The notes beneath the pieces were generated by a model. That model did not search any database and was not told where the DNA came from. It was given only the letters and a program-made list of their open reading frames with translations. Shown in pieces: positions 1 through 64,000 of a stretch of DNA of 64,000 nt (positions are counted from its first letter, which is position 1; each line of letters opens with the position of its first letter). The position numbers were made by a program, and so were the translations under genes. This DNA comes from Adineta ricciae (lineage: Eukaryota > Rotifera > Eurotatoria > Adinetida > Adinetidae): contig CAJNOJ010000005.1 of NCBI GenBank assembly GCA_905250025.1, positions 636,999 to 700,998 on the forward strand, given 5' to 3'.

Positions 1-1490
1 CATTCTTCGTCGCTCATAACCATGTGAATTTTTTTTTCAAGTACGGTAGGAAATTTACAAGGAAAACGAGAAGAAGAAGAAGGAGAAGAAGTTAAGAAAC
101 ATCGACACTGATGACAAATGTTCATTGTTCAGCTATCCTTCCGTTATTGAAGGAAAAATGCGAGAAAGAACACGAGGAAGAGAATGACGAAAGAAAAAGA
201 AGAGCACAACGATTTATTATTATATTCTTGTCTATAGTGAATGATGTCACAATGATGATTACAATAACGGAAAACATGATACTAATGTCGACAAAAGAAA
301 AATCTCAGTGAAGACAGAAGAAAAACTGGAACTATAATAATATCTCAAGTGAAAGAGAGGAGAGAGAGAGAGAGAAAAGGCAAAATGAGCAATGCTCTTT
401 TTATAAGATACAAGGACAATTCTAACAGACATTTAATAACTAACTAAGTAACTAATCGTTTTCAATTGTTAATAGAGAGAAATACTTTCCAATCGTCGAT
501 GTTATATTCTATCCGTATAATTTGATTGTCTGTAGACGACATTATTATCGACATACGGTCACTTCGGATCGTTCTTATCTCAATGAATAGTTCTTTCACT
601 TCCGGCGTGCGTCATTTTGACAGAGTCGGTTTCGTTTGAACACAAGGTCAAGTCCGAATTAAGTATGGATATGTTGATCTTATAACGAAATGGAATCAAA
701 GAGTGAATGAGTGAAAACGACAACGTTAATTGGATTGTGAATAGGCTTATGCTTGTCGACATCTCATGGGACACATTGGTTACAATCTCCGAATAGCCTT
801 CAGGAGTGAGAGAAAGGAATAGACAACTAACAGAATGTTAGGGTTCAGATTTAATTGAAATCGACAGAGCACAATTAGTCTGCGAAGCGGAATGAATACT
901 ACTTCTCATCTATAACACACTGTATCGAAGTATATGAATGTTGAAGAAGCAAAAAACGAGCGCGACCAACCATATTGATTATCAAAAGAAGAATAGAGAA
1001 GATTTTGCGTGTCGCCCGTTGGCAGTACTCATTTATTCACTTGATTTGATTGCATCTGTCGTTCTTTCTATCTCTTTGGTTTAGATGTCTATATCATATA
1101 TTGATGCCGCATTTAACAGATGATCTATCGACGAAGACTATTATTCTAAGGAATGCAGACACTTCTCTTCCGACATCGATTCATCGAAGAGTTAAGTAGT
1201 GGATTCTTTCCTGACAGGCAGAAACAGATAGACCGACATATGTTTTAATATCATCAAGAAAACGAATCAAAAGAAAGAAGTAAACATCGGATAAACCTTG
1301 AGCGAACAATGATCTTATAAGAATAAGAAATGAACGTGTCTTCGAAGGAATAAAGTCAAATAGAAAGGTATCAAAAACAACGATGTAGCTTAAGGAAGAA
1401 ATCCGACATTTATATTATGTACATAAATAATTGTCAATGTTCCTTCTCCTCAAACTGTCACATCATTGTTGCTTCATTGCATTCTCTGAC

Positions 1491-1513
1491 ATTATGATTA
1501 TGATTATGATTAT
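1491..1513. repeat. ATTATG-type microsatellite
   Basis: Tandem copies of a six-base unit (TTATGA register) are directly visible. No function is suggested. Confidence 0.85.
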
Positions 1514-2464
1514 TAACATACATGGGACGATCGATCGGTCGATCGAACTGGGCCATTCGCTTTATTAATCATGTTAAAAGATCGATAAACAAAGATACTG
1601 GACCTTGTGGCAATTGTTTTTCACACAAAGAAACTTTCTTTCCATTGTCTTACCTTGCTTTATCTATGCGGGAAAAGGCGTACGAGATACGTGCGTTGAT
1701 GGATGGAATAGATCGAACAATGACCAAGGAAGAACGCGAGAGAAAGACAATATTGATGAAAGCTAGTGAAAATAATGATGAGTGAGGGTAATAATCACAC
1801 AAGCATCGTCGTCGTTATTTTTCTAAGAGATAGGAAGAAGACGAAGAGAATAATTGCGGTAATGGTACACAGGCGCGTCGTTGCCGATATCTGCGTTGAA
1901 TAACAGAAAAGTAGCGGCTATTTTTAATGTACCCAGCTAGCCAGTCAGACACCTCGTGTTCATCTATATTTGTATATGCGCATGCATTCGTTCTGTTCCA
2001 TTGACTGTTTGTTTTATTGCTAGATGCTTTTACTAGCCTCATTGCTACCGTCTTTTTTCTCGTCGTCGCCGTCGCCGTCGTCGTTTTTGTCGTTCTTCCT
2101 AATTTCTCATGGCACTGACAATAATGCTGAAGCAGAACGTACAAAAACTGAACTGTACATGACTCTCTTGTCGTGACACGCGTCCATTGTCCGAGCGTGT
2201 TCTAAAAAAAAGCGATGGAAAGAAAAAGAGGAAGAGAAAGAGAGGAAAAGACAGGCGATTTTTTTTGTCTTTTACTGTACTCAAATAAACTGGATGCGAA
2301 CAGATGGTTAACGATCTTTCTTCTCCCTTCTCAGATGAACAAAAAAAGAAGAAGAAAGCGAGACAGAATGAAACAAACGGACATTGAAGAGTGCTCACTG
2401 GTCAGTATAGTAGTCAATGTCGCCATTGTATTGACAAGTCAACTCTCGAGTGATTGTCAACAAC

Positions 2465-2479
2465 GAGAGAGAGAGAGAG
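2465..2479. repeat. GA dinucleotide repeat
   Basis: A short uninterrupted GA run inside a purine-rich stretch. Confidence 0.8.
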
Positions 2480-4119
2480 GCATCACTGAATGACTGATAT
2501 ATGAGAAAAGAAATATGAAAGATAAAACCATCCTATTACAAAGACAGAATCGAATCAAAATTAGATTGATCAAACTATAATATAGGACGAAGAAAGTCTG
2601 TCATATTAGATTGAATCATTACGTCAGATGATGTAGAAATGTATGGTAAATGAACGAATGGAATGAAGAGAAATGAGAACATGTGAGAATAACTTCATTC
2701 ATTCTCCCAAGAGTATGAACAATCAGTATCTATACATCAATGATTCTAACAAGGACAACAAGATCTATTTACGTTTTTCTCTCCAGGGTGAACATGTACG
2801 AGAAATTATCTGGCGATTTCTAACTGGATTTCTTTGGAAATATTAACAACTAGAAAAGAGCAATTGCTTAGTTACATGATGATGATGACATGTACGAGAT
2901 AATCGAACCAATCGTCCGTTTGTTCATTGAGCAGAAGAGAAGAAAGCTGATGTCAGATTTTTTTCAAATCAATTATATAATAGATTAGAAGATAAAACAC
3001 ATATGAAAGAAATGTGATGGACTGATTACTCTCTATCCATGAGAAATATCTTTGATTCGTTATGTGTACAGGCGACTCAGAAGTTTGAATTGAACTGATA
3101 CCTCACCCTTAAGTTATTTCTGGAGAGTAATCTGAGATGAAGGTGTCGTGCTATCTGTGTAAGATTATTCATTTCCTCGACGAAGTTTTTTTGGTTAAAG
3201 AGCACCTTGATATGCCGAAAAAGTGTCCTAAACTATACATTGAATGCTGGAATTCTCTAAAATCGATAACATATTTAATTTTCACCAGGCATGGAAAGCA
3301 TACTTAACGGATTTCTTTCTTTTTCAAACATGAATAGAACATTAGATATGTAACTTAGACGTTGAATAAATTCAACGTTAATTTGCCTAATTTTTTCTGT
3401 TGCAATGGAATTCACAACGAGTTCTATTTCAAACGAGAAGAAAGTATCGAGTAACGAGAAGAGTGCAACACGCCACACACACTTGACTTGTGTCAGAATT
3501 TATATGAGCGAAATCATACAATGTTGAAAGTACCGCTCGTCGATTAAATAGCATGATTATTCGTATTTTCCTGTTTTTGAATAGATTTTCATTCGAGAAT
3601 GTATTTAGTCCAAAGGTGCTACATGATCTAATACACCCGTGGCATATTTATGTATCGAGTGACAAGATTTGTGAAGTTCTTTGATTAAATTACCAAATTC
3701 ACACTCATGATGTTGCTCGGAACACTCCAGTAGCTAGAGTTTTCTGATGGACAAATAGATACAACTTGATTCATATCAGTTTTCACGAACTAGTTGTCAT
3801 ATTTATCTACTATACTGAATAAATAGGACACTGATGTTATACATAACGGTTCATCTGTCTTCAGCAACCCCGAAGGAATTACAAATATGGTTTTCATTTC
3901 TTAAGCAATCTGAAGTTGTAGTCAATAGTCCTTTGACTTCTTCTTCATTGAACCACCTGATGTAACAGGTTTCGTACGACAAGCAGATGAATATCGAATC
4001 GAGACAATCAATCGTGTAAAACAAGAATATTAATTTATCAAAAAAAAAAAATCAAATCAAGGCAATGGAATCATTGGAATATGTTGTAAAAAATTACAAA
4101 AAAATGTATGCGATAATCA

Positions 4120-7100
4120 CTAACATAGTAACTCAATATTGCCATTTTCTGTGCCGAAGAGTAAAAGACGATTTTCAGGAAATAAAGCCATTGATGAAAC
4201 TGTGCCTTTGACATTTTCGGATTGAAGTCGCGTTATTTGACAATCCATCTGTTAACAGAGAAAGGAAGACATCAAAAGAACAGATAATGAATAATTACCT
4301 GTGCTCCGCCTTTCATATTGGAATAAATACACAATTTATTCGTCTGTGTAGCAACGATCACTTCCCCACTGCGAGTTGTTAAGACGAATGGAGCTGGATC
4401 GACATGCGCTATAGAATATAAGAATAGTTGCTTTTATCCGAAAAAGATCATAGATTACATTTGAGTGATGTTGGAGTTGCTTGAACTGACTCTTTTGTAT
4501 TCCAGAGAAATATGGAACCATCACCTGAACTGGTAAAAAATCGATTACGGCTATAGAAGTTTGTCTACAGAATGAGAAATGAGTAATATATTTGAGAACT
4601 TGGCGACATTACCTTTAAAACTTCGCCTTCTGGTACTTTTAATGTTCTTAAGATGCTACCGGAACGCACATCAAATACTGATACTGTACCCGTAGAAAAT
4701 CCAATGATAGCAGACGTGGCATTCGGGCTTATTGCTAGTGTCTTCACTTGACCTAGTGCATATGTATTCGTAGATATGTTGAAGCAAACCGAGACATACT
4801 TACCGCCCGTAGCTAAGGTAGTTTTCCATTCATAAGCAAGTGCTTTTGTTCGAACATCGAGGAATCTATACAGAATCCGAATAGTTTAGGAAAAGAGATT
4901 GATGTGTTTTGTTTCAACATCTCCTCCACTATCTATGAACATTATCCAACCCTTTATTAGCTATTTGTCATGACCTATCCTACATGATAACTAATATTTC
5001 GTAATCAAATCTGTGTCTGAAAAATTGATGTCTGGTCCTTTTTTTTTAAGGTAAACAATGTGTAATAATCAAGACAGTCGAAGCCATCTGTTTTTGAGTA
5101 GTCTCAAACTTCCAATTCTCGATCACAATTCTGTTATTTGTCATACAATATACAATAGACTACAGATTCAATGAAGGTCAATCAGTTTGCACTTGCTTGA
5201 TTATTTATGTATGACGTGCTATTTTACATACCTGACAATACCGTCACTCGTAGCTGCCAGAATGTTTGTACTTGGCGCTGGCATGGTCGCCATGGCTGTG
5301 AAAGCTAATGTTTCTTTTGGTTGCGAATAACGACAAACAACTTGACCACGAAATGGATCTAATACCTATAGACAAAAATCTGTAGATAGAAGAAATAATC
5401 TATGAGAAATGATCTACATGAACTGAACCATCACATGTTGCTGCTAGTCGAAGACTTTCTAAGAAAGAAATAGCGAAAATGGATTTTCGATGTCCAGTAT
5501 ACGACCATCGACTTTCGACTCTAATACAAAGAAAACGAATGTCGTTCATGTGAAAGATTTCCTAACAAACTTTGTTGCATTATCATTTTGGTTTTCGACT
5601 TTCCAAACTAAAACTTTCTGATCTCGACCTCCACTTATGAATGTTGATTCATCATCCAATACGCATAAACTTCGAACTGCATTGTTATGACCTATAGGAA
5701 ACGAACATGAGCTTGTTGCATAGAAATAAGTTCCGTTTCTTCTAACCAGAAAATGATTGTAGATGTATTTGTTTGAAACTCAACATTGCATTTTCACTTC
5801 GACCCACTTCATACTCCCAATAGGAAAGCCAATTTTTGCGTAGAAATCGACTTTCATCTGAAAGTTGACTAAATAATCAAGGAATACATATCAACAAACT
5901 ATTTCAACTGGAAAAAGACAAATTTCTTACCATAAAATGTCCTTATCACGAATCGAAGTCAGTATATCATTCGCTGAAACTGTATTATTTTGGGATAACA
6001 CTACAAGAACTCAATCGAAATATGATTGGTTTCGTTCGAAGATTAACAATTACCATCTGGTTTCGATGTTAATTCTGCAATCCAAGCATAGATCGTATCA
6101 TTTCTCGTTACCAATGAATTCATATGTTGACTATATGAAAACTAAGTTAGAACAGAAGGTATCTTCATCGAACGAACTCCTTACTCTCCGCATAAACGAC
6201 AGAATTGTACAAAGGCTGTGCATGCTAATTCACCAGTAAACGTCGCGTCTATTTCTTGTTGAATAGCTTCGCGAGTATGCATATTCAAAGGTGATAAACT
6301 ATCGTCTGAAACAAAACATTTGGTTAGTCACATACAGTTTATTCAGTTCATATACCAACCTTCGGCATATGGTGTTGATAGTAAACTGTGACTGATACTT
6401 CGTGGTGTTCTTTCGGTTAAACTTCGCGGCTTCACAGGTGATCCAATTTTGTATGAATTAGTCAGACTATCAATTGTTATACGACAGTATTCATCACCAT
6501 CAGTGCTATTCACATGGCTACTGGGACCATACGGAGATACTGGTGAGTTCGCACGATGTACTGAGAAACCTGAAACGAGATATTCCACGGATTGAAATGA
6601 TTGCTTCTTTCCTTTAGAATTATACTGCTGAACGAAGTATTTCGAGATCGATTGTTATCATCAGATGGTTCGCTGGTCGACTGAAAACACGCGAAGAATG
6701 CTCGAATCGAATCATTCATATACAAACGTGTCCCTTCGTAACCCAACCGAAGACAAAGCAAGAATAGAATATCCAGTACTACAATAATCGATTAACATTC
6801 GAAGGCATTTTCTTTTCTGGTTATCCACGATAACATACTTCGATAGGCACATATTGAACGAGCTCGTTCGAATGATGGAAAATGGACCGTATTCGATGAA
6901 AGTAATGTAAGACATGGGTGAAGAACGTGAGTTTTAATCGGATCCTATACGACGGAAAAATACAAGATAATACATAAAGATCGAACAATGATAGGAACTT
7001 ACTGCTAAATGTCCCATTAAAGTGCTGTCACTCATGTATGGAAGAATACATTTTAAAAGAACCATACAACTAAGTAATCCCGATTCCGATCGAATGGTCA

Positions 7101-10100
7101 ATCGATGATTGGCTGCTCGAATCTAAATTCATATATTATACTCCTCAAACATTCATTTGGATATCAAAGTTATCAACGAACTGCTTCAATTAGATGTGGA
7201 AGATAGAAAAGCAGAATGATTTGTTCGCCATAGTTTTGAATAAGTGATAAAAGACAATCGATGATTTTCTTTGCATTCAAATCTCCACGCACGGAACGAA
7301 TACTTTTGAACGGATTCTTCTCCGATGATAACAATTGCAATTGTTCATCATCGACATAACATAACGCCAACATGCGAAGTAAATGTCGACCAAAGTATTT
7401 ACATCCAAGCACAGGACCTAATTTCAACTGTAAGTATATAATACTTTCAGCAGCAGAGTCAGATAATATATTCAAAGTTTGCTGTTCATCATTTGACTAG
7501 AAGAAAACTTAAAATGAAATGTAAAATGTGTTCGTTTCACTTACATCAAGGAAAGTTGTATCATAATCGGATGGATTTGGTGTATCTGATTGCTCATTAC
7601 CGGTCTCGTCTGTTTCGTTAATTACATCATTTGTATTCGTATTGTTTTCGTCGTCGATATCCGTTTTAAGACTGATTTCATCCTTAAAACTTGAACAAGC
7701 TTCAATGAGTAACAGCGGAAACGATTGCAGAAATTTAACTAAACCAAAGCGTGCAATCAATTGAATGATGAATCGACGTGTAAAGCAACGCCAATGATAG
7801 ATCGTCGTTCGCTCCGGATTCAAAGTTGACTGAATTAATGTTAATAGATGTCGACGAGTGTCCTCGGGACCGAGAACAACGGCTAAAGGATTGAATAGAA
7901 AATAAATACAACGAACTCCATAGATCGGATGACGAAATGCATCGAGAACGTAAGGCATTAACAAATCATGAGCTTGTTGAGTGTGTAGTGAGATGAGTAA
8001 TGACGGAACTTGAGCTAATAAGAGTTGAAATTTTCGATCATGGAGTAACTTTTGTTCGATAGAATTTGTTGTAAGGAGAAGCTGTTGATCGTATTGTTCA
8101 AGTTGATGAATGAATCGATATAGTTCTTCGAAATAGTACGGAAATGGAAGAGTGCTAAAGAAACAGATTGATTGTTAGAAATTATCCAACGAAATTCCTC
8201 TCTTACGTTGTCCAACGATTCAGAAAAAACATCGCATTAATCGCACAATGCGATATTTGTTGAGGAAGATTACTTCCACTATCATTAGTTAAATCTAATA
8301 GTAACAAATTCAAACAAGCACGAAATGGTCTAGAATAACAAAATCGATAATACGTATAAATTTTATTTCGAGTTTTACACAGGTATAAGATGCCAGTTGT
8401 TGTTTAATAATTGTTTTGCAGCTGTCAAACGTTGAGGACCATTGCAATTGGCTGATACGTAATGCTGTTTACTAAGTAAAATCAATTCTAATATACAGAC
8501 ACCAAAATACTGTAAATCACGTTGACACGCATTGAGAAATGCAGATTTAAACTTTGCTGCCTAAATATTCAATAAATATACGAACGAATTCAAAAGATTT
8601 TCAGCCAGTTACTCGATGATTAACACTTGGAGTTGGTAATCGGCTAAATGATATCGAAGTTAGCATAAGCAGTTGTTCAATAGCATCCAAATGTGAAAAT
8701 GTTTCGTTTAATTCGTTAGCTAAGGGGATCGATTCACTTAATCGACTACTGCTTCCGCTGGATTGTGTTCTACTCGAATCGATTCTTTAAAGAGCAAATG
8801 AAATTTTTCAGACAAATCAAACCTTAATTTTTTGGTTTGTTCCTCATCGAGTATTGTCGGATGACGCGTGGATGATGACGAAGGAGGATTATCAGTCATT
8901 TGACGAGTCGATGAAAGAAAACGTGGCGGGTCTGAATGAATAGAGCGATAGTTTAGAAAAAGTGTTCGCTTCGAATTGAGAAGATTTTGTTACGAGGCTT
9001 GAGAAATAGTTGAACAATTCCACCGCTACGTAAATCTTCGTGATGGTCAACCAATGGTAAACAAACATTTTTTGCTCCAACTGCACTTTCACCAGTTAAC
9101 TAGAACGAATTATGAGAAGACGAAAGTGCTGAGAAAACTCAACGAACTTTGTGACCAAAGATTAAATCGATCCACAGGTGAAGATTTTCTGATATTTCAC
9201 GACTTTCTAATAATTGCCGGTGTTTTTCAACAAATTCCTCTATATAGAAGAAACGTATGAATTGAATAAATTCTTCTCCTGTGAAGAAATACTTACCTGG
9301 ACTTGAACACCAGTCAGGCACCAGTAAATCCGGCAAATCTTCATGAATTGATTGAAACAACGAAGGATCATAGAAGAATTCCGGTATACATTCTTCAGGG
9401 GTCCAAAAATACAATCGTCCAATAGATGATGGATATTCATTCGGTACCCAAATCGAACGAACATTCTTAAAGCAACAAAAAAAAAATACTCACTTGCAGA
9501 CAAAAACACAGAACTTGTCATATCTTACTTCACATAAAACACGTTTTTCTGTTCGCCGTGATTTGTAAACATAATATGTAATAGATGAAAGGTGTTCACT
9601 TAAATGATGTGGTACAATATTTGTTGCGGTTGATATTGATGTTGAATAATAATTATAAGTTAGATCTAGTTGGGCGTCACCTTAATACAAAAAAAAGAAC
9701 AATGGAACATATGAAGAAAACAGGCAAATTTTGCAACCTTTATTCAATCGGTATTTGGATTGTGATAAATCTCGAAGATTACATGTTGCACTCGTAAAAT
9801 CGTTGATCCAAGGAAATATTAGATGGTGATTAGGATCATGAAATTTTCTTCCTGCTAGTGCATTCAATATCAGTAGATAATCAAAATTCGATACATGACC
9901 AAGTTGCCATTGTTTGACCAACTCAACAATATCAATATGTGTCCGACAATAAGTTTCATAACGATGTTCGACATGATAAACAGGTGAATGGGATATCGCA
10001 CTTGCTGTTGTTGATGGAGATACAGTTGTAGTCGTGCATGTTGTTACTACTGACGGTTCGTCATGATGACCAGATGCATGCGGTTTTTGTTTCGAGGTTG

Positions 10101-10925
10101 ATGGATGTGACATGCTATTCGTTCGTGATGTCGGCTTTGATGATGGATAGCCATGATAATCTTCTTCGAGATGATTTGTACCACCCCCAGAAGCGAAATC
10201 AATCGTTGCTAAACAAGAGTGAAAACGAGGTTTTAACTGTATCCAATAGCGTTCGTTAATATGAATATCTGTTAATTGAATGGGACCACAACTGAGACCA
10301 CATTGATGTATAAACGAGATAGTTTTAAGTAATTGGTATGTGATAAACAAAAGACGTAAATGGCAACCGTCAATAGCATACGAAGAGTAAGTCGAAAGAT
10401 CTCGAAGTGTATGCGACCACGATTCATAAGTTAACAACAGAGTCTGTTGATTCAAAGTATAATTTTCTATAGAAATAGAATGTGAACACAAACAAACGAT
10501 GATCTTTTTGCGCGACATACTCAGAGGAAATAAGTTCGCTATTTGTGATAAGTATACATTCGTATTTGGTTGATCAACATTGTATAGAAGTTCAATAGCT
10601 GCTAATAAGGCATCCGCATGAGACTAAAGGACAAGAAATTGAAATATATTTCTTTACTGAATGAATCGAATACGAACGCATTTTATTATTGTATCCGTTT
10701 CATTTTGAAAGAGTGGAAGATATAAATTTCTGTAAATATGTCGTTCATACCACTGTAAAATTGTCCGTAAAGACGCATTTTCGCTCAATTGTTCCTCAGC
10801 GATATCATCCGCAAGTTTACTAGAAGTACAAATCACATGACAATCAAATAGTCTTTCATTCCTATCATTGCTTACATGAGAAACGGTCCATCTTGAAGAG
10901 AAATTCTCTCCGTGACATTCGACAT
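4120..10925 (-). CDS. WDR81: WDR81-like BEACH and WD40 repeat protein
   Basis: Multi-exon gene with short introns. The start ATG at 10925 opens [10 protein letters not shown], and the splice at about 10876 keeps the frame into [10 protein letters not shown]. Encoded around 9.1-10.0 kb is a BEACH domain, with [20 protein letters not shown] and then [10 protein letters not shown] and [20 protein letters not shown]; these are close to WDR81, whose BEACH domain follows an N-terminal region. The middle (7.1-8.2 kb) holds helical segments such as [13 protein letters not shown] that match the WDR81 central region. The end (4.1-5.9 kb) is a run of WD40 repeats, finishing [12 protein letters not shown]. 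In animals WDR81 works with WDR91 on endosomes, restraining class III PI3-kinase during endosome maturation and supporting aggregate clearance. Coding length is roughly that of the mammalian protein. Individual exon borders in the middle were not all resolved. Confidence 0.88.
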
Positions 10926-11074
10926 TCAGTTATTTAATTCTACGTTGAGAAACAGAAAAAGAAGTTAGAAAATATCTCGAAAAAGAATATCTGATTGAAT
11001 ATTTATTGATCTGGTTTAATTGAATACAAAAAAGAAAGGGGGAAACGAATTCACAAGAGATTGAGTACACAAAG

Positions 11075-13385
11075 TTAGTCACTGGGATCCCACATATTTC
11101 CATGAGAATCCGGTTGATTTTTGTAGGCGATATCAACTACCCATGGTTTGTCTAAACAAAAAATAGAATGTTGAGTGTCTGGAAACAATCTGATCAAACA
11201 TACCTGTTGATTGATACTTCACAGGGGGTAAATCGTAAGGAATAGGAAATGCTGGTGAGTCTGATACAGAAAATACTGATTGCGAAAATTGTTTGGGTAT
11301 GAATAAAACACCGATTTCATATCTAGGAAGTTGTAATTAATAAAAATTTTCTTTTTTTCCCCGAGAAAACTACTTACGATCGAATCATCAATTGTGTGTT
11401 ATTCTTCTCTAACACACCCCACGCTAAATGAGATTAATTTTTCAAATTAATCTGCTGATTTAAGTGAGAAAATGCAGACCAGCTTTCGATAGATTTGCGC
11501 TTGTAACTAAAAACCATAGAAGTTGTTTGTATTGGTCATTTGTAGCTCGTAAATATGTTTTGATATGTGGAGAAGCTCGACTACGTTGACGATGATCCGC
11601 TTTCCATTGACTAAAGATATCCTATAACAAGATTTCTTCGCAAAACACGGACTCACTGGAAAAAATTGACCAGCCAGCCTTGTTTCATTGCATTTTGTAT
11701 ATTCTAATCAGAAGATAAATTTTTCGATGTGGATGAAACACGAGTAACTTACATAAGGCAAACTTCCACCAGCCATGTAACCTTCGAGTGACGTACGAAC
11801 ATTTTCAACCGATGGATAGATCAATTTCAATTCAGGAGATTCTAAAGCCGATGAATTGAGCTGTTTGAGTGAAGTGAGAAATTCTTTTGTTAGCCAAGAA
11901 TTGGCAGTTGCGCCCAATGATCCGATACTGGAAAACTTCAATAAATAAACATAACTTTTTCTCATGTCGAAAATCAGATAAAACAGACTTGTCCAACAAT
12001 TGGTGCTGATGAATACTGAGCGTCGTTTTCTAGACCAATATATGTTTTCAAAGTCTAAAGAAATCATGATGAATGCTGGTGTTTACTTTCAAAATCAATG
12101 ATTTATACCTGTCGGAGTTTTAAATGACCAAATTTATTCATATCGGGACCAGTATGACGACCAGGTATAGAACCAATCAGATGTACACTGATGAAATATT
12201 GCTTCTATTTCTATTCGATGATATGTTTTGTTTGACTTACTTAATATTACTAAAATCGTGTTCTGTGATGGTTTTTAACCAAAATTGCAATTGCTTAGCA
12301 CGATATCGTTCGACATATTGAATTAGATCCTTCTTAAAATTTGTTTTGGATTCTTCTGTAGTACCATTTAGCTTCGGACAAATAGGACTTATCCAAATGC
12401 TACATGAAAAATAGCGTATGATCACTTATTGACATGATTTTCACGAATTACCCCTGAGTTTTTTGTTTCCAATCTTGTTCAATAAGATTTGCTGTATGAA
12501 TAACAATGCGTAGGCCAGTTTCATACAATAAAAACATCATCTTCGTATGATGTGTTCCATATGGTATATCGAGACGAGCTGGACACAATTCAATTTGTGG
12601 ATATGGCGACGATTGAAGTTTCAACGAATGATTATCATGTCTGGAATCACCATAAACAATCAATAATGGTTTAAGTCTGGAATAGTACAAAATATTTAAC
12701 TAAAAAAAATCAAGAACAGGCAAATTTTTACCGAAATTCCGATGGATATTGTTCGAGAATGAATTCAATATCGAACATGTAATTAAATTGTGCCGAACGT
12801 ACAAGTTGTCCATGTTGTGTGGAAAGAATTTCTATCAAAAAAGAAAGAAACTTAACCTTACACGAAGAGATCTCCGGGAATTGTGGTTTACCTTTGAAAC
12901 TCATCGCATTCGATTGATTGTGTATGTGCGAGATACCATGAACCGTCGTGAGAAAAAAGCGAAAAGGTTCACTTTGTTCAAGTTTTTCAATAGGAGACAA
13001 ATGTTTATTGGTCGACGGTTTTTCACGAGCGGCTAAAATATAAACCGAGCGATAAGAACAAGGATCTCAAGTATAAATGAATGTTTTTAGATGTGTTAAG
13101 TGTGTCATAAAACGAGCGCACGATTCTCGAAAAAAAAGCCAAGGTAGCAAAAAACAATTTACGGGGATGATCGTATTCAGCTGTATGTAATGGGTTCTTT
13201 TGTCGATAGCATGCTTCACCGTATTCACAAAGTTTTTTGACTGGACTATTTTCATTAAGGAAAGTTGGAGTTGGTTCTTTACTTGTCGTGGACGATGATG
13301 ATGACGTAACGTCATCTTTTTTACGCTTTTTTGTTTCACTATCATCAGTCAAAACTGTAGACGATGTTCGTTTATTCGTCGTCAT
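11075..13385 (-). CDS. TDP1: Tyrosyl-DNA phosphodiesterase 1 with N-terminal PBZ zinc finger
   Basis: Removes topoisomerase I peptides and other adducts from DNA 3' ends in the nucleus. Both catalytic HKN motifs are visible: the first within [20 protein letters not shown] followed by [10 protein letters not shown], the second as [14 protein letters not shown] followed by [12 protein letters not shown]. The C terminus ([10 protein letters not shown], then HGNMWDPSD) matches the family end. The start MTTNKRTSS at 13385 sits just after a probable splice acceptor, so a 5' UTR intron is likely. Residues about 45-70 form a PBZ-type (APLF-like) C2H2 finger: [20 protein letters not shown] followed by HP. 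Vertebrate TDP1 lacks this finger. PBZ fingers bind poly(ADP-ribose) in APLF and CHFR, so the fusion could recruit the enzyme to PARylated breaks (inference). A basic, serine-rich nuclear-type stretch precedes the finger. Confidence 0.93.
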
Positions 13386-13475
13386 TGTCAAAATCTGAAA
13401 ATTCGTCAGTTTCATGATCAAACAACAAAGCAAACGAATTACACGATATCAACCAAAGGAAGAGTATTTTATCAA

Positions 13476-13894
13476 TTATTGTAAATAAGATAACAATAAA
13501 AATGATCGTATTGAAAAAGTAAATTTCTTTGTTATGAAACTTAATTCATAGTGCGAATGATCATTTGCCGACCAAATTTGTTGTAAATACCAGAATGTCG
13601 TGCCAATATATACAACTAACAACATACTGACAAATAAATGGTAGACTATCAGAATGAGAATTTTCGCAAAAGATATCTTCGACGTTTTTTCATGATGATT
13701 TTTCTAAATACGAAAGAAAGACTTGTTATGATCGAGAAAGAACTCTGCTTTACTTGTTCGAGGTCCATGAGATTCTGATGTTGTTCGGGCAATTTCAACA
13801 ATTTATCGACGCTTGTTTGCACAAACACTTCTACCAAGGAACATTCATTTTGAATTGGTAAACAAAAGCACACGCATTTTTCTTCCAGTGACAA
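13476..13894 (-). CDS. Small single-pass membrane protein, 5' end unresolved
   Basis: Not recognised. The first visible exon carries a Cys-rich stretch (EEKCVCFCLPIQNEC) and an acidic helical stretch ending NLMDLEQ. A GTAAAG...TTTAG intron then joins it to an exon with one hydrophobic segment (ILILIVYHLFVSMLLVVYIG) and a C terminus ending LLLSYLQ. No ATG exists at 13894; the frame stays open upstream through a KRKREKERED stretch and could splice to a further exon near 13.99-14.08 kb. The stop lies only 90 bp from the TDP1 start, on the same strand. Function unknown; the gene is inferred from splice signals and the membrane segment only. Confidence 0.4.
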
Positions 13895-13979
13895 TCTCTC
13901 GTCTTCTCGTTCTTTCTCTCGTTTTCTCTTATATAAAATACCCTGATTTATTTTCTCTAGTACGTATAATAGAAGTAAA

Positions 13980-15499
13980 GAACACGTACCTCAGGGCGTA
14001 TGAAGTGACAATAGCTCAATTCAGAAACATGCACAAATATACGGCCGATTAGGCAAAAGACGACCCAGCATCAACGAAAGGATTTCAAGCAAAATAATTC
14101 ATACCTATCGAAAATGTTTGTTTAAGGTGCATAGAAAAATCATTCGCACAGAAGTCTATAAATAACGCAAATGAAGTAAAAAAATTGATTATTTCTACTG
14201 CAACTCAAGCAAGCAAAATAGATTTTTGATCGGTGACAGAGACACATGCAAATCTTACACTCATCGAAGTAAGTATCGCGAAATCCTTTATTTAAACCGT
14301 ACTATTGACTTCAAGAAAAATGTTTTTCTTTTCCTACATGAAAAATCATACGTAATGGAGGAATTTTGAGACAGATACTCGATACTCCACGATAAATATT
14401 CCAGTCGCTTACTCTCGGTACATGTATAAGTATAAAAATGATTTATTTGAAAGATCATTAAACTGAATACTTTTTCTCTCACCCACGAAAAGCAGAGCTC
14501 TTTCTGGAAGTCAACAGATTCTTAAAAAGGATGTGTCAAGATATATATTCATAAATGTAAAGCGTACATAGACATCCCTGTGATCGGTAGGAAAACGACT
14601 TTGTTTGCCCCAATCTTAATGAAAGCATTCACTTCCTTTTTTTTCGCCTACACTCAATCTGTACATAGACATTGAAAATGTACATATTTAAAGAGCTGGA
14701 GTCAATTTTCATATGTTCTCAAAATTGAAAGCTATTACAGAACGGATCTCATAACCTAAACGTAAGTAAATCTTGTCAAAAAAATTACTAAAAATGCATG
14801 CTGAGACATAATAATCCATGTTTTTTTTATAGATGTTCTTTCATACACAATTCAATTCATCAAAATAGATTTATTTTAATGAAAGAAAGTTGGCATAGAC
14901 TATTAAATACATCACTATGCGCACATTGCTCTCAGGAAGAGTTCGAACGTATAAAAGTACATAGCGAAGCCTACGCGACTTCCATCTGACCGAATGTACC
15001 CCTTCTCTGATTGGGAACACAATAGCAGAACTGCATGACGACATTCTTGAAAAGAAAGCCTATAAATCTCTGTTGAATGATGACGAGATGTCAAACTAAA
15101 CTACAACTACCAAACATACATCCATGCAAATTTCTAATAGAATCCTATAAAAGTATACCTCACTTTTAAAAAGCACTTACGTCTTTGTGTTGCATTTTTG
15201 TTTTGAAATTGCAGAGAAATTATGATCTAACCTTGACAGAAAATAAATACGATATAAGTGAGAAATGTTCTATTTCATGTGAACTAAAGATAAAATATGA
15301 TCATTTATTATTGCAAAGAAAAATTATTGTTAATCACAAAAATTGGTTCGTATCAAGTTCAAAGAGAAAGACAATTGCAATGACAATCACAGTTTACAGA
15401 CAATACGCGTTGAGAATCACTAACTAAGAGACGAGACTAGAGCTGAGAAAAATAATCAATATGAGATTGAAAATCAACGGACGAAAACGAGATTTTGTT
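13980..15499. other. Intergenic, possible upstream exon
   Basis: Mostly non-coding. A possible upstream exon of the small membrane protein lies at about 13.99-14.08 kb on the minus strand, ending in a GTACGT donor. A 63-codon ATG frame at 14798-14989 (+) resembles nothing I know and has no splice support. The rest is AT-rich with scattered short frames. Confidence 0.5.
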
Positions 15500-16248
15500 T
15501 CAGAGTTCCTTCTTTTTCAGTTTATCATCTTCCTATTAACAAAAAAAGGAACTATACATATAGACGTTTCATCAATAAGCTTTGACATACCGTAGCACCT
15601 TTGCCATAATAGGGACGGTTATCAATGGTGACTTCCTTACAACGTTCTTGTTGTACAAGAAAATCTTTGATTTCGAATGCTTGAGATCCATCATTCAAGA
15701 CAAGTAAAATTCGATTATCATCAATGACATGTCTAGAACAGAATGGCAAGTTGTTGGTGTTTTATATTGAATATCAATTTACCGAGTAACATCATATAAC
15801 GCATTTTTCAAACCCCACCACCAGATTTGCGTGATTTCTTCTGTTTCGCGACGTGTTGGTGAGCCTGAAACGGTTGCAAACATCATTAATGTTTGTCCTT
15901 GCTTGGAAACTTTCATGATATGCTCAGGTTGTTTCCCAACGAGATCTTCTGGACGAATCATTGGACGAGGCTTTCGAAGGAAATAATCATGTCGTTCATC
16001 ATCGGGCAAAACATCTTCATCATTATCCTTTGCAATGAAGAACGTGGAAACTTCGTTTGATCATTGTACAACAAAATTCCACTTACCTCCCATTCTTCGA
16101 ACAAACTATCTACATCTCGGTCAGTATAATCACGCGGATCTTTTTTCAGGTGCGTTTTTTCGCGTTTAAATCCATCATCACTCGCATGAATACGAGTGAA
16201 TGTATAAAATAATACGAGAATCGTAAGAAAAAAGTAGGAGTAATTCAT
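15500..16248 (-). CDS. MESD: LRP chaperone MESD (Boca)
   Basis: ER chaperone that folds the beta-propeller/EGF modules of LDL-receptor family proteins, needed for Wnt co-receptors LRP5/6. The ATG at 16248 begins a signal peptide (MNYSYFFLTILVLFYTFTRI, cleaved near HAS). It is followed by the family signatures KKDPRDYTDRDVDSLFEEWE, KPRPMIRPEDL, QTLMMFATVSG and EITQIWWWGL. Three short GT-AG introns separate the exons. The last exon is tiny and encodes EDDKLKKKEL before the stop, so the protein ends KKEL, where vertebrate MESD ends in a KDEL-like signal such as REDL. It is divergently arranged with the gene at 16848, with 600 bp between the two starts. The identification is firm. Confidence 0.95.
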
Positions 16249-16847
16249 TTGACGTTTGTTATTTTGATATGGTATGTCTTGTTCAGAAGAAAATATGTTT
16301 GTGTTATTGCTCCTGTCTAAGGTAAGGACACATCATGACACGCGACGCTATTCAATAGGAGGAGAGGAGTCTTGATTGAAGTAAAATTTTATCCAATGAG
16401 AAAACATTTTTCAGCAAGTGTTCATGTGCAACAATGACATCTAGATTGAGCAAAGAAAAACGATCCATCATGTATTTTTGTGCGTATAAATTCGAATATG
16501 AAAAGAATTTGATAATACAAGTCAATATGCACGTATTATTGTAATCTATTTTAATAATACTGCAGAGATGAAATCTCTTACTTAAGAGATTAGTCAAATT
16601 TGCTCATCCTATATGTAAAGTAACGAAAAATGGATGTAAACCAGTCCGTGAGAATGGAAATCATTAGAGTTCGATTTTTACGGAGCAAGGAACTAGAAAT
16701 GTTTTGATAATGTTGTTTTACTGTTAAATTACAGAATGAGAGAGAGTTTGTCTGATAACAAAAGATAGACGTTGTGTAAAATGATGACGAAATCAAACAT
16801 TTGCTTTTATTCTTTATACGACTTACATAGGTTTTTTGTTGATCGAA
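16249..16847. other. Shared 5' region between two divergent genes
   Basis: This 599-bp gap separates the MESD start on the minus strand from the proline-rich repeat gene on the plus strand, so it should hold both promoters. I see no clear motif beyond AT-rich sequence. Short frames on the minus strand look non-coding. Confidence 0.5.
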
Positions 16848-17732
16848 ATGGATGCACTGAGTGTAGCAGAAATTAAAAGGAAATTCGATGGAAAACGTGT
16901 AATGGTAATGAGTCCACTGAAAATGCCAGTTGTTCATAACGAACCCAGTGTGGATTCGTCGGATTTTGAAAGATTAGCACAGTCGAGATCAAACGAATTA
17001 CGTCGAACGTCTGGTATGTTCTCTTGTCTACGATATGAGAAAGTAATTGATTCTTCTTTTTGTTTAGAAGATTCAAATGCATCATCATTCGAACCAACTA
17101 ATAATGAAGCAACATTCGCACGAGTGCTGCCTCAAGGATCAAATACTTTCAGACATATAAACAAACAGGATATTCCTCTACCAGCTTCTACCCACCGAAA
17201 TCGAAATGAAGATGAACATTGTGAATCATCAACTGATTCAGTTCATGCAATTGCTTCTCAAAATGCAAACCATATCACTGGCTTTAAAAAAGCGCCTGTT
17301 CCTTTGCCACCCGGAGCTAATCGTAATCGTACTGGAAATACACAGGATTCTATTACAGATCCACTTATGTCTGATAGTATACAACCTTCGACTATTCTAA
17401 AGAAGCCAATCGTTCCTTTACCTGCCTCTAGTCATCAAGGGATCAATGACGAAATGTCAAGTTCAACAATGCCTTCTGTAGCAAAAAAACCTCCTGTTCC
17501 TCTGCCAGGTCTTGCCAACCAAATTCAAACAAACAATACTCATTTTGAATCATTATGTGTCACTCTTGATTCTTTATTACCGTCGAAATGTATGTTCTAC
17601 GAATTGGACAATACAATTGACGATTATCAACGAATAGATGCTCGAACAATAGTTTTTTCAAAGCAAAGACCACCTATACCGAAAATGACGAAAGATGAAG
17701 TTCATAGTCTTCAACGATATTTAAATACATAA
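16848..17732 (+). CDS. Proline-rich repeat protein with PVPLP motifs
   Basis: Not recognised. The ATG at 16848 begins MDALSVAEIKRKFDGKR; upstream in-frame codons use TTG and look untranslated. A 54-nt GTATGT...TTTAG intron at 17015-17068 has no stop, so the frame reads through it. After removal the protein is about 276 residues. The body holds four spaced units, each a short basic/hydrophobic lead, a PLP core and a polar Asn-rich tail: DIPLPAS, KKAPVPLPPG, KKPIVPLPAS and KKPPVPLPG, at intervals of about 35-45 residues. A final RPPIPK lies near the end. The cores look like SH3-binding ligands, which would suit a cytoplasmic adaptor (inference). No membrane segment or signal peptide. Confidence 0.7.
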   Translation: MDALSVAEIKRKFDGKRVMVMSPLKMPVVHNEPSVDSSDFERLAQSRSNELRRTSGMFSCLRYEKVIDSSFCLEDSNASSFEPTNNEATFARVLPQGSNTFRHINKQDIPLPASTHRNRNEDEHCESSTDSVHAIASQNANHITGFKKAPVPLPPGANRNRTGNTQDSITDPLMSDSIQPSTILKKPIVPLPASSHQGINDEMSSSTMPSVAKKPPVPLPGLANQIQTNNTHFESLCVTLDSLLPSKCMFYELDNTIDDYQRIDARTIVFSKQRPPIPKMTKDEVHSLQRYLNT

Positions 17733-17757
17733 CAAAACGAACAAAGATGTGCGTATA

Positions 17758-17763
17758 AATAAA
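17758..17763 (+). promoter_or_regulatory. Polyadenylation signal AATAAA
   Basis: A canonical AATAAA hexamer 26 bp after the stop of the proline-rich repeat gene, followed by A-rich sequence. Position and orientation fit the 3' end of that transcript. Confidence 0.5.
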
Positions 17764-18446
17764 ACGAAAAAAAAAAGACAACAAATGTTCTTTTTTTCTC
17801 GGTATACATACGAGTGCAGTGATCTACCCTATTGAAATGAAAAAGAATAAAGAAAAGAGACGCTTGATAGAAGAGGCAAAGGAAAAAAATCGAACGAAGA
17901 TATAAAAGAAAAATGAATTTCTAAGATACGGATATTTTAAAAAGCATTGCATACTTTTTTTCTGCATTTCAATATTGTCTTCCGGATATAACGTTCTGTG
18001 TTAATTGTGCAATTAATGGGAATGTTGATGGATATTAAATATATGTTCTATATGTATATATATATATTTGTTTTAATGAACATTATCCCTGAGTTGACTA
18101 AACGACGAGAATGTGAAAGGAACATACGCGTGTCATCCATCCGTAATTGTTCCCATACGCGAGAAGGTCAGCCATAGTTACCGTTGTAGTTCTTCATCTA
18201 TACGTTGCGATGGATATATTCCATTTATGTAAACATAGCTGTTCATCAGTAATGCAATTATGTAAAAGAGAAGAAGAAGAAACTGAGAAAGTTCCTTTTC
18301 TTGTGTTCACCGGCTAAGTTTTCAAACGCAAGAAGGGAAAGAAGGGTAGAAAGAGAGAAGAAATGAATGTTTTAGTTTCTTTGTTTCTTTGTTTGTTTCG
18401 TTTTATGCATTGAAAGACTTGTAACAAGATTAGAAAGCGATGAAAT
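17764..18446. other. Convergent intergenic spacer with TA repeat
   Basis: Spacer between the 3' ends of the plus-strand repeat gene and the minus-strand LRR-like gene. It contains a TA run near 18051-18067 and purine-rich stretches. No coding region is seen. Confidence 0.6.
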
Positions 18447-20299
18447 CTAAACATTTGAGTTATTTGGTTGAACTACTTGGAATCCAGCTTTGTTGTAGCG
18501 TTGTGACGGACGAAAATGAAAAAACCAAATGATTGTGCCAACGACAAGTAAACAAAGAATTGTGATACATATCAGCGACAATGTTATCCATTTTAACGTT
18601 TCATTTCTTAATATTAATCGCCGTTCTTCATAAGTTTTGCCTCCGACAGTTGAAGGATTCCCATTATCGTCGTCATCGTCTGTCGGTATTGCATTTGGAT
18701 CGACTGGTTTATTCGCTTTCAATGCTGATGTTTGAGAGTCCTTGGAGAGAAGAAAAAAGAGACAGACAAAGAAATGCACACACAGCCGTTAAATTCAATT
18801 ATTACTTGTATATGTGAATGAGGTAATTCACTTTGATCATGTTTATCATTTGTTTGTGATGGATGTCGATGAACATAAGATGGCATTGGATGTGTTGAGA
18901 ACAATCCATCATTATCATCATCTGTTGCCTTTTCTCTCGGCGGTATACGGAAATTCTTCACAATACTACATTCACTTAATTGACAACGTTCTTGTTGATT
19001 ATCTGAACAAAGATCTGTGTATGTTTGATCAGGTTTTTTATCTAAGATTGTTAATATGAAATCATGTATACAATCACAATATTCGGCTTGTGGTGGCAGA
19101 ATTGTCATTGTTGGATTTGCTTTTTGTTGTTTGGCAATATACCGTGCGAGAACGCATCGTGATGATGGATACAATTGGTCGAGAATCACCTTCGACGCAT
19201 CAAAACGTGTTAAGTAGTTTAAATCGTCCAGTGAATGTTCAGTGAGATGACGTGTATTCGGACCAAGAGTAAACGATTGTATACGGGATGCATGTTGAAA
19301 TGTATGATCTAATAAGGAAAAATAAATAAAAGAAACAGATGTTAGTTGAATACCTTTAAGTGTTTCAGCGTCGAGTTCAATTGTTTCAAGGCCGGTCAAG
19401 TATTGAAAACCATCAAATGAACGACTATCGAAGAAGAACTTCGGACGAACTAAATGCAATCCGTACAAATTCCGATAGTTGGTAAACGATGAAGCATTCA
19501 GCTTTCGTGCTTCATGCGCTTCGATAATCATTGAACGCACGGGATAATCAGGAAATTCTTCACTGGACACCGTCTCGACCATTTTGGTGAATTTCGCTAG
19601 GCGAATTTTACCGTTGAAATTCATTTTCGCTGTCTCATTACTTCGCGGTGTGCAACCTGAAAAAAGCAACAAAAATACATTTGCTGTTCGAGTTGTTTTC
19701 TTTGTTTTACCTTCAATTGTCAAATCGCCAATATTTGTATTATTAAATATTTCCTCGAACGAATATGGTTCGACGGATGAACTATGCAGAAACATTTGAT
19801 CAACCTTTATGTGATGAAATGCCATGGGTGAGAAGGTAATTCGACCATTGGATGTTAATTCTAATGTAAATGTGGTTTTAAGATCGGATTTGTCGCCAAA
19901 TAATTCATAGAAAGAATAGTCTTCGAATTGTAATTGAAGAAAATTATGGAACGATAAGGTGATTTTGATCGATGATTTCGGTTTATTTCCTGTTAAAGAA
20001 GTTGTTCGAGGAAACAAATGGGATAATTCATTAATAAACATTGATTTAACGACGAATTCTTTATCATAAAATGTTAAATGAATCGAGTCAAACGAGCGAG
20101 TCGTTTGTTTGATCGCATTCGTTAATCTTATTGTTGAATTTATTGTTTTATTGAAATTATTACATATCAAATGTTCACTTTCACCATGGAAAGATGTATG
20201 ACATTCACACAACATATTCTCGAGAATATCGCACGGTGTACATTGAACATATGTAACAAACAGAAGAAGACAAAGTGATATCGAGATTTGATGAGTCAT
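18447..20299 (-). CDS. Single-pass type I membrane protein with LRR-like ectodomain
   Basis: The ATG at 20299 opens a clear signal peptide (ISISLCLLLFVTYVQC). The Cys-rich N-terminal cap (CDILENMLCECHTSF) and the later LRR-like pattern (NLYGLHLVR, LTGLETIELDAETLKG, HLTEHSLDDLNYLTRFDAS), followed by a CDC...C...C cluster, resemble an LRR ectodomain with N- and C-terminal caps. Several N-glycosylation sequons are present. A hydrophobic segment near the C terminus (WITLSLICITILCLLVVGTI) is followed by a short basic tail. Introns: 19309-19353 (45 nt) and 19657-19710 (54 nt) are stop-free and multiples of three; a third splices HSHIQ to DSQTSALK near 18.74-18.81 kb. No orthologue is recognised; probably a lineage-specific surface receptor or adhesion protein. 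Confidence 0.75.
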
Positions 20300-23200
20300 G
20301 TTCGATGAATATTGACTAGACGAAAGGTTGCTCTAAAAATATTCGAAGATGATAGTTCATGTGGGTGAGAGCGAACGACGTGATGATATGATGGGACTAA
20401 GTTTTGGTTTGTTATCAAGATATTTCGAACGTACACTCCCTACTTACGTGTTTTCAAGGCAAAAAAGGAAGAAAAAAATTATGAGGTATCTACATATTTC
20501 TTTCAATTATTTTCTCTCTCTCTCTCTCTCTGCGAAATATTCGAATGTCTTGATGATATCATTTTTTACTTTTATTATACGATGTAATGCAATGATTAGG
20601 TATCAATCATCGACTAGGCTATAGTAATCAACACACTTTGGTTTGTAATCGAATAGGGATATACATAGGAATCTACACAATGGTGCAATACTCGATCGTA
20701 CATTTAAGAAGAAAGAGAGAGGAAAAGAAATGCTGTACGCTATTTCTACTGTGTACATGCAAACGATTGTCTCAATAGAACACAAGCGAACATTGAATTT
20801 CTATTATTCTTGTTCTCTTCTCTGTAAAAAAAAAACTTTTTTTCTTTAAATGCCAGCAGTTGCCAACTGATCGTGTTTATTCTCCTTTTATACACATTTT
20901 CTATCTATCGAGATGAATCTATCTGAAAATCTAGTTGAATGTATTACATACAATAAAGAAAAGAAGAGAAGAAATGAGAATTACGTAATCAACAGGAAGA
21001 GTCAAACAACCTTGTCTTACAAGGATAATACAGTTATCGTTTTAGCAGAATGATAAAAAAAACTACGAAGATCAACGTTGTTCTCTTTTTCTTTGTTAAC
21101 CAACATTACGTCATGCCCCATTGTGAATTATCTCATATATGAAAAAATCGAAATCGAACTACATGGCATTTCTTATGTATATCTGCACATATAAGTTGGT
21201 ACTTAGAAAACAAAATGCATAACAAACATCTTTTAATCAATCGTTTGATCAGTTTAGGAGATCGAAGTGGTTGAGCAGAGTAATGGCATAATAATGAATT
21301 TTCTGTCAACGTCAAAGTTGTCGTCAATGTTTCCACAGTCCGAAAACAACTGTTATGTAATCCACCTGATGAAGGACATGAGTGTAATATGAGATCAGTC
21401 AATCGATTTGATCCTACTAAAATTACACTAATTTTCTTATCGAAAAGTAACGAAATCGAGGAGGAAAAAAAAGGCAAAGTTAAGCCAATTCCCTAAACAT
21501 TAATCATTCTGTTTGTCTAACTCTGTAAATTTTCAGCCTTGACAGTGATATCATTTATAACTGACTTCTGATACAAACCATCGAAGGAATACCAGTTCTT
21601 TCATGTCTTGTCAGCGCTATTTGACCTTGAAAGTAAAAAAGGAAAGAAATGTCTTCTATTTTCATTCTATCGTAAAAGGCTACTCTGCATGCTTACTTCG
21701 CAAAGTATTTTTCGAACTGTAAAAACTACGAAATTTACTGGTTCGAGGCGTTTTTCCTCCACCTATAGCAAACATCAATTTATAATGAAAAAAGAAAGAA
21801 AGAAAAAGTGAGGATCTTCGGCGTGTATTTTATCTGACATCAAGCTGGTTTTCTTAAACATAGTCATAAATAAAGTCAAACTCACTTGGAATTATAAAGA
21901 AGATTATTTCTGATTAATAATTTGTCTTGATTCATCTGAATTAAATGGCAAAGAAAAGAATGGTCCCGCTTTCATTCGTTACTGCTTGGTACGTATAAAG
22001 GCGAAGCCTTGTATGCAAGCGAATACATGACAAAAGTGTACTTGAAATAAAAATAACCTTGTCAATGTTCGCGAGTTACAAAGAGTGTATAAACAAATCT
22101 TGTCTTTCTAGTTTTTATCTATTAGTTCAATTGGATGGTACATTAGAGAGATACGGTCTTATATACGCTTCATTTAGTTCGATTTATATAGTCATTTTCA
22201 CTTGTTTCAAACATACTTATCGAGAAAATAATCGAATAAAAAAGTGATCGATCAACTTACCGAAGCAGTTTTGTATAAGATCACTCAATGAGATCATTTC
22301 TTTCTCTTTTCTCCTACCGCTTATTGATTACTAATTAGAAAATCTTCTTTTTGTATGCGATCGTATTCTTTTGTATCTCATTATCTCCTATGGGAAATCC
22401 TAGGGGTGAAATGATGATGTACAAAAGTACTGCGAGAAGACAAAAGTAACCGATTTCTATGCAACTTGCTAAACATATCAAAGTAAGGTCTGTCTTCCCA
22501 CAGAACCGAAAAACTGCATGTGGTTTTTTTTTGCTCGCACGACTTTTTTTGTCCTATTCTCCAATGTAGAGAACGCGAGAGTCGTAGCTAATGGAAAAAT
22601 AAACGCGACTATACAATCTGAAGATAAAAGAGGGCAAGTATGTGTACTTCGTCTTTATAAACAATCGATTGTAACTCGTTTGTTTCTGCTTGCGTCAAAG
22701 TCATCAGATCATTTAATTACAAACGATTAATTGGAAATAGAAAGAAATATCAATGATCCCTAGATAGATATTTCTTAGAACGAGAAGGCTTCTACAGCGA
22801 ATTCTTCGTTAAGTAAATAAGAATAATAACACTTACCGATCGTCGGCAAAGAAAGAATGAAAATATGGCGAGTAAATATGATGTTGTTTTTTTTATTCAT
22901 GCATCGTTCCTTTCTAACAAAATAGATGGCAGGAGACAGGTAGAGTCAACTCAGTTGGTTGAAAAACCATGTCGAACTTGCGATCTGATTGCGAATAGGG
23001 AATGAGTTTTTCTCGTGCAAAAGTTTCGAGAAGAGAAAATCGTCAAAAATCCATCATAGATAATTTCATCAATGTTTTATTAGATCTGCTGGAAGAGTAC
23101 TGCCGAAAAACGAGCATTTGCAAGATAAGAACAAGCAAATATGACGAGATCGTTCCAGCACAAATTGCGGTTAGATTCATGATAAATGCAAAACGCGATA

Positions 23201-23603
23201 AAAGATTGTTTCGTTCTATAGCATTTTACAACATAGATTTCATCATTGTAAATCGCATATCTTCGAGTAGCATCAAACAATTCTCGTCTTGCCAAAGAAA
23301 TTACAATTGATCTGGATAATGTCGAAGCATGAGCTATAATTTATTCAGAAGACGAAAGAAACATTCACTATGCAACAGAAAGCAAACAAGAAGATCACGT
23401 TATTTTCTTATTCCTATCATAGAAAATCGTTGGAAAAGCAACAATAACAAGGGAATGTGGGCTTCTGCATTTCATTAAGTAGTAAGAGAAAGTTAACAGT
23501 TGAATCAGTTTTAAAACAAGGGAAAAATAAATGTTAGTGTAGTAAACTTCGAATTGAATACGATGACCATGCTGCGTGAATGATATTTATCACACGAACA
23601 GTA
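20300..23603. other. Intergenic region without a recognised gene
   Basis: About 3.3 kb between the LRR-like gene and the MAGT1 gene. Contains a TC repeat at 20513-20531. Frames such as 21133-21477 (-) and 23002-23310 (+) are open but have unconvincing composition and no recognised family; I do not call them genes. Confidence 0.55.
20513..20531. repeat. TC dinucleotide repeat
   Basis: Uninterrupted TC run directly visible. Confidence 0.85.
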
Positions 23604-25643
23604 TTATTTGAGCAAAAAACTACAAACATAGTAAAACGAATTCAGTTGGAGATCATTGATAGAAGATACAAAATCAGACCTGTATGGATAACCGTGATAT
23701 TTTGATCGAAAAACAGAAAGAATATAGCTAAATAACGAGATGACAATAATAAGACCAATAAACGCCATAACGCCTGGAAAAGAGCAACATAAGGTTGTTT
23801 ATGACGTGGAAAATGTTTTAATTACTTCTGCGTTTTCCTTTTTTCGATCGTATTTTCGGTGCTTCATTTAACAGGATCATGCCAACACAAACTCCGAAAT
23901 GTGAAAAAGAAAAGAACAACGAAGTTAAGGAAAATAAACAAAAATATTGTTTCATTCTCTCCTAAAAATCAATCAATCAAAAAAGGATATAGAGTAAGAA
24001 GACCTAAAACGACAAAAAGAAACATTGTTACATTCAAAGATTAAATATTCGCGAAAATAATCATAACAAAAGCAATAGTAATCAGAAGAAAATCATGGCA
24101 ATTCAGAAGTCATTTGAGAACATGACACAAATCTTACGATATAAGTCTCCATGATATACTGATGACCTGAATTGCGACTGATATATTCCTGCAAATGAGA
24201 AACAATTGTTGTCAAATATTGAAGAAAACCAAGAGGAAAATGTTCTCCGTGGAAAGAATTACATGCGTGTATGAACATCTGAATTGCTTATGAATGACTT
24301 TTCATCTGATAACTATTGTTCATGTTAGACTAAACGCTTGATTTTCATCTACGAACTACGTATGTTTCGGCAACATATTGCATTTGGGAATCATTGGCAA
24401 AGAATTCCTGAAAAGAATACGTTTCCACTAATTGTCCCTGCATACACGCATGTAATTACTTTACCGTAGCATCTTTTCGTGGATTCATAAATGGAGGTCC
24501 ATTTATAAGATTCCAGGTTTGTCCGGATATGAAATAGCACACAACACCCTAAATAGAAAAGCGAATGACACTTACAGTGTGTCCTGTTTTTTGGTCGTGA
24601 TTAGCAAATGTTGAACCATGAATGTTGTTCCACATTTGTCCCGAGACAAAAGTTAAAATAGCGAGCTAAAAGCATATTATGACGCAAAATCTCCTCTGCT
24701 GCTCATTTCAACAAGAATAAGTTCGTTTTCGATGGAAAATCTTCAATGCTTACAATAACGATTATTCCCCAAATAAGGTTGTTATACAAAAATGAGAGAC
24801 TATCTCGTTTAAGATAGAGTAAACCAGCGATCATTGCCAAAGCGAAGCCACCGATGAGAACTCCTGAGTAATCCGGTGGACGATAGATTTCAATCTAGAG
24901 AAGAAATGCTTTTGATCCGCAAATTTTGTAGAGGAACATACTCGAATTTCGGTACGATCTTGAACCCATTTGGCTAAGTGATCAGCAGAAAATCCACGCC
25001 TAAAATTTGCTCAAATTCAACCGAAATTTTATCAAATTAGACTCACGCACCGGTTTAAGTCCAACTGATCGCCTTTTTTTGGTTTGGTTTTTGGTGGAAA
25101 ATGAATAAAGACCGGTGCCGAGTTGAGTTTCAACTAAAATAACTCAAATAAACTTTTCCGCAGGGAAAATCAATCACTTACATATTGAAAAACTTCTGCA
25201 CCTTCATCGAAATCAACCATAGCAAAGAAGAGTTTGTTTGAAAATGCCTTTGAATAGCGGTAGCTTTGTGCCACAACTTGAAATTCATCATGTGCGTGTC
25301 TAAATATCGAATGAAACGTAAAAGAAAACAACGAAGTAACTATCATACTTGCACACTCCACATTGTCGTTGTGGTGATAATGCTGTCAACATAATAATCA
25401 TCGAATAGTTTCTCGGTGGTGTTCGAACGAAATGTTTGAACCGTTCACTATTCAAACGAATCAACGAGTTCTTCGATGACCAATCGGTTAACTGTTGAAC
25501 CTTGTCAGCTAAATTGTTCTATAAAAAATTGCAATAAACGAATGTCATTGTTTGAAATCTCGAATCGATCAACTAACATCAGCATGGAGAACGTTGACGA
25601 TAGTACAAGTCCAAAGAAAACATAACCATAGTAGGTAATTCAT
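23604..25643 (-). CDS. MAGT1: MAGT1/TUSC3-type oligosaccharyltransferase subunit (OST3/6 family)
   Basis: ER oxidoreductase subunit of the STT3B oligosaccharyltransferase, helping glycosylate sites near disulfides; MAGT1 has also been linked to magnesium transport. The ATG at 25643 gives signal peptide [21 protein letters not shown] thioredoxin-like domain follows with a CGVC redox pair (RQCGVCKHAHDEF), then [22 protein letters not shown] and [19 protein letters not shown]. Next come membrane segments, and the end [15 protein letters not shown] is almost identical to the vertebrate C terminus. Uniquely, two consecutive coding segments are each present as two similar exons (24576-24665 and 24465-24548; 24357-24407 and 24138-24188), all stop-free and in phase 0. 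The exon after them (near 23.85-23.99 kb) has an uncertain acceptor. Identification is firm; the exon usage is inferred. Confidence 0.93.
24138..24188 (-). other. MAGT1 alternative exon 2B
   Basis: 51 nt encoding [17 protein letters not shown], flanked by TTTGCAG and GTAAGA, phase 0. Aligns with exon 2A (QY-x-x-ETY core). Lies about 170 bp downstream of exon 2A. Confidence 0.75.
24357..24407 (-). other. MAGT1 alternative exon 2A
   Basis: Encodes [17 protein letters not shown] after a TTTTCAG acceptor. The donor is either GTAGTT (48-nt exon) or the weaker GTTCGT (51 nt). Matches vertebrate SSQAQFVAETHI. Upstream member of the second pair. Confidence 0.75.
24465..24548 (-). other. MAGT1 alternative exon 1B
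   Basis: 84 nt, phase 0 at both ends, flanked by CTATTTAG and GTAAAG. Encodes [20 protein letters not shown] and eight more residues ending KDAT. Aligns with exon 1A over its whole length (SGQxWNxIxG core), so it is a tandem exon duplicate. Confidence 0.8.
24576..24665 (-). other. MAGT1 alternative exon 1A
   Basis: 90 nt, phase 0 at both ends, flanked by TTTTAG and GTAAGT. Encodes [20 protein letters not shown] and ten more residues ending TGHT. Corresponds to the vertebrate segment containing SGQMWNHIRGPPY. It is the upstream member of the first duplicated pair; only 27 bp separate it from exon 1B. Confidence 0.8.
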
Positions 25644-26221
25644 CTGAATAGTTCAATGTAATGTTGCTGTTTTTTGACAAATAAATTAAACCAGCGTTTC
25701 AACTGAACCCGTTGCAACTTTTCATTGGATTTCATGAAAAATCAAATGGGAAATGAATACGATGAAAAATGTCAGAAATGTTGTCAATGTCTTGAAAAAA
25801 CTCGTTCTAAATGCTAAAAACTTTCGCTTTTTCAAATTCAAACCATTCTTCCTTTTTCGGATAGATGTCATTGTCAGTCAGGATCATTAAAACATTCGAT
25901 TTTCTCGGAAACTAACTACATTTCTCAAGATTCGATCTATCCAGACAAAGGTCAAAGTTCATTTTTATTGCGCAGTTGATCTATTGCCAAGAAGAACATT
26001 TTCTCTCTTCCCTTTCCTTCTCTCAACGTGTACATGTGCTATATGCATGAATGTGTTTTCCATTCGAATTTAACTACAACACGCGCGTCGTTTTTCACTT
26101 GTAGAAGAGTCATTCTATTTTCTCTGTTTACAAATAAAAACAACGACGATCACCAGTCGAAGTCATTCAGTCTGTTGTTCTATTCGCGTTCGTTTCTATT
26201 TTCTTCGTTCTACACATAGAC
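25644..26221. other. Shared 5' region between MAGT1 and formin A
   Basis: 578 bp between divergent start codons, so it should hold both promoters. No clear motif is visible; AT-rich with pyrimidine-rich stretches on the formin side. Confidence 0.5.
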
Positions 26222-27816
26222 ATGCCGAATTACTCTAGCTCTTCGGTCAACACGGTCGACTGGGCGATGGGTTATGAGGGTAACATCTTTCCTACACGTA
26301 TGTTCCATCTTACAATTCATTTCTTTGTCTTTCAGGCAGTTGTACAGTCAAACAACGAAATCTTTTAGAAGGTCTACAAGTTTCATCAACACCAACACCG
26401 CCGCCATTTCAGGATTTTATCTCACTTGTTCATACAAAGAAACGAACTCATACAAGTCTAAGTCTTAGCAGTAACAGTAGTGATGGTAGTTATTATCTTC
26501 CACATCAAACTCCATCACCATTACTCGATCATACCAATTACAAATATGCGAAAATTCGTGCACGACCACTTTATAACTTTAATTACAATGAATCAAGTAT
26601 TTGGACACATTCATCTACATCTACGACGGATTCTTTATCGAATGCATTACCATTCGATATGGATGTTGTGAATAAATTTTTTGTGAAAGAAAATAAAACC
26701 ATTCAGCAAAGTCCGCGAACATCATTCTCAACAACATCAATGACCCGATCATTTCAAATACTCGATAAATCGTCTCAAATCACATATGATGTCACCATGC
26801 GTCATTTAATTCAATTATTATCGAAAACACACTCAACTATTGATGATGTTCTTCGCGGAGTCGATACAGGCGATATCAACAGTGAATGGTAAGATGGATT
26901 TCAATTCTCTTCTTTATTGTTTGTTCTACCTAGGCTTCAATGTGTCCAACGTTTAAATAAACAGTTTCAAAAGCATTGCAAAAACAAACTTCAATTCGAA
27001 ACTTTTAATCTCGAACATTTACACGAACTCAATCCCGTTGAACAATTCTTCGTACAACTCCTTCGTATACCAAATTACAATTTTAAATTGAAATGTTACC
27101 AATATCGTGATGAATCTCATTCCCAATTACTCTTATTAAATCAAATTATCGATCAGCTATTACATGGAATCAATCGCATTCTTAATCACGAACATTTACC
27201 GCATATCTTGCAAATCTTATGTCTTTTATACAACATTGTCTCGAATAAGTGTGTGCCCGGTCTGGATTTCATTTCGTTAGTCGATGCATTGAATTCGCCG
27301 ACAAATCAGTCGAATAAAACAGTTGCACATGTTTTAGTTGAAATTCTTGATAAATACTATCGAAATACGTTGGTTCATACGATTAACGATGAAACGTTGA
27401 TTGAATTGAAGAAAGTCCATACAATTAAATACGATAAAATCTGTGCGGAGATCCGCGAAATCTATGAACAATATCAGCAAATGACATATGAATACTCTCT
27501 GTTAAAAAACAATTACGATTTACCATTATTTATCTCGTCGATGCTCTCTGAGAGCAAAATTCAATTCGAAAACTTCTTTGAAAAAGAAAATCTGCTGAGA
27601 AAAGGTGAACGAGACCTCGCTGCATATTTCTGCTCGAATGATTTATCAGTTGATTGTTGTTTATCAATGGTTGGTCAGTTTATCGATAAACTTCGGTTAG
27701 CAAATTTGGAAAACACGAATGAACAGCAGCGAAGGTTGTCAGTCAAAGGAAATGAACGTCAACGTTCAACGTCATTGTTGATAAACACTGCCGCTTCGTT
27801 TTTATCATGTGTTTGA
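26222..27816 (+). CDS. Divergent formin (FH2 domain), copy A
   Basis: ATG at 26222 (MPNYSSSSVNTVDWAMGYEG). An intron follows to SCTVKQRNLL, and a second intron splits a Trp codon after DINSE. The FH2 domain is recognisable: a lasso-like SSIWTHSS, the core DVTMRHLIQLLSKTHSTIDD, NPVEQFFVQLLRIPNYNFKL, and the C-terminal ERDLAAYFCSNDLSVDCCLS followed by VGQFIDKLRLANL. FH2 domains nucleate and ride growing actin filament ends. The usual GNxMN signature is replaced (LYNIVSNKCVPGL), and there is almost no FH1 polyproline (TPTPPPF only). The protein ends soon after FH2. It is tail to tail with copy B, with 226 bp between stops. Subfamily undetermined; FHDC1-like order is possible. Confidence 0.8.
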
Positions 27817-28042
27817 ATGAAATTCGATGGTTTTATAGTTGTTATTATTGTTTCTCTGTTTTAAACTACCAGTTTAGTTTCATTGTTCGATGTTATATAC
27901 GTTTATTTAAAAGAGAAAGAGAGGAAAAAATATATGTATAGAGAAAATCAAAAAGAAACGAAAACGAAGTGTGACATTATTAATTTTGTCATTAAAATAG
28001 ATTGGAATCATAGATAGACAAGAGAGATCAATTTTGCACATA

Positions 28043-31000
28043 TTACAATCGTTTCGATGAAGTTAAACGTTGAAAAACACTGTTGTTGATCGGAGTTGTT
28101 CGACGTAGATCAGTTGTACTTGTTGATTTCTTTCGATTGTTCGGTAAACTAGCTGACGGAAGGACATTGGTGAGTGTTGTTTTAGTTGCCGGTTTCGGAT
28201 GGTGATAGGAGGTTGGAGGCTTTCGAATGGATTTCGGTGAAGAGACGGAATTGGAGTCAAGATCACTGCTTGAACTAAATAAACGTCGGGTTCGGGGTGA
28301 GGGACGTTTGAGTGCGGATGAGTCCTGATTGGCTGCAGTAGACGCTTGAAAAGCACGAAGAGGTTTTTCAGTTGGTCGGGTGAAGGTAGAGCGGAGAAGT
28401 TGACTACTGTTCAAGAAAAAGTTCGGCGGTGAACGTGTTTTAGTGACGACGGAAGATTTGGAATGATTGTTAGTGGTAGTGGTGGTAAGTGATGATGAGA
28501 CGTTTTGACAAGAACTAGCATGGCTAAGACGTGAAGATGTCTTGCGAATTTTTGGAGAATTGGGCCGAGAGGAGACGTTAGCGACAGGTTGAATAGTACG
28601 AGTTTTGCTTTTGGGCTTGGAACTTGTTGTGCGACGATTAGAAACTGCTGAACTAGCAGAAGTGGCTGTTTTTGCTATGGCCGTCGTTGTTGTTAAAGTA
28701 GATGCTGATGAGACTTCATCCGGTTCTGCGGCAGTTGGTAGTAACGGAATTAGGGGGGGTGGAGAAATTGTTGGAGTTTTGGATGGCTCATCAGCATCTT
28801 TTTCCGTCCATATTCGTCGAGACACAGCACAACGTTGAATATGACGACTCGATCGAATCGAGATAGCTGTAGTGGTGTTATTATTATTACTTGTATATCG
28901 CACACTCTCAGCAGACGGTGTACGTTTTGCCATTAGACTCTTCACTTGACTCTGGAGTCCATTCGAATTGAACGTTGGATAACTATACGCGGAAGCCGAT
29001 GTTCGTAGTAAACTTGTTGGTCGACTACTAGACACCGTTGTCCGTTTATTTATGTTATTACGCATACCACTGTCATGACTCAATCGACGAGTCGAATTGA
29101 ATGTTAAACGTCGAGTAAGATCATCTGCCAGGGTTTCTTCCAACGTAGTCGATTTCGTTTCATTTACATTTGTTTCCAATGGACATGATCGCGGAGTGAT
29201 TTCTACAGTTTCACTCACGTTAGATTGTGTTTCGAAACCTTCATCAAGTGTTTCAGAATCAGATAGTAAGAATGCTACGATAGGTAAACTAGGATTCTCC
29301 TCATTAGAATGATCAACAGGTACTGATGAACTGGAAGATTGTGGATTATCATCTTCCGCTGAATTTGTCAACTAAAACAAATTGATTCTTTTCAATAAAA
29401 CAATCTTCGCTTGAATCGACATCATCAATAGCAGATTCTACATGTGTGTAAGCTTACCTTGTTTGTTAGTATCTACGTATAAAGCAAAGAATGTCTACTT
29501 TGAAAAGTTACAACTACGAAGCTAACGCTTGTATTTAGAGAAGAGATCAAACATGCATGTTTTTCTGTTAATGTTATATTAATCTATACTATTGCTTTTC
29601 GTTTCTTTTGTTTCTCAGCAGAATATCAATCATTCATACAAAACACGGTGTTATATCAACTAATAGATGCAAAGAACGAAACAAATCATGAATAAAGTTA
29701 ACAATAAATCAAAAGCGAAACTGAAACCAGATGAAGGAAAAAACAAAACGCGAAAATAGAACTAGAATGAAAAAGATCTTTTTTTTTTACTAATCATAAA
29801 GATAAACCATCACTGTTTCGCAAAGAAAAAACAAATCAAATCAATATGAAAATGGAAGAGAGAAAAAAATGATATAAAGAAGAAGATCAGTCTAATTCAC
29901 GCGCAATTCCAGGATATGAATGTCTTTCGTCGAAAATTGTTCTTTATATCGGATGTATGCCGTGAAAATTTGCTATCTTCTTAGGTCTAACGAACAGAAT
30001 ACAAATAGTGTCAAGCGAACAAATATGAAAAAAATTTGATGTGGCTGTCTTTTTTCTCTTTTAATCAATACCATCCTTTTGAAGACACGGTCATGATCGT
30101 TGGTCGGCAAATTTGATGAACTAAACTTGTATACCAAGGTGTTAACTACAAAAGTAGCAGAAGCAAAAAGAACGAAAGCAAACAAACAACACAACACAAC
30201 AAAAGAAATGTAATGAGAAAGAAAAAACTAGAACGGTTAACGAAAGAATTAATTTGACAAGAAAAAAGAAGAAATATGTGTTAGTAAACTACAGACTAAT
30301 CATAGGTGGGATATTTAAGAATCAGCTTGTATATACTAGATTTCTTTACCTCGGGTGGATTTGGAATATCAGTTGATGTAATTGGTGTTAGTGTAGATAG
30401 ATATGTGGAATTCTCTTTATTGTTGTCATCGTCGTTATCGGAATATTGAAAATGTTGATAATCGGTGAATGAAGGTGTTAATGATGCGTTGGTTTTGTAT
30501 TCATTCGAGGAGATCGAATCATTTGGTGTTGATTGATCAGTGGAAGGATCGAATAGACGTCGGATGGGTGTTGTTAAGTAAAACGACGGTCGAATTTCAC
30601 AAACAGATATAACACGAGCTGCTGCTGTTGTTGATGGTTCATTCGCTGGTAATGAATGATCATCATTCATATCTGTATCCGTTGAATTCATTTCTTCACT
30701 TGTTGTTGTCGTAGTTGAACAATCCATTTGATTATCTTGATCGACTTCTTTTTCCTTATTAATTGTCGGAGAAATAAATACATCATCACACGTTTGTTCT
30801 TGTTTCGATGTGCATATTGGTAGAGCGTTGAATGGTCGTTTAGGAAACACGGTTTTCGCTGTGGGTGAATGGCCACGTTTGCGCGGTATTGCATTTGATA
30901 GAAGGTTTTGCGTACGCATTACGGTTGGGATAGGAGGTGCAGTTGTTGCTGTGGCTACTGCTGATTCCATTTGCTCTTGTTGTTGCTGTTGTTGTTGTTC

Positions 31001-32697
31001 GTCGTTGATATACGAAACATCACGTGATGATGCACAAATGCGCTCTCGAGATGTTTTATTGACTTTTACACGTTGTCGTGCCGTGGTTGGTGTTAATGGA
31101 ACGTTTAGATGATCACGGAATATATTTGTATCTGAACCGTATTGATTTTGAGAGCTTCGTAATAGGCGCGACGTTGTTGGGGTTTGAAGGATTCGGTTTT
31201 CATACGCTCGCTGTTGTTGAAGTTGTTGTTTGAGTAACAGATCATTTCGACGACGTTGTTCAACATTTTGCATATGAGCTAAACGAAGTTTATCAATAAA
31301 CTGCCCTAACGTTGATAAACAGGTTTCTAATGACAAATCCCAAATACAGAAATAACTTGCTAAATCTTTTTCACACTTTTTGATCTTGTTTTCATCATCA
31401 AACAATCGCGTGAATACACCTTGCATATCATTTAAACTTGTTTTGATATGTTCCGGTAGAAGAATTAATTGCTGTTGTAATTCCCTTAATGTACTATTCA
31501 ATTGCTTGTAACGCGTGTATAATAAACGTATATCAATATAGATTGGTATATACTTTAGTGCGGATAGATCTTTCAGTTTTAATAATATTTGATTATCAAA
31601 TATATTCAACAAGTTGGGATATTGTTCTTCTAATAGATGGCAAAGAACATGTGCGATGGTGATATTTTGTTTTGGTGTACGAGTGGACAGGACAGAAAGG
31701 AGTGAATCGAAATGAAGACCGGGGATCGCTTTACCTGTTATACTGTTATAAAGTAAACAGAGTAAATGAAGTGTACCTGGTAGTTGTTCGTTGTTTAAGA
31801 TAACTTGGACACTTTCAAGGAGATCATGGATGTGTTTACTCATACGTTCAAGTTGCGTTGGCGCTTCTTCGAGAAATTTCAAGTAAATCAGTTTAAATTC
31901 GTAGGCTGGTACACGAACAAGTTTAACGAAAAATTGTTCAATGAGTACCAAGCCATGTGTCGAACCTTTGTGTGCTAAGACTCGAGCTTTATCTTCAGGT
32001 CGTTTATCAAATTGTTTATTCAGAGCAGTAACAGCATCAAGCCTAGAATAACGAAGAATCTCCTTAGTTTCACGAAATCTACCGATTCTATTTGCTTAAT
32101 TCGAAGTTTTAGAAAAGTGTTTATCGAGCGAATAAATTTAAGGTCTGATAATAACACTTACCATTCCGAATTCATATGTGTTTCATCAATAGCTCTAATA
32201 ACATGATCAATACTTGCATCATCATCGTGATCTTTCTTAACCAATTGAAGTAAATGACGCATAGGTACATCATAAAGCATTTTAGATGTAGCATCAAGTA
32301 AAACAAATGATAGTGGTCCATCATCACTCATATTGCCGAGACCTCCTCCTCCTCCTCCTCCGATAAATGATGTTGTCAGACTTGATCGTCGATAATGACC
32401 TGTCATTGACGAGTTTGATTCACCATAATGTTGATCAAAAACAGTTTGTTGTATTCGAAGATTTGGTAAAACACGTCGTGTCCAAATATTGTTGCCAGCC
32501 ATGAGCATTGTTGGAACAGAGCGTGCTTGAATTTCGGTAACATTCGCACGATTAACAACGAGATTAACTTCTTGATGTGGAAGTAATACTTTACATGAGT
32601 TATTGGTGTTGTTGTTAAACACAGGTGGTGCAGGGGGTGGAGGAGGAGGAGGCGGTAATCCAACGAAACCATCAGAAGGCGACTGGCTTGATGTCAT
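28043..32697 (-). CDS. Divergent formin (FH1-FH2), copy B with long Ser-rich tail
   Basis: The start MTSSQSPSDG at 32697 follows a probable 5' UTR splice acceptor. Order: a polyproline FH1 (LPPPPPPPPAPP), a lasso-like NNIWTRRVLP, a poly-Gly insert, an FH2 core (DVPMRHLLQLVKKDHDDDAS, then LIEQFFVKLVRVPAYEFKLI) ending CEKDLASYFCIWDLSLETCL and QFIDKLRLAHMQ. A Gln-rich and acidic region follows, then a basic Ser/Thr-rich tail encoded at 28.04-29.37 kb after an intron of about 970 bp (donor after NPPE, acceptor before LTNSAEDD). FH1 binds profilin-actin in formins. The GNxMN signature is replaced here too (LYNSITGKAIPGL). The Trp-splitting intron after MNSE sits at the same codon as in copy A, so the two are paralogues. 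Confidence 0.82.
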
Positions 32698-33954
32698 GTT
32701 TGCTGTAGGTAGAGAAAACAAAGTGAAATACTTATGCAAAATAAAACAATCTGTCGGATGAACGAACCAATTTTAAAAACATCATCAGTAGGCGAAGAAT
32801 ATTGAAGAGTCGTCGTCGGAGTGGTCAACATCAGACTTCGCCGTCTCTCTCTCGCTCAGGACAAACTAGGATGTTTTATATTGTCTAAAATAAAATTCCA
32901 AAATCATTTTCTTAATCGAATTGTTATTTGCTTCGATTGAACGAAAATTGGATATTTTATATATCCACATGTAGATATATCGACATTCTACTGATGAAAT
33001 CGATATGTACAGTGAGATATAGTCGATGAATCATCGAGTATTTATATCTTGCGAGGAACGAACAAGTGAAGACATCATTCGAAATAAACAAAGATCATCT
33101 ATAGATGTATCTATTCTCGTTTAACAGAGACAACAACGAACAAAATGATACGAAATAGTTAGATAAATACATTATATATAAACGATCTACAGTACTGGAT
33201 AGAAATCATCCAGTCAATGACGAGAAAAAGAAAAGATGAATGAAAGATATCTAACGATGATCCCTTGAAAAGATTAACATTTTGATTAGAACTTTTCGAC
33301 AAGTTAATCAGTATGTGTGTTTATATTCAAAACACATCACATATATCAAAAAAAAATTTATTCTTACTTTATCGTTTATGTGTGTCTATATTTACTTATA
33401 CTTTTTTCAAGTATGTTCGACCTCATTCTATGTCTATTCTCTATCACTTTATTGTTTTTCATCTCGATGTTCATTGATTCCTTCTCGTTCTCCATTCCTA
33501 TTCTTTCTTACCTGGCACCCTAATCGAAAATGTTACATGCAGACAGTTTGATGATCTAATGTCATCAGATGATAGACAAGCAGTCAGTCATAACATCAAA
33601 TTGAACTGATAATAGAGTGCGGAGTGCAATGCGTTGTACGTCTGCCATTTTCGTTTCGTATCTATCTCTCGATATACCAATCTATACATATGTAACAACA
33701 AACATCTAGATGTAATTGTTTCATCTGTCGTTCTTCCCTTTCCTCCCCCCTTCTTCTTCTATTGTTCAATAGTTATATTGCTTACAAAAAAAAAACGCGA
33801 TAAACTTCGTATGCAAAAAAAATTCGCAATGGGTCTTCAATATAAAAAGGAAAAAAAACCGTTGTTCAAAATTGTGTAATACGTACGCGATGCGCGAGAA
33901 TACTGAGTGGCTATTAATAAGGAGAAGAAGAAGAAGAGAAAAAAAGGACGTTGA

Positions 33955-33974
33955 GAGAAAGAGAGAGAGAGAGA
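33955..33974. repeat. GA-rich repeat
   Basis: A GAGAGA run with one AAA interruption is visible. Confidence 0.8.
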
Positions 33975-35453
33975 TGACATTGTACCTTCTGGATACTTAT
34001 CTCTCATGTAAGCATATGCGCTTGTATGCTTAACGAATATTGATAGAATGAACATATGAAATGAAAAAGAAGATCAATTATCAGTTATTACTGATCTTCT
34101 TCACAATACTCAAGGCTTCTGTTCATTTGCTCTCAGGCCAATCGATACGAATAGTTGAGTATTTATGCAGAGAAGAGGAAAAGTAAGAGAAATATGAAAA
34201 GGCACGATTCTGAGTTTGTCTATGTCAATTTACACACGGCAAATTCATTAAAATGATCGAAATAGCATACAATGGCTTCTGAATAATAAAGACGAATAAC
34301 ATCGAGAAAAATCACGTCGAGACACGATCCGCTCTCACTATTGTATACATGTATGAATATACATGGAGATGTTTGCATGGAGTACAACAAATCAATAAAC
34401 AGAACAACTAATTTATTTTTTGTTGTTCAAGGTTAATTTCTATTTTTTCTCAATAAAGTCAATCAATGCAAACATAATACATCCTTCAAGTTGATCAGAT
34501 CTCGATTTGAAAGTGTTTAGCATATCAAACATGAATGAACGAAAGAAGAAAGCGTCATTCGAGAAGAGGAATCAACATTGATAACATTCTCATCTTTTCC
34601 TTGTCTTATTTGATCTAAAGACATTTACTCACACGTATAGTCATACATATGTATATTATCTGAGGACACTATCACAAAATGGACTGTCTCAATTGGCATT
34701 TCAAGTGAAATCGAATAGTAAATTCTTATGATCTAACAAAGCCCTAAGACATACTCATTTATGTATATATGGAGCGTGAGAGCTACATCTGTATGTTAAT
34801 AAGCTTCTTTCATCTTATTCTTCCTCTTCGTTTTCTTTCATTTAGCTTACATCTCAAGTCTCTTTTTCATTCACTTTCACTTTCATTCTCCTCGATTTCG
34901 ACACTCCCAATGTCCATATTCACGCAATGTATATACATTTTGCTGGCCAATATACGCAATTCTTTGCCTTTAAACTATACAGTTGTAGTAACGATTGTGA
35001 CATATTCGAACGTTATCGTCGATGATCATGTACAATTGATTGTTCGATGTTTAATTGTATTGCGCACTATGATGACCACTACCGTCGTCATACGGTCTTC
35101 ATAGTTTTTCTTTTTTCTTTCCCTCCCTCTCCCTCTCTCTCTCTCCTTTTCTTCTTTGTATTGAATAGAACACGCAAGAAGCTACATAAGTTGATGATCG
35201 ATCGTTTATGATGGGAAGAGATGGGGACAAGAAAGTCGAAAGAGAAAAAGAAAGCAACTGATTTCAACATTTGTCACCTCTATTTTCTTTTTGACAGTAA
35301 CATTCAATCGTTTAAATATTCGTTTACAAAACACACGTTTGATGTCCATTTTCAAACGAGGGTATACATTATATCTCCATATACATAACAAATAAAACAA
35401 AAACGAATGAAAACCATCTGGATGTATATGTGGTCACCTTCGAGGTTCATGTA

Positions 35454-35486
35454 TACACACACACATATATATATATATATATATGT
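35454..35486. repeat. Compound AC/AT microsatellite
   Basis: A run of AC units passes into a run of AT units. Confidence 0.85.
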
Positions 35487-36777
35487 ATAGAAGCAAAGAC
35501 AAGATAAAGTTTGACGTAATCAAAAGAATTAACGTATATAATATACATATATCAAACTTCATTGAAAGTAGGATGTTGTGTATATGATGAAACAAAAGAA
35601 ATATCTTAACTTAATGATCAAAGATGACATTTATTCTCTTTACTTAGAAAATTTTATCTACTTAAGTTTTATACATTCACCTTCAAATGTCGGTAAAGAT
35701 GTGAAAATCTCTCTCTCACAAAGATGACTAGTTTGATAATCTGTACGAGAAAGTGAGAAGATTTAGAAAGAATAGAACGAATCTCTTCTCACATATACGT
35801 ATCATCAATGTTGTACATTTACGATTGATTTAAATCAACAGAATATTGAAGGTGAGGGACAGTTATATCGTTTGTCTTTCTCATCAACTAAATAACCTTT
35901 CTATGGGTCATCATTAAGATGAATGAAGATTGTTAAATGAAGTGCAAAGAAGTCTTCATCGACTTACCCCGTTCTTTACGTGTTATGTTATGTTTATTTA
36001 TCGAAGACTATTAGCAATATCATCGAAGACAAACGACAAGCACGTCGGTTTTTTCGCTCGTTTGTCTAATTTTGTTCTTCGCAAGCATACAACTGGTCCG
36101 AGCGATTCTGATGATACTAACCTAGTGTAATAACAATCATATGATGTAATCAAGTCGAAAAAAAAACGAAGATGACCGTTAGTTGTCGTTTTTACTCCTA
36201 TGCATCGCTTGGATGGACGTATTTATCCATCCATGATCGATCTAAGCCTCAAGGTTCAATAGTATTTGGACTGTCATCGATTCAGAGGAGAGAAAGAGAA
36301 AGTGAAACAGATCTTCGATATTTTTCATCGTTTAGAAATAAATGCATAAAACTGGTGATAAGCTTTTATTTCACTTCTCGTCGTTGTCAGCATTTGTTTG
36401 CTCTTGACCAACAATTATCAATAGTGAAATGATACAACAAGGACAAGGAAATCTTTTGTTACAAATACGAACGGATGACCATGAGATAAAATTTAAATCG
36501 AAAGAAAAAATATACACTAAGTCTTAGACTATTTACTTGTGCAGATTTCGACAGATTAATTTAATCATCTGATATTTTATTAATTCCATTTAAAGAGAAA
36601 ATCGAGCAAAACAAAACCAAAATCACGTCTATGTATAGAAGTTTATGTTTTTTTTTCGTCCTTTGATACAATGAAAAACATGAATTACAAAAAAGTAAAG
36701 ATACGCGAAGAAGTATGTGAAATATAGGTTTTAAACATTGGAACATCGAGTACAAACAATGTAAACACGATTTTTCA

Positions 36778-38931
<2,154 letters not shown>

Positions 38932-38979
38932 ATCGTCGTCGCCAGCCAAATTTATTTCAGTGTTGATCCAACGTTGCAT

Positions 38980-41900
38980 ACGCGTGTAAAACAAATGAAT
39001 GATATTTATTTGTCTGTCTTACTTCTCATTGGTTTGTTTCGTTCTCTTAAATTGAATGCAACTAGCGACATTAGAAATAGAATTTTCTATAAAAGATAAA
39101 GGAACGATTTTTGATTGTTTACACCAATGAGAGCATGTGTTTTGTTCGTCCGTCGATTTGAATTTAGTCATTCGATATGAGCGGAGCATCGGCATTAGCC
39201 ACCCTCAAGATGGTTTGAGTTCTCTCGATCAACTTTCGTCTTCATTTGTTCGTGATTGTTTTTCCGACTGTGCACAAGAAGTTTTCAGTCATGAAGTAAG
39301 AAAGTTGAAAAATAGCCAAGTCTTTCAGCGTTTTATCGCTCGAGAATTGGTTCAACAAAAATAACTTTGCACAGACAACTCCCTCATCGAATCTTCTTCT
39401 ACTAATCTTTCCGTTCGATGTCTTGTCTCTACGAATCTTTGGAGAATTCTTTATCTCTCTGACCTACCTATGTGGATAGTTGTTAGGGAAATAAAGTTCC
39501 GAGACATGGAAAGAGATTTTGATCAGAAATTGAAAAAACTCCGTTTGATTTGGCGTAGCTGCGAGATTGCTTGTCAATCTCGGTTTTTGGCTGCTGGATT
39601 TTGGAGTAAATGATCAAATGGGAGAAGCGATCTGATCGCAAAAATTAAAAGCGCAATTTATGACGACAATCAAATCAGATTATTTGATTGATACAACGGC
39701 ATACAAAGCGCGACAGATTTTTTTATGATGAAAAATCTTTTCTTTCTAATAAAACTAAACAAATCGATTTCATAGTAAAAATAATCAAAAGTCCAATTGC
39801 GTTGTGATGTTTATGATTAATTCAAACGTTTTTTTTGTGAGTTTAAAGTATCGGCATGTCTTCGGGCAAAAATAGAATGCTGTAATGAGAAAAAATTAAT
39901 TAGTATTATGATTATTCAAGAAAGAAATCCGGACACGCTTATTTTCGAATGTTAAGTGAATAATATGAAATTTATTCTGAGATAAAAGAAGGAATTCTAT
40001 CAATAGCTTAGGCCGAAGGAAATTATTTTCGCTAATGTCGTATGTTGAATTATTTTTATCAACGGAATTTTCTCGTCGTTATAAACACCCATGTGAAACG
40101 GTTATTATCATCTAGACGTGTTGATCAACCTTTCGACTTGAATCGCATTTCTGAAGATGAGCTTTTTGTCATTAGGAAAAAAAAGATCAAATATGTCTCA
40201 GTCGGAAGTAAATCTGGTTAATTAGGAAAGGAATAGACATGATTTACATGCTACAATTGTGTTTTCTCGTTGTGCTCATGCATCCTAATAATCACACCTT
40301 GCTCTTGAACAAAAAGCAAATTTAATCGGTCAAACAATCATGAAATATTCTCGATCTATTTGCAACGAACAAAACTCCATATCTGATAGCATTTACGTCG
40401 AAATATTTCAAACCTATCGAAAGGAAACTCTTTTGCTTCATAGGAATTATTGACAAGAATTTTTATCCCTTATATCAATCTAGATATTCCTGTCTCATCT
40501 ATTGAGTCGATTTTTATTTACACAGGAGAAAGTTGTTGTGAGTTCAAACGGTTCTTCGAGCAAGTACATGCACTCGTGGAAGGACTGCTTTGTAATAACA
40601 GTCGATGTGATGGAAAACGAATAATTATAAAGAGAATCTGAAGTTTCTTTTCAGTAGACCTTTAATTAAATCGTGTTACATAAAACATGATGTATTGTTT
40701 GTGGAGAAAAGAAAAAAAAATGCGTCGAAGAAGATGTTCTTAATACAAAAAGAAGGATATTATGGGTAAAATTAATTGCTGGTGAAAAGACGAAAAGAAA
40801 AAAAAAACTACGCCATTGCTTTTATATTCAGAGAATTAGCTGACGTTGATGAGGTAAATCTACGGCAAGAAAGTGTATTCTTGAGAATCAAAGAGCATAT
40901 TTAAAGCATGAAATAAGACTATTTGATTAAACAAATGTATTTTCCAGTAAAAACTATTGTCTAAGTTAAAATTACACTTGTATTTCGATTCCCGAAAAGG
41001 AAGAGTTTTCTTCGCATTTGAGAAGTGAACGCAGTAATTCCCATATTTACCGTCATTCTGTTTAACAATTCTATTTTTATGATAACTTAACTACAACAGA
41101 TTTTCTTAAGGGAAGAGTTTTAATCATTTTGACACTATTTTTAGGCCAAAATCATTTCTTTCTCATGGAGATACTATTATAGTGCGCGTTGTCTTCCTTT
41201 CACATCCTTATTACTCGTTGGTAACGTTGACGATGGATGTCTATGTGCGCCCTCTGCCTTGCGCTTCTTTTTTTCTTCTTTTCTCTTTGTACTAGCCAAA
41301 AAAGCTGCATTTTCTTCACTTGCACCTAACATGTCATTCTGATCTATATTTCCGTATCTTTAATTTTTGGGTTCTCTATTGATACTAGTACACCATACCG
41401 AGCGAAATGGTTAAGATAATAATCGGTTGTGTATAATTTATGTAAAAATATGTTGCGTTTTTTTATTCGAACATGATGTCAATGCCGAACTACAAGAAAG
41501 TACCTGGTGACACTGTCGTCGTTCGATAGATATAAAGCATAGAAATTGTTCTTGTGAATATATTTATGCGTATATATATATAGATCTTCGAACGTCTAAT
41601 CGTTCTGTTATTGTTGCTGTGTAAGTTAATTTTCTAGATAAATCGAAATTTTTTCATACGATGCCTTTTATTCTATCCGAAAAGTATGTTGAATGAAATG
41701 ATTATTGTGACTCTGTTGACAGAGTGTATTTCTGCGTAAAAAGTAAAAATAGTATCATCATTTTGAAAATAATCCACAGATCGAATGAATCCTCTCTTCA
41801 TAAATAGATTGTTCCTGATTATTTGAGTACCCGAGTTTCAAGACGAGATATGTTGCGTCACTCCTCTATCACCCTCGGTAACCCTAAAGTTCTCTGCGCT

Positions 41901-42439
41901 GTTCTTTTACATAATTTTTTTTTCTTCATTCTCTCTAACTGTTATTATCCGTAGTGTCGTCCTTAAAGTAGTTTGTTTTTTCTCTTTCTTTCCCCTTTTT
42001 TTTCTCTTCTTCTCGACATTTTTTTTTTGCGCTGCTTGCTTTGCACGTCGAATAAGGTACTCGCGTTCGGGTGCGAATACGTCCAAACACACACTCACAT
42101 ACATCTGCAGAGAAACAACATCAACCTTTTACGATGAAGAATAAAGGAGAACACATTCAAGCACAGCTCAAATAAGTAAAATCGACATAGGAAAACATAC
42201 GTTTTTCGTTGTATTTCCGATCATATATCTTACAGCAGGACCTTCTTATCCATTCTCTCAACTTTTCATTCGTCATTATCGATGGCGAACAAAAGTTGCT
42301 AGTTTTGCACGATTTTATCCTAGCAAACCTTCTACTGAGTCGTGCCCTTCATCGTGAAATATTCTGAATTTGTATTGCGAATATGAACACCAACTTTTCA
42401 ATCGCTTACTTAAAAATGTTTGACTTCTTGTAGATCTCT
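38980..42439. other. Intergenic, one doubtful short frame
   Basis: No recognised gene. The one frame with protein-like composition is on the plus strand ending at 39364, with SSFVRDCFSDCAQEVF and RFIARELVQQK. It has no ATG of its own, opens at GTG 39137, and contains a stop-free 33-bp GTAAG...TTTCAG stretch. It might be a terminal exon of a small gene divergent from presenilin, but I cannot support that. The rest is AT-rich, with a TA run near 41.57 kb. Confidence 0.45.
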
Positions 42440-44450
42440 ATGAAAACTCATTTGTTTACAATGAACCGTAAACTAGATGATTTGAAGGAATATTATGACC
42501 GAGAAGATGATGGACTTGAACCAATAATGAAAAAGGCCAAAAACCCACCATTGAACATCGACCAGGTGGATTTACATGATAAAATTGAAGAAAGTATGCC
42601 GAAGAATAAGAGCCCATTCACAAACACCAATGCTGCCACACAAAACGATCACGTGAAACTAGCAACAATATCCAATTTGCCAGCGCAGGTATAAATCTAT
42701 TCAACTCGGACTACTATTGTTATTGTTTACCTTTATTTATATGAATCTAGTCATCAACCAAAGTATGTCATAATCGAAAACGACGCCCACGGATGCAGAA
42801 AGATTCACACGAATCCAACACACCGACGACGGTTTCATCTACTTCTTGTACACCATCAAGTACCAACAATTCCTCCCGGAAAAAATCCGATCTATCCTGT
42901 GTCGGTAATTCCTATTTCTTACTTCCAAAAGTACCCATTCAATGAGAATTTACCTATTATTTGATATTAGCAATCTGAGGTGATCTTTCACTAAACTTGT
43001 TGATATGTAATACTATCAAAGAACGCAAAAAAATATCGAGTCATAGGACAAATGTCCTTAAAGTATAAAAAACCGTCTGTGCTCGCCCTTCATTCCATAT
43101 TCATGACTGAGATGAAAATATAACTCCGTGAAGAAAAACGAACTTTGAGTAAATTTTATTGATAAGTTATTGATTAGTTGTTTTTAATTAATGTAGTTTG
43201 TAGCGGTGTGGCTCATGGATATAACTTTGATGCAATCTCGTGTGAATCTTGTAAAGCATTTTTCCGTCGTAATGCACTTTTTAATACAGTAAATCAGCAA
43301 TAACATATACTGATTTGCACGTTTCTTGTCATGTATTAAGGATCGATTGAAATGCCGACGTGATGGCTGTTGTGATATCACATTGGAAACGCGGCGTCGA
43401 TGTAAGTCCTGTCGATTGAAGAAATGCTTTGCAGTTGGCATGCGAAAGGAATGGATTTTGACCGAAGAAGAAAAAATGAATAAGAAACGACGAATTGAAG
43501 AAAATCGACGATTACGAATGATAAATGACGAAACCAATGTACCAGAGGAAAAAATCAACCCTAACGGACAGTTGAATTCGGACCTGCAAAGTGTTATTCT
43601 AGAAAATAATCAATTGACTGCAAAACCAACAATAGAAACGAGAAATTCAACATCTGATAGCAAAAACAACGATGTGATCAATCATGTAACTCGAGCATTT
43701 AATGCCGGATTTCAATTGGACCCTCCAACCTACGGCTGGTCATATCATTTAGCAAAAAAAGTGACTGCATTATGTCAGATATTGAACACAAAAAATACAA
43801 CAGCACTTCGTCTTATTAGTTTTTACAAAGGATTACCAGAATTCGATGCTCTAAACGACTTTGATAAAGTGTATCTTATTAAAAATAATTTACCTCATGT
43901 CTTCATATTTCTTGCTTCACTTGGGTAAGAGAATTTCGTTTTTATTTGTAGACACTGGCAATAAAACATTCTCTTTTTCTTAAGATATGATCCGATTAAC
44001 GATATATATCGTGAGGGAAATCCACCCCATCAGACGTTCGTGCATGGTGTCGATGTTCGCGAAGCACATGGTGAAGATATCTACGCTCATTTTACATCAA
44101 TCATGCGCTCCTTACATTCAGTTGCTCAAACAGATCAACGAATCATTCAGTTAACATTAGTTATAGTACTCTTTTCGAAAGGCATGTCGGGTGCAGTAAA
44201 CTTCAATGAGCCATCATCAAGTAATTATCGGCAGGTATTTCAAGCACAAAACTTTTACGTCGAACATCTATGGCTATTTATGAACAAGTTCTATGGTCCA
44301 TTGAAAAGTACACTTCTGTTATCGACATTAATCACTACGTGTTTACATATTCAAACACTTTTATGTGATATTCAAAAGGATATTTATGAAAAAATTGATC
44401 CATACCAAGTGCCGCCAATCATACGGAGTCTCATGCATGTTTCGCACTGA
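42440..44450 (+). CDS. Nuclear receptor, HR96/DAF-12-like (NR1J type)
   Basis: Ligand-regulated transcription factor. The DNA-binding domain is split over two exons. Finger 1 is CVVC...CESC with P-box CESCKAFFRR (about 43.19-43.29 kb). Finger 2 is CRRDGCCDITLETRRRCKSC followed by RLKKCFAVGM. All eight zinc cysteines are present. The ESCKA P-box and CDIT...RR-C pattern are those of HR96, DAF-12 and relatives, which sense sterol-like or xenobiotic ligands. An unusually long N-terminal region of about 150 residues is Ser/Thr- and Lys-rich. The C-terminal ligand-binding domain (43.68-44.45 kb) is helical, with DKVYLIKNNLPHVFIFLASL and ends SLMHVSH; no obvious AF-2 helix is visible. Start ATG 42440 is the first of the frame; an earlier exon cannot be excluded. 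Convergent with the methyltransferase gene. Confidence 0.88.
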
Positions 44451-44901
44451 TTATACATATATTTATAAATACATACACATATGAAAATATCCTTGAAAAA
44501 TGGTTTCTTGACGGACCGGATGATTTGTGTTCCTATTTCTATCCTTATCGTTTTTTCCTTTTTTCTTCTTTTATTTTGTTCCAAAAATAAAATGCTGAAG
44601 AACGGTAATGAGCTGCTCCTATTGGATCGTATACGAAGAGAAACAGCGGATCGCCCACGAAGGTGATTGTATAGTCATATAGCATAGTCACACAACAACA
44701 AACTTAATGGTTATTCATAGCAAAAACAAGAGCAAATACACGTTCGTATGCTACTTTATTAATCAAATCATCGTGTTTCGAGTAATAATATACAACATAT
44801 CAGATTTAACTAATTGTCATTTGCACGTCTGCATACATTCTAGTAATAATTAATATATTCGCTTGCTTGGCTTTCTTCTGGTCTATTCGAATAGAATATA
44901 A
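44451..44901. other. Convergent spacer
   Basis: 451 bp between two convergent stop codons; AT-rich, no coding signal. Confidence 0.6.
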
Positions 44902-46095
44902 TTATGAAAGATTTTCGCGAAAAAATGCTCTATTTAATCTAAGCAGAGCATATTCACAAGCATAATATGGAAAAAGTTGATTTATATCTTTATGAAAGAT
45001 CACATAGTTTTGCGAATTGAGTAAATGGAACAGCGCATTCGTTTCCAAGATACGATCTTTGTCGAGATGAACTTCCTAGAACAGAAAAGCAAATATTTCC
45101 AAGAGATGTACAATTTGCATCTTTACAACAAGAATTTGTCGAATATAAACAGGCTGCTGCTTTCGATTGAATTCATTATTGGAGAAGAATGCATGGAGAA
45201 ACGGATATTCCCCGTATTCAATATCAATTTTCAAAATATCAATTTTGGCATTCGTTTGATTCAACTGTGTCATCAATTGTCGTAACGATATGGATCCATT
45301 ATGTCCATCACCCAATTTTGCTTGATGAAAATTACACACTCCCGCTGGACATGAGTAAGATTTCATGTCGACTGTGTGAATAGAACAATTAGGAAAAAGT
45401 TGCCGAGCAGTTCGTTCGAAACTGAACTCTCCATGTGAACCAAGTGAATAAATCAGACACGATGCTTTCGATTTCAAATCTTCAATATTACATGCCTATT
45501 TTAAAAGAAAACTAATCTCTTCTACGGATATATTCCAAGTTTCGATGTATCAGATGAAATCTTTTCTCAGATATTCTATTCTTAGAAATAGGAGTGGTGC
45601 ATACTGAATAACCCGGAGAGAGATTTACTTATTACATAAACTTTCAAAGTTCAAGAAGGAGAAAGAAAGTTGACGATGTTCCATTAAAAGATTTAGTTTC
45701 TTTTCTACATGCAAACATGTTGGTACACTTACCCATTTACCACCGTCACCCCGCCCGATCAGTGTCTCTTGAGGACATTGAAAATCAGGAAACCAGTTCT
45801 TCTGGAAATAGTCTGAATATTCATTCATCGTAAAGATATTCTTTTCACGCTGATTTAAATAGAATTTTCGTCGTGATAACCATTTATCTTCCGATTCACA
45901 TATAAACCGATCACTCTGAATCATTGACGTCTTGCATAGAGAAGAATCTACTTTACCGGCTTTTGTCATTTGTTCTTCATTTCGAACTCGAAAAAAATAC
46001 ACATTCAGCATTATAAACAATATGAATCCAACGATAAACCATTGATATTTATAGTATCGTATTGATTTAATATCAAACATTCTGGAGATCAGCAT
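44902..46095 (-). CDS. METTL24-like membrane-anchored methyltransferase
   Basis: The ATG at 46095 starts a short cytoplasmic tail and a signal anchor (WFIVGFILFIMLNVYFF), giving a type II protein, probably in the Golgi or ER lumen. The lumenal part has Cys residues and FPDFQCPQETLIGRGDGGKW. After an intron of about 235 bp comes the SAM-binding-like region CLIYSLGSHGEFSFER, then DILKIDIEYGEYPFLHAFF. A final exon (EVHLDKDRILETNALFHLLN to the stop at 44902) follows a short intron. These features match the Methyltransf_22 (METTL24/FkbM-like) family. The substrate of this family is not known to me. About 330 residues; complete. Confidence 0.8.
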
Positions 46096-47271
46096 TCCTT
46101 TTATGGCATCGATATGGTCAAATATTGTTTCAATCCTTATCGCTATTGTTTAAACAGCAATCTAGAATTAACATTTGAAAATTGAGAACATTTTATCAAA
46201 TGAACAACATCTTGGAATATGTTCATACGTACTTTTGGTTTATTACTTACACGACCAAGAACATGTCAATCGTGTTGTATGAATTTTTCAATAGCAAACT
46301 TTTAACGATTTTCATGTTTACACATTCAATTACGCATAGATAAATATCGAAGGTTATTTTATGTAATTTGATATCAATGTACAGTAATAAAGATCTGTTA
46401 TAAATCTGTAGTTAGGCAATAAAAATGTCGATCAGTAGTCATTGACGAATCAATTCTGTTCGTTTGATTGAATATTTCGATGTTCAAGTATATATTCTTT
46501 CTTTTAAGTGTCATTACATCGAAATTCAGAACTATGCTCGAAGTTCTCACAAAGAAGATTTGCGAAACTTCGATATATCATCTCCAGCTAAACTTATTGA
46601 AGTTTCGTTCTAACGCGAAAGTCGACTATTTCTTAATCACGTATTCTTTCAACTGATTAGCGCGAGTGTCTGTCTCAAACTGTTCTTCTGATTATCTAAG
46701 TGAGACCAGTCAGCTACTGAACGTCTAACAATGAGTCATCAGTGTTATACCCCGTTCTCATAACGCAAAAATATGGTTTTTTACCGCTGTCTGGGAAAAG
46801 GTATTAATAAAAGGAGTCAGCGAAATTTTACAAAAAATAAAATAAAACGTGCTTGAATAGCCTTTTCTGGTAGAACAGATTGTCATGTATACGTTGGTTT
46901 CATTTGTTCTTTTCTATTCTATCAATACAAAACTTCTGTCCTCGCGGGCAATAAACGCACATACACTCGTTCGACACGATAAACAGAAACGTGTCAATTT
47001 ATTCAAACAGAACGTCAGCAGGTGTTTTAGTTTGAACAGTATCATGGTATTTATTAGTTGTGTTTCCCTAGAGCACCTTTCATTTATATCTATGCGGCAG
47101 ATCTCCGTTTGGAATAGTATATGAGGGGTACATGGAGTCCTTTTTCGAGTGAGAGACAACTTGTTTATTTATATTCTATAGAGAGAATGGAAGAAAAGGT
47201 GAAATCATACAAAAAAACCGTGGTTAACGTCTGAGAAATTCGATCGTTTTTGTTTTGTAACATTCTTGAAA
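46096..47271. other. Intergenic
   Basis: About 1.2 kb between the methyltransferase 5' end and the MAP1 3' end. Short frames only; nothing recognised. Confidence 0.6.
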
Positions 47272-50200
47272 TTATTGTTCGTATGTATCCGGAAATGAAC
47301 CGAAACGTATGAGTTGCGCTGGCGAACTTTCATTGTCATATTGAACATTACATCGTGACGATGCAGGAAGAATATTTATATTCAATTCAGCTAAACGATT
47401 TTTATTCACAATAAAAAATTGTCGCAATTGTTCGCTATCGAACGTTGGAACCAGAGTAATCTAAATGGAATATAATTGAAAACTCGCAAATACACGATAT
47501 TCGTTTATTTACTAATTCATGTTCCTTCTTCTTCCATTGATGCACTCCAGCAAGTAACGAGTCCAATGTTTGAGGACTGATTTGTACAGCATTTAGGATA
47601 TAATAACGAGCACGTATTCGACGAAAGAATTCACTATCAACATAATGCTCATTGCCATGATAAGGAATGTACGCGACGTCAACATTAAAGATTGAACCCG
47701 ATAGTGTTGGCTGTGATTGATGTCCTGATCTAGATAATCCGTTCGTACTAAATATAGAAAGAATTGACAAATGCTTCACTTCTGTTAAGAAAATTTACTG
47801 CTTAGTTCCGTTATTTATCTTTCTAGATGTGGATTGTTTCGATGAATAGTTTGTTTCAATTGGTAAACCTTGTGGTTCGATATCATCTGTTGACAGTAAG
47901 GAGTGTCTGGGTGATGATGATGTATCATGATGGACAATCTCCATTTCATCATCAGTTATTTTTCCATTGAATGGATTTTCTGTGTCAGAAACTCCGTCCA
48001 TAAAACTGGTTGTCATAGGATCTTGAGGGCTTATCTGTGAAGTGGCTTCTTCGTTCATAGGTGACTCTGATTTGCTTTCAACTAACGTTTCATTTTGATC
48101 CATCGTTGAAGAAATTGAGTCTGATCTTTGAATATCATCTTCTGTATTAATTGCTTCTGTATTAGTATTTTCAGTAAAATCATCAACAGGATATTGTTGA
48201 TCGTCATTGTCATTTGATGAATGTTGCTCACCATGGTCATCGAATTGTTGGTCGTAGTCATTGTTTTGACTTTCTAAGACATGTTCGTGTTCAACTTCAG
48301 TTTCTAAATCTTGTGAATGTTCATTTATGATATGTAGTGTCTGCTCTCTGTTTTCGTTTTGAACTGCTAAGATCGATCGTGGAACATCATGTTCAGTTTC
48401 AGATTTGCGTTCCTGAACAGGAACAGAATCCGATTTTTTCTGGGATTTTTCTTCAGTTTTTGCCTTTTGCTTTTGATGACTTAGAGGTTTGACCTTCGAA
48501 GGATGAGATTTTGTTTGTTTTGCTAGATTAGATGCTTTTGAAGTGGTTTCATGAGGTTTAATTGGTTTTTTCTCTTTACTGATTGACCGAGTAGGTTCAT
48601 TGGTTTTTGGAGGAGCAGGCGTCTATGTAAGTACGAGAAAAAAATGTATGTGGTAATAAGAAGTGGTTCGTAAGAGCAATTACTTTTTTCACACTGGGTA
48701 CTGCCGAAGATTTTTTCGCATTTGTGGTTGTTGTTTGCGATACTTTTAGTTTCGAAGGAGTAACTCGTGGCGAAGGTTTTTGTGGTTTATTTTGAACAAC
48801 GGCTGGCGCCGTTCGATTCATCATAGATGATGGTATTCTGGGCTTTTGTAATGGATGTTTAATACCTGAGCTTACATGTGTAGATGATATTAGTTTACTA
48901 TGACTTATTGATCTCCTCGGTTGTTGCTGTTGAGATGCATGTAAAAAGTCTAAATGTCTCACTCTATCCAACGCTTCAAAAACGAGCGTTTGTGGACAAG
49001 CACCTGTAATTAAAATTCGTACTAAACTATCCTTGTTCGATTTAGCAGTTGGCGTCCAAACAAGTAATAAACAAGATGAATACCAATGATGATGAGGAAT
49101 AACCGAAGGCGAGACTTGCTGATTACGAATTGGGATCTATAAATTCAACGAATAATCTCTCGATGAACGAATACAAATGTTTGAAAATTACTTTCTGTAA
49201 ACTTGAAATAAGTCGTTCGTCTTCCGACGGTGAACTTGTCGGGTGTAAAACATACATATCTAATGAACCAAAAGCAATTTTCCTATAAAGATTAATCGGT
49301 TCGAAATTTGATTTGTTCGCTATCATAGGTTTTATTAAATTAAACGTATCAATATTCAATTGCTTCGTTGCATTCATAAATTGATCGATATTGTTCGTTA
49401 AATTCATTAATAATTTACTACTTGGTGATGATTTCGATTGTAATTTACTACGTTGAATATGATTGAGAAAAATCGCCCCAACATCTGGTTTACCTGATTG
49501 TGCGTCGTGTGAGCTGAAGATTTGCTTGCGATGAACGATGGTTTGTAAACCCGGGAATACGTCGTAATCAAAATGAGTTAAAATACATGCATCAATGGTT
49601 TGTAAACCTCGAATGAAATTCCAGTACGATGGTATACGACAGAAACCACTATTGATCAAGACAACGAAACCGCGAATACCGAAAAGAGACGCTTCACCTT
49701 GTTGACTGTAGAATACGTAAAGATTCGGTTCGTCGAATGCAACTAAAAAAAAAGTTGGATTTGATAAAATGAACTCGTGTTTCGCCTTACTCGTTCCTGA
49801 ATTGTTCCCAGATACGAGTTTCGAATAGATATCGAAATGGTTGGAGTCATTGCGTATAACTTGAACCAATCGTTCATAAAGACGGTGTCCAAATGAATTA
49901 TTTGCCACGACTTCATTGGTTAAATCATGAATTTCAACATGTTCGACATGTTTTTTTAAGTAATTATTCGCCAATTTCATCCACTGATTCGAAACAAATG
50001 GTAAAACAATTTGTAAATTCTCCAAAACATAATCTCTATCCTCTTGAAATAAACTAGAAAAATTCTCCGCAGTAAACAAAGAATCAGACAACATCAAAGC
50101 TCCATTGGAATCGACCTGTTGTCCTGAAAATTCTTCAATAAACGAGTTATTCCAAAATCAAAGATCTTTACCACAGAAGATAACACAAACATGACAACAT

Positions 50201-50563
50201 GTTTGAAATAAATCATGAAGTACATTCAACAATGTATAAAAACTTGGATGATAGAGAAATCCGGCTGTTGAACCGTTTTCCGTATTAGCGATTTGTCGAT
50301 ATTGAGAATCTATTTAGAGAAGAAAAGGTTAAGTCTGAGGATAACGTGATGAGCAAACCTATTTGGAATTCATTTTCATGAATTAAATTGTTGAATAAAT
50401 CATTGATCTCGTAATATTTGCTGCCATCAATCTGTTGAAACGCATTTTGAAGGCATAGACATATTTCATCACGTTGTTCACTTGAAATGATTTCTCCGAC
50501 TATTAATAGTAAACCCACAGTTGGGTTTTGATGTTGTCTGTTCCTATGCATTGGTATCGACAT
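47272..50563 (-). CDS. MAP1: Microtubule-associated protein 1 (MAP1/Futsch family)
   Basis: The ATG at 50563 opens MSIPMHRNRQHQNPTVGLLL. The N-terminal heavy-chain domain is a degenerate metallo-beta-lactamase-like fold, with IRGFVVLINSGFCRIPSYWN, GLQTIDACILTHFDYDVFPG and LQTIVHRKQ as in MAP1A/B/S. A central region (about 47.8-49.0 kb) is Ser-, Glu- and Lys-rich and disordered, including KKSSAVPSVKKV. The C-terminal light-chain domain is clear: FNVDVAYIPYHGNEHYVDSE, FFRRIRARYYI, and after a short intron TLVPTFDSEQLRQFF and ASSRCNVQYD, ending SFPDTYEQ. MAP1 proteins bind microtubules, and in mammals are cleaved into heavy and light chains. At roughly 1000 residues it is short, nearer MAP1S than MAP1A/B. 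Confidence 0.92.
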
Positions 50564-50959
50564 TTGATCGATGAGTTAGAAGAATAGAGCCAAGAATAAA
50601 CGGAGAAAAGTGAAGGGAGAGAAAGAGAGTAGCAGCTGTAACGAATATGATTTTGAAATCATTGTTAATGTATAACGACAAAAGACGAGAAGAGAAAGGC
50701 GGAAGAAGAAATGGAAAAAAATGACCCCTTTTTTTGTATTTCGGATGTGAACTTTAGAGTATAGATGTAAAAGAATAGGACAGAGAACAAAATGGTGCTA
50801 TGAATTTGTGTAAACGAGACAAATCGAAGCAAGAAAGAATTACGTTCATGAGATTTCTATTGTGATCAAAATGAATTCAAGCAAATATATTCAAAGACGA
50901 TGATGAAGAATTTATAAGATTTTTTGTTTATTTGAAAGAGTAGACAAAATAGATAACTA
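50564..50959. other. Spacer between MAP1 and reductase
   Basis: 396 bp between the MAP1 start and the reductase stop on the same strand. It must hold the MAP1 promoter and the reductase 3' end. No coding signal. Confidence 0.55.
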
Positions 50960-52083
50960 TTAGAAACGATTTCTGTCGTGTGGTAAATCGTAATTAATCT
51001 CTGGTCCTCGCGCAACGATGCCTGTTGGATTGACCATTAAATGGGAAGCGAAATAATGTCGTTTGATTTCACTGAGGTTAACTGTTTCTTTAACATCTTT
51101 CATTTGATAAATTTCCCGTACGAATCCGAATAAATTTGGATAGTCTTTGGAAATCATCTTCTTATTACATTTGAAATGTGTGAAGTAAACGGGATCAAAT
51201 CGTAGCAGTGTTGTCCAGGCACGAACATCGGCTTCAGTGATTTGTTTATTGTCGATAAGATAACGTTGTTTGGAGAGAATGCCTTCAAGAATGTCTAACA
51301 TGGAGAAAACATCTTCGAAAGCAGCATCGTAAGCTTCTTGAGATTTAGCGAAGCCAGCTCGATAGACACCGTTGTTCAATTTCGGATAAACTTGTTCGTT
51401 TAGTTCGTCGATACGTGATCGTAAAGATTCCGGATAAAGATCTAAATCGGGATAACGAGCAAATTTGTTGAATTCAGAATTGAGCATTCGAATGATTTCA
51501 GCAGATTCATTATTGACTATTTTCTGCGTCTAAAATAATTTCAAATTGTTAAAAGCGAAAGGATAAGTTCGAACTTTTTACTTTAAGGTCAAAAAGGACA
51601 GGTACAGTAACGCGTCCACTGTAATCAGGATCATTTAGTTTATAAACATCTTTTAAATGAGTGAATGCTGGATGATGTGGATCAGGATATTTTTCTCCAA
51701 ATGCCCATCCGCAACCTTTTTCGAACTCAAGTAAACTATCCACAACGGAGTACGAAATGACATGATCGAGGCCTTTTAATTTCAGAACAGTCAGAGTCCG
51801 ATGAGCCTGAAATGAAATAAAACTAGTTTATATCTTTTTTCCATATGAAAATATCACTACAACACAATCTTACCCAAGGGCAAGCTAAAGCGACGTAAAT
51901 ATGATAACGATTTGCTTCTGGTTGATATTCAGTGGATGAATCATCTTTGATCCAATTTCGAAAAGCGGTTACTAGTGAGAAGTACGGAAAATAGACATTC
52001 AATAGCATAAATAGATCGACAAACTTACCTCCCCGAATAAATTCACCTTTAACATTTGTTATCGGATTTTTCGTGTCAGCCAT
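50960..52083 (-). CDS. Glutathionyl-hydroquinone reductase (Xi-class GST, ECM4/YqjG/PcpF family)
   Basis: Uses glutathione to reduce S-glutathionyl-hydroquinones to hydroquinones in the cytosol. ATG at 52083. The thioredoxin-like half holds YHIYVALACPWAHRT, with the family's CPWAxR active site. The Cys is the expected nucleophile; the intron falls between the Trp and Ala codons. Family features follow: DHVISYSVVD, GWAFGEKYPDP, HLKDVYKLNDPDYSGRVTVP, VLFDLK, NNESAEIIRML. The C-terminal helical half has YPKLNNGVYRAGFAKSQEAY, LLRFDPVYFTHFKCNKK and ends LPHDRNRF. Three short introns. About 330 residues, normal for the class. The enzyme is well known in bacteria, archaea, fungi and plants but uncommon in animals, so horizontal acquisition is possible (inference). 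Confidence 0.93.
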
Positions 52084-52424
52084 TGTATTGTTTTATATAT
52101 ATATATATTGTTGAGAAAATAGTAAACATGCCTTTTATATATATAAACCCTCGATGCTTTATAACGATGACAAGGCATTTTTGTTTTCATTCTGTTCTCT
52201 CAATGACGTATACGACTTGCAGAAGTTCGCAATCAAGTGTACAGAGGACAGAAGCATGCTGTAAATATTTTTCAGGTGCAAAACCGAAAAACCTCATTGT
52301 TCGATTTTCCCATTAAAAGGATTGATTATATCTGAAGATTTAAATAGCTTTATTTCACATGTAAAAATCGAAAGCACAAAAATATGAAGCATTGTAAGAA
52401 CTAGTTCATTCGTTCTAATGATGC
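52084..52424. other. Short spacer with TA repeat
   Basis: 341 bp upstream of the reductase start, with a TA run at 52094-52109 immediately before the ATG. A pure TA run this close to the start may lie in the 5' UTR or core promoter. No coding signal otherwise. Confidence 0.5.
52094..52109. repeat. TA dinucleotide repeat
   Basis: Uninterrupted TA run 11 bp upstream of the reductase start codon. Confidence 0.85.
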
Positions 52425-52673
52425 TCAGCTATCTGCAGTCGGCGTAGGTTTAGGTGAAAGAAATGTATTTACGCGTTGTTTCTTATTCACTTGATTTTTA
52501 CGTTGATTCGGATCAGGTCGAGAATAGATGTATAATTCCGAATTGAATAGAAATCGATTGTCTCGTGCTGCAAGTTTAAATAAAACCATTGAAATAATGA
52601 TTAATGCCACGAGTCCCAATGCTATATAGGATACGTAAGGGATGATCAAGTATTCATTTATTCTATCTGTCAT
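52425..52673 (-). CDS. Small single-pass membrane protein (82 aa)
   Basis: Intron-free ATG frame. Short polar N terminus (MTDRINEYLI), one strong hydrophobic helix (YIALGLVALIIISMVLFKLA), then a basic, Pro- and Gln-containing tail (DPNQRKNQVNKKQRVNTFLS, ending KPTPTADS). The positive charge after the helix suggests an outside-in type I or III topology. No family recognised. The helix and charge pattern support a real protein. Confidence 0.6.
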   Translation of the reverse strand: MTDRINEYLIIPYVSYIALGLVALIIISMVLFKLAARDNRFLFNSELYIYSRPDPNQRKNQVNKKQRVNTFLSPKPTPTADS

Positions 52674-53322
52674 CTAGTGTAACTCTTTGTATGTTGAACA
52701 GAAGAAGAGAATAGAAATAAGAACGACAGGTAGAAATGAGAAATAAAAAGAACTTTTCTCTTGTTATTAATAAAAAGAAAAAATGACAGGGGATGAATTG
52801 ATTGTGCTAATATTTTGATTGGGAGGAAACCGAACGTCACAAACAGTAAATATCACATAGAAACTCGATATTTCTAAGGAATTTTTGCTTTTATACTTGT
52901 GAATAATTTCGATATTGCTCATTTATGGTAATGACTCGGTCATTTATCTTTTAATGATTTACATGATTCATATTCGGAGAGTAGATCACTGATAGGAGTC
53001 AACCATGACATCTGTTCTTGTATAAATACATCAATTTCTCTTTAAAATATACCATAGTTTAACCGGAACGACAGAAATATCGCTGCGAGCAAGATAACCA
53101 AGATGCTTACGCTGATAAAAACTTTGTCGCCGGATGACAAACTTAGTCCTCAGGCCTATAAAGTTGTTATTGAAAACGAAAATGGAGAGCTTTATTCAAA
53201 AGAAAAAAAAAACGAAGAATCTTTGTAGAGAATAATTTTGTTTAAAAAAAAATAGAACAAGGTGTTTCCAGAAAATGGGAGTAAAGATAGTGGATAGTCG
53301 GTGTGAAATTGAATAAAGGAAA
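52674..53322. other. Intergenic with a 41-codon frame
   Basis: Mostly AT-rich. Contains an ATG frame of 41 codons on the plus strand at 53103-53228 (listed separately). Nothing else recognised. Confidence 0.5.
53103..53228 (+). CDS. Possible 41-aa peptide, unrecognised
   Basis: Small ATG-to-TAG frame beginning MLTLIKTLSPDDKLSPQAYK and ending KNEESL. The composition is protein-like (mixed charge, VVIENENGELY core) and unlike the low-complexity translations around it. No splice sites, family or neighbours support it. It could be a remnant or chance. Confidence 0.2.
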   Translation: MLTLIKTLSPDDKLSPQAYKVVIENENGELYSKEKKNEESL

Positions 53323-54289
53323 TTAGCCAATAGTATATGTACATTTCGACGCTGGTGAATTCATTGGAGAACTAATAAGATTCTGCAAATCAGTTTGTGG
53401 AAGAATTGAGTCGTACAAACAATCTCCCTCTAAATGACGAACAAAATTGACTTGAATAAACAAGAAAATGTATCTCAAACTTACTTAAAAGACCCGAAGG
53501 TCGAGTAAGATTATTTCGAGTATACACCCCTGCATACGCTGTGGTAGCAATGTTATATATTTTGCTAACAGATACAGCAGCACATGAAGTATCGTTTGTA
53601 TAAATAACTTGGGAATATCCAACCGGAAAAGGTAACCATTGATTCGAGTTTGTTATATTATTCGGTGAGCTGATAAACGATCGACAAGCAGTCGCCCGTT
53701 GAGCTACGCACGAACTGTTCTGTCCATCGATTAATCTTGAGTACCATTTACTCAATGCTCGTCTATTTGAACATGTATCAGAAAAGAGAACTAAAAGATC
53801 GCCAATCTCATAGAGACTTGTATCATCAACATTTCGACGGCGACGCAAAGCTGTTAGTGCACTGGTATCATTGGATGGACCGTAAGCGGAAAAATTCGTC
53901 GCGACACACGAGAGGAAACCATCGACATTTTTTGCACGAAAAATTTGTGTGCACTAAAGAAGATTTTAGAATAGAAAATCTAAATTTTACTAAATAAATT
54001 TCATCTGTTTAATTACAATATTCGATAATTCAGCAACACTCAAAATGTTACCACCTGTGAAATTCACTGTGATGTTCGTATAGACAGCTTTTATAATCAG
54101 CGACGAAATTCGATAGACTAAAAACGAGAACATATGTGTTTGGATTAAACGAGAAGTTTTTATACCATCTCCGTATGGTTGTTGACTCGAATCGGATACG
54201 TATAAAGGGATCAATGATAAGATTAATACTCCGGCAAGTGCTATACCAATTAAAAAGAAGATACCTGATGTTCCTAATGCGATAATCAT
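53323..54289 (-). CDS. N-terminally anchored glycoprotein with RRRR site, copy 1
   Basis: Not a family I know. Translation from ATG 54289 gives a hydrophobic segment (MIIALGTSGIFFLIGIALAG), then ILSLIPLYVSDSSQQPYGDG and an extracellular region spliced from short exons. It contains FRAKNVDGFLSCVATNFSAY, then GPSNDTSALTALRRRRNVDD, a long stretch with several N-x-S/T sequons and paired Cys, and a last exon (GDCLYDSILPQTDLQNLISS to CTYTIG). The single N-terminal hydrophobic segment implies a signal anchor; RRRR|N would suit furin-type processing (inference). It is clearly paralogous to the gene at 56516-57521: shared ILS-IP...SD, K-NV-G, YGP-N, RRRR and a C-terminal C-Y...L-Q...ISS pattern. Confidence 0.65.
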
Positions 54290-54829
54290 GGCGTACACAT
54301 TATTTCTAATCGAAATAAATCCATATACGCACTGGTCTTCTGTGTCAGAATTCAACTTTCACTCACTTTAATGATGTTTCAGCCATACTCGAGAATTATA
54401 GAGGAAAAAATCTAAACTTCCAATTTACTACTGAATTGATTGTGTATAGAAGTATTAGATATTTATATATATATGTAAAAATTCATATTCGTCAGTAAAT
54501 GAAGCATTTACGAAAGCATAAGAGATAAATGAATATTGATAGTACAGAAAGAAGTACTAGAACTTCATTTAGTCAAGTATATACGTACCATTTAGTGAGA
54601 TTTTATAGGTTTATATCAAGAATCATGAATCACAAGGTCATTTATTTTGACCATGACAAGAGGAAAAAAAATAAAGATGTGTCTATAAAAAAGAACTCTT
54701 CATCATCAAGTTAAGTCAACAATTAATGGTTCACACATAAGGTCAGCGAATACTTTGAGAAAATGAACTACAACTCTTGCTTCTCCACTTAGATTTAATA
54801 AATTAATTTAAAAGCAAATAGATCTGCAA
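54290..54829. other. Intergenic
   Basis: 540 bp between paralogue copy 1 and the coiled-coil-like gene. A stop interrupts an ATG frame MAETSLK shortly upstream of copy 1, so it is unlikely to be its start unless an intron intervenes. Confidence 0.45.
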
Positions 54830-55524
54830 TCAAACATCAAAATCTCTTCCTGCACATTCATATTTTAAAGGTTTAATTGATCTTGCTAGATCATAAATAG
54901 TCATTTCAGGTTCATGTTGCTCAACGGCTTTATCCAAAGATGCAAATTGTTCCTGGCATTGTAAAGAAAGTAAATACTCGGTGCGAATAGCTTTTTGCTG
55001 ATAAGATCGATGTGAAAAAGTTAATTATTTTATTTCTCAATTGTCCTGCTCCACTGCTTCTATTCATTTTAACAGCGTATGATGTTGTTATTGGTGCCTA
55101 TTTTTTAACGACTGCATCGCAACAGAACATATAGGTGAAGCTAAAAGACACTCTGACATCGCGTTACTTTGCTTTTCTAATAAAGATGTTTTTTTTTTCA
55201 AATCAATAAATAATTTTCTCATCGAAACGAGTTGAATCATCTCGTTGTTCACCTACAATTTTTAGTTAAATATCGTCAAAGTCGTTCAATATTTTATTGA
55301 GTAGCTCTTGCATTTTGTTTAGATTTCAATTTACCCGGACTGTTCATAAATAATATCATACATTTCTTGAAATGGTAGATTAGCGTCTAATATACAACTG
55401 AAACTCTTTGAGAAAAATAATTTTATAGCATTGTATAAATGATCGTTCAGGGAAATGATGGAATATGAATAATTTCGGATAGATTCAATCGTTTTCTTCA
55501 ATATAACGAGTCCAATTTCTTTTT
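54830..55524 (-). CDS. Small spliced gene of unknown function, 5' end missing
   Basis: Three plausible exons share one frame. The first reads EIGLVILKKTIESIRNYSYS to EMYDIIYEQSG, with a GTAAAT donor; the next VNNEMIQLVSMRKLFIDLKK to LLASPICS; the last QKAIRTEYLLSLQCQEQFAS to AGRDFDV and a TGA at 54830. The sequence is rich in Leu, Glu, Lys and Gln and could form helices or short coiled coils. No start codon was found; further exons may lie up to about 55.85 kb. No family recognised. It lies between the two tandem RRRR-site paralogues on the same strand. Confidence 0.4.
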
Positions 55525-55849
55525 CTTATATCAGATAACTAAGATATTATATTGATTCTTTCTTTTTTTATCATAGAAAATGTATTTTGACAAAATAAAC
55601 TTCGTGTATAGTTTGCAAATAATCGAGAACATAACAAATCCAAACGTATAAACATGAATTGATAATATTTACGATAAAAAACAAAACAATACTATATGTC
55701 TGAAAGACGTTCTTCTCTGAATATGAAAATCTTCGAAAGTTGTTAAACTGCATTCTTTTGTTGAATATGATCGAAGAATTCAAAATAGATGGAAAGATGT
55801 GCTTGAACAACAAAACATATTTTTGTTTGAGTATGCGAAATGGATTCAT

Positions 55850-56515
55850 ATTTAGAATGATGCAGAGATGTTTTTAATGATTTGTGTCGTTATTTTCAAG
55901 TCTCTGAGTGTTTAATAAATATGTAGCACAAGACTCAACATACAAATAGCTTGTTTTTCTCGATTATTTTGTAATGGCATGAGTCAACTCATTTTCTTTG
56001 CAATCGATATCTCGTTATCATTGCTTTCGTAAACAAACGCTGATGATATCAATTATTTGATCGACAAAAATATCAAATAAGTTTCTGGAGAAGTTTTTCA
56101 ATTGATATTTCTTTCTCGATATTAAATATCAATTATCCATCCGAACTCATTAGATTTCACAATAACATCGAATGACATTAGAGGATATTTGACCGAAGAC
56201 AACTATTTGTGTGTGGATACAAATGAAAACCTGTTTCTTTATTAATTAGAATGAAAAAAAGAGAAGATTGGAGGACAGGGGTAGTCGTTTGATTCGATAG
56301 GAAAAGAGGAAGTGGTGTGGAGTGAATGTAAAAGGAAGAACGTAGGAGATATTGAAGTTTGAAAGTAGTAGAGATACTCAATTAATGACACGTTGAGGAA
56401 GTGACAAGGAGAGATAGGCAAGAAATGATTCGTGTTAAAGATAAAAACTAGAAAGAAAAGAAAATAGTAGTAGAAATCAGTGTGTGTAGGTCTCTGGTCA
56501 GCTGTTGTTCTTTGT
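55850..56515. other. Intergenic
   Basis: About 670 bp with no recognised coding sequence. The frames 56178-56381 and 56242-56625 (-) are out-of-frame continuations of copy 2 and T-rich noise. Confidence 0.55.
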
Positions 56516-57521
56516 TTAACCGCTGACTGTTGATGATGGTAAAGTGGTTGTTTCTGTATATTGCGATGAAATAATTGAAGCAATCGAGGATTGGGAAAGT
56601 TGTCCTGCATAAGTACAGCCAGCAACTAGAAGAAAAATGAAGAAACAACCGTTTATTCATTTTCTAAGTACGAAAGTATCATTTCTTACGGATTTGGCTT
56701 TGAGTTGATGAAGGTAATCCAATATTACTAGCGTACGCAGAAGCAACACTAGGACTAACACCAAAAACTCGTTGAACGTTGATCGTAGCGTAGCCAGTAC
56801 TGAAGGTGTTCACAAGGTTGTAAGTGAATGAACTAGATACTGGTGTCCATTCAGTAAGAGCTCCATTTTTCGAGAACATTGAATTAGTGGCTGTTAAACG
56901 ATCTTTGACACAACTACTAAGTGTAGTCGAGTTCGAGTATTTGCCTTTATCGCCTTGTTTTGCACATGGAGTGGAGAAGAAGCATCGTACTTGACCAACG
57001 CTGAGTAATCCACCTGTTGATGATTGTCGACGACGTCTAGATGTAGTACTAGTATTGTATGGACCATAGCCATACATGGAAGCTACTATACATCCCATAA
57101 CATTACTTTTGCCCGATATTAATTTCAAAGCCGATGTGCTCTAGAAAAATAAAATTAGAAAAATTAAGACTCCGGAAACTATAGTAAATACGTACGAGAG
57201 TAGATAAAGCTGGGTTGGTAGCGATGCTGTCGTTGTAAAAGCTAGATGTGGAACCATCTGTTGCCGTTGTTGAATAGAGCGACTTAAGCATAACAGCAGG
57301 ACAGTTATATTCTAAAACGAAGATTTTCGAGAAAAAGCTCGAAGGTCAATGTCCTAGTTTAATAATTTACCTTCGCCATTAGCTATACTGCTGCCATCAG
57401 AAGTGAAAGATGGAATAATACTCAGAATGACTGTTGCAGCGATAGCTACAACAGTAATGATGATGCCGCCAAACATCATCGCTATCATTTTGGCTGACAT
57501 GGTAGCAAGTGCGATCGCCAT
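56516..57521 (-). CDS. N-terminally anchored glycoprotein with RRRR site, copy 2
   Basis: Paralogue of the gene at 53323-54289. The ATG at 57521 follows a 5' UTR intron (acceptor TTGTTCAG). It gives MAIALATMSAKMIAMMFGGI, a hydrophobic segment, then ILSIIPSFTSDGSSIANGE. Further exons encode KSLYSTTATDGSTSSFYNDS, GKSNVMGCIVASMYGYGPYN, TSTTSRRRRQSSTGGLLSVG, a Cys-containing middle, and VFGVSPSVASAYASNIGLPS. A final exon (LAGCTYAGQLSQSSIASIIS) ends STVSG. Several sequons and an RRRR|Q site suit a secretory-pathway protein cleaved by a proprotein convertase (inference). No homologue outside this window is recognised; the pair looks lineage-specific. Confidence 0.68.
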
Positions 57522-59605
57522 CTCTGAACAAACGAACGTTTCGTGAACACATTGATTTTGTCTCTATACTCAAACTTTACCTTAGTAGTTGCCGGCTATT
57601 TTCTTTTCGAAAATATGCGAACGGATCGTTAGGGATACGTAAACTGGAAAAATAATATGAGCTCGATGTTGTCAAAAAGCACAGTTTTTATATGTCGAAC
57701 GTATTTTTTTTCGCGAATATGTTTGTCAGGGTTTTCTTTCTCTCTCGCTATTTTAATTGATATGCCAATGATTCTCTTTCATATTTAATTATTTTTTTCC
57801 TTACAGTTAATAAATTTTTTCTAGCATCGATTTTTCTCTCTTCCTCGTTGTAGTGAATAACCACATGTAGAAAAAATTTATCCTTGAAAGAAAGAGAAAA
57901 CCTGACTGATTATCAATGTATGATCTGAGTAGGCGTCTAGTCACTTCTTCTTCCTCATTAAAGACACTTTCGTTACGCGTTGCTCATCAACGATGATATA
58001 CATTGCACCTCCGAAGGAACAACACAATGAGAAAGAGTATGAATAACAGTTCCGTATATGATCATTGTATATAAAATTAGTGCAACACTGAATATATCAT
58101 ATCAGAATACCCAACGTGCATTGTTGTCGTTTTCTACATTGAAAAAAAACACAAATTGAAAGTCATTCTTCTTTTTCATATAAGACTAAGACTTACCAGT
58201 TGGATGCAATATTTAGTTGTTGGAGTAGACCGAGTGTTTCCGAATGTTGACAACTTTTTTGAATGAAAGGAGCACTTTGTTGCTGCATTTCTATTAAATA
58301 GGTCTATATTTTAGAGAAAAAACATCTATAACTGTGAAAATTTATGTTGATGTCCATCATAACACAGACACTAACATTGATAGGGCCCTTTAATTAATAT
58401 TTTCCATATGAACTTAGATACAATGGTAAAAGTGCCAAGAAATGGTTGCGGTAATTTCATTCATCAAGATCTTTCATATGAGATAGGCGTATGCAAATAG
58501 AACAGCGTCATATTCAAAGTGTTGACATCTATTAAACACCTCTCGTGCTCATTCACTGGAACATCTCAATGTTGACATGTTTTTCTTCAATTATTTCACA
58601 ATGAATGATATGCATTCGAAACACTTAGTTCTTGTTTCGTCTTTTCGAAAGTATTGCTTTTATAACGAATGTGTTGCTCCTCAGTATCATTCACTAATTC
58701 TTGAGAAAGCTCGCAAACGAAAGATATTTATTTTATGTCGCCAATGTACTCCCGTCCTATTACGCGATCGTTAAGTGCAAAAAATATCGAAGTTAGAATA
58801 GTAGATTAAGCTACTGATTAGATTCACTGATGTCATGTTTTGTCCTTTTACTGATAATGAAAAAATATTTTCTCGTTGATCATGACTTGTCATTTTTAAT
58901 TAATCATCTGAATTTCTATGTAATCAATCGCTCTGATTATATCAGCAAAAGTAATTTCTATGAGAAACACCCTAATGGTTAACGCGAATTCATTTCAAGG
59001 ATGTCTAGGAGATAATCAATGAACCAAATAGCATTAATCAATACTGTAATACATCCTCGTACATGACATCAAGTTTCCTATCACTGATATCTTGTAATGT
59101 TTCAGCGACATGTTCATCAAAGAACGTCAATACAGCTCATTCTGTCTTTTTTTACTATGCAGGATATGTGAAGGAACGTCTTTGCCTAATTTATGTCAAA
59201 GATGAATAACATTTTTTCTTTTCTATTATTTTTCTTGCCAGTTGTCCTTATATCGTGGTCATGTTTTATTGATGAAAATGTTCCAGAACGTTATTTTCAT
59301 GGTCATTGACTGAAATTAATATCTGTTTTAATAGAAAAGAAAGAAACCAAGTAACTTACTCATACATCGACATTATTTCACGCATTTTGTATTTTATTTT
59401 CAGTGAACTTCATGCGAAACAACACTAACAGACAATTTGCCAAGGCGAGCTATATTCTTTATTTTCCTTCTTCTTCGTACTTTGTATTTCACAACTTGTC
59501 CATTCACATGTGATAAGAAAAAACAACTACGAACTAAAATTAACGATCTAGAGAATTATTCGTGTTAGTACGTAAATACCGCGGAGGATATTGATGAAAA
59601 TCTAT
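57522..59605. other. Intergenic with one weak spliced fragment
   Basis: About 2.1 kb. On the minus strand near 58.10-58.31 kb, an exon-like stretch encodes EMQQQSAPFIQKSCQHSETL and GLLQQLNIASN between a TATAG acceptor and a GTAAGT donor. A TGTAG acceptor lies about 70 bp on, and the frame stops at the junction. It may be the end of a tiny gene or chance. Nothing else recognised. Confidence 0.4.
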
Positions 59606-62600
59606 TTACACAATACTTTCATGCAATGGCAATTGATTTACAATGAAAACGTCATTTTCCGAATCTAATGTTGACGATGACAATATCGTTGTCGAATTGG
59701 ATTTCTTTGTCGATAGACTATCCACTGATCCTTTCGAATTGCATATCGATTGTTTCAAAGAGACACTTTCATCATCGACATCGTCGATGTAATCGACTTG
59801 TATACATTGATAAGGTGAAACTTTGTCAATAGAAGATTTGTCATCCGAGGTTTCTTGATGAATCGACGAGTCCAATTTATTCAAAGATGCATATTCATTC
59901 TGATGCTCATCATCATCCACACACGATGAAGAGATAATGTGAAAAGATCGTCGTTTGATCGTATGATCACTAATGCACGAATTGCGGATGGTCTCGTTGG
60001 ATGGAAGGATATTTGTGGAATTGGATAAGTCGTTTATCGCCTTTAATGTTGAGAGACGAGCAATGGGCAATGGTCGAATAATTGCTTGACATGGAGAGAG
60101 TTTAGGATGTGTAAATAACTGACACGATGGGAATGAAGACGATAACTAAAATCGAAAGAAAACAATGAGAAACTTGAGTTTTTTCGATAAGCGTTATAAA
60201 TCATTTACCTGATTTTTTTTATTTTGTAAAATATGCGAAGCGATCGGGTCGTATGTCGATCGTTTCAATGATCGTTCGTAAAGTGAATTTCGTTGAGGTC
60301 GGTATCGAGGTGGATTTCTAACAAAAAAAGAATCAACAAAATTTGTCTTTTCCTAACAAAATTTCTTACCGATGTGCAATAACATCCAGTGCATCGAAGA
60401 ACGGCTCTTGTCCGAATGAACTCCTTGGATTTGCTTTTGATTTATGTCTATGCAATGCATGATGTTCAGAAGTAACTTTGACAATCGGTTTACAATCGTA
60501 ATTATGCTCGTTGTAAACTGTCGCTCGTTCGGTTTGTTGCGGTATTTGACAGATATCACGATTTGATATGTAACAGGTATGCGTCGATGGCAACAATGAG
60601 ACTTGTTCTGTACAAGATGGAATATCGAAATCCTTTCGTCGCCGAATATACGTAGGTTGTTCTTGATTGCGATGAAAATAGAATCGCTTGATCAAATTCG
60701 AACGTGACAAAACATGAAATGATAGGATGTAAAATGCGAGAAATAGAACGAAAAATCCATAGAAATGGCTATAGATTATACTTTCAAAACGGATTTTAAA
60801 TGAATGTAGCGGTTGAAGATAAATGGTTGAACTTGATAGAAATAGTAAAATCAAAAGGATGAATTGACATAAGATGGAAAGTAGTTGATTGATCGATTCG
60901 TATTGATAATCTGCATCGGAAAGATCGGAATAGGAATGATAGGGATTGAGGTTTGATGATGAATGTTTCGAAGTTCGATTCGATGGAACGAGAATTGGAA
61001 GGATTTTCCTTCGTCGACACGGCAGAAGAAGATTTTCGGCATGTGAACCCGATTGCTGAGAAAACTTTCGTACAGATGCGTTTTTTTCCGTCAACTGTTT
61101 GATATAATGACGACTGACAAGCAACAAAATCAGGGAGAAGAAAACAAAGATAAAAATCGGGATGATCAATAGTAAAATTGAATCGAAATGTTTCGAAAAG
61201 CATCTAAATGAATTCCAACAATTTTCTTCATCTTATCAAACAATGACCTACATTCTTTTGATGAGAAATTGTTCACGAGACACCATCAAGTCTATACCAC
61301 AGATAGCGAACGAAATTCCGTAAACAATCAAATACAAATGAATGACTGATCGTGGTTTCAGTTTTACAACAGGCAAACTAATATCATCGTAGTCGACCAT
61401 GATTACAGGCGGTTTTCTTTCGTATTCATCATTGTTTGCTAATATCGCTTGAAATTTTCTCCAAATTAAACTAAAGTAGAGAAAGTTTTCGCATGTGAGA
61501 GAAAGTATTTCAATCGTTTGGACTTACAAAGTTAATAATGTTAACCAGAGAATCGTGGTTAAACAAAGGAAATGAAGACTAATGGCAATTAATTCACATA
61601 CGAGTGGATATTGGGTGTTTTCTATCCCGAATGCGAATAAAGGGATGAGAATTGTGAGATTCAGCCAATAATTAATTAAACAATGAAAAAAACGTCGCGG
61701 CATTTGATAAACTCTAAATAGGTCATGCAATTTGACCATTTTCACACAATAGAAATGTAATTCTTACTTGTAAAAGCAAATATAACAAAGAGTGGAGATG
61801 AAAAAACAACTCGACGCCACTATTGATGAAATGTATATCGTCAATCGAGAATATTTTGTATTAAAAAACACATGTTCATTTCGATTTCTACCATTAAGGT
61901 ATGTTAACGCAAGAGAATTATTATTGAATAGAACACAATAGCTTGAGATTAGATACGAACTCTAGAATATCGATTGAAAGAATGAAATCGTTTCGAATCT
62001 CTATCTCTCTTACCTGTTCATTGATTTTACAGACTGAAGATTCGAGTTGCCATATGGATTGATTGGAATACCAAATCGCGATTGATGCTTGATGTATCGG
62101 ATTGTAAAAGGTTAGTCCGACCGGTGATGAACTGTATCTTGATACTAAATATTACTGTGAAAAAGAGAAGAGATGATGTTCGAAAGATTGGCTTACTCGG
62201 TCGTATGTAGATAACAGGATTGTAGAGAGAAGATCTCATTTCGTTTGACATGTACAGCATCGATTGTCGGTAGAAGATAATGTGATACAAAGACTTTTGA
62301 GTTGTCTTATTTGAACTCGGTGGGAAATGAATCGTGGCTAATGGAGACTAAAATAAGAAGAAAATAAGTCGATGCTTGTTTTTAATTAGGAACGAACTTC
62401 GTAATGTTGACGGTTATCAGGTTCACAAATGATTGTTAACAACGATCGATTTGGTATCAAACAAAGTGTTGAAAACAATGGTGCTCGCATAGACATTGCT
62501 GTTAATTCTTTTCCAATGTATAACCATGGTTGATCGGTGAAATCTAATAATTGTTCGATGATCAATCTCAATCTACAATGAAATCGAACTGAAATTAGTC

Positions 62601-63858
62601 TTGTTTGATAACAAAAACACATTTACCTCGTTATCGCCATTCTATACTCTCGGGAGTATGTAAAGTCTTGTTTAATTTGTAGAATAAAATCCGTCAGATG
62701 AAAAACCAGCATAACTCGATCTTGATTTCCATATTTTTCCTGTTGTTCATCGATCAAATCAATCAATAAAATCACATCATTCAAATCAAACGATCTTTTA
62801 TCCAATTTCGACAAATACTTTATCAGACGCAATAACAAATTCGTCTCTGTCAGCGACAATCGATCAAATACTCTCGATATATTCGAATGAAAAGCACATT
62901 GTGCAAGATCTAAATTCATCCAATTGCCACTCGATGAACATGTGTACCACGCTCGCGCGTATTCATTGGAATTTCTTAACCATGCAGCTGATCCGAACGG
63001 ACATTTCTTTTCAATTTTGTTATTAATTAACGTTCGCGGCCAATGAAATAATCCCTTGGATGTATTCATTCGTATTGATGGACAAAATTGATCGACTGTA
63101 TTTGGTAAAACTGTTAATGATACTGACCGATTCGAATTTAAATGATGACATGTCCATAAGCCAGCATGTTTCACTTGCAAATGATCAATGATGATTGTTG
63201 AGTAGGAAGATGATATAATCGTTGATGGATAATGTTTTTTATTTAATGTCCAATAACGTTTGAAATTAGACGAACAATTTAATGCAAATGGTTGATTTTC
63301 ATAAGCTATTTGAGATTGGTAAGGAGTGATTGTGAAGATTTGATCCGTGGGACAAAAGTCGTTTTCGTCGAACGGTTTTTGGTTTTGACAGTGGAGATGT
63401 TTCAATTGAGGATGTGTTTGATACCATTTCGATTGACATGTACAATGAAGTGGATTGTTCGAAAGATCGAGATTGACATTCGACAGACTTTGAAATGTTT
63501 TTGGAATTAATCGTAAAGAATTATTTTGGAGATATAATGAAGTTAAATGAGGGAATCTGGAAGGAAAGTCCGATGGTAGATAATGGATCTTATTGAATGA
63601 TAGATCGAGAATTTCTAAATGGTTTAAATTCAAAAGAAATTCCACGGACGTTAAGATATTTGATGAGAGATTTAGGAGGATTGTCGATCTAGGTAGTTGA
63701 TTATTGATATTGAAAAGTAGTTCATTGGTTATTCGTCGATTTGTACACTTGATAATCGTTAGATCAGGTGAACATGTACAATAATCTGATGATGGACATT
63801 GATCAGCATGGGATAATCGAATTAGAGTGAGAATTGGGATTAATTGAATGAAGATCAT
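59606..63858 (-). CDS. Adhesion GPCR, ADGRA-like (LRR-Ig-HormR-7TM)
   Basis: Start ATG 63858 with signal peptide MIFIQLIPILTLIRLSHAD. Domains in order: LRR N-cap (CPSSDYCTCSPDL), three to four LRRs (LEILDLSFNKIHYLP, LTSLYLQNNSLRLIP), LRR C-cap (NPLHCTCQSKWY), an Ig-like domain (FALNCSSN...AGLWTCHHLN), and a hormone-receptor domain (CPFGSAAWLRNSNEYARAWY, then GNWMNLDLAQC). A GAIN-like helical region and seven hydrophobic segments follow (for example PLVCELIAISLHFLCLTTIL). This order is that of ADGRA1-3 (GPR123/124/125), of which ADGRA2 aids Wnt7 signalling in vertebrates. The GPS region lacks the canonical HLT/S (CVLFNNNSLALTYL), so autocleavage is doubtful. The tail ends ESIV, a class I PDZ-binding motif. 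Some exon borders in the 7TM part are unresolved. Confidence 0.87.
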
Positions 63859-64000
63859 TTTCTCAGAAGTACACCAAATGACAAAATGGTCAAATCTAAT
63901 AAATGATATGACCGCAATGCAAAACTTAATATCAACGAACGAGAGATATTTCGACTTTTTTCTTTCTTTCTTTGATTTGATCGATGCATATATTGATCGA
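63859..64000. other. 5' flank of the adhesion GPCR gene
   Basis: 142 bp at the window edge, AT-rich; probable 5' UTR or promoter sequence. Nothing specific seen. Confidence 0.4.

What the first reader, a model, noticed from the sequence alone, without database searches (positions are those of the whole stretch)
24138..24665. Two consecutive duplicated exon pairs in MAGT1/OST3, with a 27-bp spacer that would force mutually exclusive splicing
Exons 24576-24665 and 24465-24548 encode alternative versions of one segment ([10 protein letters not shown] versus [10 protein letters not shown]). Exons 24357-24407 and 24138-24188 encode alternatives of the next (QYVAETY versus QYIMETY). All four are stop-free, phase 0 and flanked by splice signals, so any A/B combination keeps the frame. 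Including both members of a pair would duplicate a segment that vertebrate MAGT1/TUSC3 has once. The gap between the first pair is 27 bp, too short to be spliced as an intron, a known way to enforce exclusivity. The result could be up to four isoforms differing in a membrane segment and lumenal loop of an oligosaccharyltransferase subunit. I know of no such arrangement in this family.
Basis: partly seen in the sequence, partly recalled or inferred. Interest (0 to 1): 0.78.

Follow-up and report, generated by a model that had tools for sequence, protein, structure and literature searches.

The report
Rotifer MAGT1 with two either/or exons
In what is probably a bdelloid rotifer, the gene for a protein-glycosylation subunit carries two neighbouring pairs of interchangeable exons, one pair too close together to be joined and the other flanked by two competing RNA stems, so that one gene probably makes alternative versions of a part that sits in the membrane beside the enzyme.

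Summary
Confirmed and extended. The minus strand holds an intact MAGT1/TUSC3 (OST3/OST6) gene with two adjacent tandem exon pairs, 1A/1B (90/84 bp) and 2A/2B (51/51 bp). All four are phase 0 with splice signals, and every A/B combination stays open. A 94%-identical copy (C2) keeps all four. An older copy (C47) has one of each, at the same exon lengths. The 1A-1B gap is 27 bp; the other 20 GT-AG introns of C5 and C47 are 44-168 bp.

Intron 1B-2A is complementary to intron 2A-2B (stem S1, loops out 2A), and intron 2A-2B to the intron after 2B (S2, loops out 2B). Of 123 intron pairs in C5 and C47, only these two beat all 300 shuffles; 0 of 4000 random genomic triplets match both. The stems cross, as in the "bidirectional pairing" model of Drosophila srp. 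Prediction favours S2 at equilibrium. S1 covers the 1B donor, so the two choices may be coupled. I had no transcript data; mutual exclusivity is inferred.

The parts
23604..25643 (-). MAGT1/TUSC3 (OST3/OST6) gene, start to stop codon, 14 exons counting all four alternatives
   Evidence: spliced frames open; human MAGT1 6s7t_H 361 bits; PF04756 over cut-off; exon lengths E2-E10 equal to those of copy C47
24576..24665 (-). exon 1A (90 bp), lumenal end of helix 2 and start of loop, the more human-like version
   Evidence: 1 synonymous and 0 non-synonymous differences to C2
24549..24575 (-). 27-nt gap GT...AG between 1A and 1B
   Evidence: shortest other GT-AG intron in C5 and C47 is 44 bp; the mid adenine of the gap is G in C2
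24465..24548 (-). exon 1B (84 bp), alternative to 1A
   Evidence: 0 synonymous and 2 non-synonymous differences to C2
24441..24464 (-). arm U of stem S1, starting at the 1B donor; imperfect extension to 24486 inside exon 1B
24357..24407 (-). exon 2A (51 bp; 48 bp if the donor is GTAGTT)
24274..24356 (-). arm L of stem S2, starting at the 2A donor
24251..24273 (-). arm R of stem S1, next to arm L; imperfect extension to 24224
24138..24188 (-). exon 2B (51 bp), alternative to 2A
24032..24110 (-). arm D of stem S2, in the intron after 2B

Best explanation
A MAGT1/OST3 gene with two adjacent mutually exclusive exon pairs controlled in two different ways. Pair 1 (1A/1B): the 27-nt gap is too short to be spliced as an intron, so a transcript can use 1A or 1B but not join them. 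Pair 2 (2A/2B): two crossing intron stems compete. S1 (U-R) loops out 2A and draws the 1B side toward the 2B acceptor, giving 2B. S2 (L-D) loops out 2B and draws the 2A donor toward the next exon, giving 2A. L and R are adjacent in the 2A-2B intron, so forming both needs a pseudoknot. Since arm U includes the 1B donor, S1 should affect 1B as well: it either favours 1B-2B joining or masks the 1B donor and favours 1A-2B. The products differ in the lumenal end of transmembrane helix 2 and the loop to helix 3. Shown: exon anatomy, open frames, complementarity beyond chance, its persistence in copy C2, its absence from single-exon copy C47. Inferred: that the RNA folds so in the cell, mutual exclusivity, coupling, and any difference in protein function.
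For: Exon anatomy, homology and frames. Dinucleotide shuffles: S1 -34.7 against -21.1 (sd 3.2), S2 -66.6 against -40.0 (sd 4.8), 0 of 1000 each; in C2 -39.4 and -63.7, 0 of 1000 each. Of all 123 intron pairs of C5 and C47, exactly these two reach 0 of 300 shuffles. Random genomic triplets: 30 of 4000 reach S1, 17 of 4000 reach S2, 0 of 4000 both. Randomly placed C5/C2 substitutions keep the combined pairing as well as observed in 15 of 1000 and 2 of 1000 trials in the two directions. The two introns that hold the arms are 168 and 134 bp where most of the gene's introns are 44-60 bp. Layout equals the bidirectional pairing model of srp exon 4 (PMC6071210).
Against: No transcripts. Only one pair of close copies, so no real covariation: some substitutions keep pairs as G-U, several break pairs, and S2 over its full length is not depleted of substitutions (7 of 21 in 162 of 359 positions, P 0.19). 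Taken singly, the substitution tests are weak in three of four cases (S1 56 and 224, S2 83 and 4 of 1000). The longest unbroken run of S2 is 10 bp, which 188 of 3000 random places reach. Predicted equilibrium favours S2 strongly: S1 core pair probability 0.003 in C5 and 0.11 in C2. S1 pairs 5 of the first 6 bases of the 1B donor, which could block rather than help 1B. The 2A donor is weak, and 1B has 2 non-synonymous and 0 synonymous differences between C5 and C2. Copy C47 lives without the extra exons.
Confidence: 0.7

Rival explanations
1. The exons are alternative and mutually exclusive, but splicing factors and splice-site strength decide 2A/2B, and the intron complementarity is incidental or a by-product of inverted duplication.
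For: Only two close copies carry the stems; equilibrium prediction favours one stem; S2 has broken pairs in C2; strong inverted repeats do occur elsewhere (17 of 4000 random places reach the S2 energy).
Against: Exactly the two intron pairs flanking 2A and 2B stand out among 123; the pairing outlasts 21 intron substitutions better than random placement; the stems begin at the donors of 1B and 2A.
Confidence: 0.15
2. One or more of the four exons is in decline (2A or 1B first in line), so that mostly one isoform is made.
For: Weak 2A donor by U1 pairing (-1.7 or -1.4 against -4.6 for 2B and -7.3 for 1A kcal/mol); 1B has 2 non-synonymous and 0 synonymous differences between copies; C47 has single exons.
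Against: All four are open and recognisable after synonymous change near or at saturation, with pN 0.42 against pS 0.72 for 1A/1B and pN 0.40 against saturated pS for 2A/2B; 1A, 2A and 2B have only a synonymous difference each between C5 and C2.
Confidence: 0.12
3. 2A and 2B are both included in series, lengthening the lumenal loop.
For: The 168-bp intron between them can be spliced and the frame stays open.
Against: Human MAGT1 and copy C47 have the segment once; the series form splits the match; either stem would skip one of the two.
Confidence: 0.05

Closest known systems
Bidirectional RNA pairing at Drosophila srp exon 4 and similar clusters (Yue et al. 2016, as described in PMC6071210; the original was not read)
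   Same: Two complementary intron pairs around two alternative exons; the middle intron holds the downstream-pairing element before the upstream-pairing one; both at once would need a pseudoknot.
   Different: Rotifer, another gene; the upstream arm covers the donor of an exon (1B) that belongs to a second alternative pair; no experiment and no covariation across species here.
Steric exclusion of neighbouring exons (donor too near the branch point; PMC5740500 counts distances under 50 bp in human)
   Same: 27 bp between 1A and 1B leaves no room for an intron.
   Different: Bdelloid introns are short anyway (most 30-100 bp, PMC5916493), so the margin is smaller than in human; it stands directly before a second pair of another type.
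Ost3/Ost6 in yeast and MAGT1/TUSC3 in human
   Same: Same protein family; two versions of this subunit exist and only one sits in a complex (PMC7226087 passages).
   Different: There the versions come from separate genes; here part of one gene is alternative, beside a second gene (C47).

Membership tests
MAGT1/TUSC3 (OST3/OST6) | Sequence match over the whole protein and Pfam PF04756 | tested here: met
   6s7t_H 361 bits over 3-301 of 302; PF04756 over cut-off
MAGT1/TUSC3 (OST3/OST6) | Thioredoxin-like CXXC motif | tested here: met
   CGVC aligned to human CVVC; that this is the defining motif is recalled
Tandem mutually exclusive exons | Neighbouring homologous exons of similar length and equal phase | tested here: met
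Tandem mutually exclusive exons | Exactly one member of each pair in each transcript | not testable with these tools
   no RNA data
Steric exclusion (1A/1B) | Gap shorter than the organism can splice | tested here: inconclusive
   27 bp against 44-168 bp for the other 20 GT-AG introns of C5 and C47; a scan of 101 kb shows a peak at about 48-64 bp but counts are too small to fix a minimum
Bidirectional RNA pairing (srp type) | Two complementary intron pairs, each looping out one exon, crossing in the middle intron | tested here: met
Bidirectional RNA pairing (srp type) | Pairing conserved with compensatory changes between species | tested here: inconclusive
   only C5 and C2 carry the cluster; joint pairing kept better than random, no compensatory double change that keeps a pair
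Bidirectional RNA pairing (srp type) | Each stem activates its exon in minigenes | not testable with these tools
   needs a bench test
Docking site-selector (Dscam exon 6 type) | One common docking site pairing with a selector at each exon | tested here: not met
   the two stems use four different arms; intron 1B-2A against the intron after 2B is at shuffle level, 432 of 1000
U2/U12 incompatibility | Mixed U2 and U12 sites within the cluster | tested here: not met
   cluster introns are GT-AG without the ATATCC or GTATCC start; the AT-AC intron lies one exon downstream

The most novel reading that the evidence does not exclude
The two exon choices are one switch: a two-state pre-mRNA, with S1 on the 1B donor and S2 on the 2A donor, couples both pairs so that the gene makes two matched subunits (1A-2A and 1B-2B) rather than four, a within-gene counterpart of the yeast Ost3/Ost6 swap that resets lipid-oligosaccharide docking or translocon contact.
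Probability: 0.22. Interest if true: 0.82.

Novelty: new variant of a known kind. Interest (0 to 1): 0.62.

Why it matters
The papers I saw describe competing-structure control of exon choice mainly in insects, with some vertebrate cases (PMC6071210, PMC8042237 passages, PMC5740500 passages). An srp-like pair of crossing stems in a rotifer would suggest that the design arises repeatedly when exons duplicate. Here it stands beside a sterically exclusive pair and shares a donor with it, so the coupling of two exclusive choices becomes testable in about 660 nt. The swapped part is meaningful: by the ungapped part of the alignment, 1A/1B corresponds to human MAGT1 residues 225-254 and 2A/2B to 255-271. 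In yeast, Ost3 helix 2 helps form the putative docking groove for the lipid-linked oligosaccharide, and helices 3-4 contact Sec61 (PMC7226087 passages). OST complexes with Ost3 or Ost6 differ in turnover and substrate specificity (PMC8191290 abstract). A natural set of exon swaps could show which short stretch matters.

Tried and rejected
Repeat or transposon origin of the stems: a 601-bp query (24100-24700; arm D lies mostly outside it) hits only C5 and C2, so arms U, L and R are not a dispersed repeat by that search; arm D was not searched on its own. U2/U12 incompatibility and a single Dscam-type docking site: not met, see the membership test. Temperature switch: forced S1 minus forced S2 stays positive from 4 to 37 C (C5 4.5-7.6, C2 1.1-2.6 kcal/mol), so no support. 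Further species: protein scans of viral contigs and genome contigs gave 1 and 14 pattern matches, none a relative by tblastn; the genome search states that this genome has no relatives held. Minimum intron length from 101 kb of held DNA: too few counts. Structure prediction was not run: the isoforms are spliced, so the DNA does not give them letter for letter.

Literature, open-access library only, listings judged by title and abstract start: 'mutually exclusive' with rotifer and splicing (15 of 15 listed); at least two of MAGT1, TUSC3, 'mutually exclusive exon' (15 of 110 listed, the exon term 0 times in those); oligosaccharyltransferase with 'mutually exclusive exons' (7 of 7); bdelloid with 'alternative splicing' (20 of 35); tandem exon with OST names (12 of 141). 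None of those listed describes this arrangement; the unlisted ones were not seen.

Full report
WHAT IS THERE. The minus strand of 25643-23604 is a complete MAGT1/TUSC3 (OST3/OST6) gene: 14 exons if all four alternatives are counted. The part from exon E2 on (302 residues, 1A-2A form) matches human MAGT1 (6s7t_H) with 361 bits over residues 3-301, the CXXC motif included, and PF04756 is over its cut-off. All seven splice forms written out stay in frame without a stop: the four A/B combinations, all four exons in series, and the forms lacking both members of one pair. Frame alone therefore enforces nothing.

HOMOLOGY. 1A and 1B share 11 of 28 aligned residues, 2A and 2B 7 of 17; in each case 0 of 2000 shuffles score as high, and both members of each pair also resemble the human segment. 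A 1A-2A C-terminal half scores 151.7 bits against human MAGT1 and 1B-2B 136.1 bits, each as one alignment. With all four in series the match splits in two, 129.1 bits in all. Each member is thus an alternative version of a segment that the human protein has once.

COPIES. In the genome (130 Mb, 1033 contigs) three copies were found. C5 is the window. C2 is 94% identical over 2.2 kb including introns, with all four exons open and the 27-bp gap. C47 is an older paralogue (66-76% DNA identity in the matching blocks) with a relative of the window's neighbouring gene close by. A DNA search with C47 returned no fourth copy. In C47 the exon lengths from E2 to E10 equal those of C5 (170, 118, 83, 58, 141, 90, 51, 13, 75, 94, 16), but there is one exon 1 (90 bp) and one exon 2 (51 bp), with introns of 54, 44 and 60 bp around them that leave no room for remnants. 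Synonymous differences are near or at saturation between 1A and 1B (pS 0.72, pN 0.42) and between 2A and 2B (pS over 1 by this count, pN 0.40), against 1A-C47 pS 0.62, pN 0.25. The duplications are therefore old, perhaps older than the C5/C47 split, in which case C47 lost the extra exons; 17-30 codons do not settle this. Between C5 and C2, 1A, 2A and 2B have one synonymous difference each and no non-synonymous one; 1B has two non-synonymous and no synonymous one, so constraint on 1B is the least clear.

ORGANISM. A bdelloid spliced-leader pattern, typed from recall, has 44 matches (41 with 1 mismatch, 3 with 2) and 0 for the reversed control. With short introns and a near-identical plus a distant copy, a bdelloid rotifer is the likely source; this is an inference.

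PAIR 1. The 27-nt gap is GT...AG. The other 20 GT-AG introns of C5 and C47 are 44-168 bp. In bdelloid genomes most introns fall in 30-100 bp, with medians of 55-67 in the four species tabled (PMC5916493, passages), so 27 is below, but not far below, the published range. Human exclusive clusters are counted as sterically constrained when the donor to branch point distance is under 50 bp (PMC5740500, passage). In C2 the gap's mid adenine is a G, so the 1B branch point may lie inside 1A, which would rule out 1A-1B joining; that is inference. If retained, the gap carries an in-frame TAG.

PAIR 2. The 2A-2B gap (168 bp) can be spliced, so spacing is no explanation. By eye I saw that the start of the 1B-2A intron is the reverse complement of a stretch in the 2A-2B intron (17 consecutive Watson-Crick pairs). 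Repeat search and duplex prediction then gave two stems. S1: U 24464-24441, extending imperfectly to 24486 in exon 1B, with R 24251-24273, extending to 24224; it loops out 2A. S2: L 24356-24274 with D 24032-24110; it loops out 2B. L and R are adjacent in the 2A-2B intron, and U-R and L-D cross.

IS IT CHANCE? Shuffles that keep dinucleotides: S1 -34.7 against -21.1 (sd 3.2) and S2 -66.6 against -40.0 (sd 4.8), 0 of 1000 each; in C2 -39.4 and -63.7, 0 of 1000 each; the other four C5 pairs and two C47 pairs in that call lie between z +0.05 and -1.12. Because S1 was first noticed by eye, I then tested all 123 intron pairs of C5 (78) and C47 (45): exactly two reach 0 of 300 shuffles, and they are S1 and S2; two others pass z -3 (3 and 1 of 300). 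Against random places in real sequence, the 17-bp run of S1 is equalled 1 time in 3000, but the longest run of S2 (10 bp) 188 times in 3000; the energies are reached 8 and 2 times in 1000. In a larger sample S1 is reached in 30 and S2 in 17 of 4000 triplets, and both together in 0 of 4000; of the 10 strong S2 cases printed, 5 come from the two spliced-leader loci, which hold inverted repeats.

SELECTION. Placing the C5/C2 intron substitutions at random gives a combined pairing as good as observed in 15 of 1000 trials (C5 to C2) and 2 of 1000 (C2 to C5). Singly the tests are weaker: S1 56 and 224, S2 83 and 4 of 1000. The stem cores have 1 of 21 substitutions in 126 of 359 positions (P 0.001, borders chosen afterwards), while S2 over its whole length is not depleted (7 of 21 in 162 of 359, P 0.19). 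Some substitutions keep pairs as G-U, several break pairs, and no pair shows a compensatory double change.

HOW IT MOST LIKELY WORKS. Folding the 661-nt stretch gives S2 in the minimum of both copies; forcing S1 costs 3.6 kcal/mol in C5 and 1.1 in C2, and core pair probabilities are 0.99 (S2) and 0.003 (S1) in C5, 0.89 and 0.11 in C2. A C5 stretch one base longer gave 4.5, and 6.0-7.6 at 4-25 C. At equilibrium S2 would thus prevail, above all in C5; S1 can form first in transcription, because its arms are made before arm D, or with the help of proteins (inference). The base of S2 lies on the 2A donor and ends 28 nt before the next exon, on a linear path of 353 nt. The base of the S1 core lies on the 1B donor and ends 62 nt before exon 2B (35 with the extension), on a linear path of 276 nt (from coordinates). 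This is the bidirectional pairing arrangement of srp exon 4: two complementary pairs, the downstream-pairing element before the upstream-pairing one in the middle intron, joint formation impeded by a pseudoknot (PMC6071210; abstract, introduction and discussion read). I infer that S1 gives 2B and S2 gives 2A. Because S1 pairs 5 of the first 6 bases after 1B, it either couples 1B to 2B by proximity or masks 1B; the sequence does not tell which. The weak 2A donor (U1 pairing -1.7 or -1.4 kcal/mol against -4.6 for 2B, -6.6 for 1B and -7.3 for 1A) fits an exon that needs help from S2, or an exon in decline.

WHAT IT MIGHT DO. By the ungapped part of the alignment, 1A/1B corresponds to human residues 225-254 and 2A/2B to 255-271, the lumenal end of helix 2 and the loop into helix 3 (helix placing partly recalled). 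In yeast, Ost3 helix 2 helps form the putative docking groove for the lipid-linked oligosaccharide, helices 3-4 contact Sec61, and each OST complex has either Ost3 or Ost6 (PMC7226087, passages); the two complexes differ in turnover rates and in substrate specificity (PMC8191290, abstract). So the swap may tune the STT3B-type complex. That is inference.

NOVELTY. Both mechanisms are known separately. I found no report of such exons in this gene family or in rotifers in the searches named under Tried and rejected, whose listings were partly capped. The new elements are the host group, the gene, and a stem arm that sits on the donor of a second, sterically exclusive pair; I call it a new variant of a known kind. 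The main gap is the lack of any transcript and of a second species with the cluster.

Noticed in passing
window 23901-23990 (-), after a 13-nt exon at 23991-24003: An AT-AC intron with U12-type signals (ATATCCTT start, TTCCTTAAC branch-like site, CAC end; consensus recalled) follows a 13-nt microexon; it is kept in C2 and C47 (86 nt), and the genome has two U12 snRNA loci over the cut-off. Bdelloids are reported to have extreme but incomplete loss of minor introns (PMC10639083, passage).
   Followed up: partly
G000 contigs C6, C8, C43, C77, C79, C99 (e.g. L039, L040): Spliced-leader copies often lie as inverted pairs, mostly about 150 nt apart, in arrays.
   Followed up: no
window 24138-24665: Swapping 1A-2A for 1B-2B flips the better yeast match in the PDB: Ost3 33.3 and Ost6 25.9 bits become Ost6 31.0 and Ost3 24.9 bits. 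Differences this small may mean nothing.
   Followed up: no
window 26893-27816 (+); G000 C5:668242-669048 (-): The neighbouring long open frame has a 40%-identical relative a few kb away in the opposite orientation on C5 and C2, and one near the C47 MAGT1 copy.
   Followed up: no
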